Source: an uncultured Pelagibacteraceae bacterium (GTDB lineage Bacteria > Pseudomonadota > Alphaproteobacteria > Pelagibacterales > Pelagibacteraceae). Taken from it: 45,178 bases of DNA. Positions 1 to 45,178 of the stretch are shown here, piece after piece. The DNA is taken from the NCBI GenBank assembly GCA_902596785.1, contig CACJVG010000006.1:1-45178 (forward strand), given 5' to 3'. Numbering within the stretch: position 1 is the first letter of the stretch; each line of letters opens with the position of its first letter. The position numbers and the translations under genes are program-made. The notes beneath the pieces were generated by a model. That model did not search any database and was not told the origin of the DNA. It saw only the letters and a program-made list of their open reading frames with translations.

Positions 1-819
1 TGAAAATAAAAATAAAAGACTAAAAAAAGGTATAAAATTTGCATAAATATAATAATATTTAATATCACTTAAAAATTGTTTATTTATACCACCTTCAATT
101 AGTGTATTTGCGCCTTGTATTGCAGATCTATGTTCCCATAATCCATTAATAAATTCAATAATTGAAAATGGATAAATATAAAAAGAAACTATTAATCCAA
201 TTAAAATACCAATGAAAATATTTTTATAATTTTTAACTATTTTCTTAAAATAAATAATAGCACCAAATAAAAAGATGAATATTGATGCAGAGGGTTGAGT
301 GACAAAAATAAAAGAAACCAATATTCCTGCAATTAAAAAAAAATGTTTATTAAATGAGTAAATTAATACCAAATAAGTTAATATAAAAAATGTTTCTGGT
401 CTAAATTGTAATTTCAGTTGTACTAAAATTGTGAACAATATAATTAGATAGATATAAAATTTCTTTAATTCTGTATCTCTAAGTAAGATATAAGTAAAAA
501 AAGATGTTAGTAATTTTATTAGAAAACTAATAAAGAAAACTCCCTGAATCGTGCAATTAAAGTTTAATTTGGCTATTATATATTGTCCAAACCATCCGTG
601 AGTAGTCCATGGTAAGGCTTCAGAATTAAATTTAAATACTGAATGATTTGTTGCAATGAATTGAGAATCTCTACAAATATTAAATGATAATTTTAAAAAC
701 CATAAATCATCTCCAGTTGGAGATGGTAAAAAATAAAAAACCTCAAAAATAAAAATTGCTAGAATTACAAAGATTAATATTAAAAAGGATAAAAAATTAA
801 TTTGAAGTCTATTTAGCAT
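1..819 (-). CDS. Polytopic membrane protein, partial (possible GT-C glycosyltransferase)
   Basis: The minus-strand frame stays open from an ATG at 817-819 to the window edge, giving at least 273 residues with the C-terminus missing. It begins MLNRLQINFLSFLILIFVIL, a hydrophobic N-terminal helix. A soluble loop follows with PSPTGDDLW and PWTTHGWFGQY, then a series of hydrophobic helices separated by short lysine-rich loops. An acidic pair (GDD) in the first periplasmic loop followed by many membrane spans is the layout of GT-C glycosyltransferases, which use lipid-linked sugars, but I see no decisive motif. It starts 22 bp after the upstream gene on the same strand and is probably co-transcribed with it. 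Being a membrane protein is well supported; the glycosyltransferase idea is an inference. Confidence 0.7.
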   Translation of the reverse strand, partial: MLNRLQINFLSFLILIFVILAIFIFEVFYFLPSPTGDDLWFLKLSFNICRDSQFIATNHSVFKFNSEALPWTTHGWFGQYIIAKLNFNCTIQGVFFISFLIKLLTSFFTYILLRDTELKKFYIYLIILFTILVQLKLQFRPETFFILTYLVLIYSFNKHFFLIAGILVSFIFVTQPSASIFIFLFGAIIYFKKIVKNYKNIFIGILIGLIVSFYIYPFSIIEFINGLWEHRSAIQGANTLIEGGINKQFLSDIKYYYIYANFIPFFSLLFLFS

Positions 820-840
820 TATTTTAATAATAAAAAATAG

Positions 841-1245
841 TTAATTGTTTATCAAAGCTTTTTTTAAGAACTTTATATCTAGTCTGCAATCTTTATAACC
901 ACGTTTTATAATATTGAGATATCTTTCTGTGGGAAATCTAAATGCAGTTTTTTTATTCATGGTATATGTCATTACTTTTTTTCCATAATAATAAAAATAA
1001 TGTTTTTTATAAAGAATTGGAAAATCCTCATAAACGTCTAATTTTTTTTCATCACTTTTTGAAATTTCAAATAATCCACCTGGTACAATTGAATTTTTTT
1101 TAGACTCTATGTCTGCAGCTCTATACTTGCTTCTGAAAGTTAATTTAAAATTTTTTAAATTTATTTTTTTTAGAAAAATACTATCTTTACATCTACGCTT
1201 CATTTGAAAATGATGAAGATTGCTTCCATAAGCAAAGTACAGCAT
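841..1245 (-). CDS. Gamma-glutamylcyclotransferase-like (GGCT/AIG2 fold) protein
   Basis: This 134-residue protein opens with LYFAYGSNL, the hallmark N-terminal motif of the gamma-glutamylcyclotransferase/AIG2 fold (substrate-binding YGSN loop). It continues with GGLFEI and a later LDVYEDFPILYKK segment matching the family's YEGxP..Y region. Family members cyclise gamma-glutamyl amino acids to 5-oxoproline or act on related gamma-glutamyl amines. The substrate cannot be told from sequence. The size is normal for a single-domain member. Its ATG overlaps the stop of the upstream CinA-like gene by one base (TAATG), so the two are probably translationally coupled. Confidence 0.8.
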   Translation of the reverse strand: MLYFAYGSNLHHFQMKRRCKDSIFLKKINLKNFKLTFRSKYRAADIESKKNSIVPGGLFEISKSDEKKLDVYEDFPILYKKHYFYYYGKKVMTYTMNKKTAFRFPTERYLNIIKRGYKDCRLDIKFLKKALINN

Positions 1246-1994
1246 TATCTTTCCACTACCTCAATTTTTTTCTGATTCACAAATTTTAAAATTTGTAAAT
1301 TACAATTATTAATTTTATTTTGATCTTCTGATCTAATTACTATTGATACACCTAATTTACCTGCATGGAAAAAAGGATAACTTCCAATCTCAACATCTTT
1401 ATTATCATTTTGAATTTTTGTTAAAGAGTTAGCTATTTCACTTTCAACAGTTCTTAAGCTAATTGTCAGACTTTTAATTGGTTCACCCCCTACTATACTG
1501 TTAGTTAAACCACCTAACATTGATTTTAAAATAGATGGTACACCAGGCAAAGAAAATACATTTTCAACATTAAATCCTGGTGCACCACTTGTTGGATTTA
1601 AAATTAATTTTGCATTCTCTGGCATCCATGCCATCTTTTGTCTACCTTCATTAAATTCGCCAGGTTGGTAATAAGCTTCTAAAATTTTAAAAGCTTCTTT
1701 ATGAACTTCATATTTAATTCCAAATGCTTTTGAAATTGATTGAGCTGTAATATCATCGTGAGTAGGTCCAATACCACCTGTTGTAAAAACATAATCATAT
1801 GAAGATCTAAGTAAATTTAAAGTATCAACAATAGTCTCCTCAACATCAGGAATTACTCTTACTTCTGCTACAGCAACACCAATTGAATTTAGCCAAATTG
1901 CCAAAGTTGAGGTATTTGCGTCTTGAGTTCTGCCAGATAAAATTTCATTACCTATAATTAAAATTGATGCATTAACTTTTGCTTTTTTATCCAT
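1245..1994 (-). CDS. CinA/MoaB-type molybdopterin-binding domain protein
   Basis: This 249-residue protein contains the MoCF/CinA N-terminal domain: ASILIIGNEILSGRTQDANT at the start, then TTGGIGPTHDDITAQSISKAFG near residues 90-110, and LPGVPSILKSML in the C-terminal half. These are the signature stretches of the domain shared by CinA and the molybdopterin enzymes MogA/MoeA. The C-terminal deamidase half of full CinA (about 410 residues) is absent, as in the short alphaproteobacterial versions. The role could be nucleotide pyrophosphatase-like or unknown; molybdopterin binding is by family only. It is transcribed divergently from sfsA, with 20 bp between the two start codons, and heads the minus-strand operon that continues into the GGCT-like gene. 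Confidence 0.82.
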   Translation of the reverse strand: MDKKAKVNASILIIGNEILSGRTQDANTSTLAIWLNSIGVAVAEVRVIPDVEETIVDTLNLLRSSYDYVFTTGGIGPTHDDITAQSISKAFGIKYEVHKEAFKILEAYYQPGEFNEGRQKMAWMPENAKLILNPTSGAPGFNVENVFSLPGVPSILKSMLGGLTNSIVGGEPIKSLTISLRTVESEIANSLTKIQNDNKDVEIGSYPFFHAGKLGVSIVIRSEDQNKINNCNLQILKFVNQKKIEVVER

Positions 1995-2014
1995 ATGAAA
2001 TATATAATTTAGTA

Positions 2015-2713
2015 ATGGAATTTACCAAGTCTTTAATAAAAGGCAAACTAATCAAACGTTATAAAAGGTTCTTTACTGATGTTAAACTTGGTAAAGAAAT
2101 TGTCACAGCTCACTGTCCTAATACAGGATCAATGAAAGGTTTATTAGATGAGGGTAATGAAGTTTATTTGCTTCCAAATAATGATCCAAAAAGGAAACTT
2201 AAATATGGATTGGAGATTATTAAATCTAGAAAAAACTTAGTTGGTGTGAATACCCATATGGCAAATAGAATAGTTGAGCATGGTCTCAAAAATAATCTAA
2301 TAAATGAATTAAAGAATAATGACATTATAAAGCCTGAGGTTTTTTTTAATAAAGAAACAAGATTTGACTTTTTATTAGAAAAAAAAGGTCAAAAAATGTT
2401 TGTTGAAGTTAAAAATGTTACTTTATTTAGAAATAAAGATACTGCTGAATTTCCAGATGCTCCAACAATAAGAGGTATTAAGCATTTATTAACCCTTATT
2501 GATGCCATAAAAGAAGGTTATAAAACATACTTAATATTTTTAGTTCAAATCCAAAATATGAAATATTTTAAAATAGCTAAAGATATAGATAAAGAATATT
2601 ATAAGAATTATTTAATTGCTAAAAAAGCTGGTGTAAATTTTTTAGCCTATAGATGTGATATAAGTTCTAAAAAAATTTTTATAGATAAAAAATTAAAAAT
2701 TATAGATGATTGA
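2015..2713 (+). CDS. sfsA: DNA/RNA nuclease SfsA family protein
   Basis: The product has SfsA motifs in order: an OB-like N-terminus with KRYKRFFTDV, then AHCPNTGSMKGLL, then FDFLLEKKGQKMFVEVKNVTL with the PD-(D/E)xK-like acidic and lysine residues, then FPDAPTIRGIKHL. I chose the ATG at 2015 (MEFTKSL) rather than an in-frame upstream codon at 1979. It gives 232 residues, close to the E. coli protein, and avoids overlapping the divergent gene. SfsA was first linked to sugar-fermentation regulation and is now regarded as a nuclease-fold protein. It overlaps map by 8 bp, which suggests a common transcript. Confidence 0.88.
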   Translation: MEFTKSLIKGKLIKRYKRFFTDVKLGKEIVTAHCPNTGSMKGLLDEGNEVYLLPNNDPKRKLKYGLEIIKSRKNLVGVNTHMANRIVEHGLKNNLINELKNNDIIKPEVFFNKETRFDFLLEKKGQKMFVEVKNVTLFRNKDTAEFPDAPTIRGIKHLLTLIDAIKEGYKTYLIFLVQIQNMKYFKIAKDIDKEYYKNYLIAKKAGVNFLAYRCDISSKKIFIDKKLKIIDD

Positions 2714-3476
2714 TTATAAAGAAAAATTTGAAAAAATGAGAATTGCAGGAAACTTGGCTGCAAGAACTTTAGATATGTTAACTGAAAATATTAAAGAAGG
2801 TGTATCTACTGATCATATTGATAAACTTGGATATGAATTTATTAGAGACAACGGTGGGTATTCTGCTCCGCTCTATTATAGAGGATTTACAAAATCTTTA
2901 TGCACATCTTTAAATCATGTTGTGTGCCATGGAATACCCTCGGATAGAATTTTACAAGAAGGTGATGCTGTAAACGTTGATGTGACAGCAATTGTTGATG
3001 AACATTACGGTGATACAAGCAGAATGTTTTGTATTGGAAAAACTCCAGTAAAGTTAAACAATCTTATAGATGCTACTTATGAATCTATGATGAGAGCAAT
3101 TAAAATTTTAAAACCTGGAATTAAATTAGGAGATATTGGTTATGAAATTCAATCTTTTGTAGAAGAAAAAGGATTTTCAGTTGTAAGAGATTTTTGTGGT
3201 CATGGAATAAGTACAACATTTCATGAGCCACCAAACATTTTACACTATGGTAAAAAAAATACAGGTATGGAATTAAGACCTGGTATGACATTTACTATAG
3301 AACCAATGATAAACGCAGGCAAATACGATGTAAAAATGTTGAATGATGGATGGACAGCTGTTACAAAAGATAAATCTTTATCTGCACAATTTGAACATAC
3401 GTTAGGAATTACTGAAAATGGTTATGAAATCTTTACAGAATCTGCTAAAGGTTATTCAAAGCCTCCATACTTATAA
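2706..3476 (+). CDS. map: Methionine aminopeptidase, type I
   Basis: This cytoplasmic metalloprotease removes the initiator methionine from nascent proteins. The 256-residue protein has the whole pita-bread fold. Metal ligands are visible in NVDVTAIVDEHYGDTSRMF (two Asp), in HGISTTFHEPPN (His), in FTIEPMI (Glu) and in QFEHTLGIT (Glu). The upstream substrate-site His is in VVCHGIPSD. No N-terminal zinc finger is present, as in the bacterial class Ia enzymes. It starts inside the end of sfsA and is followed after 3 bp by the purB remnant, so sfsA-map-purB would be one transcript. Confidence 0.95.
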   Translation: MIDYKEKFEKMRIAGNLAARTLDMLTENIKEGVSTDHIDKLGYEFIRDNGGYSAPLYYRGFTKSLCTSLNHVVCHGIPSDRILQEGDAVNVDVTAIVDEHYGDTSRMFCIGKTPVKLNNLIDATYESMMRAIKILKPGIKLGDIGYEIQSFVEEKGFSVVRDFCGHGISTTFHEPPNILHYGKKNTGMELRPGMTFTIEPMINAGKYDVKMLNDGWTAVTKDKSLSAQFEHTLGITENGYEIFTESAKGYSKPPYL

Positions 3477-3479
3477 TTA

Positions 3480-3911
3480 ATGATTAAAAGATACTCGCGA
3501 AAAGAATTAACTGATATTTGGTCAGAAGAAAATAAATATAAAATCTGGTTAGATGTTGAGGTTGCAGCAGCAGAAGCAATGGAAAAACTTGGTCAAATTC
3601 CAAGAGGTGTTGCTTCAGTTGTGAGAAAAAAAGCTAGAATTAATGTAAGCAGAATTCACAAAATAGAATCTGAGGTAAAACACGATGTAATAGCTTTTCT
3701 AACTTCTGTTACTGAAAAAGCTGGTATCAAAGCACGGTACCTGCATCAAGGAATGACATCATCAGATGTTTTGGACACAAGTTTTAATATTCAGTTAGTC
3801 CAATCAGGTAAAATTATTTTAAAAGATATAAATCAGATTTTAAAAGTTTTAAAAAAACAGGCAAAAAAATATAAATTTACCCCTTGTATGGGTAGAAGCT
3901 ACTTTAATTAA
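3480..3911 (+). pseudogene. purB: Adenylosuccinate lyase, 5' fragment truncated at an abrupt junction
   Basis: Residues 1-140 are a normal N-terminal domain of adenylosuccinate lyase (steps 8 and 12 of purine synthesis): YSRKELTDIWSEENKYKIW, KHDVIAFLTSV, HQGMTSSDVLDTSFNIQL, and the start of the next conserved block, CMGRS. In intact enzymes this block continues HGIHAEPTTFG. Here it changes to YFN and a stop. The second signature (SSxMPxKxNP), the remaining catalytic residues and about two thirds of the usual 430 residues are absent. The sequence past 3,898 instead encodes a glycosyltransferase in another frame. The remaining coding sequence looks undamaged, so the break is recent or is an assembly join. 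A fragment of this kind would not be active. Confidence 0.9.
3892..3903. other. Recombination or assembly breakpoint
   Basis: Clear purB homology ends at the Ser codon at 3897-3899. A glycosyltransferase reading frame, shifted relative to purB, is open and family-like from about 3898-3901 onward (ATLIKKIGYKIFYYFYQKL). No inverted repeat, target duplication, tRNA end or transposase is visible at the join. The exact base cannot be fixed without the parental sequences. Confidence 0.75.
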
Positions 3912-4470
3912 AAAAATTGGATATAAAATTTTCTATTATTTTTATCAAAAATTAAGCGAAATATATGTACCCAAAGAGGCAGGTGAGTTTTGTTTGATTA
4001 ATCGAAAAGTTGTTAATCACTTAATAAAATTAAATGAAAAAAATTTATTTTTACGTGGTTTAAGATCTTGGATGGGTTTTAAGCAAATTGGAATTGAATA
4101 TAGTAGATTTAATCGCAACAAAGGAAATCCTAAATTTTCTTTTTATGATGCATTCGTTCTTGGATTGGACGGAATTATTTCTTTCACAATGGTTCCATTG
4201 AGAATTGTTCTTTTTTTGGGAATGATTTTATCTTTAGTTTCATTATTTTATTTTCTATTTATTCTTTTCACAAAAATGTTTGTAATTTTTGGTTTTAATA
4301 TTCCAAGTTGGTTAGTGATGCCAAAAGGACTTACGATTATGAATTTAATTATGGTTTCCTTTTTTAGTTTAATCGTACTGATATTAGGAATTATAGGAGA
4401 ATATATTGGAAAGATTTATACAGAAGTTAAAAATAGGCCTAGATATGTAATTAAAGAACTTATTGAATAG
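3898..4470 (+). pseudogene. GtrB/DPM1-like glycosyltransferase, 3' fragment
   Basis: The open frame from about 3898 encodes the C-terminal half of a family-2 polyprenyl-phosphate glycosyltransferase of the GtrB/DPM1 type. VPKEAGEFCLINRKVVNHL corresponds to the family's (A/T)GDFRLxDRKVV block. It is followed by FLRGLRSWMGFKQIGIEYSR and two C-terminal membrane hairpins (about FTMVPLRIVLFLGMILSL and MNLIMVSFFSLIVLILGIIG), ending in IGKIYTEVKNRPRYVI. The nucleotide-sugar-binding N-terminal domain with its DxD motif is missing, so no activity is expected. A TTG at 3994 could begin a 158-residue membrane peptide but is probably an internal codon. The family attaches a sugar to undecaprenyl phosphate for O-antigen modification. 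It lies 7 bp before rfbG and belongs to the polysaccharide island. Confidence 0.85.
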
Positions 4471-4477
4471 TTTTTAA

Positions 4478-5542
4478 ATGAATAAATTTTTATCTGTTTA
4501 TAAAAAAAAAAAAGTTCTTGTAACAGGATCAACAGGTTTTAAAGGTTCATGGTTATGTTTTTGGCTTCATCTATTAAAATGTAATACAATCGGTATTGCC
4601 TTGCGTCCAGAAAAAGGGTCAATTCTATTTAATAAACTTAAAATAAAAAAAAAAATTAAACAATATTTTATAAATATAGAAAACTACAAAAAATTAAATC
4701 AAGTAATTAAAAAAGAAAAACCAGATTTAATTATTCATCTTGCAGCACAATCAATAGTTTCTCTTAGTTATAAATATCCTCAAAAAACAATAAAAACTAA
4801 TGTTATTGGAAGTCTTAACATACTTGAAGCAGCTAAAGAAAATAACATTGAAAATTTAATTTATGTGACATCTGACAAATGTTATTTAAACAAAGATAAT
4901 AAAAAAATTTATATTGAAAGTGATAGATTAGGTGGAGAAGATTTATATTCTGCCTCAAAGGCATCAGCTGAATTAATTTTTGAGGCTTATCAAAAAAGTT
5001 TTCTTAAAGCTGAAAGGCCAATTAAATTTGCTTCTGCGAGAGCAGGTAATGTTATTGGTGGTGGTGACATGAAAAAAGATAGAATTGTACCAGACGTCAT
5101 GAAATCACTTATTAATAAAACTAGACTAGAAATAAGAAGTCCGAAGGCTGTTCGTCCGTGGCAACACGTACTAGAACCTTTATATGGTTATTTAATTTTA
5201 GGAAATTATTTAATAAAAAATAAACTTAAAAAAAATATTCAACCAAATTGGAACTTTGGACCTGATGTAAAAAATATTAAATCAGTAAAAGAAATAGTCC
5301 TGAAATCTTTGAAATACTGGAATATAAAAAAAAAATTTATTTTTAAAAAAAATAAAAAATTTCGGGAAGTAAATTTCTTAATGTTAAATAGTAAAAAAGC
5401 ATACAAAGAAATTAAGTGGAAGCCAAAATTAAATTTTGATGATACTATAAGATTAACAGTTGAATGGTATAAATCTTACTACAATAAAAAAAATCTAGAA
5501 AAAATAACAAAAAAACAAATTGAATTTTTCTTAAAAAAATAA
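4478..5542 (+). CDS. rfbG: CDP-glucose 4,6-dehydratase
   Basis: This 354-residue short-chain dehydrogenase-fold enzyme should convert CDP-glucose to CDP-4-keto-6-deoxyglucose, the entry to CDP-3,6-dideoxyhexoses and related surface sugars. The Rossmann motif TGSTGFKGSW is at residues 16-25. HLAAQSIVSLSY (87-98) is typical of RfbG, VTSDKCY is at 130-136, and the catalytic pair is Y157 and K161 in YSASK. SARAGNVIGGGD and RPWQHVLEPLYGYL are also typical of the CDP-glucose branch rather than of dTDP- or GDP-sugar dehydratases. The gene is adjacent to a glucose-1-phosphate cytidylyltransferase that would make its substrate, which strengthens the call. Confidence 0.88.
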   Translation: MNKFLSVYKKKKVLVTGSTGFKGSWLCFWLHLLKCNTIGIALRPEKGSILFNKLKIKKKIKQYFINIENYKKLNQVIKKEKPDLIIHLAAQSIVSLSYKYPQKTIKTNVIGSLNILEAAKENNIENLIYVTSDKCYLNKDNKKIYIESDRLGGEDLYSASKASAELIFEAYQKSFLKAERPIKFASARAGNVIGGGDMKKDRIVPDVMKSLINKTRLEIRSPKAVRPWQHVLEPLYGYLILGNYLIKNKLKKNIQPNWNFGPDVKNIKSVKEIVLKSLKYWNIKKKFIFKKNKKFREVNFLMLNSKKAYKEIKWKPKLNFDDTIRLTVEWYKSYYNKKNLEKITKKQIEFFLKK

Positions 5543-5554
5543 ATTATTATATTT

Positions 5555-6235
5555 ATGAAAGTAGTTATTTTAGCAGGTGGTAAGGGAACTAGGATTTCAG
5601 AATACTCTAAAAATATACCTAAACCAATGATTAAGATAAATGGAGTACCGATTTTACTTCATATAATGAAACATTACTCAAAATATGGATTTACAGATTT
5701 TATTTTAGCACTTGGATATAAGAGCAACGTAATTAAAAAATTTTTTAAAACAAAAAAATTTCCATGGAATATAAAAATGGTTAATACTGGATTAAATACA
5801 ATGACAGGTGGAAGGTTAAAAAGACTAAAAAAAATAATTGGAAATAAAACTTTTATGATGACCTATGGAGATGGTGTCTCTGATGTAAATATTAAAAAAT
5901 TGATTAAATTTCATAAAAAAAATAAAAAATTAATCACTATGACAGCTGTGAGACCTCCAGCTCGTTTTGGTGCAATTAAACTTAAAGGAAATTTAGTAAA
6001 ATATTTTAAAGAAAAATCAAAAATAGATGAAGGTTGGATAAATGGTGGTTTTTTTGTAATTGAACCAAAATTAATTAAATTTATAAAAAATGATAACACT
6101 TACTTTGAGAAAGAGCCCCTGGAAATTGCCAGTTCAATAAAACAACTTTATGCTTATAAACATTATGATTTTTGGCAATGTATGGACACCACAAGAGATA
6201 AAGATTTGTTAGAAAAAATATTTAAAAAAAAATAA
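5555..6235 (+). CDS. rfbF: Glucose-1-phosphate cytidylyltransferase-like nucleotidyltransferase
   Basis: The N-terminal MKVVILAGGKGTRISEYSKN carries the sugar-nucleotidyltransferase signature (GGKGTR, residues 8-13), followed by PKPMIKINGVPILLHIMKHY. MMTYGDGVSDV is the metal-binding acidic motif (YGDGVSD is typical of RfbF). VRPPARFGAIKL and WINGGFFVIEP follow the same family. With the adjacent rfbG it should form CDP-glucose from CTP and glucose-1-phosphate. At 226 residues it is some 30 shorter than the enterobacterial enzyme, with compact loops but all core motifs. A related specificity (another NTP or sugar) is possible. It sits 12 bp after rfbG and 1 bp before the next gene. Confidence 0.8.
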   Translation: MKVVILAGGKGTRISEYSKNIPKPMIKINGVPILLHIMKHYSKYGFTDFILALGYKSNVIKKFFKTKKFPWNIKMVNTGLNTMTGGRLKRLKKIIGNKTFMMTYGDGVSDVNIKKLIKFHKKNKKLITMTAVRPPARFGAIKLKGNLVKYFKEKSKIDEGWINGGFFVIEPKLIKFIKNDNTYFEKEPLEIASSIKQLYAYKHYDFWQCMDTTRDKDLLEKIFKKK

Positions 6236-6236
6236 T

Positions 6237-7151
6237 TTGAAAAAAAGAATTTTAGTTACAGGTGGCACAGGTTTTATTGGCTATCATTTGTGTAAAGAGT
6301 TAAAAAAAAGAAATTATATTGTTCATAGCATTTCAACCAAAAGGCCACCTAAAATTAGATTTATAAAAGGTGTAAAATATATATTAACCGATATTTCAAA
6401 TTTAAAAAAAACTAAAAAAAATATAAAAAAAAATTTTTATAGTCATGTGGTTAATTTAGCTGGTTATGTAGACCATGGTAATAAAAAAAAAACTAATAGT
6501 TCACACTATATTGGATGTAAAAATTTATTTCAGATTTTTTTAAATTCTAATATAAAAAAATTTATTCAAATGGGTAGTAGTGGCGAGTATGGACAATTAA
6601 AATCTCCACATCAGGAAAATTTTAATAGCAAACCGTTAACTATTTATAATTTAGCAAAAAAAAAATCATCGGATTTCTTATTAAAAGCTTACAAAAAATA
6701 TAAATTTCCAGTTACAATTTTAAGATTATATTTAGCTTACGGTCCGAAGCAGGATGAGAATAGATTTATACCAATTGTATCAATAAATTGTCTTAAAAAT
6801 AAAAGTTTTGAATTATCTCATTGTAATCAATATCGTGATTTTATTTATGTCGAAGATGTTACTGATATTATAATCAAAACACTAAATAATAATAAAGCAA
6901 ACGGTGAAATAATAAATGTAGGCACCGGTAAAACTTTTAAATTAAAATCTATAGTCAATAAAATAAGAAAGCTCACTATGGGTGGTAAACCAATTTTTGG
7001 AGTAAAAAATCTAAGAAGAGATGAGATAAGTAAAATTTATCCAAACATAACTAAAGCAAAAAAAATTTTAAATTGGAAACCAAAAACGCCACTTAATAGA
7101 GGATTAATTAAAACAATTAAATATTACAAGAAAAATTATTGTTTATTTTAA
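6237..7151 (+). CDS. NAD(P)-dependent epimerase/reductase of a CDP-sugar pathway
   Basis: This is a 304-residue extended SDR. The nucleotide-binding motif TGGTGFIGYH spans residues 8-17. SSGEYGQ lies near 114-120, and the catalytic pair is Y137 and K141 in YNLAK. Further motifs are LRLYLAYGPKQDENRFIP, YRDFIYVEDV and NVGTGKTFKLKSI. The gene starts with TTG at 6237, one base after the previous stop, which leaves no room for another start. In CDP-deoxysugar clusters this position is held by the 4-reductase (abequose or paratose synthase) or a 4-epimerase; I cannot say which. It is the last plus-strand gene of the island and meets the minus-strand peptidase gene tail to tail, with 16 bp between. 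Confidence 0.75.
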   Translation: MKKRILVTGGTGFIGYHLCKELKKRNYIVHSISTKRPPKIRFIKGVKYILTDISNLKKTKKNIKKNFYSHVVNLAGYVDHGNKKKTNSSHYIGCKNLFQIFLNSNIKKFIQMGSSGEYGQLKSPHQENFNSKPLTIYNLAKKKSSDFLLKAYKKYKFPVTILRLYLAYGPKQDENRFIPIVSINCLKNKSFELSHCNQYRDFIYVEDVTDIIIKTLNNNKANGEIINVGTGKTFKLKSIVNKIRKLTMGGKPIFGVKNLRRDEISKIYPNITKAKKILNWKPKTPLNRGLIKTIKYYKKNYCLF

Positions 7152-7167
7152 TTTGTTTATTTTTTTT

Positions 7168-7968
7168 TTAATTTAATACTGACATCGGATCAAGTCGTGT
7201 TTGAAACCAATTCACTCTAAAATCCAAATGTGGTCCTGTTGATCGTCCTGTTGATCCTACAGTTCCTATTACATCACCTTGATTAATTTGATCACCAACT
7301 GAGACTAAAACATTTTCTAAATGAGAATAAATTGTTGATATTCCATGACCATGATCCATTATAACTGTACCACCAGTATAGTACAAATCATCTTCAGCCA
7401 TAGTAACTACACCGGAACCAGAAGATTTAATCATCGTTCCTTGTTTAGCTGCAATATCTATTCCGTAGTGAGGCCATCTTGGTTTACCATTTAAAATTCT
7501 TTGACTACCATAAACACCGCTAATTATACCTTCAACTGGCATAATAAATTTTTCCTTAAAAAATTGTAGATCAGAATTTATTGCTCTTGCTTCTCCAATT
7601 GCATTATTTTCTTTTTTAATTCTTTTATAAACAGATTCGGGTGGAGTGACTTTACTTTCTGCCAAACCATCTATTCTTTGTATATTATATTTTCTTTTTA
7701 AAACTTTTTTTGTAGTTATTGATTTTTTTCCATTAATAATTTTTGTAAAAGTAAGGTCGTATTTTTGATCTCGATCTATACCAAAAACAAAAAAACCATC
7801 TTTTGAAACTTTTACTTCTTTTTTTCCAACCAAAATTTTAGCATTAGGTTCAGTTTTACCTAATATAAAATGACCTTGCAGAAATTTACCTTGGAATTCA
7901 ATAGCTTTAACTGGGGATATAAAAAATAAAAAAACAAAAAAAAATCTATAAATTATTGAGCTGTCCAT
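7168..7968 (-). CDS. Exported M23 (LytM-type) peptidase-like protein, HLD variant
   Basis: The chosen ATG at 7966-7968 gives MDSSIIYRFFFVFLFFISPVKA, a clear signal peptide. The longer in-frame start at 8031 would run 79 bp into the upstream SDR gene. The mature part has an N-terminal beta-rich region, then a C-terminal LytM domain (about residues 140-265): FIMPVEGIISGVYGSQ, WPHYGIDIAAKQGTMI with the HxxxD zinc ligands, MDHGHGISTIYSHL, and STGPHLDFRVNWFQTRLDP. The usual HxH pair reads HLD here, so one zinc ligand is Asp. I recall this variant from other proteobacterial relatives. It may cut cell-wall peptides or regulate another hydrolase. It is the last gene of a four-gene minus-strand operon and overlaps the SDR stop by 16 bp. 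Confidence 0.85.
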   Translation of the reverse strand: MDSSIIYRFFFVFLFFISPVKAIEFQGKFLQGHFILGKTEPNAKILVGKKEVKVSKDGFFVFGIDRDQKYDLTFTKIINGKKSITTKKVLKRKYNIQRIDGLAESKVTPPESVYKRIKKENNAIGEARAINSDLQFFKEKFIMPVEGIISGVYGSQRILNGKPRWPHYGIDIAAKQGTMIKSSGSGVVTMAEDDLYYTGGTVIMDHGHGISTIYSHLENVLVSVGDQINQGDVIGTVGSTGRSTGPHLDFRVNWFQTRLDPMSVLN

Positions 7969-8711
7969 CCACCATCTATAATTATTGATGTCCCGGTTAT
8001 CATTGAGGAAGCTGATGATGCCAAAAAGCATACTGTTGTCGCAACATCACTTTCAGTAGCCGCTTTTCCCATTGGGATATTTCCAAGAGCTAGTTTTTTA
8101 AATTTTTTATTTTTAAAAAAATTTTTAACCATAGGTGTTTCAACAAAAGTAGGTGCTACTGTATTAACTCTGATATTTTTTTTTGCTAATTCAACACCCA
8201 TTCCCTTAGTTAATCCTTCAATTCCAAATTTGGTCATATTGTAAACATTTCTACCACTCATACCCACGTGACCTAGTTGAGATGACATATTTATAATTGA
8301 GCCAGGTCTTTTTTTATTTTTTAGCATCTTTTTTACGACAAGTTGTGCCACGTTAAATGCTGCTTTTAAATTTAAATCTACAAGGTAATTCATACTTTTT
8401 TGTTTAATTTTTTCAAAGGGCTCTGGAATATTAGTCCCTGCATTGTTTACTAGAACATCAATAATTTTAATTTTATCTAATTTTTGTTTTAAATCTTCAT
8501 AATTCATTACATCGCACGAAACTTTAATAATTTTACCTTTAACTTTTTTGATATCCTTTTCTAATTTATTAAGATCTGAGGATGTTCTGCTTAAAGCTAT
8601 AACAGTTGCACCTGCTTCAGCTAGTGCAATGGAACAAGCTCTTCCCAATCCTTTACCTGCACCAGTAACTAAAGCATATTTGTTTTTAAGATTTATTTTT
8701 TGAAGATACAT
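7953..8711 (-). CDS. Short-chain dehydrogenase/reductase (SDR)
   Basis: This 252-residue classical SDR has TGAGKGLGRA (NAD(P)-binding TGxxxGxG) near residue 17, and VLVNNAGTN near residue 86. The catalytic Ser is in INMSSQLGH, with Tyr and Lys in YNMTK. It ends in the typical TGTSIIIDGGWTAQ. SRTSSDL after the second strand (ALSR) suggests NADP rather than NAD preference. Substrate is not predictable: gluconate 5-dehydrogenase and 3-oxoacyl-ACP reductase relatives look alike. Its ATG overlaps the TerC stop by one base, so it is co-translated with that gene. Confidence 0.88.
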   Translation of the reverse strand: MYLQKINLKNKYALVTGAGKGLGRACSIALAEAGATVIALSRTSSDLNKLEKDIKKVKGKIIKVSCDVMNYEDLKQKLDKIKIIDVLVNNAGTNIPEPFEKIKQKSMNYLVDLNLKAAFNVAQLVVKKMLKNKKRPGSIINMSSQLGHVGMSGRNVYNMTKFGIEGLTKGMGVELAKKNIRVNTVAPTFVETPMVKNFFKNKKFKKLALGNIPMGKAATESDVATTVCFLASSASSMITGTSIIIDGGWTAQ

Positions 8712-9304
8712 TAAAAGAATAATATTTTAATATCTGTGTAAATCAACTCAACTGCTACAATTAAAATGGCTAATAAACCAAGCCAAGCTATCCATCTATA
8801 TTTTTTAATCCATCCAGAAATTAAAGTTGCTGCAGTTGCCATTAAAACAATTGATAAAACTAACCCAAAAACAAGAAGTCCATAATGTTCACCAGCTGCA
8901 CCTGCTACACCCAGGACATTATCCAAACTCATTGTAAAATCAGCTAATAAAACAGTCCAAATAGCTTTTAAAAAACTAGAGCTATCTACTTTAATGTCCT
9001 CTTCGTTCTCTGAGCCCTTTATTACATCCACATAAAGTTTGTAAACAATATAAAGAAGTAGCAATCCTCCTATTAACCTCAAACCTGTAATTTGTAAAAG
9101 ATATGCGGTAAGCAATGTTAAAATAATTCTTAAAATAACTGCACCACCAATTCCCCAGAAAATAACTTTTTTTCTTTGTTCTGGTGGAAATTTAGATGCA
9201 ACCATTCCAATTATAATTGCATTGTCTCCAGCTAAAACTAAATCAATAAGAATAATTTGAGTTAATATTGCTATTTGCTCAGGTGTAAAAAATTCTGCAA
9301 ACAT
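8711..9304 (-). CDS. TerC/YjbE-family integral membrane protein
   Basis: This 197-residue inner-membrane protein has about six to seven hydrophobic segments. It carries the paired family motifs LIDLVLAGDNAIIIGMVAS (near residues 19-37) and ADFTMSLDNVLGVAGAAG (near 121-138); the DN pairs within membrane helices are thought to bind a metal ion. Relatives (TerC, Alx, YkoY/YjbE) are implicated in tellurite resistance or manganese export. The size and motifs fit the short YjbE branch. No manganese (yybP-ykoY) riboswitch is possible directly upstream, because its start overlaps the stop of the GMC gene. Confidence 0.88.
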   Translation of the reverse strand: MFAEFFTPEQIAILTQIILIDLVLAGDNAIIIGMVASKFPPEQRKKVIFWGIGGAVILRIILTLLTAYLLQITGLRLIGGLLLLYIVYKLYVDVIKGSENEEDIKVDSSSFLKAIWTVLLADFTMSLDNVLGVAGAAGEHYGLLVFGLVLSIVLMATAATLISGWIKKYRWIAWLGLLAILIVAVELIYTDIKILFF

Positions 9305-10899
9305 TATTGTTGTAGTATCATGTCTGCACCTTTTTCTGCAATCATTATTGTTGGGGCATTTGTATTACCTGAAGTGATGTTTGGCATTATTGATGCATCT
9401 ATAACTCTCAAATTATTAATACCCCTAACCTTAAGTTTTTCATCTACTACAGACATTTCATCTTGACCCATTTTACAAGTTCCAACTGGGTGAAAAATAG
9501 TTTGAGCATAATTAGAGGCTTCTTTAACTAACTCCTCATCATCATTTAAATGAATGCCAGGTCTGTATTCTTCTGGGGTATATTTTTTGAAAGTTTCAGA
9601 CTCCATTATAATTTTTCTGGTTAATTTAAGTCCTTTAGCTGCAATCATTCTATCGTGATCAGTTGATAGATAGTTTTGTTTTATTTTTGCATAAGTTCTA
9701 GAGTCTTTATCAACGATACTGACATGTCCTCTACTTGTTGGTCTGATATTTGAAACAGTAGGAGTGAATGCATGAAAATCATGATTTTTTGTTGCTCCCA
9801 AAGTATCCATACTCATAGGCTGAACATGCCATTGTAAGTCTGGTAGTTCTAAAGAAGGGTCACTCTTTGCAAACATACAAAGTTGACTAGCACCCATAGT
9901 CATTGGGCCACTTCTTTTAAAAATATATTCTAAGCCAATCATTAAATTTCCAAACAAACTATTAATTTTTTTATTTAGGGATTTTAATCCATTAATTTTA
10001 TAGATTGGTCTAAGCATTAAATGATCGTGTAAATTTTCTCCAACACCATTTAAATCTTGCACCATATCAATTCCAAGATTTTTAAGTTTTTCAGGATTTC
10101 CTATACCAGAAACTTGTAAAATTTGAGGAGAGCCAATAGCTCCTGATGAAATTATAATTTCTTTATTTGCTTGTACTTTTTTTAATTCATTTCCTTCCCA
10201 ATACTCAATTTCTTTAGCAGTTTTGTTTTCAAAATTAATTTTTTTGACATGTGAATGAGTTAAAATTTTTAAATTTTTCCTGCTCTTGATTGGGTTTAGA
10301 TATCCGACAGCTGTACTACATCTAAAGCCATCTTTTTCTGTTACTTGAAAATAACCACAACCATGATTATCACCAGTATTAAAATCTTTTGTTTTTGGAA
10401 TACCGAACTCTTCGGCAGCATTTTGAAATTCATCTAAAAGAGGCAGATGTATTCTTTGATCTGAAACAGATAAAGGGCCTCCAACTCCATGGAACTCATC
10501 TTTTCCTCTTTCTTGGTTTTCTGCTTTGATAAAATAAGGCAAAACATCATCCCATCCCCAACCTGTGTTACCTAATTGTCGCCAAATATCATAATCTCTA
10601 TGTTGACCTCTTATGTAAAGTAGACCATTGATAGAAGAACTGCCTCCTAAAGTTTTTCCTCTAGGATACCTAATGGAAATATTATTCATGCTCTCATCAG
10701 GCTCTGTTTTGTAGCACCAATCAGTCTTTGGGTTATGCATTGTTTTGAAATAACCAACAGGGATATGTATCCAAGGATAATTATCCTTACCTCCAGCCTC
10801 AATTAAAAGTACTTTATTTGAAGGATTTTCAGACAACCTGTTAGCAAGCACACATCCTGCAGATCCTGCTCCAAGAATTATAAAATCAAAATTATCCAC
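9304..10899 (-). CDS. GMC-family FAD oxidoreductase (choline dehydrogenase-like)
   Basis: This 531-residue flavoenzyme begins DFIILGAGSAGCVLANRLSE, the FAD-binding GxGxxG motif. The GMC signature PRGKTLGGSSSINGLLYIRG lies near residues 79-98, and the second signature GAIGSPQILQVSGIG near 253. The C-terminal catalytic block holds FHPVGTCKMG (active-site His) and ends with ASIMPNITSGNTNAPTIMIA (second active-site residue, Asn, in this subgroup). Family members oxidise alcohols such as choline or polyethylene glycol. Choline itself is not proven, since BetA and many relatives share these motifs. It is the first gene of the minus-strand operon and diverges from the TRAP transporter across a 140-bp intergenic region, so the two may serve one substrate. 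Confidence 0.9.
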   Translation of the reverse strand: MDNFDFIILGAGSAGCVLANRLSENPSNKVLLIEAGGKDNYPWIHIPVGYFKTMHNPKTDWCYKTEPDESMNNISIRYPRGKTLGGSSSINGLLYIRGQHRDYDIWRQLGNTGWGWDDVLPYFIKAENQERGKDEFHGVGGPLSVSDQRIHLPLLDEFQNAAEEFGIPKTKDFNTGDNHGCGYFQVTEKDGFRCSTAVGYLNPIKSRKNLKILTHSHVKKINFENKTAKEIEYWEGNELKKVQANKEIIISSGAIGSPQILQVSGIGNPEKLKNLGIDMVQDLNGVGENLHDHLMLRPIYKINGLKSLNKKINSLFGNLMIGLEYIFKRSGPMTMGASQLCMFAKSDPSLELPDLQWHVQPMSMDTLGATKNHDFHAFTPTVSNIRPTSRGHVSIVDKDSRTYAKIKQNYLSTDHDRMIAAKGLKLTRKIIMESETFKKYTPEEYRPGIHLNDDEELVKEASNYAQTIFHPVGTCKMGQDEMSVVDEKLKVRGINNLRVIDASIMPNITSGNTNAPTIMIAEKGADMILQQ

Positions 10900-10998
10900 A
10901 TTAGAACCCTTATAAATTAAATTTTTTTATTTGTAATATTTATGTACACAAAAAAATTCAAATAATCCAATAATAGCACTTGTTTTAGATTTCATTCT

Positions 10999-11033
10999 TT
11001 GACAAGGTTTCATTTTTAAAAATAAAGAGAGGG
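10999..11033 (+). promoter_or_regulatory. Possible dctP promoter -35 element and strong Shine-Dalgarno
   Basis: A TTGACA hexamer lies at 10999-11004. About 17 bases downstream is only a weak AT-rich -10 candidate (ATAAAG). GAGAGGG at 11027-11033 sits 6 bases before the dctP ATG and is much the clearest ribosome-binding site in the window, consistent with a highly translated binding protein. If this -35 is real, the leader would be very short. The ribosome-binding site is convincing; the promoter is tentative. Confidence 0.5.
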
Positions 11034-11039
11034 AAACAA

Positions 11040-12134
11040 ATGAAAAAAATCATTTCAATGTTATTTGCAGTTGCGATGGTATTTGGATTTATTTCAAATG
11101 CTAATGCTGCAAAAACACTAAAATGTCAGACAGTTCTTAACACTAAAGCTGATGAAGTTAAAATGTTAAAAGACTTTACTGACACTGTTACAACTTTGAC
11201 AGGTGGATCTCTTAAGTTTGAAATTATGCCTGCAGGAGCAGTTGTTGGTGTAAAAGAAACTTTAGATGCTGTTGATAAAGGACTTATCGACTGTGGATTT
11301 GCTTGGACACACTATTGGTCAGGTGATCATCCTGCCGCTATGTTATTTGGTTCGCCAGTAGCAGGTGGTGGTGTTGGTATTGACAACATCGCATTCTTAT
11401 CATGGTTTCAGTATGGTGGAGGAAAAGAGCTATACGACAGACTATGGAAAGAAATGGGAAGAGATATTAAAGGATTTATGATTCAACCAGTTGGTCCTGA
11501 AGCTTTAGGTTGGTTTCCAAAACCAATTAAAGATATGGCTGATTTTAGAAAATATAAATTCAGAACTCCTCCAGGAATTCCAGGACAAACTTATAAAGAC
11601 ATCGGTATAGCATCTGTTGCTATGGGTGGTGGAGATATTCTACCAGCTTTAGAAGCGGGAACTATTGATGCTGCTGAATGGTGTTGTCCAAAACCAGACT
11701 TAACGTTTGGTTTCCAAAAAGTATTAAAGCACTACTACCTACAAGGTTTACACCAAGTAGTCGTAAATGCTGACTTTTATATTACTGGAAAAACATATGA
11801 AGCTATGAGTGCTCATGAGAAGAAGTCTCTAGAAGTTGCAGCAAATGCTTCACTAGCGAAATCTCTAAGTTACAGAATCTATGAAAACGGAAAAGCTTTA
11901 AAAGAGCTTACAGAAGTTCATGGTGTAAAATTAGAAGATACTCCTTCTGATTACTTCACAGAATACATGGCAGCTGCTAAGAAAAGTTTGGAAACAAACG
12001 CAGCTAAAAATGCATTCTTTGCTGAAGTTTGGGATTCTATGAAAGAATTTGCTGATATCGCAGTTCCTTTCTGGAGTGGTGCTCAAATGTCTAATGCGAA
12101 GCTAGGAATGGCTCACGCAGCAACATTAAAGTAA
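11040..12134 (+). CDS. dctP: TRAP transporter periplasmic substrate-binding protein
   Basis: This is a 364-residue DctP-type binding protein with a cleavable signal peptide (MKKIISMLFAVAMVFGFISNANA, cleavage after ANA). The mature protein shows GGSLKFEIMPAGAVVGVKETLDAV, then the conserved YKFRTPPGIPGQTYK segment, whose Arg normally contacts the carboxylate of the ligand. Next comes GGGDILPALEAGTIDAAEWCCP, the family's alpha-keto/mannitol-chloroaromatic-type signature. The tandem Cys in EWCC is unusual at a place where relatives usually have small or aromatic residues. Ligand is likely a carboxylate but cannot be named. It is the first gene of dctP-dctQ-dctM and is followed by a strong hairpin. 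Confidence 0.92.
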   Translation: MKKIISMLFAVAMVFGFISNANAAKTLKCQTVLNTKADEVKMLKDFTDTVTTLTGGSLKFEIMPAGAVVGVKETLDAVDKGLIDCGFAWTHYWSGDHPAAMLFGSPVAGGGVGIDNIAFLSWFQYGGGKELYDRLWKEMGRDIKGFMIQPVGPEALGWFPKPIKDMADFRKYKFRTPPGIPGQTYKDIGIASVAMGGGDILPALEAGTIDAAEWCCPKPDLTFGFQKVLKHYYLQGLHQVVVNADFYITGKTYEAMSAHEKKSLEVAANASLAKSLSYRIYENGKALKELTEVHGVKLEDTPSDYFTEYMAAAKKSLETNAAKNAFFAEVWDSMKEFADIAVPFWSGAQMSNAKLGMAHAATLK

Positions 12135-12153
12135 TCATTAAATAATCTTTATG

Positions 12154-12188
12154 TTAGAGCGGACTATTAAGTCCGCTCTAATTTTTTT
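12154..12188 (+). terminator. Intrinsic terminator/attenuator between dctP and dctQ
   Basis: The arms TTAGAGCGGAC (12154-12164) and GTCCGCTCTAA (12171-12181) are perfect complements (11 bp) around the loop TATTAA. Seven T residues follow directly (12182-12188). This is a textbook rho-independent terminator. It stands between two genes of one transporter on the same strand, 20 bp after the dctP stop and 13 bp before the dctQ start. It most likely ends most transcripts after the binding protein and lets a fraction continue into the membrane subunits. Confidence 0.9.
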
Positions 12189-12200
12189 ATATAAAATTTT

Positions 12201-12815
12201 ATGGCAGACGAACCAGGTAAATTAGATATATCAGATGAAATGATTGCCGAAAGGCGAGGTGGTTCAGGAAAAATGCCAAGTGATATGCCACCATGGATGG
12301 CAAGCTCAATTGTAAATATTGATAAATTTAGCAAATGGGTTGGTAACGTTGTTTGTTGGATATTGATGCCGTTAATTCTTGCAATGACTTACGAAGTTCT
12401 TGCTAGAAAATTATTTCATGCACCAACAATATGGGCTTATGACATCAGTCGATTTTTATATGGTGCACTTTTTATGTTGGGTGCTGGTTATGCACTTTCT
12501 AAAGGTGTTCATATAAGAGCTGATTTTTTATACAGAAATTTTAAAACCAAGAATCAAGGCACAATTGATTTTTGGTTATATATTTTATTTTATTTTCCAG
12601 GCTTACTTGTGTTCCTTTATATGACTATTGGATATGTAGGAGAGTCTATCCAAAGAGGTGAGAGAGGAATGGATACTACTTGGATGCCATATATGTGGCC
12701 AATAAAAACTTGCTTACTAATTGGTATAATATTTTTACTAATCCAAGGTATTTCAGAATTATTAAAAAGTTATTGGGCCGCTACAAAAGGGAAGTGGCCA
12801 GGAGAAGATGAATGA
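12201..12815 (+). CDS. dctQ: TRAP transporter small membrane subunit
   Basis: This 204-residue protein has a long hydrophilic N-terminus (about 45 residues with RRGGSGKMPSDMPPWMASS) followed by four membrane helices. The conserved DctQ features TYEVLARKLFHAPTIWAYDISRF and GYALSKGVHIRADFLY (near residues 60-115) are clear, and YIGE-like and PIKTCLLIGIIFLLIQG segments close the domain. It forms the small helical subunit bound to the large DctM permease. The extended N-terminus is longer than in many relatives. It overlaps dctM by four bases (ATGA), so the two are coupled. Confidence 0.92.
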   Translation: MADEPGKLDISDEMIAERRGGSGKMPSDMPPWMASSIVNIDKFSKWVGNVVCWILMPLILAMTYEVLARKLFHAPTIWAYDISRFLYGALFMLGAGYALSKGVHIRADFLYRNFKTKNQGTIDFWLYILFYFPGLLVFLYMTIGYVGESIQRGERGMDTTWMPYMWPIKTCLLIGIIFLLIQGISELLKSYWAATKGKWPGEDE

Positions 12816-14146
12816 TAGCTGAATTTATAGATCCAGCATACTTAGGTTTTATTTTAGTTGGAGTAATGTTGTTTGCTATCTTTGTTGGATTTCCTATTTC
12901 ATTCACATTAATTTTCTTAGGTTTTGTATTTGGTTATTTAGGTTTTGGAAAATTAGTCTTTTATTTAATGACCCTCCAGTTCTCGATGGTCATGACCGAA
13001 CAAACTCTCGCCGCTGTCCCGCTCTTTGTCTTTATGGGCATAATGATGGAGCAGGCAGGACTGATGGAAAGATTATTTTCATCTTTTCAAATGATGCTGG
13101 CTAGAGTGAGAGGTGCATTATATTATGCTGTTTTATTTGTTTCAGTTATCTTCGCAGCTGCAACAGGAATTGTTGGTGCCTCAGTAACTATTCTTGGGAT
13201 AATGGCTGCAAAATCAATGAATAGATCTGGTTATGACGTAAGACTTGCAGCTGGAACAATTACTGCTGGTGGAACCTTAGGAATTTTAATTCCACCGAGT
13301 ATTATGCTTGTTGTGATGGGTCCAATAATGGAAATCCCTGTAATTGATCTATTTGCTGCAGCTATAATTCCTGGAATTCTTCTTGCAAGTTTATACGCTG
13401 GTTACACAACAATAAGATGTATGATAAATCCTAAACTAGGTCCTGTAATTCCAGAAGAAATGAGAGCAGCGAGCATGAAAGAAGTTTGGATTGAATTCTT
13501 CTTAGGTTTAGTTCCTCCTGCAGCTCTAGTTTTTGCTGCTTTAGGAAGCATTTTATTTGGTTTTGCAACACCAACAGAGGCTGCTGGTTGTGGTGCAATG
13601 GGTGCATTGTTACTTTCATTAGCATATAAAAAATTAACTCTATCTAAACTCCAAGAAGCACTAGTTAAAACTTTAGAGATTACTGCTTTAATAATGGTTT
13701 TAGTTGCTGCATCAAACTTTTTTGGAGCTGTATTTGCAAGACTTGGCACACCAACATTGTTAACTGAATTTTTGTTAGGTTTAGAGATGAACAAATATTT
13801 TATTTTAGCAATTGTAATGGTTGCTATATTTTTATTAGGTTGGCCATTGGAATGGGTACCAATTGTGATGATTATTGTACCAATTATTTTACCGTTAATT
13901 GAAGCTTTGGGCTTTAATTTAACTTGGTTTGCAATATTGGTTGCTGTCAATCTCCAGACCGCCTGGCTGTCTCCACCTGTAGCTTTGTCTGCTTATTTCT
14001 TAAAAGGCGTAGTTCCTGAATGGGATTTAAAAGATATTTATTATGGAATGATGCAATTTATGGTTCTACAAATTATAGGCTTAGTTTTAATTATCATATT
14101 TCCTAAAATTGCCTTATGGTTACCAACTCTCTTATATGGACAGTAG
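12812..14146 (+). CDS. dctM: TRAP transporter large permease subunit
   Basis: This 444-residue permease has about twelve membrane segments and the DctM signatures. AAVPLFVFMGIMMEQAGLMERLF (near residues 67-89) is followed by ATGIVGASVTILGIMAAKSMNRSGYD, GGTLGILIPPSIMLVVMG and FGFATPTEAAGCGAMGALLL, with LQTAWLSPPVALSAYFLKGV in the second half. It should move the DctP-delivered substrate with a sodium gradient. Two short internal stretches (12971-13066 and 13945-13980) use G+C-rich codons quite unlike the rest of the gene; see the separate entries. The reading frame is uninterrupted through them. Confidence 0.94.
   Translation: MIAEFIDPAYLGFILVGVMLFAIFVGFPISFTLIFLGFVFGYLGFGKLVFYLMTLQFSMVMTEQTLAAVPLFVFMGIMMEQAGLMERLFSSFQMMLARVRGALYYAVLFVSVIFAAATGIVGASVTILGIMAAKSMNRSGYDVRLAAGTITAGGTLGILIPPSIMLVVMGPIMEIPVIDLFAAAIIPGILLASLYAGYTTIRCMINPKLGPVIPEEMRAASMKEVWIEFFLGLVPPAALVFAALGSILFGFATPTEAAGCGAMGALLLSLAYKKLTLSKLQEALVKTLEITALIMVLVAASNFFGAVFARLGTPTLLTEFLLGLEMNKYFILAIVMVAIFLLGWPLEWVPIVMIIVPIILPLIEALGFNLTWFAILVAVNLQTAWLSPPVALSAYFLKGVVPEWDLKDIYYGMMQFMVLQIIGLVLIIIFPKIALWLPTLLYGQ
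12971..13066 (+). other. G+C-rich codon patch inside dctM (first)
   Basis: The 32 codons here are about 53% G+C by count, against roughly 30% in the flanking gene. They use CTC, CTG, GCC, GTC, CCG, ACC and GGC, which are rare elsewhere in the window. The patch encodes the conserved segment from TLQFSMVMTEQTLAAVPLFV through MEQAGLM. The frame is intact and the edges are sharp. Confidence 0.7.
13945..13980 (+). other. G+C-rich codon patch inside dctM (second)
   Basis: Twelve codons encoding VNLQTAWLSPPV are about 58% G+C (GTC, CTC, CAG, ACC, GCC, CTG), flanked on both sides by normal AT-rich codons. As in the first patch, the amino-acid sequence is a conserved TRAP permease motif. Confidence 0.6.
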
Positions 14147-14171
14147 AATTTATTAGTTTAAAATAAATTTC

Positions 14172-15629
14172 GTGAATCAACCTAAAGTAAAATACTCTCT
14201 TTCTAATTGGGACTTAGTCACAGTTAATCCAAATTATAAAACTTGGAATTGGAAAGATCTATTTTGTTTTTGGGGAGCAAATGTACAGAGTGTAATTGGT
14301 TTTTCATTAATATCCTCTTTATACTTAATGTATAGTTTAAATATTTTTGTAGTTTTTTTTGGAATCATATTAGGATCTTTTTTTGTTTATTTGTTTTCAA
14401 ATATTATTGGAAAACCTTCTCAAAAATTTGGTTTACCATTTGCAGTATTGCTTAGATCTTCACTAGGATTTAATGGCGCTAAATTTTTTGGGTTAATCAG
14501 AAGTTTAGTAGGAATATTTTTATTTGGAATTCAAACTTATTTTTTGTCTAAAATTTTAGTTTACTTAATTAGAATAGTAATTTTTTCTATAGACAATTCT
14601 TTATTGCAGCAGGAAATATTTATTTTTTATTATTTTGGTATGAATATTATTGATTGGTCTGCAATAATAATCACAATTATTCTACAGACTTTGTTTTTTA
14701 CTGTTGGGATGCAGTACAACAAGAAAATAATTAATTTTTCAGCAATGACAGTCTATGCTGGTTTGCTGATTTTTTTCTTTGTTGTTTTATTAAGTGATGT
14801 AAAAATAACTACCGAAGCTTTTTCAAATATTTTTAATTTAAATAATTTTTTAGATGTTAATAATTTAGCACCTTTATTGACTGTTGCTGGAACAATATTT
14901 GCCTATTTTTCAATTTTAATAATTAGTTTTGGTGATTTTTCTAGATATGTAAAAAATGAGAAAGAATTAAAAAAAGGAAACTTAAGTTTAATTTTGAATT
15001 TAATTATTTTTTCATTTTTATCTGTTTTCATTGTTATAGGGTCTGATGTTTTTCTTAATCAAAAATTTTCAGATATAGACAGAATTTTTACAAATCCAAC
15101 AGATATAGTAGGAAAATTTGATAATATACAAATAACAATAGTCGTTCTATTTTTTATTATAATTGCTTCAGCTTCTACAAATTTAGTTGCGAATTTCATC
15201 CCATCTCAATACTCTCTAATAAATTTTGCTCCTTCAATATTAAGTTTAAAAAGCGCTAGTTATTTAATTGCTTTTTTTGGTTTGTTGATCGCAATCTTCT
15301 GGCTGACTATATTGAGCCAAATAGGAATTTTATCATTTGTTGATACTTTTGGTGCTTTCTTTGGTCCTTTATTTGGAGTGATGGCAGCTGATTATTATTT
15401 AATTAAAAATCAAGAATTAAGTAATAAAGATCTATATTCTATAGACAAAGAGAGTGCTTATTATTATTCAGGTGGATGGCATATAAAAGGTGTTTATTCT
15501 TTAATACTAGGATTTATTTTTTCAGCGTCAACAATTTGGAATACTAATTTAATGTTTTTACAATCTTATGCTTGGATAATAGGTGCATTTGTTGCTTGGA
15601 TAACATATTACTTATTAGCAAAAAAGTAA
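14172..15629 (+). CDS. NCS1-family nucleobase/allantoin-type permease
   Basis: This 485-residue membrane protein has about twelve hydrophobic helices. The N-terminus SNWDLVTVNPNYKTWNWKDL followed by FCFWGANVQSVIGF is the characteristic opening of the cytosine-purine, uracil, thiamine and allantoin (NCS1) family (NxDL..P....TW....F..W). GKPSQKFGLPFAVLLRSSLGFNGA matches the conserved loop after helix 2. GTG at 14172 is used as start because no ATG is available before the conserved N-terminus. It lies 25 bp after dctM and 1 bp before the dehydrogenase gene, so it is part of the same block. The exact substrate cannot be assigned. Confidence 0.85.
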   Translation: MNQPKVKYSLSNWDLVTVNPNYKTWNWKDLFCFWGANVQSVIGFSLISSLYLMYSLNIFVVFFGIILGSFFVYLFSNIIGKPSQKFGLPFAVLLRSSLGFNGAKFFGLIRSLVGIFLFGIQTYFLSKILVYLIRIVIFSIDNSLLQQEIFIFYYFGMNIIDWSAIIITIILQTLFFTVGMQYNKKIINFSAMTVYAGLLIFFFVVLLSDVKITTEAFSNIFNLNNFLDVNNLAPLLTVAGTIFAYFSILIISFGDFSRYVKNEKELKKGNLSLILNLIIFSFLSVFIVIGSDVFLNQKFSDIDRIFTNPTDIVGKFDNIQITIVVLFFIIIASASTNLVANFIPSQYSLINFAPSILSLKSASYLIAFFGLLIAIFWLTILSQIGILSFVDTFGAFFGPLFGVMAADYYLIKNQELSNKDLYSIDKESAYYYSGGWHIKGVYSLILGFIFSASTIWNTNLMFLQSYAWIIGAFVAWITYYLLAKK

Positions 15630-15630
15630 T

Positions 15631-16635
15631 ATGAAAGCTCTAGTATATACAGGTACTCAGGAATTAGTTTATAGAGACGAACCAAACCCAATTGAAGTTT
15701 CAGGAGAAAGTATTTTAAAAATACATGCCTCAGGGATATGTGGCTCGGATATGCATGCTTATCATGGACATGATGAAAGAAGAGTGCCCCCATTAATATT
15801 GGGACATGAGGTAAGTGGAGAAGTTCAGAATGGCAAATTCAAAGGAAAAGATGTTGTTTTAAATCCTTTAATTACTTGTGGTAAATGTGAATATTGCACA
15901 AGTGGAAGAGAGCATCTTTGTCCAAACAGAATTATTTTAGGTATGAATAAACCAATTGAAAGACAAGGTGTTTTTGCAGAATTTGTATCAACTCCTGATC
16001 AAAACATTTATGAAATTCCAGAAGGTTTAGATAAAAACGAGGCGCCAGTAGCAGAGCCAACTGCTGTTTCTTTACACGCGGTATTAATGGGCGAGCAAGC
16101 ATTGAGTAAACCTTTATCTGAATGCAAAACCTTAATTCAAGGTGGTGGTGCGATTGGTTTGTTATGTGGACTAATATTATCAAAAATTAAAGGCAACAAA
16201 GACATAATTCTTTCTGACCCAAATAAATTAAGACTAAAAGAATGCTCCAAATATTTGGAAGCAAAATATGTAGCTCCAAATGACAAGGAAATAGCTAGCA
16301 ATAGCTTTGATATAGTTTTTGATACGGTTGGACTAGAAATCTCAAGACAACAGGCAATCGAAGTAGTCAAACCAGGTGGAACTATCATTCACATAGGTTT
16401 AACTCAGCCTGCTGGAACCTTTAATTTTAGAAAAATGACCTTACAAGAAGTGACAGTTATTGGCACTTATTGCTATACAAATAAAGATTTTGAACAAACT
16501 TTAAAGATTTTAGCAAATAAAGATATTGGATCACTAGATTGGATTGAGTTTAGAGAATTAAAAAGTGGTGGAGATGCCTTTAAGCAAATACACGATGGCA
16601 CATGTGTTGCCCCAAAAATTATCCTTTTACCTTAG
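15631..16635 (+). CDS. Zinc-dependent medium-chain alcohol dehydrogenase
   Basis: This 334-residue MDR-family dehydrogenase has catalytic zinc ligands in GICGSD (Cys37) and GHE (His59, Glu60). Four structural zinc cysteines are at residues 83, 86, 89 and 97 (CGKCEYCTSGREHLC). The cofactor-binding motif GGGAIGLLCGL lies near residue 170, followed by a strand ending SDPNKLRLKE that suggests NAD. It resembles threonine and polyol (sorbitol, galactitol phosphate) dehydrogenases, but specificity is open. Its position right behind two transporters suggests it oxidises an imported compound. Its 3' end overlaps a small convergent ORF by 17 bp. Confidence 0.88.
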   Translation: MKALVYTGTQELVYRDEPNPIEVSGESILKIHASGICGSDMHAYHGHDERRVPPLILGHEVSGEVQNGKFKGKDVVLNPLITCGKCEYCTSGREHLCPNRIILGMNKPIERQGVFAEFVSTPDQNIYEIPEGLDKNEAPVAEPTAVSLHAVLMGEQALSKPLSECKTLIQGGGAIGLLCGLILSKIKGNKDIILSDPNKLRLKECSKYLEAKYVAPNDKEIASNSFDIVFDTVGLEISRQQAIEVVKPGGTIIHIGLTQPAGTFNFRKMTLQEVTVIGTYCYTNKDFEQTLKILANKDIGSLDWIEFRELKSGGDAFKQIHDGTCVAPKIILLP

Positions 16636-16768
16636 AAATTAAGTCTATTTTTGAGTTAAGAGCTCTTGATCCTCCTGTTTTAAACTCCTTAGATACAACT
16701 GGAGCTGATATCATAAACGACCAGTAAACCAAAAGTATAAATACAGATATAATTTTCACAGTATTCAT
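16619..16768 (-). CDS. Small secreted or membrane peptide, 49 aa
   Basis: A minus-strand ORF begins at ATG 16766-16768 and encodes MNTVKIISVFILLVYWSFMI followed by SAPVVSKEFKTGG and a hydrophilic tail, ending TAA at 16619. The first 25 residues look like a signal peptide or single membrane anchor, with small residues at a possible cleavage site (SAPVVS). It fills the otherwise empty gap between the dehydrogenase and the DUF3047 gene, and overlaps the former by 17 bp tail to tail. I do not recognise a family. Coding status rests on the sensible hydrophobicity pattern and position. Confidence 0.55.
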   Translation of the reverse strand: MNTVKIISVFILLVYWSFMISAPVVSKEFKTGGSRALNSKIDLISKVKG

Positions 16769-16848
16769 TTAACAATCAATTTTGAATTTAGAATGTTGAA
16801 ATTGTGACTGAATATTGAATTTATAAATAATCTATCTATAAGAAGAAC

Positions 16849-17499
16849 ATGTTAAAAATTTTTTATATTTTTATTACATCATTAATCTTTCTTGGCTCAG
16901 CATATTCAGAAACTGTTAAAGTTTTTGATTTTACTGAAAAAGAATTGTCAGCACTTGAGATACGTAAAGTAAGAGGAGCAGATAACAATACTTCTTATAC
17001 AGTTGGATCAAATGAAAATGGCAATTTTTTAAAAGCAGTAGCAGACAATGCTGCTTCGGGCCTTGGAAAAGAGATCAAAATTGATCTAAATAAAACACCT
17101 TTTATCAATATTACATGGAAAATAGAGAAGGATCTTCGAGGGATTAAAGAGAATACGAAAAAAGGACATGATTATGCCGCCCGTGTTTTTGCGATTAAAA
17201 AAACCGGAGCCACACCTTTATCAAATAGAGCAATTAATTATGTTTTTTCAAGTAATAGTGAAGTTGGTGAAAATAGACCAAGTCCATATACAAAAAAATC
17301 TATAGATAATGTATTAGCAACCACCAAAGACAACCTAAATGAATGGGTAACAGTAAAAGCCAATGTTAAAGAAGATTTTAAAAAATTTCATGATCTAGAT
17401 GTGAATGAACTAGATGGTTTGGCTATAATGGCTGATACTGATAATTCTAAAATGAAATCAATTTCTTATTTTCAGAATATTTATTTTTCAGCAGATTAA
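16849..17499 (+). CDS. DUF3047 family exported protein
   Basis: This 216-residue protein has a signal peptide (MLKIFYIFITSLIFLGSAYS). The mature part follows the DUF3047 pattern: ENGNFLKAVADNAASGLGKE, then INITWKIEKDLRG, DYAARVFAIKK, LSNRAINYVFSS, NRPSPYTKKSI and a C-terminal DGLAIMADTDNSKMKSISYF. This conserved beta-sandwich domain is found in exported proteobacterial proteins and is of unknown function; it may bind a ligand. The codons around 17173-17215 (DYAARV to GATP) are a little richer in G+C than their surroundings. Small genes flank it on both sides, and it has its own upstream gap of 80 bp. Confidence 0.85.
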   Translation: MLKIFYIFITSLIFLGSAYSETVKVFDFTEKELSALEIRKVRGADNNTSYTVGSNENGNFLKAVADNAASGLGKEIKIDLNKTPFINITWKIEKDLRGIKENTKKGHDYAARVFAIKKTGATPLSNRAINYVFSSNSEVGENRPSPYTKKSIDNVLATTKDNLNEWVTVKANVKEDFKKFHDLDVNELDGLAIMADTDNSKMKSISYFQNIYFSAD

Positions 17500-17640
17500 T
17501 TACCATTTTAAATACTTTTTTAATCCAATACTTAAAAACGATAATAAAATAGCTGCGATAACATCAGCGATTGGAATTGCATTTGGAAATCCAAAGTTCC
17601 ATAAAATTACTCCGATTAACCAAATTATATAAATTTTCAT
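17500..17640 (-). CDS. Small membrane peptide, 46 aa
   Basis: A minus-strand ORF from ATG 17638-17640 to TAA 17500-17502 encodes MKIYIIWLIGVILWNFGFPN followed by AIPIADVIAAILLSFLSIGLKKYLKW. This is two membrane helices joined by a Pro/Asn turn, with a basic C-terminus. It abuts the DUF3047 stop exactly, tail to tail. The ideal helix-turn-helix hydrophobicity in a gap of nearly the same length argues that it is real. I know no named family. Confidence 0.6.
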   Translation of the reverse strand: MKIYIIWLIGVILWNFGFPNAIPIADVIAAILLSFLSIGLKKYLKW

Positions 17641-17660
17641 CTAAGATATTATATCTTAGA
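17640..17660. promoter_or_regulatory. Palindrome between two divergent genes
   Basis: TCTAAGATA (17640-17648) and TATCTTAGA (17652-17660) form a perfect 9-bp inverted repeat with a 3-base centre. It starts right at the start codon of the 46-aa peptide gene and lies 37 bp before the ybgC ATG, between divergent genes. It could be an operator for a dimeric regulator or a short hairpin. No T-run follows on either strand that would make it a terminator. Confidence 0.4.
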
Positions 17661-17697
17661 TTCTGTTAAATTTTTATTTATTTGATATTATTAACTT

Positions 17698-18111
17698 ATG
17701 CATAAAAACTTTACTCATAATGTTAAAGTGTATTATGAGGACACAGACGCTGGTGGAGTTGTGTACTATGCAAATTATTTAAAATATTTAGAAAGAGCTA
17801 GAACTGAAGCGTTATCAACTATTGGATTAAGCAATACAAAAATAAAAAATGATTTTGGTGCTCTCATAATTGTTAAATCGTGCAATATTGAATATAAAAA
17901 ATCTGCATATTTAGAAGATGATCTACAAATTAAATCTTTTGTAGACTCTACTTCAAAAACTTCTTTTTTAATGAATCAATCAATATTTAAAGATGAGGAA
18001 TTGATCGTAGAGGCTAAAATTCATCTAGTATTTATAAATGAAAAATTTAAACCGGTTCAAATTCCAGAAAAAATCTTATCAGACTTTAAACCCTATACTT
18101 CTGGTTCATAG
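17698..18111 (+). CDS. ybgC: YbgC-type acyl-CoA thioesterase (hotdog fold)
   Basis: This 137-residue hotdog-fold thioesterase has VKVYYEDTDAGGVVYYANYL near residues 9-28, the YbgC signature with the catalytic Asp in EDTDAGG. YLERARTEAL follows, then VKSCNIEYKKSAYLEDDLQI. In many proteobacteria YbgC heads the tol-pal operon and acts on acyl-CoA or acyl-ACP linked to phospholipid metabolism; tol genes are not next to it here. Its last 26 bp overlap the end of the convergent uracil-DNA glycosylase gene. Confidence 0.9.
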   Translation: MHKNFTHNVKVYYEDTDAGGVVYYANYLKYLERARTEALSTIGLSNTKIKNDFGALIIVKSCNIEYKKSAYLEDDLQIKSFVDSTSKTSFLMNQSIFKDEELIVEAKIHLVFINEKFKPVQIPEKILSDFKPYTSGS

Positions 18112-18781
18112 ATATTTTTGTAACTTTTTTAAATAAGTCTACAATCATTTTTTCAGATATAAGTTTAGTATTTACATTTCTAGGGCTAGGGTGATAACAG
18201 GCAATTAGTTTAATATTTCCTGGTAGTAAATAGGATTTTCCATGAATAAATTTTATCTTCTCATTAAAACTATATTTTTTTTTATAAAATTTAACACAAT
18301 TATCAAATGCTACCTTTCCTAATGCAATAATAGTTTTTAATTTTTTTAAATTATTAATCTCGCTATCAAAGTATTTTGAACAATTATTAAGCTCTTCTAA
18401 TTTAGGTTTGTCTCCTGGAGGAACACATTTTAAAATATTAGTTATATATGTCGATTTTAATTTGAGACCATCATTTAGATTTTCTGAATTTGGTTGGTTT
18501 GAAATTTTAGCTTTAAATAAACATTTAAATAAAAAATCTCCAGATTTATCACCTGTGAATGCTCTTCCTGTTCGTGTGCCTCCATGTGCTGCTGGGGCCA
18601 ATCCAATTATTAAAATTTTTGCATCAATTTCGCCAAAACCTGTAACTGGTTTTCCCCAGTAGGTTTCGTCTATATTTTGTTTTCTTTTTTCTGTTGAAAT
18701 TTTTTTAACAAAATTAACAAGCCTTGGACATTTTTTACATTTAAGAATTGTTTTATTTAAACTATCTATTTTAATATTCAT
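18086..18781 (-). CDS. Uracil-DNA glycosylase, family 5 (UDGb-like)
   Basis: This 231-residue repair enzyme removes uracil (and possibly hypoxanthine) from DNA. An N-terminal iron-sulphur-type cluster begins with KCKKCPRLVNFV. Motif A reads GLAPAAHGGTRTGRAFTGD, which is the family-5 form and lacks the catalytic Asp of family 4. The C-terminal motif is YHPSPRNVNT. Further Cys residues in ILKCVPPGDKP and in NCSKY could complete a 4Fe-4S site. Its start codon is only 2 bases from that of the divergent histidine-phosphatase gene, and its end overlaps ybgC by 26 bp. Confidence 0.9.
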   Translation of the reverse strand: MNIKIDSLNKTILKCKKCPRLVNFVKKISTEKRKQNIDETYWGKPVTGFGEIDAKILIIGLAPAAHGGTRTGRAFTGDKSGDFLFKCLFKAKISNQPNSENLNDGLKLKSTYITNILKCVPPGDKPKLEELNNCSKYFDSEINNLKKLKTIIALGKVAFDNCVKFYKKKYSFNEKIKFIHGKSYLLPGNIKLIACYHPSPRNVNTKLISEKMIVDLFKKVTKISMNQKYRV

Positions 18782-18783
18782 AA

Positions 18784-19341
18784 ATGAAAATTTTAAATTA
18801 TTTAGCCATAATATTTATATGTATTAATCCCTCAGTTAAAGCAGATTCAAAACAAACTTTAATTAATGAATTACAAAAGGGTGGAAAATTAATTTTCATA
18901 AGACATGCTTATGCCCCTGGTGGTGGCGATCCAGATAATTTCGATATTAACGATTGTAAAACTCAAAGAAATTTAAGTGATAGTGGTAGAGTTCAATCAC
19001 AAAAAATTGGTAATTTTTTTAAGAAAAATAAAATTTCTATTGGAAAAGTTTATTCCAGCGAATGGTGTCGATGTAAAGAAACAGCATCTATTGCCTTTAA
19101 AGAATATGAAACTAAAAATTTTTTAAACTCATTTTTTAGTGCAAAATTTGCCAGCAATAGAAAAAAGCAAGTTATTGATTTTGATAAATTTATTAGCACT
19201 TGGGATAAAGATCAAAATTTAGTTTTTGTTACACATTATGTAGTAATTTCTGAAATTTTAAATTATGCACCATCATCTGGAGAGATTGTTGTTTCGGATA
19301 AAAGTTTAAAAGTTATTGATACTTTAGAAATTGAATATTAA
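18784..19341 (+). CDS. Exported histidine phosphatase superfamily protein
   Basis: This 185-residue protein has a signal peptide (MKILNYLAIIFICINPSVKA) and a phosphoglycerate-mutase-like fold. The catalytic RHA motif is in LIFIRHAYAPGGGDPDNF. NLSDSGRVQSQKIGNFF follows, then KVYSSEWCRCKETASIAF, and the second catalytic His is in FVTHYVVISEIL. Such periplasmic members act on phosphorylated substrates that are hard to predict. The gene starts 3 bases after the divergent uracil-DNA glycosylase ATG, so it can have almost no leader unless transcription starts within that gene. Confidence 0.87.
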   Translation: MKILNYLAIIFICINPSVKADSKQTLINELQKGGKLIFIRHAYAPGGGDPDNFDINDCKTQRNLSDSGRVQSQKIGNFFKKNKISIGKVYSSEWCRCKETASIAFKEYETKNFLNSFFSAKFASNRKKQVIDFDKFISTWDKDQNLVFVTHYVVISEILNYAPSSGEIVVSDKSLKVIDTLEIEY

Positions 19342-19352
19342 AGTAAATTATC

Positions 19353-19490
19353 ATGTCATCTAAAAGAGCAATGAGACAAGCGCAAAAACAAGCATACGCG
19401 AAGCATCGTTCAAATATTACAAATAGTAGATTTGAACTTAAGAAAAAATTTATTACTAAAAACAAAGAAGAAAAAAAAAATAAAAATTAA
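19353..19490 (+). CDS. Small basic protein, 45 aa
   Basis: An ORF from ATG 19353 to TAA 19488-19490 encodes MSSKRAMRQAQKQAYAKHRS followed by NITNSRFELKKKFITKNKEEKKNKN. It is very rich in Lys, Arg and Gln, without hydrophobic stretches, and probably helical and nucleic-acid or ribosome associated. It lies 11 bp after the histidine phosphatase gene on the same strand. The codons include GCG, CGT and AAG and look selected rather than random. I do not recognise a family. Confidence 0.55.
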   Translation: MSSKRAMRQAQKQAYAKHRSNITNSRFELKKKFITKNKEEKKNKN

Positions 19491-19509
19491 CTTTCTTGAT
19501 CAAATTTCT

Positions 19510-19965
19510 CTATTTTTTTACAATTTGATTTTTAGATAATTGATCTAGAGAATTTTTATATTCATCATTAATTTTACAATTAGATATTTTAGATAAACTT
19601 TCGACATCATTTAAAACAGCTTTAACAAATATTTCTGGTTTATTTTTTTCAAATAAAATTTGAGTATAAAACTGAGGATAACCATGTTTTAATGTAAGTA
19701 TTTTTCCATCTTCCTCATAAATATTTCTCACATAGGAGTTTTTCTTTTTAACGCTTAAATCGGTGATTTTATATTTTTGATAAGTTTTTTCATTATAAAC
19801 GTAATTACGCGTCATAATTAGTTCATTAAGATTTAAAATATATTCATTTTTTAAAAAACTGTCCTCTTTATGATCACATTCACTCAACACAATTATTTCT
19901 GAGTGAGAATTAAAGGATATAAAAAAAAATGATAAAAAAAATATTAAAAATTTATTTTCTCTCAT
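19510..19965 (-). CDS. Secreted hypothetical protein with a trigger-factor-derived C-terminus
   Basis: From the ATG at 19963-19965 (preferred over a TTG at 19977) the gene encodes 151 residues. MRENKFLIFFLSFFFISFNSHS is a signal peptide. The mature part (EIIVLSECDHKEDSFLKNEY and on) has two or three Cys and no family I recognise. Residues 132-148 read [17 protein letters not shown], identical to residues 274-290 of the trigger factor in this window and encoded by an identical 53-bp stretch in inverted orientation. Only VKK follows before the stop. The original C-terminus therefore seems to have been replaced or extended by copied tig sequence. Its start overlaps the stop of the upstream 57-aa ORF. 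Confidence 0.75.
   Translation of the reverse strand: MRENKFLIFFLSFFFISFNSHSEIIVLSECDHKEDSFLKNEYILNLNELIMTRNYVYNEKTYQKYKITDLSVKKKNSYVRNIYEEDGKILTLKHGYPQFYTQILFEKNKPEIFVKAVLNDVESLSKISNCKINDEYKNSLDQLSKNQIVKK
19522..19574 (-). repeat. 53-bp inverted duplicate, copy in the secreted hypothetical gene
   Basis: Read on the minus strand this copy is identical over 53 bases to 21398-21450 on the plus strand. Both copies are translated in the same frame. The first flanking base mismatches on each side. The spacer between the two copies is 1,823 bp. Confidence 0.95.
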
Positions 19966-20125
19966 TTTTATCAACAAAAAATAAAGCTATAATAAATATT
20001 ACAGTCCAAGCAAATACAGACAATGTTTTTAAAGGGGTGGTATCTGCTCCCCAAACATCAAAGAATAAAGCGCCAATAATTATCCCTATAGCATAGATAA
20101 TACTTACAATTTTAACTTTACTCAT
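19952..20125 (-). CDS. Small two-helix membrane protein, 57 aa
   Basis: A minus-strand ORF from ATG 20123-20125 to TAA 19952-19954 encodes MSKVKIVSIIYAIGIIIGAL followed by FFDVWGADTTPLKTLSVFAW and a second helix, ending VDKNERK. Two membrane helices are joined by a short polar loop, with a basic tail. It lies 7 bp after the DUF1289 gene and overlaps the start of the next gene by 14 bp, so the three probably form one minus-strand operon. Family unknown. Confidence 0.65.
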   Translation of the reverse strand: MSKVKIVSIIYAIGIIIGALFFDVWGADTTPLKTLSVFAWTVIFIIALFFVDKNERK

Positions 20126-20132
20126 ATTTTTA

Positions 20133-20384
20133 TCATTCTTTGATTAAGTTTTTCTTAAAAAGAGACATACCATTATTGATTTTATATGAGTAAGACTCTT
20201 TAAAGCTCTCAAGCTGCCAACCAGTAAGCCTTTTTTCAATTTCAATAATATTTTCTTTTTTCCAGTCATCAGTTGTTTCTTCCAATTTCCAAAGTCTTTT
20301 TTCCTCATTACTTCTTCCACAACCATAACAATAACCTGTTGATGGATCAGTTTTACAAATGCTTATGCAAGGTGAAACAATCAT
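20133..20384 (-). CDS. DUF1289 family Cys-rich protein
   Basis: This 83-residue protein opens MIVSPCISICKTDPSTGYCYGCGRSNEE, the DUF1289 pattern with four Cys (PCxxxC...CxGC) that probably bind zinc or an iron-sulphur cluster. RLW and a WKKENIIEIEKRL helix follow. The family is small, widespread in proteobacteria and uncharacterised. The gene is first in a minus-strand set with two small genes and diverges from tRNA-Leu across 101 bp. Confidence 0.88.
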   Translation of the reverse strand: MIVSPCISICKTDPSTGYCYGCGRSNEEKRLWKLEETTDDWKKENIIEIEKRLTGWQLESFKESYSYKINNGMSLFKKNLIKE

Positions 20385-20442
20385 TTTTTATAAATTAGTA
20401 TAAATTTTATTAGATAAATAGATAATTTTTTAACAATTGTCA

Positions 20443-20471
20443 TTGGACAAATAGTTTCAATAATATATAAA
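20443..20471 (+). promoter_or_regulatory. Likely sigma-70 promoter of tRNA-Leu
   Basis: TTGGAC at 20443-20448 and TATAAA at 20466-20471 are separated by exactly 17 bases. The tRNA body begins 15 bases after the -10 element. The same transcript could continue into tig, whose start is 10 bp after the tRNA. Confidence 0.55.
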
Positions 20472-20485
20472 ACCTCGTAATTTGT

Positions 20486-20570
20486 GGGGCGATGGCGGAA
20501 TTGGTAGACGCGTTGGTCTTAGGAACCAATATGGCAACATGTGAAGGTTCGAGTCCTTTTCGCCCTACCA
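20486..20570 (+). tRNA. tRNA-Leu (anticodon UAG)
   Basis: The 85-base sequence folds as a class II tRNA. The acceptor arms are GGGGCGA and TCGCCCT, with a G-T first pair. The D-arm contains TTGGTAGA. The anticodon stem TTGGT/ACCAA encloses the loop CTTAGGA (anticodon TAG). An extended variable arm (TATGGCAACATGT) and a GGTTCGAGTCC T-arm follow. The discriminator A and CCA are encoded. Confidence 0.95.
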
Positions 20571-20580
20571 TTAAAATATT

Positions 20581-22011
20581 ATGAAAGTTACAGTAGAAAA
20601 TAAAAAAGGATTAAATAAAGACCTTAAAGTTTTTATCGACAAAAAGACAATGAGCTCTTATATGGATGAAAAATATGAGGAGATAAAAGGTAGTGTAAAT
20701 CTTAAAGGATTTAGACCAGGTAAAGTTCCAAAAGAAATTTTAAAGAGACAATTTGGTAAAGCAGTTTTTGGAGAAGTTTTAGATAAAGTTTTAAAAGAAA
20801 CATCTACAAAAGCGTTAGAAGAAAATAAAATTAAACCAGCCGGTCAACCCAAGCTTGACTTAAAGACTTACGGTGAAGATAAAGATCTTGAGTATGTTTT
20901 ATCAGTAACTGAGTTACCAAAAGTTGAAATAAAATCTTTAGAAAATATTAAATTTGACGAATACACTGTAAAAATTGATGATAGTGAAACAGATAAAAGA
21001 ATTAAAGAAATAGCTAAAAACCAACCAAATTTTAAAGAAGTAAGCGCTGATACAAAAGCTAAAAAAGGTGATTTAGTTTCTTTAGATTACAAAGCAACAG
21101 TTGATGGCAAGGATTTTAAAGGAAGTGAAGGAAAGAATACCCAGCTAACTTTAGGAAAAGATTTATTTTTAAAAGGTTTTGATGATCAATTGATTGGAGT
21201 TAAGAAAGATGATGAAAAAATTGTAGAAGCAACTTTACCAGAAAATTTCCCAGAAAAAGAATTAGTAAATAAAAAAGCTAAATTTAATTGTAAAATTTTA
21301 AGTGTTAAGCAATCAGAACAAGTAAAAATTGATGATGATTTTGCAAAAAATTTAGGAGCAAAAGATTTAAAAGATTTAAAAACATTAATTTCAAAACAAA
21401 TTAATGATGAATATAAAAATTCTCTAGATCAATTATCTAAAAATCAAATTTTAAAAGAAATTGAAAAAATTAAAGTTGATGAAGTTCCTGAAAATTTAGT
21501 TGATGAAGAAGTAAAAATTCTCTCACAAGGCATGTCAGAAGAAGAAGTAAAGAAAAATAAAAAAAACTTCGAAGAAAAAGCTAAAACAAGAATTAAAACT
21601 GGTTTAATTTTAAATGAGTTTGGTGAAAAAAATAAAATTAAAGTAACAGAACAAGAAGTTCAGGCTGAAGTGCAAAAGCAATTAAGAATGATGCCTGGAC
21701 AAGAAAAAATGGTTATGGATTTTTATCAAAAAAACCCATCAGCATTAGCGAGTTTAAGAGGAACCGTATATGAGGAAAAAATTTTAAATTTAATTAAAGA
21801 AAAAGGCAAAGCAAATAAGAAAGAAATTTCAAAAGAAGAAGCTGAAAAGATTTTAAAAGAAGCTCATAAACATGATCATGATCATGGAAAAGAAAAAAAA
21901 GAAACTAAGAAAAAATCACCTACAACATCTGCTAAAGAAAAAAAACCTACAACTAAAAAGGCAAAATCAAAGCCTGCAGTGAAAAAGACAAAAAAGGTTA
22001 GCAAAAAGTAA
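20581..22011 (+). CDS. tig: Trigger factor, with a long His/Lys-rich tail
   Basis: This ribosome-bound chaperone and peptidyl-prolyl isomerase has 476 residues. The ribosome-docking motif GFRPGKVP is at residues 43-50. The FKBP-like domain spans about 155-245 ([36 protein letters not shown]), and the helical substrate-binding C-domain follows to about 425. Residues 274-290 are the source-like copy of the 53-bp inverted duplicate, since here they sit in the normal C-domain position. Past residue 425 is a tail [13 protein letters not shown] followed by about 35 residues dominated by Lys, Thr and Ser, absent from the 432-residue E. coli protein. It could bind metal or RNA. It starts 10 bp after tRNA-Leu and precedes clpP-clpX-lon. 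Confidence 0.95.
21398..21450 (+). repeat. 53-bp inverted duplicate, copy in tig
   Basis: This segment is identical to the minus strand of 19522-19574. It encodes the last two bases of a Gln codon plus 17 codons ([17 protein letters not shown]) of the trigger-factor C-domain. Confidence 0.95.
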
Positions 22012-22043
22012 TCTCAAGTTGTATAAGTAGAACGAATCAACTT

Positions 22044-22655
22044 ATGACAAGAAAATTATCAGAGCATATGAGCAATCTTGTACCAATGGTTGTTGAACAA
22101 TCAAGTAAAGGTGAAAGAGCTTATGATATTTATTCAAGACTACTAAAAGAAAGAATTATTTTTTTAACAGGTCAAATAAACGACAATGTTGCGTCATTAG
22201 TCACAGCTCAATTATTATTTTTAGAAGCTGAAGATCCAAAAAAAGAAATTTATCTATACATTAACAGTCCCGGAGGTTTAGTTACAGCTGGACTCGGTAT
22301 TTATGACACAATGCAATATGTGAAGCCAGACATTTCTACTTTGTGTATAGGTCAAGCAGCTTCAATGGGTTCTTTTTTGCTTGCCGCTGGCACAAAAGGA
22401 AAAAGATTTTCATTACCAAATTCAAGAATTATGGTTCACCAGCCATCCGCAGGTTTTCAAGGTCAGGCAACTGATATTGAAATTCATGCTAATGAAGTTT
22501 TGTCTTTAAAAAAAAGGCTTAATGAAATTTATTCAAAGCATACTGGAAAAAGTGTTGAAGAAATAAAATCTGCTCTTGAAAGAGATAATTTTATGACCGC
22601 AGATGTCGCACAATCTTTTGGTCTAATTGACGAAGTTGTAGAAAAAAGATCTTAA
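22044..22655 (+). CDS. clpP: ATP-dependent Clp protease proteolytic subunit
   Basis: This 203-residue serine protease subunit forms the tetradecameric barrel used by ClpX. The catalytic Ser is in [11 protein letters not shown] (Ser107) and the catalytic His in IMVHQPSAG (His132). [18 protein letters not shown] and the [20 protein letters not shown] segment are standard. Length is normal. It starts 32 bp after tig and is followed by clpX after 92 bp. Confidence 0.97.
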
Positions 22656-22707
22656 TACACAATATATTGAGTCATTATTAATCGAAACTTGATTAGTGTG
22701 AGTCTTC

Positions 22708-22713
22708 TATAAT
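22708..22713 (+). promoter_or_regulatory. Possible -10 element before clpX
   Basis: A TATAAT hexamer stands in the 92-bp clpP-clpX gap, 35 bases before the clpX ATG, with only poor -35 matches upstream. A separate clpX promoter is possible but weakly supported. The rest of the gap holds no obvious terminator. Confidence 0.3.
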
Positions 22714-22747
22714 AAAGTAATTAAATTGATTCGTTATAAAAATTAAA

Positions 22748-24016
22748 ATGACAACTAATAATAAAAATATTCTTTACTGTTCCTTTTGTGGAAAGAGTCA
22801 ACATGAAGTAAGAAAGTTGATTGCTGGTCCAACTGTTTTCATCTGTGATGAATGTGTTGAACTATGTATGGACATTATAAAAGAGGAGAGTAAAGATACT
22901 TTTGTAAAACATCAAGATGGTCTTCCATCTCCAAAAGAAATTTGTTCAGTATTAGATGATTATGTAATTGGTCAAGCTCATGCGAAGAAAGTATTATCTG
23001 TTGCAGTTCACAATCATTACAAAAGATTAAACTATGAAAATAAAACAAGCAAAAATGTTGAGCTATCTAAATCTAATATACTTTTAGTGGGTCCCACAGG
23101 TTGTGGAAAAACATTGCTTGCGCAAACTCTTGCTAGAATTCTAGATGTTCCATTTACGATGGCTGATGCAACCACTCTTACAGAAGCAGGTTATGTTGGA
23201 GAGGATGTAGAAAATATTATTTTAAAATTATTACAAGCTTCTGACTATAATGTTGAAAAAGCTCAAAGAGGAATAGTTTATATTGATGAGGTTGATAAAA
23301 TAAGTAGAAAGTCTGAAAATCCATCAATTACAAGAGATGTATCTGGTGAAGGTGTTCAGCAAGCTCTTCTTAAAATAATGGAAGGTACAGTTGCAAGTGT
23401 ACCACCTCAAGGTGGTAGAAAGCATCCTCAGCAGGAATTTTTACAAGTAGATACTACAAACATTTTGTTTATTTGTGGTGGTGCGTTTGCAGGACTTGAT
23501 AAAATAATTTCTCAAAGAGATAAAGGTACTTCAATTGGTTTTGGTGCAGATGTAAAAAATACACAAGATAAAAAAACTGGTGAATGGATGAAAGGTTTAG
23601 AACCTGAAGATTTATTGAAATTTGGATTGATTCCAGAATTTATTGGAAGACTTCCAATGATAGCAACACTTGAAGATTTAGATGAAAAATCTTTAATAAA
23701 AATATTACAAGAACCAAAAAATTCATTAACAAAACAATATCAAGAACTGTTTAAATTAGATGGTGCTAAACTAACTTTTAAAGAAAATGCATTAAAAGAA
23801 ATAGCGCAAAAAGCAATTAGCAAAAAAACTGGAGCAAGAGGTTTGAGATCAATTCTAGAAAACATTTTGTTGAAAACAATGTACGATCTTCCAAGCCAAG
23901 ATAATATTGAAGAAGTTATTGTTGATGCTGGTTCAGCAAAGGGACAGTCACAACCAATTTTAGTTCACGCTAAAGGCGACAATAAATCTAAGTCTAATAA
24001 GACTACAGCGGCTTAA
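22748..24016 (+). CDS. clpX: ATP-dependent Clp protease ATPase subunit ClpX
   Basis: This AAA+ unfoldase has 422 residues. The N-terminal zinc finger is [20 protein letters not shown] with the second pair in CDECVELC. Walker A is GPTGCGKT (115-122) and Walker B is IVYIDEVDK. The pore loop GYVGEDVE and the ClpP-contact IGF loop (TSIGFGADV) are present, and the sensor-2 block is [13 protein letters not shown]. The last 20 residues ([14 protein letters not shown]) are a polar tail. It feeds unfolded substrates to ClpP. Confidence 0.97.
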
Positions 24017-24076
24017 TATCCTTAATAAGTAATAAATACCTATTGCATTATAAAATATAATATCCATATTATCCTT

Positions 24077-26455
24077 ATGGACGTCAAAATTTCACTGCCA
24101 TTACTTCCTTTGAGAGACATTGTAGTCTTTCCAAGTATGGTGATACCTTTATTTGTAGGAAGAGATAAATCTATTTCAGCACTTAATGAAGTGATGAAAA
24201 AAGATAAAAAAATTATTTTAGTAACTCAAAAAAATTCAGAAATTGATGATCCTAAGAAAACAGATGTATTCATGTATGGTTGTGAAGGAAGTATTTTACA
24301 GTTGTTAAAATTACCAGATGGCACAGTTAAAGTTTTAGTTGAAGGTATTAAAAGAGTAAAAATTTTAGACTTTAAGGATAATGAGAAGTTTATCACATGT
24401 GATTACACACACTATAACGATGTTTCACCTAAAGAAGAGGATTTATTTCCTCTAGCTGCTACAGCTTTAAGAAGATTAGAAAAATTAACATCTATAAATA
24501 AAAAAATTTCTAATGAAACTATAAATACAATTAAACAATTAAAAGACCCGTCACAAATTGCAGATAATATTGCATCCCATATAACAGCTACTATTTCTGA
24601 AAAACAACAAATATTTGAAACTATAGATGTAAAGAAAAGATTAAACGCCATTATAAAAATAATGGAAAATGAGACAAGTATTATTGGTGTTGAAAAAAGA
24701 ATTAGAGGCAGAGTTAAAACTCAAATGGAAAAAACACAAAGAGAGTATTATTTAAATGAGCAGCTTAAAGCTATCCAAAAAGAACTTGGTGAAATTGAAG
24801 ACGGTAAAGATGAAACTACCAGTCTAAATAAAGCAATTACAAAAGCAAAGATGCCAAAAGAGGTAGAGAAGAAATGCCTACAAGAGTTAAAAAAATTAAA
24901 AAACATGAGCCCAATGTCTGCAGAGGCAACAGTTGTAAGAAATTATTTAGACTGGATGACAGAACTTCCTTGGCATAAAAAAAGTGAAGTAGATATAGAT
25001 TTAAAAAAAGCTTTAGATATTCTTGATAAAGATCATTTTGGGTTAGAAAAAGTTAAAGAAAGAATAATAGAATTTTTAGCTGTTCAAAAAAGAATGGAAA
25101 AAATTAAAGGCCCAATTTTATGTTTAGTTGGTCCTCCTGGTGTTGGAAAAACCTCATTAGGTAAATCAATTGCAAAAGCTACAAATAGGGAATTTGTTAG
25201 AATGTCAGTTGGTGGAATGAGAGATGAAGCAGAAATACGTGGACACAGAAGAACTTATATTGGATCTTTGCCAGGAAAAATCATTCAGATGATGAAAAAA
25301 GCTGGAACAAAAAATCCATTAATATTACTAGATGAAATTGATAAAATTGGAAATGATTATAGAGGAGACCCATCTTCAGCATTATTGGAAGCTCTAGATC
25401 CCGAACAAAATACAACATTTAACGATCATTATCTAGAAGTTGATTATGATTTATCTGATGTGATGTTTGTAACGACAGCCAATACTTTAAATATTTTACC
25501 TCCTTTATTAGATAGAATGGAAGTAATTAGATTAGCAGGTTACACAGAGGATGAAAAAATTAGTATTGCAAACAAATATTTATTACCAAAACAAATTAAA
25601 GATAATGGTGTTAAAGAAAAAGAAATGAAGTTGGATGATGATATTATAAAAGAAGTTATTAGAGGATATACAAAAGAGTCAGGTGTAAGAAATCTAGAAA
25701 GGGAAATTTCTAAACTAGCAAGAAAGGTTGTTAAAAAAATTGTAGCTGGTGAAGAAAAAGAAGTTGGAATAAATAATAAAAATTTATCTGATTTTTTAGG
25801 CGTGCCTAAATTCAAGTTTGGAGAACTAGAGACTGAAAATAGAGTAGGTATAGTAACAGGTCTTGCTTGGACTGAGTATGGTGGAGAAATTTTAAAAATT
25901 GAAACCGTTACAATGCCTGGTAAAGGGAGAATGCAAATCACCGGTAAATTAGGTGATGTAATGCAGGAGTCGGTTAAAGCTGCAAAATCTTTTGTAAGAT
26001 CAAAATGTTTAGAGTATGGCATTATTCCTCCTATTTTTGAGAAAAAAGATTTTCATATTCATGTTCCTGAAGGAGCTACACCAAAAGATGGCCCATCTGC
26101 TGGTATTGGAATGGTAACATCAATAGTCTCGTCAATTACAAACATTCCTGTACGAAGAGATGTTGCTATGACTGGTGAAGTTACTTTAACAGGTCAAGTA
26201 TTGCCAATTGGTGGTTTGAAAGAAAAATTATTAGCCGCTCATAGAGCTGGAATAAAAGAAGTTTTAATCCCTAAAGAGAATGAGAAAGATCTAGTGGATA
26301 TGCCAAAGAAAATTATAGATGACATTAAGATCACTCCAGTTGAATACGCTGATCAGGTTATAAAAATAGCTTTAACAAAAGAACTTAAACCCACAGAGTG
26401 GGTTGAGGTAGATTTATCTAAAAAAGACGATAAATCTCAAGCTAGTATTCAATAA
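24077..26455 (+). CDS. lon: ATP-dependent protease Lon
   Basis: This 792-residue LonA-type protease has the N-terminal substrate domain (PLLPLRDIVVFPSMVIPLFVGR), a coiled region (REYYLNEQLKAIQKELGE), and an AAA+ module with Walker A GPPGVGKT near 352-359 and Walker B ILLDEIDKIG. The C-terminal protease domain has the catalytic dyad Ser674 in DGPSAGIGM and Lys717 in GGLKEKLLAAHRAGIKE. Length and motifs are complete. It degrades misfolded and regulatory proteins. It follows clpX by 60 bp in the usual alphaproteobacterial order. Confidence 0.97.
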   Translation: MDVKISLPLLPLRDIVVFPSMVIPLFVGRDKSISALNEVMKKDKKIILVTQKNSEIDDPKKTDVFMYGCEGSILQLLKLPDGTVKVLVEGIKRVKILDFKDNEKFITCDYTHYNDVSPKEEDLFPLAATALRRLEKLTSINKKISNETINTIKQLKDPSQIADNIASHITATISEKQQIFETIDVKKRLNAIIKIMENETSIIGVEKRIRGRVKTQMEKTQREYYLNEQLKAIQKELGEIEDGKDETTSLNKAITKAKMPKEVEKKCLQELKKLKNMSPMSAEATVVRNYLDWMTELPWHKKSEVDIDLKKALDILDKDHFGLEKVKERIIEFLAVQKRMEKIKGPILCLVGPPGVGKTSLGKSIAKATNREFVRMSVGGMRDEAEIRGHRRTYIGSLPGKIIQMMKKAGTKNPLILLDEIDKIGNDYRGDPSSALLEALDPEQNTTFNDHYLEVDYDLSDVMFVTTANTLNILPPLLDRMEVIRLAGYTEDEKISIANKYLLPKQIKDNGVKEKEMKLDDDIIKEVIRGYTKESGVRNLEREISKLARKVVKKIVAGEEKEVGINNKNLSDFLGVPKFKFGELETENRVGIVTGLAWTEYGGEILKIETVTMPGKGRMQITGKLGDVMQESVKAAKSFVRSKCLEYGIIPPIFEKKDFHIHVPEGATPKDGPSAGIGMVTSIVSSITNIPVRRDVAMTGEVTLTGQVLPIGGLKEKLLAAHRAGIKEVLIPKENEKDLVDMPKKIIDDIKITPVEYADQVIKIALTKELKPTEWVEVDLSKKDDKSQASIQ

Positions 26456-26461
26456 TATTAA

Positions 26462-26490
26462 TTTACATTATTTAAGTGTTGATGTAATAA
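26462..26490 (+). promoter_or_regulatory. Likely sigma-70 promoter of tRNA-Val
   Basis: TTTACA at 26462-26467 and TAATAA at 26485-26490 are separated by 17 bases. The tRNA begins 14 bases after the -10 element, in the 48-bp gap after lon. Confidence 0.5.
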
Positions 26491-26503
26491 GTAGCCTTGT
26501 TTT

Positions 26504-26579
26504 GGGCGGTTAGCTCAGTTGGTAGAGCATCTCGTTTACACCGAGGGGGTCAAAGGTTCGAGTCCTTTACTGCCCACCA
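26504..26579 (+). tRNA. tRNA-Val (anticodon UAC)
   Basis: This is a 76-base cloverleaf. The acceptor arms are GGGCGGT and ACTGCCC with one G-T pair. The D-arm has AGCTCAGTTGGTAGAGC. The anticodon stem TCTCG/CGAGG encloses TTTACAC (anticodon TAC), and the T-arm has GGTTCGAGTCC. Discriminator A and CCA are encoded. The convergent glycosyltransferase-like gene ends 4 bp downstream. Confidence 0.95.
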
Positions 26580-26582
26580 TTA

Positions 26583-28397
26583 TTAAATTATATTTTTAAT
26601 TTTATTAAATAAACTTATATCAGTTTCTAGTACTCTCATTTTATTTTTTTTTATTTTCAAAATAATATTATTAAAAAAATCATAATCTTGCATAATTTTT
26701 TTTGATAGTTTCAGATACTCTGAGTAATCATTAGCTATTAGTTCTTTTAAATTGATTTCATTAAGTATTGCAGCTGTATGATTGCCTCTAAGTGTATTAC
26801 CTTTCAATGTTACTATTGGTTTATCTAAATACAAAGCTTCTAAACTTGAGTTACCTCCAGACCAACCAATTGAGTCTAGAATAACACTATATTTTGATAG
26901 TTCTTTATAAAAATCAATTTGTTTCATTCTATTTAAAAATTTAATTCTATCAAAATTTTCTCTAATGAATTTATTTTTTTTAAGTCTATTTTTAAAAAGA
27001 TCAGTGTAGCAAGGGTCTTTATCTTTTATAAATGTAATTGATGCTTTATTATTTTCTTCTAATATTTTACCATATAAATAATCATATTTTGGGAGTAGCT
27101 TAAACAAACTTTGAGGCACAAAAAAAGAATTTTTAAGTTTAGGCTGTTTTTCTAAATTTATTAAATCCTCATCTAATTTATAATTTGTACCCAAACCTTC
27201 TAGAAGTATTAATTTTTCAATATACTGATCATCGTTGTTATCATCCATAGATTTTGAAGAAATAAAATAATCAACATTTTTTGATCCTGTTGTTATTGGG
27301 TGACCCCACATCATAAAATAATTTTTTGCATATTTTTTGTTTATTATCATTTGTGATAAATGATCCATTGAATGATCTAAAAAAATTGCAGAATTGAATT
27401 TTTCTTTAATCATAAAATTATGAATTTGATTAATATTAGTAATATTATTATAAATTAATTTCATTTTTTTTAATTTTTCTGTCCAATCATCTTTAGTGAT
27501 AGAAGTATGTAAAATATGTACTTCAAGATTCTTTTTGGGTTCTGAAAATTCTTTAATAAAATTAAAAAACAATTTTAAAACAGTATGTTTGTAAAAAAAG
27601 GGAGATATAAAAACTATTTTTCTTTTATAAAAAAAATTTTGATCTGGTAGATTTAATTTTCTTACATCAATACTTTCTAATAATTTATAATATTTCTTAT
27701 TTAAATCTAAATCATTTTTTTGTTGATAAGCTAAATAGAAGTTTGAGTCAGTATTGAGAATTTTAATAGATTCATTTATATTTAGTTTGTTTTCACCAAC
27801 TTTCTTATTAAGAATGTTAAGAATTTTTTCAAATTTATTTCTAAAATAATTAATCTCTCTAGTATTTTTATAGACCCTTGGGAAAGTAAGTAGGTTTAAA
27901 AAATTAATTTGCAAATTCCCATTTAAGGATTTTTCAAAATAAGTTTTTGCTGGATTAAAATTGCCTAATGCTAAATTACAAACACCTAACAAATAATTAG
28001 CTTCATCATTATCTATTTCTTTAAGATAATTTTTTGCATTTTCATAATCAAATTTTTGAATTAATAGATATGATTTTACCAATATCGAGTCTACATTTTT
28101 AGATATCTTTAAAGATTTATCAATTTGTTCTTCTGCATAATTTATATCAATAGTCTTAAATAAATTTGCTAAATTGTAATATGGTTTATAATTGTTCAAA
28201 TCCAAACTTATTGAAATTTCAAAAAAATATTTTGCAAAATTTCTTTTATTCAAATTAGCTAAAACAGTTCCAAGTTTATTTGCTATATCACTATCTTTTT
28301 TGAGTTTATAAATTTTAATTAAATCTTTAAAATTTTGCCTATAATTTCTATTCTTAAAGTCTAGGTAAATTTTTCTTAATAATTTTTCTTGGTCCAT
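26583..28397 (-). CDS. TPR/O-GlcNAc-transferase-like (GT41-type) glycosyltransferase
   Basis: This 604-residue protein has an N-terminal helical repeat region (about residues 1-170) with TPR-like spacing (NKLGTVLANLNKRNFAKYFF, YYNLANLFKTIDINYAEEQI). A glycosyltransferase half resembles SPINDLY/OGT: KIVFISPFFYKHTVLKLFF, SAIFLDHSMDHLSQM, MMWGHPITTGSKNVDYFISS, and near the C-terminus VILDSIGWSGGNSSLEALYL with KPIVTLKGNTLRGNHTAAIL. The last block is the donor-binding part of the GT41 fold. It may glycosylate a protein or surface polymer; acceptor and sugar are unknown. It lies alone on the minus strand between tRNA-Val and tRNA-Asp, where related genomes usually go directly from lon and tRNAs to nuoA. 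Its composition is extremely AT-rich. Confidence 0.75.
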   Translation of the reverse strand: MDQEKLLRKIYLDFKNRNYRQNFKDLIKIYKLKKDSDIANKLGTVLANLNKRNFAKYFFEISISLDLNNYKPYYNLANLFKTIDINYAEEQIDKSLKISKNVDSILVKSYLLIQKFDYENAKNYLKEIDNDEANYLLGVCNLALGNFNPAKTYFEKSLNGNLQINFLNLLTFPRVYKNTREINYFRNKFEKILNILNKKVGENKLNINESIKILNTDSNFYLAYQQKNDLDLNKKYYKLLESIDVRKLNLPDQNFFYKRKIVFISPFFYKHTVLKLFFNFIKEFSEPKKNLEVHILHTSITKDDWTEKLKKMKLIYNNITNINQIHNFMIKEKFNSAIFLDHSMDHLSQMIINKKYAKNYFMMWGHPITTGSKNVDYFISSKSMDDNNDDQYIEKLILLEGLGTNYKLDEDLINLEKQPKLKNSFFVPQSLFKLLPKYDYLYGKILEENNKASITFIKDKDPCYTDLFKNRLKKNKFIRENFDRIKFLNRMKQIDFYKELSKYSVILDSIGWSGGNSSLEALYLDKPIVTLKGNTLRGNHTAAILNEINLKELIANDYSEYLKLSKKIMQDYDFFNNIILKIKKNKMRVLETDISLFNKIKNII

Positions 28398-28523
28398 TTA
28401 TTAGTTTTTAATATCAAAATAGTCATTTTTTATGTATAGGAATATAACTTTTATCTGATATAAGATTTTTTTTATTAAAATAAACTATAAATTAGTAGGC
28501 ATTATATTAGTTTGTTTATTAGT

Positions 28524-28600
28524 GGGGGTGTAGCTCAGTTGGTTAGAGCGATCGCCTGTCACGCGATAGGTCGAGGGTTCGAGTCCCTTCACTCCCGCCA
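28524..28600 (+). tRNA. tRNA-Asp (anticodon GUC)
   Basis: This is a 77-base cloverleaf. The acceptor arms are GGGGGTG and CACTCCC with one G-T pair. The D-arm has AGCTCAGTTGGTTAGAGC. The anticodon stem ATCGC/GCGAT encloses CTGTCAC (anticodon GTC), and the T-arm has GGTTCGAGTCCC. Discriminator G and CCA are encoded. It lies 88 bp before nuoA on the same strand. Confidence 0.95.
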
Positions 28601-28605
28601 CTTTT

Positions 28606-28641
28606 TCACATTTTTCAATGTTAATATTAATAAAAATGTGA
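28606..28641. promoter_or_regulatory. Inverted repeat between tRNA-Asp and nuoA
   Basis: TCACATTTTT (28606-28615) and AAAAATGTGA (28632-28641) are a perfect 10-bp inverted repeat with a 16-base centre. They start 6 bases after the tRNA CCA end. No T-run follows on the plus strand, so it is not a standard terminator. It may guide tRNA 3' processing, bind a regulator of nuo, or shape the nuo leader. Confidence 0.4.
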
Positions 28642-28687
28642 CGTATCAGCCCTTCAACAACAGATAAAAACTGATATATAGATTTCC

Positions 28688-29056
28688 ATGTTATCTGATT
28701 TTTTAAAAGATTACCTACCAATAATAATATTTTTAGTTTTAGCTCTTGGGTTAAGTTGTGCTTTTGTGGTTGTAAACTTTATTCTATCACCTAAAAAACC
28801 TGATCCTGAAAAACTTTCAGCTTATGAGTGTGGTTTTGAACCATTCGAGGATTCAAGAATGGAATTTGATGTGAGATTTTATTTAGTTGCAATTCTATTT
28901 ATTATTTTTGATTTAGAGATAGCATTTTTATTTCCATGGGCAATATCTCTTGGAAATATTGGATTATTAGGTTTTTCATCAATGATGATTTTTTTGTTCA
29001 TTCTTACAATAGGTTTTATTTATGAATGGAAAAAAGGTGCTTTAGACTGGGAATAA
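28688..29056 (+). CDS. nuoA: NADH-quinone oxidoreductase subunit A
   Basis: This 122-residue membrane subunit of complex I has three membrane helices. The loop [20 protein letters not shown] (near residues 41-60) contains the conserved Cys of the ND3 loop, which moves between active and resting states. [20 protein letters not shown] follows with the conserved membrane acidic residues. It is the first gene of a continuous nuoA-N operon, 88 bp after tRNA-Asp. Confidence 0.97.
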
Positions 29057-29071
29057 AAATTATAAACCAAA

Positions 29072-29587
29072 ATGAATAATAAAATAGATCAAGTTCCCGA
29101 GGAATTCAAACAACTTGCAGAAGATTTTAGCAAGAATGGTTTTATAACCACATCACTTGATAATTTAATTAACTGGTCAAGATCAGGATCACTTCATTGG
29201 ATGACTTTTGGATTAGCTTGTTGTGCCGTGGAAATGATGCAAACAGCTATGCCGAGATATGATTTAGAAAGATTTGGAGCAGCTCCAAGAGGTTCCCCTA
29301 GACAATCAGATGTTATGATAGTTGCAGGAACTTTAACAAATAAAATGGCGCCAGCTTTAAGAAAAGTTTACGACCAGATGCCTGAACCAAGATATGTGAT
29401 TTCAATGGGCAGTTGTGCAAATGGAGGTGGGTATTATCATTATTCATATTCAGTTGTCAGAGGTTGTGATCGAATTGTTCCAGTAGATGTTTATGTGCCA
29501 GGATGTCCTCCATCAGCAGAGGCACTGTTATATGGAATACTTCAACTACAAAAAAAAATTAGAAAAAAAGGATCTTTTATCAGATAG
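29072..29587 (+). CDS. nuoB: NADH-quinone oxidoreductase subunit B
   Basis: This 171-residue peripheral-arm subunit carries the terminal iron-sulphur cluster N2. Cluster ligands are in LACCAVEMM (tandem Cys), [11 protein letters not shown] and [32 protein letters not shown] contacts the quinone site. It starts 15 bp after nuoA and ends 2 bp before nuoC. Confidence 0.97.
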
Positions 29588-29589
29588 TT

Positions 29590-30195
29590 ATGAAAAGTTT
29601 AGAAGATCTAGAAAAAAAAATTAATTCTGAGTTAACTACCAAAATTAACAATACAGAAATTAAACATAATCAAATTTATATTGAAACAGATAAGGAAGAT
29701 ATTATTGATGTCGCTATTTTTTTAAAAACAAATCAAGATACCAAATTTAGACAACTAATAGATATAACAGTTGTCGATTACCCAGAACAAAATCAAAGGT
29801 TTGAAGTAGTATACTTGTTTTTAGGTCATGAATTTAATCAAAGATTGATTGTAAAATATTCAATTGCTGAAAATGAAGTTATTCCATCATTAACTAGCAT
29901 TTTCCCATCAGCAAATTGGATGGAGAGAGAGGTTTTTGATATGTATGGGGTATCTTTCAAGGATCACCCGGACCTAAGAAGAATACTAACTGATTATGGA
30001 TTTGAAGGCCACCCATTAAGAAAAGATTTTCCATTAACGGGTCATTCAGAAGTTAGATATAGCGAAGATCAAAAAAAAGTGATTAGCGAACCAGTAAAGC
30101 TTGAACAAAATTATAGAAATTTCGATTACGAAAGTCCTTGGGAAGGAACAAAATACATTAAAGAAGAAATTGAGAATAATGACAAAAAAAATTAA
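29590..30195 (+). CDS. nuoC: NADH-quinone oxidoreductase subunit C
   Basis: This 201-residue 30-kDa-type subunit of the hydrophilic arm has the signature [12 protein letters not shown]-like region followed by [44 protein letters not shown], typical of the family. It is a separate protein here, not fused to nuoD as in enterobacteria. Its last 17 bp overlap the nuoD start. Confidence 0.96.
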
Positions 30196-31354
30196 AAATT
30201 TAAATTTAAATTTTGGCCCTCAGCATCCAGCAGCTCATGGTGTTCTTAGATTAATTCTAGAGCTTGATGGTGAGGTGGTAGAGAAGGCGGATCCTCACAT
30301 CGGTTTACTTCATAGAGGAACAGAAAAACTCATAGAAAACAAAACTTATATGCAGGCAGTTCCTTATTTTGATCGATTAGACTATGTCGCTCCAATGAAT
30401 CAGGAACATGCTTTCGCACTAGCTGTCGAAAAAATACTTAAAATAGATGTACCAATCAGAGCACAATATATAAGAGTTATATTTTGTGAGATTGGGAGAA
30501 TCTTAAGTCATATTTTAAACGTTACAACTCAAGCTCTTGATGTAGGAGCGTTAACACCTTCTCTTTGGGGTTTTGAGGAAAGGGAAACTCTAATGACATT
30601 TTATGAGAGAGCTTCAGGCTCAAGACTTCATGCAAATTATTTTAGAGCAGGAGGAGTTCATCAAGATTTGCCAAAAGGTTTAGAAGAAGATATTGCAAAA
30701 TTTTGTGAAACGTTTCCAAAAATAATTAACGATTTAGAAACTCTATTAACTGATAATAGAATTTTTAAACAACGAAATGTCGATATAGGAGTAGTCACAA
30801 AAGAAGATGCCTTAGATTATTCTTTTTCAGGAGTTATGATTAGAGGCTCAGGTGTTCCATGGGATTTAAGAAAATCTCAACCTTATGATTGCTATGAAAG
30901 TTTAGACTTTAAAATTCCGGTTGGAAAAAATGGAGATTGTTACGATAGATATTTATGCAGAATTGAAGAAATGAAAGAAAGTGTTTCAATTATCAAACAA
31001 TGTCTAGCTAAAATGGAAAAGGGTCCAATTAAATCATTAGATGGTAAGATTAGCCCTCCACCTAAAGCAGAAATCAAACAATCAATGGAAGCTTTAATAC
31101 ATCATTTTAAACTTTTTACAGAGGGATACAGAGTTCCAAAAGATGAAATTTATACAGCTGTTGAGGCACCAAAGGGAGAATTTGGTGTTTATTTAATATC
31201 AGATGGATCGAGTAAACCTTACAAATGCAAAATAAGAGCACCAGGTTTTTCACATTTACAATCAATGGATTATCTAATTAAAGGTCATATGTTAGCTGAT
31301 GTTCCTGCGGTATTAGGTTCTTTAGATATTGTTTTTGGTGAGGTAGATAGATGA
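30179..31354 (+). CDS. nuoD: NADH-quinone oxidoreductase subunit D
   Basis: This 391-residue 49-kDa subunit forms the quinone cavity with NuoB. I chose the ATG at 30179 ([21 protein letters not shown]), as in relatives. A start at 30101 would add 26 unlikely residues read out of frame through nuo[51 protein letters not shown] and the C-terminal ending DIVFGEVDR are all standard. It overlaps nuoC by 17 bp and nuoE by 4 bp. Confidence 0.96.
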
Positions 31355-31959
31355 GTTTAAGAAGACCAGCAAAAGATCAGCCTGAAAGTTTTGAATTTAA
31401 CACTTCGTCATTAGAAGCAGCAAATGTTATCGTTGCAAAATACCCTAAAGGTAAACAACAAAGTGCTGTAATGGCCTTACTTTATATTGCTCAAAAACAA
31501 AATAACAATTGGATACCATTAGCTGCAATGAAGTACATCGCTAAGTTTTTAGATATGCCTTATATTAAAGTTTATGAAGTAGCTACTTTTTATACAATGT
31601 ACAATTTAGCTCCTGTAGGCAAATACTTTGTTCAAGTATGCACCACAACACCATGTATGATAAGAGGTGCAAATCAATTAGTTGAGGCCTGTAAAGAAAA
31701 AATTTCTGAAAACGAATGTGAATTATCAAATGATAAAAGCTGTTCTTGGATGGAAGTTGAATGTTTGGGTGCATGTGTCAATGCTCCAATGATGCAAATT
31801 AATGATGACTATTATGAAGATTTAGATAAACAAAAAACTTTAGATATTTTAGATAAAATTTTAAATGGAGAAACTCCAAAACCTGGTTCATATAGAGGAA
31901 GAGTTAATAATGAACCAGAAAATAACAGGAAAACCTTAATGGATTTAAAAAATGCTTAA
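31351..31959 (+). CDS. nuoE: NADH-quinone oxidoreductase subunit E
   Basis: This 202-residue 24-kDa subunit holds the 2Fe-2S cluster N1a, with Cys ligands in [13 protein letters not shown] and [13 protein letters not shown]. The helical N-terminus ([20 protein letters not shown]) is the usual one. The C-terminal 30 residues are a loose basic tail. It starts in a four-base ATGA overlap with nuoD and overlaps nuoF by 8 bp. Confidence 0.96.
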
Positions 31960-33283
31960 AGATCAAGATAGAATTTTTCAAAATTTATATAATGATAAAG
32001 GCTCAGATGTAACTTCGTCACAAGAGAGAGGTGATTGGGTAAATACAAAAGAAATTACTGACAAAGGAAGAGATTGGATAATTAATGAAATTAAAGAATC
32101 TCAATTAAGGGGTCGAGGTGGAGCAGGATTTCCAACTGGTTTAAAATGGTCATTTGCTCCAAAAGAAGTTGGATCTAGACCACATTACCTGGTTATTAAT
32201 GGCGATGAGTCTGAACCAGGAACTTGTAAAGATAGAGATATTTTAAGATTTGAACCTCACAAGTTAATAGAAGGTTGTTTGATTGCATCTTATGCAGTTC
32301 AAGCACATGTCTGTTACATTTATATAAGAGGTGAATATTTTGTTGATGGTCAAAAACTTCAAGCAGCAATTGATGAAGCTTATGAAAAAAAACTATTAGG
32401 TAAAAATGCAGCTGGTACAGGATGGGATTTAGATATTTATATTCATTACGGAGCTGGTGCATATATTTGTGGTGAAGAGACTGCATTGCTTGAAAGTTTA
32501 GAAGGTAAAAAAGGCCAACCTAGATTAAAACCACCTTTCCCAGCTTTGATAGGTCTATATGGATGTCCTACAATAATTAATAATGTTGAAACAATTGCAG
32601 TGGTTCCAACTATTTTAAGAAGAGGAGCTAAATGGTTTGCTTCTTTAGGAAGAGAAAAAAATACTGGAACTAAGATTTTCTGCATTTCTGGAAATGTAAA
32701 CAATCCTTGTAACGTTGAAGAAGAAATGAGTATTCCTTTAAAAGAATTAATAGAAGTTCATGCTGGTGGCGTAGTTGGTGGATGGGAAAATTTACAGGCT
32801 GTAATACCTGGAGGTTCTTCAATGCCATTAATACCTAAAGAAAGATGTGAAACTTTAAAAATGGACTTTGATGCTTGTGTTGAAGAAAAAAGTGGACTTG
32901 GTACAGCAGGTATAGTCGTAATTAATAAAGATCAAGACATAATTAAATGCATGGCAAGGATAGCAAGATTTTACAAACATGAGAGCTGTGGACAATGTAC
33001 ACCTTGTAGAGAAGGTTCTGGATGGATGTGGAGAATGCTTGAGAGAATGGCAAAAGGTGATGCAACCAAAGATGAAGTAGATATGTTAGGCGATGTTACA
33101 AACCAAATTGCAGGACATACTATTTGTGCTTTTGGTGAAGGTTCGTCTTGGCCAGTTCAAGGATTGCTTAGACACTTTAAAAAAGAAATTGTGAAAAGAA
33201 ACAATTTGGATCCTATTGTTCAAAAGAAAAACAATATTCCATATTTAGTAGATCAACATTTATTGGATAAAAAAAATGCTTAA
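31952..33283 (+). CDS. nuoF: NADH-quinone oxidoreductase subunit F
   Basis: This 443-residue 51-kDa subunit binds NADH, FMN and cluster N3. The NADH/FMN loop is [37 protein letters not shown] is the FMN site. The 4Fe-4S ligands are in [12 protein letters not shown] plus a distal Cys in HTICAFGEG. Length is normal. Its start overlaps nuoE by 8 bp, and nuoG starts 8 bp inside its end. Confidence 0.97.
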
Positions 33284-35303
33284 ATTAAAAGTAAATGAAA
33301 TTGAAGTAGAAGTCGAAGAGGGATTAACAGTACTTCAAGCTTGTGAAAAAGCTGGAGTTGAAATACCAAGATTTTGTTACCATGAAAAATTATCGATAGC
33401 GGGTAACTGCAGAATGTGTTTAGTTGAAATGGAAAAATCTCCTAAACCAATTGCTTCATGCGCTATGCCAGCTGCTGAGGGCATGAATATTAAAACAAAT
33501 ACTGCTCTTGTTGAAAAAGCTCGTAAAGGAGTAATGGAATTTTTATTAGCTAACCATCCCCTAGATTGCCCAGTATGTGATCAAGGTGGTGAATGTGATC
33601 TTCAGGATCAATCAATGTACTACGGAGTAGATAAATCAAGATTTAAAGAAAATAAAAGAGCTGTTCCTGAAAAAAATATGGGACCATTGATTAAAACTCA
33701 AATGACAAGATGTATTCACTGTACGAGATGTGTGAGATTTGCAACGGAAGTTGCTGGAGTTCCAGAGCTTGGTGCTATTGGAAGAGGTGAAGATATGCAA
33801 ATTACAACTTACCTAGAACAATCAATGCAATCTGAATTGTCTGCAAACGTTGTAGATTTATGTCCAGTAGGAGCCCTAACATCAAAACCTTATGTATTTG
33901 AAGCTAGACCATGGGAACTAAAAAAAACAGAAACAATTGATGTAATGGATGCAATTGGATCAAATGTAAGAGTAGATACATATGATTGGGAAGTGAAAAG
34001 AGTACTTCCAATTATTAATGAGGATATCAATGAAGAATGGATCTCAGACAAAACAAGATATGCTTGTGATGGTCTTCTACATCAAAGATTAGATACTCCA
34101 TTTATCAAATACAACGGCAAATTTGAAAAGGCTTCATGGGATGAGGTGTATAAAATAATTAAATCTAAATTTGAAAACACATCAAAAGAAAAAATATGTG
34201 GTTTTGTTGGTGATTTAACCAATATGGAGACTGGTTATATTTTTAAAGAATTTTTTGATCGAACAATTGATAGTAAAAATTATGATTCAAGATCTGATAA
34301 CCGATTTATTAATACTTCAAAAAGAGAAAACTATTTATTTAATTCTTCAATAAATGGTATTGAAGAAGCAGATTTAATTTTTATAGCGGGTGCAAATCCA
34401 AGATATGAAGCAACTATTTTAAATGCTAGAATTAGAAAAGCTTACTTAAACAATAATACAAAAATTATTTCACTTAATGATGTTGGTGATTTAACCTATC
34501 CTTATCAAAGTTTAGATGGTCAAACTCAAACTTTAAATAATATTCTTGAAGGAAATCATGACGTATCTAAAGAAATTATTAATTCAAAAAAACCAATAAT
34601 CATTATTGGTGAGTCTCTACTTAGATTAAAGTCTTCAGAATTTTTATTTAACAAAACTAAAGAATTTTTATTAAAAAATAATAAAATTTCAGATGAATGG
34701 AACTCTTTAAATATTTTATCAACTGATGCAGCAACTGTAGGAAATATTGATCTTGGAATAATTAATAATGAAAATAACTTAATAAGTGATTTTAAAGAAC
34801 ATAAATTTGATATTGTTTATCTTCTAGGTCAAGACAATTTAGAATTTGATAAAAAAGATGAATTCATAATTTATCAAGGTAGCCATGGCGATAAAGGTGC
34901 TGAGTCTGCTGATATTATTTTACCGGGCGCTGCTTATACTGAACAAGACGGATACTTTACTAATTTAGAGGGAAAAATTCAAAAAGCCTTCAAAGCATCT
35001 TATCCACCAGGTGAAGCAAAAGAAGATTGGCAAATAATTAATGAACTAGCTGAATTTATGAATAATAGAAAATTATTTAATGACAAAGATGAGTTGGAAA
35101 GCAGTATGTTTAACTATTTAAATTTACAAAAAGAAAAACAAGTAAATGAGATAAATAAATCTACTAATGAATTTAAAAATGAAAATTTAACAATCAATGT
35201 AAAAGACTATTATTTTTCAAATGTAATTGCTAGATCATCAAAAACGATGGTTGAATGCAATAACTCTAAATTAAATTTAAAATCAACAGGTACAGAAGGT
35301 TAA
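33276..35303 (+). CDS. nuoG: NADH-quinone oxidoreductase subunit G
   Basis: This 675-residue subunit of the peripheral arm has an N-terminal 2Fe-2S domain ([20 protein letters not shown]), a His-Cys motif cluster region ([20 protein letters not shown]) and a second 4Fe-4S region ([20 protein letters not shown] with a distal Cys in [13 protein letters not shown]). A molybdopterin-oxidoreductase-like domain without cofactor role follows. The protein is short relative to enterobacterial NuoG (about 900 residues), as usual for alphaproteobacterial and mitochondrial 75-kDa forms. Confidence 0.96.
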
Positions 35304-35304
35304 T

Positions 35305-36303
35305 ATGGAATACTTGAGTATAGTTTTTCAAGAAGTTTATAAGATTTTATTCTTACTAGTTCCTGTCCTTGTTTCTGTAGCAATGATAGTTTGGCTTGAT
35401 AGAAGAGTTTGGGCTTTTGTTCAAAAAAGACAAGGGCCTAATGTAGTTGGTCCGTTCGGTTTATTACAATCTTTAGCTGATGCTTTAAAATATATATTTA
35501 AAGAAATCATTATTCCATCTAGTTCAAATAAAGTGATTTTTATACTGGCTCCTATAGTCACGATGACTTTAGCTTTAATCGCTTGGGCTGTAATTCCATT
35601 TAGCGCAACTCAGGTTTTGGCAGATATCAATGTTGGAATTCTTTACTTATTTGCTGTTTCTTCACTAGGTGTTTATGGAATAATAATGGGAGGCTGGGCA
35701 TCCAATTCTAAATATCCTTTTCTAGGAGCAATTCGTTCAGCTGCTCAAATGGTATCTTATGAGGTTTCAATTGGGGTAATAATTATCAATGTTTTACTTT
35801 GTGTTGGTTCCCTGAATTTAAACGACATCGTTATTGCTCAACAAAATATGTGGTTTGTAATTCCATTATTTCCAATGTTTGTAATATTTTTTATTTCTGC
35901 TTTAGCAGAAACTAACAGGCCTCCGTTTGATTTACCTGAAGCAGAAGCTGAGTTGGTTGCCGGTTATCAAACAGAATATTCAGGAATGATGTATGCAATG
36001 TTTTGGTTGGGTGAGTATGCAAATATTTTATTGATGTGTGCAATGGGAGCGATATTATTTTTAGGTGGGTGGATGTCTCCAATTGACGTTTATCCATTTA
36101 CGTTAATACCAGGTGCAATATGGTTAATATTAAAAATTCTTCTTTTATTCATTCTTTTTGCTTTAGTTAAGGCGATAGTACCTAGATATAGATATGATCA
36201 ATTAATGAGACTTGGTTGGAAAGTTTTTCTTCCTCTTTCTTTAATTTGGGTGGTATTAACAGCTAGCTATTTGTTTTATTTTAACCTTTTACCTGTGAAT
36301 TAA
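35305..36303 (+). CDS. nuoH: NADH-quinone oxidoreductase subunit H
   Basis: This 332-residue membrane subunit (ND1) joins the two arms and completes the quinone channel. It has eight hydrophobic helices. The conserved loops [32 protein letters not shown] and [20 protein letters not shown] (acidic quinone-channel loop) followed by YQTEYSG are all present. It starts 1 bp after nuoG and ends 2 bp before nuoI. Confidence 0.97.
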
Positions 36304-36305
36304 TA

Positions 36306-36791
36306 ATGAAGATTTCAAGATTTTTTAAAACTATATTGATGACAGACTTCATTGGGGGTTTGTTGATTGCTATAAAAGAATTATTTAAATCAAAAAAAAC
36401 AATTAATTACCCATTTGAAAAAGGAAAAATTAGTCCTCGTTTTAGAGGTGAGCATGCTTTGAGAAGGTATCCAAATGGAGAAGAAAGATGTATTGCTTGT
36501 AAATTATGTGAAGCAGTTTGCCCAGCACAGGCAATAACAATCGAGTCAGCTGAAAGAGAGGATGGAAGTAGAAAAACAACTCGTTACGATATTGATATGA
36601 TGAAGTGCATTTATTGTGGTTTATGTGAAGAAGCTTGTCCAGTAGATGCAATAGTACAAGGTCCAAATTTTGAGTTTTCAACTGAAACAAGAGAAGAACT
36701 TTATTACACAAAAGAAAAATTATTAGATAATGGTGATAGATGGGAGAATGTTTTGGAGGCTAATATTAAAGCTGACAATATCCATAGATAA
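36306..36791 (+). CDS. nuoI: NADH-quinone oxidoreductase subunit I
   Basis: This 161-residue ferredoxin-like subunit holds two 4Fe-4S clusters (N6a, N6b), with ligands in [17 protein letters not shown] and [17 protein letters not shown]. The N-terminal amphipathic segment and [17 protein letters not shown] are typical. It is essentially the TYKY form of alphaproteobacteria and mitochondria. Confidence 0.97.
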
Positions 36792-36793
36792 AA

Positions 36794-37426
36794 ATGATTG
36801 CACACGCTATTTTCTTTTATACATTTTCTTTAATTGCTGTTGTTTCAGCTATAATGGTAACCGCTTCTAAAAATACTGTTCACTCAGTATTTTTCTTAAT
36901 TCTTGATTTCATAAGTATCTCATGTCTTTTTATAATGATTGGTGCTGAATTTTTGGGGATGATAATGCTAATTGTTTATGTTGGTGCTGTAGCAGTTTTA
37001 TTTTTGTTTGTTGTTATGATGTTAAACGTAGCCCAACAAAAAAATCAATGGTTTGCAGGTCAATCAACCTCTAAACATATCCCAGTTGGTTTAATTATAA
37101 GTACTTTAATTTTCTTTGAAATTATAATTGTGATAGGTGGCTGGAAATATAAACCAGAAATTTTTGATATTAACAATTCATTTGCTAATACAAGTTTAAG
37201 CAACACACATTCATTGGGTCAAATTTTATACACTGATTATATTCATGTGTTTCAAATAAGTGGAATCATCCTATTAGTAGCTATGGTTGGTGCTATTGTA
37301 TTAACATTTAGACAAAGATCAGGTCTTAAAAGACAAAGTTATATCAAGCAAATTTCTAGAGAAAGAGCCGAAGGTGTTGAGGTGCTAGAAGTTCAGAGCA
37401 ATAAAGGAGTTAAAATAGATGATTGA
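36794..37426 (+). CDS. nuoJ: NADH-quinone oxidoreductase subunit J
   Basis: This 210-residue membrane subunit (ND6) has five helices. The conserved stretch [29 protein letters not shown] contains the helix-3 pi-bulge region important for coupling. The hydrophilic C-terminus ([22 protein letters not shown]) is typical of proteobacterial forms. Its last 8 bp overlap nuoK. Confidence 0.95.
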
Positions 37427-37730
37427 TATAGGTTTAGGACATTATTTGACTTTAGGTGCTGTTATTTTTTCAATTGGAGTAATTGGTATTTTTCTTAATA
37501 GAAAGAACATCATTGTTATATTAATGAGTATTGAATTGATATTGCTTGCTGTAAATATCAATTTAGTAGCTTTTTCTATTTATTTGGGAGATTTGGCAGG
37601 ACAAGTCTTTACTTTATTTATTCTAACTGTTGCAGCAGCAGAAGCAGCCATAGGATTAGCAATAATTGTAGTGTATTTCAGAAACTCTGGAACAATACGA
37701 GTTGAAGAAATAGATAAGCTGAAAGGATAA
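37419..37730 (+). CDS. nuoK: NADH-quinone oxidoreductase subunit K
   Basis: This 103-residue membrane subunit (ND4L) has three helices. The two conserved membrane glutamates are in [17 protein letters not shown] and [15 protein letters not shown], which take part in proton movement. Length is standard. It overlaps nuoJ by 8 bp and precedes nuoL by 2 bp. Confidence 0.96.
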
Positions 37731-37732
37731 TC

Positions 37733-39643
37733 ATGGAACTATCAATTATATTTCTTCCACTTATTGCTTCAATTGTATCAGGTTTTTTTGGAAGATATAT
37801 CGGTGATAGAAATTCTGAAATAGTAACAAGTGCTTTAGTTTCAATTTCTGCACTCTTATCAATTCATGTTCTTTATCAAGTAATTGTAAATCAATATGAG
37901 GAAAATATTGTTATAGCTACCTGGATAAGTTCAGGGTCCCTTGATGTAAATTGGTCAATGTTAATTGATCCTTTATCAGCAGTTATGTTAGTAGTTGTAA
38001 CTTCCGTATCTGCTTTAGTGCACATTTATTCAATTGGTTATATGTCTCATGATCCTCATAAGCCAAGATTCATGGCTTATTTATCGTTATTCACTTTTGC
38101 AATGTTGATGCTTGTAACATCAGACAATTTTATTCAACTATTTTTCGGTTGGGAAGGTGTTGGTCTTTGTTCTTACTTCCTAATTGGTTTTTGGTTTAAA
38201 AAAGAGAGTGCAAATGCTGCAGCCATAAAAGCATTTGTTGTAAACAGAGTAGGTGACTTTGGTTTTGCTTTGGGTATTTTTTTAATATTCTATTTATTTG
38301 GAACAGTTAATTACTCGGAAGTTTTTCAACAAATTCCAACAATTGTAGATAAAAATTTATCCTTTTTAGGTTTTGAAGTTAAAGCAATAGATTTAGTTTG
38401 TTTGCTTTTATTTATAGGGGCAATGGGTAAATCTGCACAGATATTATTACATACTTGGCTACCTGATGCTATGGAAGGTCCAACCCCAGTTTCTGCATTG
38501 ATTCACGCGGCAACGATGGTAACAGCTGGTGTTTTCTTAGTAGTAAGATGCTCTCCAATTTACGAATATTCACCATTAATACTAAATTTTATAACTATCG
38601 TTGGAATGACTACAGCATTCTTTGCAGCAACGGTTGCTCTGGTTCAAACAGATATAAAAAAAATTATTGCTTACTCTACGTGTAGCCAACTTGGCTATAT
38701 GTTTTTTGCAGCTGGAGTAGGTGCATATAATGTTGCTATGTTTCACTTATTTACTCACGCATTTTTTAAAGCTTTATTATTTTTAGGATCTGGTTCAGTA
38801 ATCCACGCATTTAAGGATGAGCAAAATATTAACAACATGGGAGGTGTGTGGAAAAAGCTACCATATACCTATGCTTTAATGATAATAGGAACACTCGCTT
38901 TAACTGGTTTTCCATTTTTATCAGGATTTTATTCTAAAGACGCAATTATAGAATTTGCGTATTTAAAAGGTAATACGACTGGTTATTATGCAGCTGGGAT
39001 TGGAATAATTACAGCATTTTTAACATCTATTTATTCATGGAGATTGATATTTAAAACTTTCCATGGAGAGTACAATAATAAAGAGATTAAGATAGATGAA
39101 ACACATGAGTCACCATTAGTTATGCTTGTTCCTTTATTTATTCTTTCAATAGGGGCTGTGTTTGCTGGTTTTCTATTTAAAGAACTATTTATTGGTCATG
39201 GTGAGAATTTATTCTGGGCAGAATCTATTAAGTTTTTAGAGCCTTTAAGCACAGAACATCCGCCTTTATGGTTTTTACTTTTAACACCATGTTTGGTTTT
39301 ATTATCTATTCCAATTGCTTACTACTTATTTGTTAAGAACAAAGAATTACCTAATTCAATAGCGTCAATGAACAAACCTTTGTATAATTTTTTAGTAAAT
39401 AAATGGTACTTTGATGAGTTATATGATGTGTTGTTTGTTAAATCTTCAAAAAAACTAGGTTTATTTTTATGGAAATTTTGTGATGGAACCATAATTGATG
39501 GTTTTGGTCCCGATGGTATTTCCTCTTTCATAAAAAAATGTTCAATTAAAGCAACTAAATTTCAAAGTGGTTATATTTATCAATATGCATTTGTAATGTT
39601 ATTAGGTTTCTCTGCTTTTCTAACCTTTTTAATAGTTAAATAA
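37733..39643 (+). CDS. nuoL: NADH-quinone oxidoreductase subunit L
   Basis: This 636-residue antiporter-like proton-pump subunit (ND5) has the conserved IDPLSAVMLVVVTSVSALVH, LFFGWEGVGLCSYFLIGFWF (key Glu), NRVGDFGFALGIF and HTWLPDAMEGPTPVSALIHAATMVTAGVFL blocks. The long C-terminal lateral helix region follows. Length is normal. Its TAA overlaps the nuoM ATG by one base. Confidence 0.97.
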   Translation: MELSIIFLPLIASIVSGFFGRYIGDRNSEIVTSALVSISALLSIHVLYQVIVNQYEENIVIATWISSGSLDVNWSMLIDPLSAVMLVVVTSVSALVHIYSIGYMSHDPHKPRFMAYLSLFTFAMLMLVTSDNFIQLFFGWEGVGLCSYFLIGFWFKKESANAAAIKAFVVNRVGDFGFALGIFLIFYLFGTVNYSEVFQQIPTIVDKNLSFLGFEVKAIDLVCLLLFIGAMGKSAQILLHTWLPDAMEGPTPVSALIHAATMVTAGVFLVVRCSPIYEYSPLILNFITIVGMTTAFFAATVALVQTDIKKIIAYSTCSQLGYMFFAAGVGAYNVAMFHLFTHAFFKALLFLGSGSVIHAFKDEQNINNMGGVWKKLPYTYALMIIGTLALTGFPFLSGFYSKDAIIEFAYLKGNTTGYYAAGIGIITAFLTSIYSWRLIFKTFHGEYNNKEIKIDETHESPLVMLVPLFILSIGAVFAGFLFKELFIGHGENLFWAESIKFLEPLSTEHPPLWFLLLTPCLVLLSIPIAYYLFVKNKELPNSIASMNKPLYNFLVNKWYFDELYDVLFVKSSKKLGLFLWKFCDGTIIDGFGPDGISSFIKKCSIKATKFQSGYIYQYAFVMLLGFSAFLTFLIVK

Positions 39644-41124
39644 TGAATTTTCCCATTCTTTCATCTTTAATATTATTGCCAACAGTCGGCGCTTTATTTT
39701 TATTTTTTACCAAAGATAAAGAAGGAAATAATTCAACTGCTAAATATGTTGCTTTATTCACGACAATAGTAAATTTTTTAATTTCTATTTATCTGTGGAT
39801 TTCTTTTGACCAATCAACTTCTAATTTTCAATTTGTAGAAGATAGAACATGGATTGAAGGTTTTATTAATTATAAGGTTGGTGTTGATGGTATTTCAATT
39901 TTATTTATTATTTTAACTACGTTCATAACTCCGTTATGCATTATATCTGTAAATAATTCTGTCAAAAATAGATTAAGAGATTTTTTAATTGCGATCCTAA
40001 TCATGGAAAGTTTCATGATTGGTGTTTTTTGTGCACTTGATTTAGTTGTATTCTATTTATTTTTTGAAGCAGGATTAATTCCAATGTTTTTAATTATCGG
40101 AATTTGGGGTGGACCAAAAAGAGTTTATTCAGCATTTAAATTCTTTTTATATACATTACTAGGTTCTGTTTTAATGTTAGTTGCAATAATTTCTATTTAT
40201 TGGATTTCAGGTACAACAGATGTTATTCAGCTTTATGAACTTGGTGTAGATGCTAAATATCAAAATCTTTTATGGTTAGCATTCTTTAGCTCTTTCGCAG
40301 TTAAAACTCCTATGTGGCCAGTACATACTTGGTTGCCAGATGCTCACGTTGAAGCTCCAACTGCAGGATCTGTATTGTTAGCAGCGATCTTATTAAAGAT
40401 GGCAGGTTATGGTTTTATCAGATTTTCTCTAGGTTTATTTCCTGTTGCTTCAGAAGTTTTTACACCCTTAATTTACACTTTAAGCGTTATAGCAATTATA
40501 TTCACTTCTTTAATTGCTTTAATGCAGGAGGATATGAAAAAATTAATAGCTTACTCTTCTGTTGCCCACATGGGATTTGTGACATTAGGAATATTTACTC
40601 TTCAACAACAAGGAATTGAAGGAAGTATTATTCAAATGATTAGCCATGGTTTAGTTTCAGCTGCACTTTTCTTATGTGTTGGTGTTGTCTACGATCGGAT
40701 GCATTCAAGGATGATAAATTCGTATGGAGGAATAGTTACAATAATACCCAAATATTCAATTTTATTTATGTTGTTTACGTTGGCAGCATTGGGATTGCCA
40801 GGGACAAGTGGATTTATAGGAGAATTTTTAATTTTAATGGGTGCTTTTAAGGATAATTTCCTAGTAGCTGTAATTGCTAGTTTAGGAGTAATACTTGGAG
40901 CTGCATATATGCTTTGGTTGTACAAAAGAGTTGTTTTTGGAAAGTTAGTTAACGAAGACCTTAAGAAGATGTTTGATTTAAATAGATCGGAATATCTGAT
41001 TTTATTTTGTCTAGCAGTTCCAACTTTATTCTTCGGATTTTATCCGGATCCGTTGATAAATACTATAGAAGTTTCTGTGACCGATCTAATTAATATGCAT
41101 AACACAAATATAGCTAGTAAATAA
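39643..41124 (+). CDS. nuoM: NADH-quinone oxidoreductase subunit M
   Basis: This 493-residue antiporter-like subunit (ND4) has about fourteen helices. YKVGVDGISILFIILTTFIT, LFFEAGLIPMFLIIGIWGG (key Glu) and HTWLPDAHVEAPTAGSVLLA are the expected motifs, with AYSSVAHMGFVTLGIF later. It is complete and ends 1 bp before nuoN. Confidence 0.97.
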   Translation: MNFPILSSLILLPTVGALFLFFTKDKEGNNSTAKYVALFTTIVNFLISIYLWISFDQSTSNFQFVEDRTWIEGFINYKVGVDGISILFIILTTFITPLCIISVNNSVKNRLRDFLIAILIMESFMIGVFCALDLVVFYLFFEAGLIPMFLIIGIWGGPKRVYSAFKFFLYTLLGSVLMLVAIISIYWISGTTDVIQLYELGVDAKYQNLLWLAFFSSFAVKTPMWPVHTWLPDAHVEAPTAGSVLLAAILLKMAGYGFIRFSLGLFPVASEVFTPLIYTLSVIAIIFTSLIALMQEDMKKLIAYSSVAHMGFVTLGIFTLQQQGIEGSIIQMISHGLVSAALFLCVGVVYDRMHSRMINSYGGIVTIIPKYSILFMLFTLAALGLPGTSGFIGEFLILMGAFKDNFLVAVIASLGVILGAAYMLWLYKRVVFGKLVNEDLKKMFDLNRSEYLILFCLAVPTLFFGFYPDPLINTIEVSVTDLINMHNTNIASK

Positions 41125-41125
41125 T

Positions 41126-42544
41126 ATGGAAAATTTAAATTTAGTATTGCCTGAAATATTTATTTCACTTTCAATAATGTTTTTACTTGTTTTGGGTGTT
41201 TTTAAAAAAAATAGTTCAAAAATAACTTTCAATCTATCTTTGTTTGCAATTTTAATTACAGCAATAATAACAATAAACGAAACATTCTCGGTTAGTAGGG
41301 AAACTTTATTTAATGAGAGTGTTGTGATTGACAGTATGTCCTCACTAATGAAAATTATAACTTTAATTGGAGGTTTTTTAGTTTTAGTTATTTCATCAAG
41401 CTATTTAAAAACATTTAAAATTTACAATATCGAATACCCAATTCTTATTTTGAGCTCTATTCTTGGCATGATGGTGATGATTAGTTCAAATGATTTAATT
41501 GTTTTTTATATGGGCTTAGAATTACAATCACTAGCTCTTTACGTGCTAGCAACATATAATAGAGATCAACTAAAATCATCCGAAGCTGGTTTAAAATATT
41601 TTGTTTTGAGTGCACTATCTTCAGGATTATTATTATATGGATGTTCTTTAGTTTATGGTTTTTCAGGCTCAACCAATTTTGATGTAATATCAAATCAATT
41701 AAATTCTAATGAATATGTTTTAACATTTGGAATTGTATTTATCTTAGTTGGTTTAGCATTTAAAATTTCTGCAGTTCCATTTCATATGTGGGCACCTGAT
41801 GTTTATGAAGGGTCGCCAACAACTGTAACTTTATTTTTTACAATGGTGCCAAAGATCGCCGCTTTAACTGTATTTATAAGATTTTTATATGTTCCTTTCC
41901 TAAATTTAATTGATCAATGGCAAATGATAATAATTTTCTTATCAATAGCTTCTATGGTTTTTGGAGCTGTTGCAGCAATAGGGCAAACTAATATTAAAAG
42001 ATTAATTGCTTATAGTTCCATTGGACATATTGGTTACACTTTGGCAGGACTAGCCACAGCATCGAATGAAGGAATTCAAAGTTCTATAATTTATATTTCA
42101 ATTTACGTAGTAATGAATTTAGCTCTTTTCTCTTGTTTATTGATGTTAAGAAGAAAGGATCAATATTATGAGGATATTGAGGATCTCTCAGGATTATCAA
42201 AAAACCATCCACTATTATCTCTATGTTTGCTTGTAATACTCTTTTCTTTAGCAGGTATTCCGCCTTTAGCAGGTTTCTTTGCTAAGTTTTATGTTTTTAA
42301 AGCTGTATTAGAACAATCAATGTTTTTCTTAGCTATAGTAGGATTGTTATCTACAGTAGTTGCAGCTTTTTATTATTTAAGAATTATAAAAATAATTTAC
42401 TTTGATAAAGAAAAAGACAAATACGATACGGATCATAGCTTATGGTTAAAATTTTCACTTACAGTTTCAACGATATTAATTCTTTTATACTTCATATTCC
42501 CAAGTCAGTTAATAGAAGTTGTTTCAAGAATTAATATTATTTGA
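41126..42544 (+). CDS. nuoN: NADH-quinone oxidoreductase subunit N
   Basis: This 472-residue antiporter-like subunit (ND2) has about fourteen helices. The conserved features are FYMGLELQSLALYVLATYNR (key Glu), SSEAGLKYFVLSALSSGLLLYG, FHMWAPDVYEGSPT and AYSSIGHIGYTLAGL. Its TGA shares a base with the birA ATG (TGATG), so translation probably continues into the cofactor genes. Confidence 0.97.
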   Translation: MENLNLVLPEIFISLSIMFLLVLGVFKKNSSKITFNLSLFAILITAIITINETFSVSRETLFNESVVIDSMSSLMKIITLIGGFLVLVISSSYLKTFKIYNIEYPILILSSILGMMVMISSNDLIVFYMGLELQSLALYVLATYNRDQLKSSEAGLKYFVLSALSSGLLLYGCSLVYGFSGSTNFDVISNQLNSNEYVLTFGIVFILVGLAFKISAVPFHMWAPDVYEGSPTTVTLFFTMVPKIAALTVFIRFLYVPFLNLIDQWQMIIIFLSIASMVFGAVAAIGQTNIKRLIAYSSIGHIGYTLAGLATASNEGIQSSIIYISIYVVMNLALFSCLLMLRRKDQYYEDIEDLSGLSKNHPLLSLCLLVILFSLAGIPPLAGFFAKFYVFKAVLEQSMFFLAIVGLLSTVVAAFYYLRIIKIIYFDKEKDKYDTDHSLWLKFSLTVSTILILLYFIFPSQLIEVVSRINII

Positions 42545-43077
42545 TGAAATTAAAAAAATTTAAATTTAAAAAAGTTAAAAGTACAAATAATACTGCAATA
42601 AGAATTATTAAAGAAACTAAATACAACTTAGGTATGGTTGTTGCTGAAACACAAGTAAATGGTAGAGGACAGTATGGAAGAAAATGGATATCATCAAAAG
42701 GAAATTTATTTATCTCTTTTTTCAATGAACTAAATAAAACAAAACTTACGATTAGTGCTATAACAAAAATCAATTGTCTTTTAGTCAAAAAATTACTCTC
42801 GTCATTTACAAGTAAAAAAATTTTATTTAAAAAACCAAATGACTTATTAATTGATAAAAAAAAAATTAGTGGCATTTTACAAGAAGTCATATTTGTAAGA
42901 GATAAAAAATTTTTAATTACTGGTATAGGCATAAATATTAAAAAAAATCCAATTATAAAGAATTATCCTGCCACAAACTTGCAAGAGGTAAGTAAAAAAA
43001 GTATTAGTAAATTAATTGTAGAAAATAAACTAAAACAACTTTTTGAAAAAAATTTATCTAAACTTTATAAAATTTAA
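42544..43077 (+). CDS. birA: Biotin--[acetyl-CoA-carboxylase] ligase, short form
   Basis: I place the start at the ATG sharing a base with the nuoN stop, giving 177 residues. The biotin-ligase active site is visible in AETQVNGRGQYGRKWISSKG (family GRGRxGRxW), SKGNLFISFF, KKPNDLLIDKKKISGILQEV (family KWPND and KxxGxL) and the GIGINIKKNP strand. There is no N-terminal DNA-binding domain and only a stub of the C-terminal domain, so it is an enzyme and not a BirA repressor. It attaches biotin to the acetyl-CoA (and similar) carboxylase carrier. Gln replaces the usual Arg in GRGQ, and Lys the usual Trp in KKPND. Confidence 0.88.
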   Translation: MKLKKFKFKKVKSTNNTAIRIIKETKYNLGMVVAETQVNGRGQYGRKWISSKGNLFISFFNELNKTKLTISAITKINCLLVKKLLSSFTSKKILFKKPNDLLIDKKKISGILQEVIFVRDKKFLITGIGINIKKNPIIKNYPATNLQEVSKKSISKLIVENKLKQLFEKNLSKLYKI

Positions 43078-43079
43078 TA

Positions 43080-43823
43080 ATGTATATTCTTGGTGATATT
43101 GGTAATACGGAAACAAAAATATGTATTGTTTCAAAAAAAAATAAAATTTCAAAAAAAATTAATTTTTTATCAAAATCTGTAACCAAAAAGCAGCTCAATA
43201 GTTTGTTTAAAAAAAATAAAATTCAATTAAATAAAATTGAAAAAATACTATTTTGTAGTGTTGTTCCAAAAACATTTTCTATTATAAATAAATTTTTATC
43301 GAAAGAAGTTAAAGTAAAATGCTATGAGGTAAAAAAATTAAATTTAAAATCACTTATAAAAATTAAAGTAGATTATAAACAGGTAGGCTCAGATAGAATT
43401 ACTAATGCTATAAGTTTAATGAACAATAAAAATAATTTTATAATTTTAGACTTTGGTACAGCAACAACTTTTGATGTACTGATTAAAAATACTTATTATG
43501 GAGGAATTATTGCCCCTGGTGTGAGATTATCCCTTAATACCTTGTCTGACAAAGCAACTTTGATTCCAAAAATAGATTTAAAAAGGATTAATAAAGTCAT
43601 TGGCAACAATACAATCTCAGCTGTTAGATCGGGCTTTTTTTGGGGTTATGCAGGTTTAATTGACAATATTATTAATTTAATTAAGAAAGAGACCAGAAAA
43701 TCTTTTAAAGTAATTATTACTGGTGGATTTTCAAATTTATTTAAAAACTCAATAAAAACGAAAGCAAGTCACAACCAAGATATTACAATTAAAGGCTTAA
43801 TAAAGATTTCAAAATTAATTTAA
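43080..43823 (+). CDS. coaX: Type III pantothenate kinase
   Basis: This 247-residue ASKHA-fold kinase catalyses the first step of coenzyme A synthesis. MYILGDIGNTETKICIVS is the phosphate-1 motif (DxGNT..K). VGSDRITNAISL contains the conserved Asp, DFGTATTFDVL is the phosphate-2 motif, and GGIIAPGVRLSLNTLSDKA binds pantothenate. VIITGGFS closes the ATP site. It starts 2 bp after birA, in the standard alphaproteobacterial order nuoN-birA-coaX-RNase J. Confidence 0.93.
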   Translation: MYILGDIGNTETKICIVSKKNKISKKINFLSKSVTKKQLNSLFKKNKIQLNKIEKILFCSVVPKTFSIINKFLSKEVKVKCYEVKKLNLKSLIKIKVDYKQVGSDRITNAISLMNNKNNFIILDFGTATTFDVLIKNTYYGGIIAPGVRLSLNTLSDKATLIPKIDLKRINKVIGNNTISAVRSGFFWGYAGLIDNIINLIKKETRKSFKVIITGGFSNLFKNSIKTKASHNQDITIKGLIKISKLI

Positions 43824-43827
43824 TTAT

Positions 43828-45178
43828 ATGAAAGATGAACTATTATTTTGTCCCTTAGGCGGATCAGGAGAAATAGGCATGAACATGAATTTGTTCGGCT
43901 ATGGAAAGCCTAGTGATCATAAATGGATTATGGTCGACATAGGGGTAACGTTTGCAGATGATACTATTCCAGGTGTTGATTTAATTTATCCAGATCCTGG
44001 ATTTATAGTAGAAAGAAAAGATAATTTATTAGGAATAGTTTTAACACACGCTCACGAGGATCATATTGGTGCAATTGCTCATTTATGGCCAAAACTACAA
44101 TGTAAAATTTTTGCAACTCCTTTTACAGCTGTATTAATTCGAGAAAAATTTAGAGAAAAACAAATCGACATAACCAATGATTTACAAATTGTTGAGTTAA
44201 ATGGAAAGGTTTCTTTAGACCCATTTGAAATTGAATACATTACTTTAACGCATTCTATATTAGAACCAAACGGACTTAGAATAAAAACTCCTGTAGGAGT
44301 AATTTTGCATACCGGAGATTGGAAGGTAGATCCAAATCCTTTGATTGGAGACAATATAAATGAAAAAAGATTAAAGGAAATTGGTGAAGAAGGCGTGCTA
44401 GCAATGATTTGCGACTCAACAAATGTTTTTAGCGCTGGTAGATCGGGTTCAGAATTAGATGTAAGAAAAAATATGTTAAACGTTATGTCTCGATTAAAAA
44501 AAAGAATTATCATAACGTCTTTTGCTTCAAACGTGGCTAGAATGGAGACAGCTTTTTATTGTGCAGAACAAACAGGAAGACAAATCTCTTTAGTTGGTAG
44601 ATCAATGCATCGTATATATAAAGCTGCACGTCAATGTGGATATTTACAAAATACAATTGAGCCAATTGATCCAAGAGAAGCTAAAAATTTTTCAAGAGAA
44701 AAAATTGTGTATTTATGTACCGGAAGCCAGGGAGAACCAATGGGCGCAATGATGAGAATTTCTAGCTATGTTCACCCAGATGTTTTTATTGAAAAAGGTG
44801 ATGCAGTCATTTTTTCTTCAAAAATCATACCTGGTAATGAAAAAAAACTTTATAAACTTCACAACCAACTTGTTAAGGACGGAATAGAAGTAATATCAGA
44901 AGAAACCGAGTTTGTTCATGTTTCCGGGCATCCAAATAGAGAAGACCTTAAAGAGATGTATCAATGGGTAAAACCTAGATGTGTAATACCTGTACACGGT
45001 GAACATAGGCACATGATAGAACACATTAATTTTGCAAAAGAAATGCAAGTGCCACATCCAGTTCAAGTCGAAAATGGTGATATTGTTAAGTTATATCCAG
45101 GTGAAATACCTGAAGTATATGACAAGGCCCCGAGCGGCAGACTTTATTTAGATGGCAGTGTAAGCGTTGATCCAGATT
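43828..45178 (+). CDS. rnj: Ribonuclease J, partial
   Basis: This is a metallo-beta-lactamase/beta-CASP ribonuclease, open to the window end (450 codons visible, with roughly 100 more expected). MKDELLFCPLGGSGEIGMNM starts the protein. The zinc motif is THAHEDHIG with His74, His76, Asp78 and His79. GVILHTGDWKVDPNP, MICDSTNVFSAGRSGSE (beta-CASP), CTGSQGEPMGAMMRIS and HVSGHPNREDLKEMYQWVKP followed by VIPVHGEHRHM are all conserved. It processes and degrades RNA with endo- and 5'-exonuclease activity. The start lies 4 bp after coaX. Confidence 0.95.
   Translation, partial: MKDELLFCPLGGSGEIGMNMNLFGYGKPSDHKWIMVDIGVTFADDTIPGVDLIYPDPGFIVERKDNLLGIVLTHAHEDHIGAIAHLWPKLQCKIFATPFTAVLIREKFREKQIDITNDLQIVELNGKVSLDPFEIEYITLTHSILEPNGLRIKTPVGVILHTGDWKVDPNPLIGDNINEKRLKEIGEEGVLAMICDSTNVFSAGRSGSELDVRKNMLNVMSRLKKRIIITSFASNVARMETAFYCAEQTGRQISLVGRSMHRIYKAARQCGYLQNTIEPIDPREAKNFSREKIVYLCTGSQGEPMGAMMRISSYVHPDVFIEKGDAVIFSSKIIPGNEKKLYKLHNQLVKDGIEVISEETEFVHVSGHPNREDLKEMYQWVKPRCVIPVHGEHRHMIEHINFAKEMQVPHPVQVENGDIVKLYPGEIPEVYDKAPSGRLYLDGSVSVDPD

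Follow-up and report, generated by a model that had tools for sequence, protein, structure and literature searches.

A predicted GT41-type glycosyltransferase gene in a variable tRNA-Val/tRNA-Asp spacer of an uncultured Pelagibacteraceae bacterium

What is a lone glycosyltransferase gene doing between two tRNA genes of a SAR11 bacterium, and is its product the O-GlcNAc transferase that its architecture brings to mind? SAR11 bacteria are among the most abundant marine cells and carry little spare DNA, so the turnover of their genes, and the sites at which it occurs, bear on surface variation and on encounters with phages. In the window (by which we mean the whole 45,178-nucleotide stretch that was analysed), which comes from a draft genome of 967,085 bases in 53 contigs that is 76.76% complete, the gene for a predicted TPR-containing, GT41-type glycosyltransferase of 604 amino acids, P0001 (26583–28397, minus strand), lies between the genes for tRNA-Val(TAC) (26504–26579, plus strand) and tRNA-Asp(GTC) (28524–28600, plus strand), in the interval from lon (24077–26455, plus strand) to nuoA (28688–29056, plus strand). 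The limits that ARAGORN assigns to the tRNAs are those given by an earlier sequence-only reading of this DNA, and that reading's description of a minus-strand gene opposed to its near neighbours is confirmed: lon, both tRNAs and nuoA are all on the plus strand.

Reading the junctions against the empty sites of relatives places the inserted stretch, which replaces the relatives' spacer, at 26580–28520, with tRNA-Val (its CCA intact) as the left border and tRNA-Asp as the right. No base of the spacer is kept on the left, and at most AGT (28521–28523) matches the empty site on the right; of a 165-base query made up of the tRNA pair and its spacer, only query bases 1–76 and 86–165 find a match in the window. 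P0001 is the sole ORF of at least 80 amino acids in this insert of ~1.9 kb: its stop codon is 3 bp from the CCA end of tRNA-Val, and a divergent intergenic stretch of 126 bp (28398–28523) separates its start from tRNA-Asp. Supposing that the two tRNAs were co-transcribed, we infer that the tRNA-Asp promoter must sit in those 126 bp; a scan of the region returned 16 promoter-like sites, compared with 17.6 in shuffled sequence, and no terminators. The G+C content of the insert is 20.5%, versus 30.8% for lon and 28.1% for nuoA. Judged from its sequence, P0001 is not a chance ORF, because a full-length homologue (55% identity) exists in another genome of the genus, G582, and the differences between the two genes at codon positions 1, 2 and 3 (0.338, 0.201 and 0.479) fit a pattern of purifying selection; the reading frame has no internal stop.

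We then asked how the same site looks in relatives. We read 52 loci upstream of nuoA in the same genus (L086–L137), a non-random set picked, among the matches listed, mainly by NuoA identity and completeness, together with eight loci of other genera. In 51 of the 52 congener loci the two tRNA genes are 6–27 bp apart with no gene between them (12–14 bp in 41 of these 51); the exception is L119, in genome G606. The tRNA-pair query was also compared with 149 genomes of the genus (that of the window, and others of 80% completeness or more), a sample that partly overlaps the first, both being draws from a larger group. It matched 120 genomes, on which alone site status was counted, and had no match in the other 29; the pair was full length in 117 of the 120, and of the remaining three, G674 is cut by a contig end while the window and G633 are split. 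The nearest relatives by lon DNA (L086, 94.1%; L088, 93.5%; L087, 92.5%) all have an empty site, including L087, the nuoA of which is 99.7% identical to the window's. The earlier reading had reasoned that the same gene at this site in all close relatives would make it core; since these sites are empty, the simplest reading is that the filled state arose in the window genome, and a single gene would have been gained recently rather than lost many times. The filled site with P0001 is known from one draft assembly, and its 53 contigs bring to mind a chimera of assembly or binning; however, both tRNAs and the coding frame are intact, and three other genomes carry inserts in the same gap, so that we find an artefact scarcely credible.

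Those three inserts carry different genes. In G606 the gap holds a minus-strand gene for a 333-residue GT2 protein (Pfam E 3.6e-19) that begins right after the CCA, with two copies of tRNA-Asp downstream of this cargo; in G633 (L254) it holds a minus-strand ORF of 396 amino acids, hydrophobic by eye, the 3′ end of which overlaps tRNA-Val; and in G635 (L243) it holds a plus-strand ORF of 379 amino acids. The last was found by searching 399 genomes for a non-A base after the CCA, a pattern that favours inserts starting directly at the CCA; it matched 53 of the 399; we read 12 of the matched loci, of which 11 are intact and that of G635 is interrupted, in addition to those of the window, G606 and G633. 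Given that 51 of 52 congener loci have no gene here and that three other genomes each have a different one, the proposal of a small, strain-variable cargo site holds up well. The G633 and G635 ORFs belong to no family in Pfam or NCBIfam, that is, two of the four in-gap cargos, and a cargo devoted to glycans is therefore not proven for all.

Genes also occur on the lon side of tRNA-Val. Of the 52 loci, 45 include lon in the stretch retrieved, and its gap to tRNA-Val is at most 300 bp in 41 of the 45; it is 1.2–3.5 kb, with genes, in the other four: a GT2 in L099 and L107 (with a UDP-GlcNAc 2-epimerase in L107), in L091 a GDSL-like protein that scores under the Pfam cut-off, and in L092 an FAD-binding oxidase that we take to be DprE1-like. 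Seven loci lack lon in the fetched stretch. Five of these (L111, L120, L122, L128 and L133) have in common a block of four ORFs of near-equal lengths before tRNA-Val, presumably metabolic rather than glycan genes, L132 has ORFs that we assume to be sugar-biosynthesis-like, and L129 has numerous short ORFs; given the metabolic-type block in five loci, variation here is not all glycan cargo. Other neighbouring ORFs, unscanned, we presume to be UbiA-like, ClpX-like, Suf-like and IF-3-like. G+C contents of 19.6–24.2% were measured for nine cargos, the window insert among them. A ‘lon’ match in L140 was set aside: it is weak and partial, and is not lon.

In the search for homologues of P0001, at most three candidates were scored per genome in the family and genus counts, so paralogues may have been missed; with this proviso, and with the window's own genome included, there is a match in 77 of 397 genomes of the family sample (E ≤ 1e-5) and in 43 of 399 of the genus sample (E ≤ 1e-20). 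In a sample of 200 ‘relatives’ only its own genome and G400 matched at E ≤ 1e-45. The only close homologues in the genus sample are those of G582 (55%) and G711 (52%, with four in-frame stops). A single-protein scan of the genome contigs did not find relatives; an alignment-based scan found 262, of which the best 80 were kept. In a tree of 54 proteins, P0001 groups with the G582 protein (100/100), then with proteins of two other genera, g7 and g9 (98/97), and then with that of G591 (98/98); the G711 protein and a third g7 copy (G030), both outside the tree, were assigned by identity and site.

This clade occupies five genomic sites, and at three of them, in three genera, the gene directly adjoins a tRNA gene from which it diverges, at a distance of 126 bp in the window, 59 bp in g7 and 34–76 bp in g9. 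Neither tRNA-Val nor tRNA-Asp flanks a P0001 homologue at any of 54 loci (flanks up to 1.5 kb). A tRNA is present at five of the 54, the three g7 copies by tRNA-Leu(tag) and the two g9 copies by tRNA-Leu(taa); expressed by clade, this is five of eight P0001-clade loci (three g7, two g9, G582, G711 and G591) versus none of 46 others; this post hoc association is suggestive, and the copies in g7 and g9 are not independent. No tRNA occurs in the 6.7–16 kb read at eight sister-group loci. We had also considered the G582 and G711 genes as tRNA-adjacent and dropped the idea: the distance to tRNA-Met is 4.7 kb in G582, where a GMP reductase gene intervenes, and 1.65 kb in G711. The g7 site is beside tRNA-Leu(tag), ahead of tig-clpP-clpX-lon, and the g9 site is ~3.1 kb before nuoA; both share the window's wider lon/nuoA neighbourhood.

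An old resident gene that nearly all relatives have lost would agree with the finding of clade members in this wider neighbourhood in two further genera. We hold such a history to be highly improbable: the exact positions and tRNAs differ between genera, the empty spacer differs little across the genus and is short throughout, and the nearest homologues, in G582 and G711, are at another locus, G582 itself having an empty tRNA-Val/tRNA-Asp spacer (L092).

How, then, might the insert have arrived? Two kinds of known system invite comparison. The flexible islands of SAR11 include the HVR2/O-chain cluster between 23S and 5S, which in genomospecies Ib.4 has relocated to a tRNA (PMC11898729, in its available part), and HVR4, which is bordered by tRNAs (PMC2217521, likewise a partial source); they resemble our locus in their variable cargo (cell-surface genes in HVR2) and tRNA borders, and differ from it in that here a single gene occupies a tRNA spacer of 12 bp in the lon–nuoA interval. 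The tycheposons of Prochlorococcus and Methylophilaceae, 4–200 kb in length according to the accessible portion of PMC10872708, also have a tRNA border and variable cargo, whereas the insert is 1.9 kb with neither a tyrosine recombinase nor a tRNA repeat.

It is conceivable that a tRNA-targeting tyrosine recombinase, from a phage, a satellite or a tycheposon, made the insertion and that the integrase has since been lost. The left junction is directly at the tRNA-Val CCA in the window, G606, G633 and G635 (the pattern that retrieved G635 required this), and a SAR11 prophage in a tRNA-Val, isoacceptor unstated, is reported for SAG-MED28 in the part of PMC7542561 available. Yet the tRNA-Val 3′ end is not repeated at the right border; the ORF list (at least 80 amino acids) contains no integrase or second gene within the 1.9-kb insert; and an exact 23-base search of IMG/VR found no attP-like tRNA-Val 3′ fragment, the two contigs that matched both carrying a tRNA-Val gene (the copy in L257 is cut by a contig end and uncalled by ARAGORN). 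Bearing in mind that the spacer between the tRNA genes is 12 bp, any viable insert must sit near a tRNA. The partial tRNA repeats that the earlier reading had suggested might mark the gene's ends did not materialise when looked for; what we saw was the natural similarity of the Val and Asp tRNAs and A+T-rich stretches. A lost integrase therefore seems to us a minority possibility, and recombination through the conserved flanks would be at least as likely. Carriage of the gene by phages is not supported, since IMG/VR holds two weak relatives of P0001 (20–21% identity), phage records gave no match at E 1e-3, and the BFVD matches listed (50 of at least that many) are mostly generic glycosyltransferases with low TM-scores.

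Turning to the product, P0001 matches Pfam Glyco_transf_41 (PF13844) at 32.8 bits (cut-off 25; E 3.1e-8) over residues 506–588 only, and TPR_8 at 26.2 bits, just above the cut-off of 25.7, over residues 132–158; NCBIfam yielded no match above any cut-off. Against solved structures, phmmer ranks the Thermobaculum terrenum OGT homologue, TtOGT (5djs, 5.1e-11), with SPINDLY (6.9e-11), followed by fly OGT (1.6e-4) and human OGT (8.4e-4). An AlphaFold model made from P0001 and 41 relatives (pLDDT 91.4, pTM 0.90) has helix pairs in a TPR-like region (approximately residues 19–169; 27891–28343, minus strand) and a GT-B catalytic domain (approximately residues 257–604; 26586–27629, minus strand) that Pfam, phmmer and structure comparison also support. 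In VIA-align the model matches SPINDLY 8dtf (Z 35.6, rmsd 5.0, 549 residues aligned), XcOGT 2jlb (Z 34.8, rmsd 4.5, 504 residues), TtOGT 5djs (Z 34.7, rmsd 5.8, 476 residues) and the N-glycosyltransferase AaNGT 8p0q (Z 34.4, rmsd 4.5, 505 residues). These four Z values are tied or nearly so, and fold alone thus cannot choose among these enzymes. The model matches solved GT41 enzymes, the Pfam cut-off is exceeded and the catalytic lysine is kept, so the GT41-type fold that had been proposed stands, and the label that sequence and model support is ‘GT41 glycosyltransferase’, a predicted activity; the protein is probably cytosolic.

The catalytic lysine is Lys433 (codon 27099–27101, minus strand), which phmmer alignments place at SPINDLY K665 and TtOGT K341 (mutated in the K341M chain), the equivalents of human OGT K842; it is invariant in both family alignments (20 of 20 rows in A1, 42 of 42 in A2), and its equivalent is essential or catalytic in GT41 enzymes, as stated in the available sections of PMC9715652 and PMC4683255. 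His271 corresponds to human H558, by way of SPINDLY H495 (its H558 counterpart in PMC9715652, seen in part); the same correspondence led us to drop human H498 as the match. The TTT/HTT stretch reads G-N-S in P0001, with N in 42 of 42 A2 rows and 19 of 20 A1 rows.

Another observation concerns the pocket. The residue that may set its size is SPINDLY Y744, human C917, XcOGT Y463, TtOGT Y419 and ApHMW1C F517 (PMC9715652, available part), and in P0001 this gatekeeper position is Trp512 (codon 26862–26864, minus strand); of the 42 rows of the wider family, 31 have W there and 11 have F. The same partial source has TtOGT without O-GlcNAc activity in vitro, XcOGT with almost none, and HMW1C taking UDP-glucose. 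Bulky as Trp512 is, UDP-GlcNAc is an unlikely donor on this sequence comparison, the gatekeeper logic being drawn from few enzymes; the residue would favour a donor without an N-acetyl group at C2, for example a hexose or deoxyhexose. As to the nucleotide, the accessible text of PMC10027727 gives signatures of K689/A731 for GDP versus L866/R904 for UDP, and reports a mixed signature for an intermediate prokaryotic group. P0001 has a mixed set of its own: Lys458, which aligns with the guanine-contacting K689 of SPINDLY, and Glu499, placed at human R904 by ungapped offset from D508, the equivalent of SPINDLY D740. Position 458 varies in the family, a lysine being found there in 4 of the 42 rows, and the nucleotide may accordingly be of either kind. 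Of the SPINDLY O-fucosyltransferase signature K689/A731/Y744, one residue of three is kept (K458, E499, W512).

The O-GlcNAc transferase activity that the sequence-only reading had envisaged is thus not borne out. A true O-GlcNAc transferase that marks cytosolic proteins for signalling would have the Pfam GT41 match, the TPR plus GT-B architecture and the conserved catalytic lysine in its favour; but P0001 has neither the small gatekeeper residue (Trp512 in place of Cys917, where enzymes with a tyrosine gatekeeper had almost no such activity or none in PMC9715652, a partial source) nor the uracil-contacting arginine (Glu499 in place of R904), and the best Z to fly or human OGT, 29.1, is below the 32.5–35.6 reached, across 430–550 residues, with SPINDLY, XcOGT, TtOGT and NGT. 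We consider this identity very unlikely.

Set beside characterised GT41 enzymes, P0001 has most in common with two. SPINDLY (8dtf, 7y4i), the Arabidopsis protein O-fucosyltransferase and the top structural match, tied with others, likewise combines TPRs, a GT-B fold and the catalytic lysine, and its ribose contact E752 and guanine contact K689 are matched by E520 and K458; on the other hand, Y744 is W512, A731 is E499 and T747–T749 (TTT) is G-N-S in P0001, which also has fewer TPRs and GHP in place of the GYP motif. TtOGT, the best phmmer match, is like P0001 a bacterial protein with a short TPR part and an aromatic gatekeeper, and both lack the human intervening domain, although identity in the structural alignment is 16%. 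The HMW1C-like N-glycosyltransferases (3q3e, 8p0q, 8j30), compared by fold and gatekeeper only, share the GT-B fold (Z 33–34) and an aromatic gatekeeper (F517); they gave no single-sequence match to P0001 at E up to 1, being reached by profile only, and they differ in that the N-terminal part of P0001 is TPR by Pfam. Human OGT has the superfamily and the catalytic lysine in common with P0001, whereas its Cys917 and Arg904 are not kept and its Z is lower. P0001 and its locus are a new example of two known kinds, a GT41 enzyme and a tRNA-bordered flexible site; it is ordinary in kind, with an unusual pocket residue. Our literature search, with subscription journals mostly outside its scope, did not find the lon–nuoA tRNA spacer described, nor a paper with both ‘Pelagibacter’ and ‘SPINDLY’. 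The locus offers a clean contrast of empty and filled states at a short, defined site outside the large O-chain island. The pocket of P0001 speaks against the activity that its name implies, which is a caution to anyone who would call a bacterial GT41 gene an O-GlcNAc transferase from its fold only.

We hypothesize that a single glycosyltransferase gene entered the ~12 bp that separate tRNA-Val from tRNA-Asp, downstream of lon and upstream of the nuo operon; this site receives differing genes, several of surface-glycan type, across SAR11 genomes. By analogy with SPINDLY, OGT and HMW1C, an acceptor protein would be seated in the TPR groove, the two GT-B lobes would bind a nucleotide sugar with Lys433 steadying the diphosphate, and the sugar would be transferred to the acceptor with inversion. 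The enzyme's likely role is to vary a glycosylated product that is secreted or displayed at the surface, perhaps as a defence against phages, and not to signal through O-GlcNAc inside the cell; we suggest this role because two members of the clade adjoin sugar dehydratase/epimerase and other glycosyltransferase genes. Taken as a whole, the gain of a single GT41 gene by a variable tRNA spacer, coupled to non-GlcNAc glycosylation of a surface or secreted product, is the account that we favour on balance. The acceptor could instead be a polysaccharide or a lipid-linked glycan, in keeping with the surface-polysaccharide-like character of some alternative cargos and of those two members' neighbours; however, the TPR-bearing GT41 enzymes of known function, SPINDLY and human OGT, act on proteins as far as the available parts of our sources go, and the TPR part of P0001 is as conserved relative to G582 (56% identity) as the catalytic part (55–57%), so that a glycan acceptor appears possible and rather unlikely. 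Equally tentative is a broader idea: one TPR–GT41 lineage would move among tRNA-flanking sites of the Pelagibacterales as a glycotype cassette of a single gene that brings a divergent tRNA promoter of its own, lacks an integrase and uses a donor sugar so far unassigned in GT41.

In G017, of the sister clade, the gene has 2-oxoglutarate-dehydrogenase-type genes on one side and priA/ATP-synthase genes on the other, and none of its neighbours is a glycan gene. The G582 gene is followed by genes for a sugar-nucleotidyl-transferase-type protein, an NAD-dependent epimerase/dehydratase and a GT4, and the G591 gene by those for an epimerase/dehydratase and a GT2, a GT41–epimerase–GT2 run that stops 2 bp before tRNA-Leu(caa).

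The tRNA-Val/tRNA-Asp pair itself varies in copy number: it is tandemly duplicated in genomes G427 (L099, 6432-6844) and G590 (L107, 6431-6843), both of which carry cargo, i.e., variable inserted genes, directly upstream, and G606 has two copies of tRNA-Asp with a single tRNA-Val (L119, 6613-6933). We hypothesize that duplication of this tRNA pair, followed by loss, may be a path by which cargo enters the gap between tRNA-Val and tRNA-Asp. The tRNA that precedes nuoA also differs within another Pelagibacterales genus, g9: in the two loci with the GT41 gene (L138 and L139) it is tRNA-Leu(taa), and in the three that lack this gene (L140-L142) it is tRNA-Thr(tgt).

The GT41 gene has also been lost after its gain, because the homologue in G711, 52% identical to the window's protein, is interrupted by four in-frame stops (L147, 6748-8157 and upstream). 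A second GT41-like branch occurs in SAR11 (approximately 555-566 residues; L068-L070, L072, L074, L080 and L158, among others). Scans of the flanks found no tRNAs at the sites of this branch, and in the aligned rows its gatekeeper, the residue at the donor pocket, is Phe.

We also noted that the interval from lon to tRNA-Val in G582 (L092) holds a gene cluster that includes an FAD-binding oxidase, which we take to be DprE1-like, together with presumed UbiA-like and short-chain-dehydrogenase-like proteins (translations judged by eye); this SAR11 genome may thereby carry a gene set of the decaprenyl-phospho-arabinose type.

Finally, SAR11-like tRNAs are present on three contigs of the viral collection IMG/VR (L257, L258 and L260). 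The tRNA-Val of L258 (242,646 bases) is identical to that of the window over 76 bases, and tRNA-Asp follows it 4 bp downstream (8350-8505); the tRNA-Asp of L260 matches the window's own without a difference over 77 bases. Judging their translations by eye, we assume that ORFs close to these viral-collection tRNAs are ClpX-, Suf- and IF-3-like.
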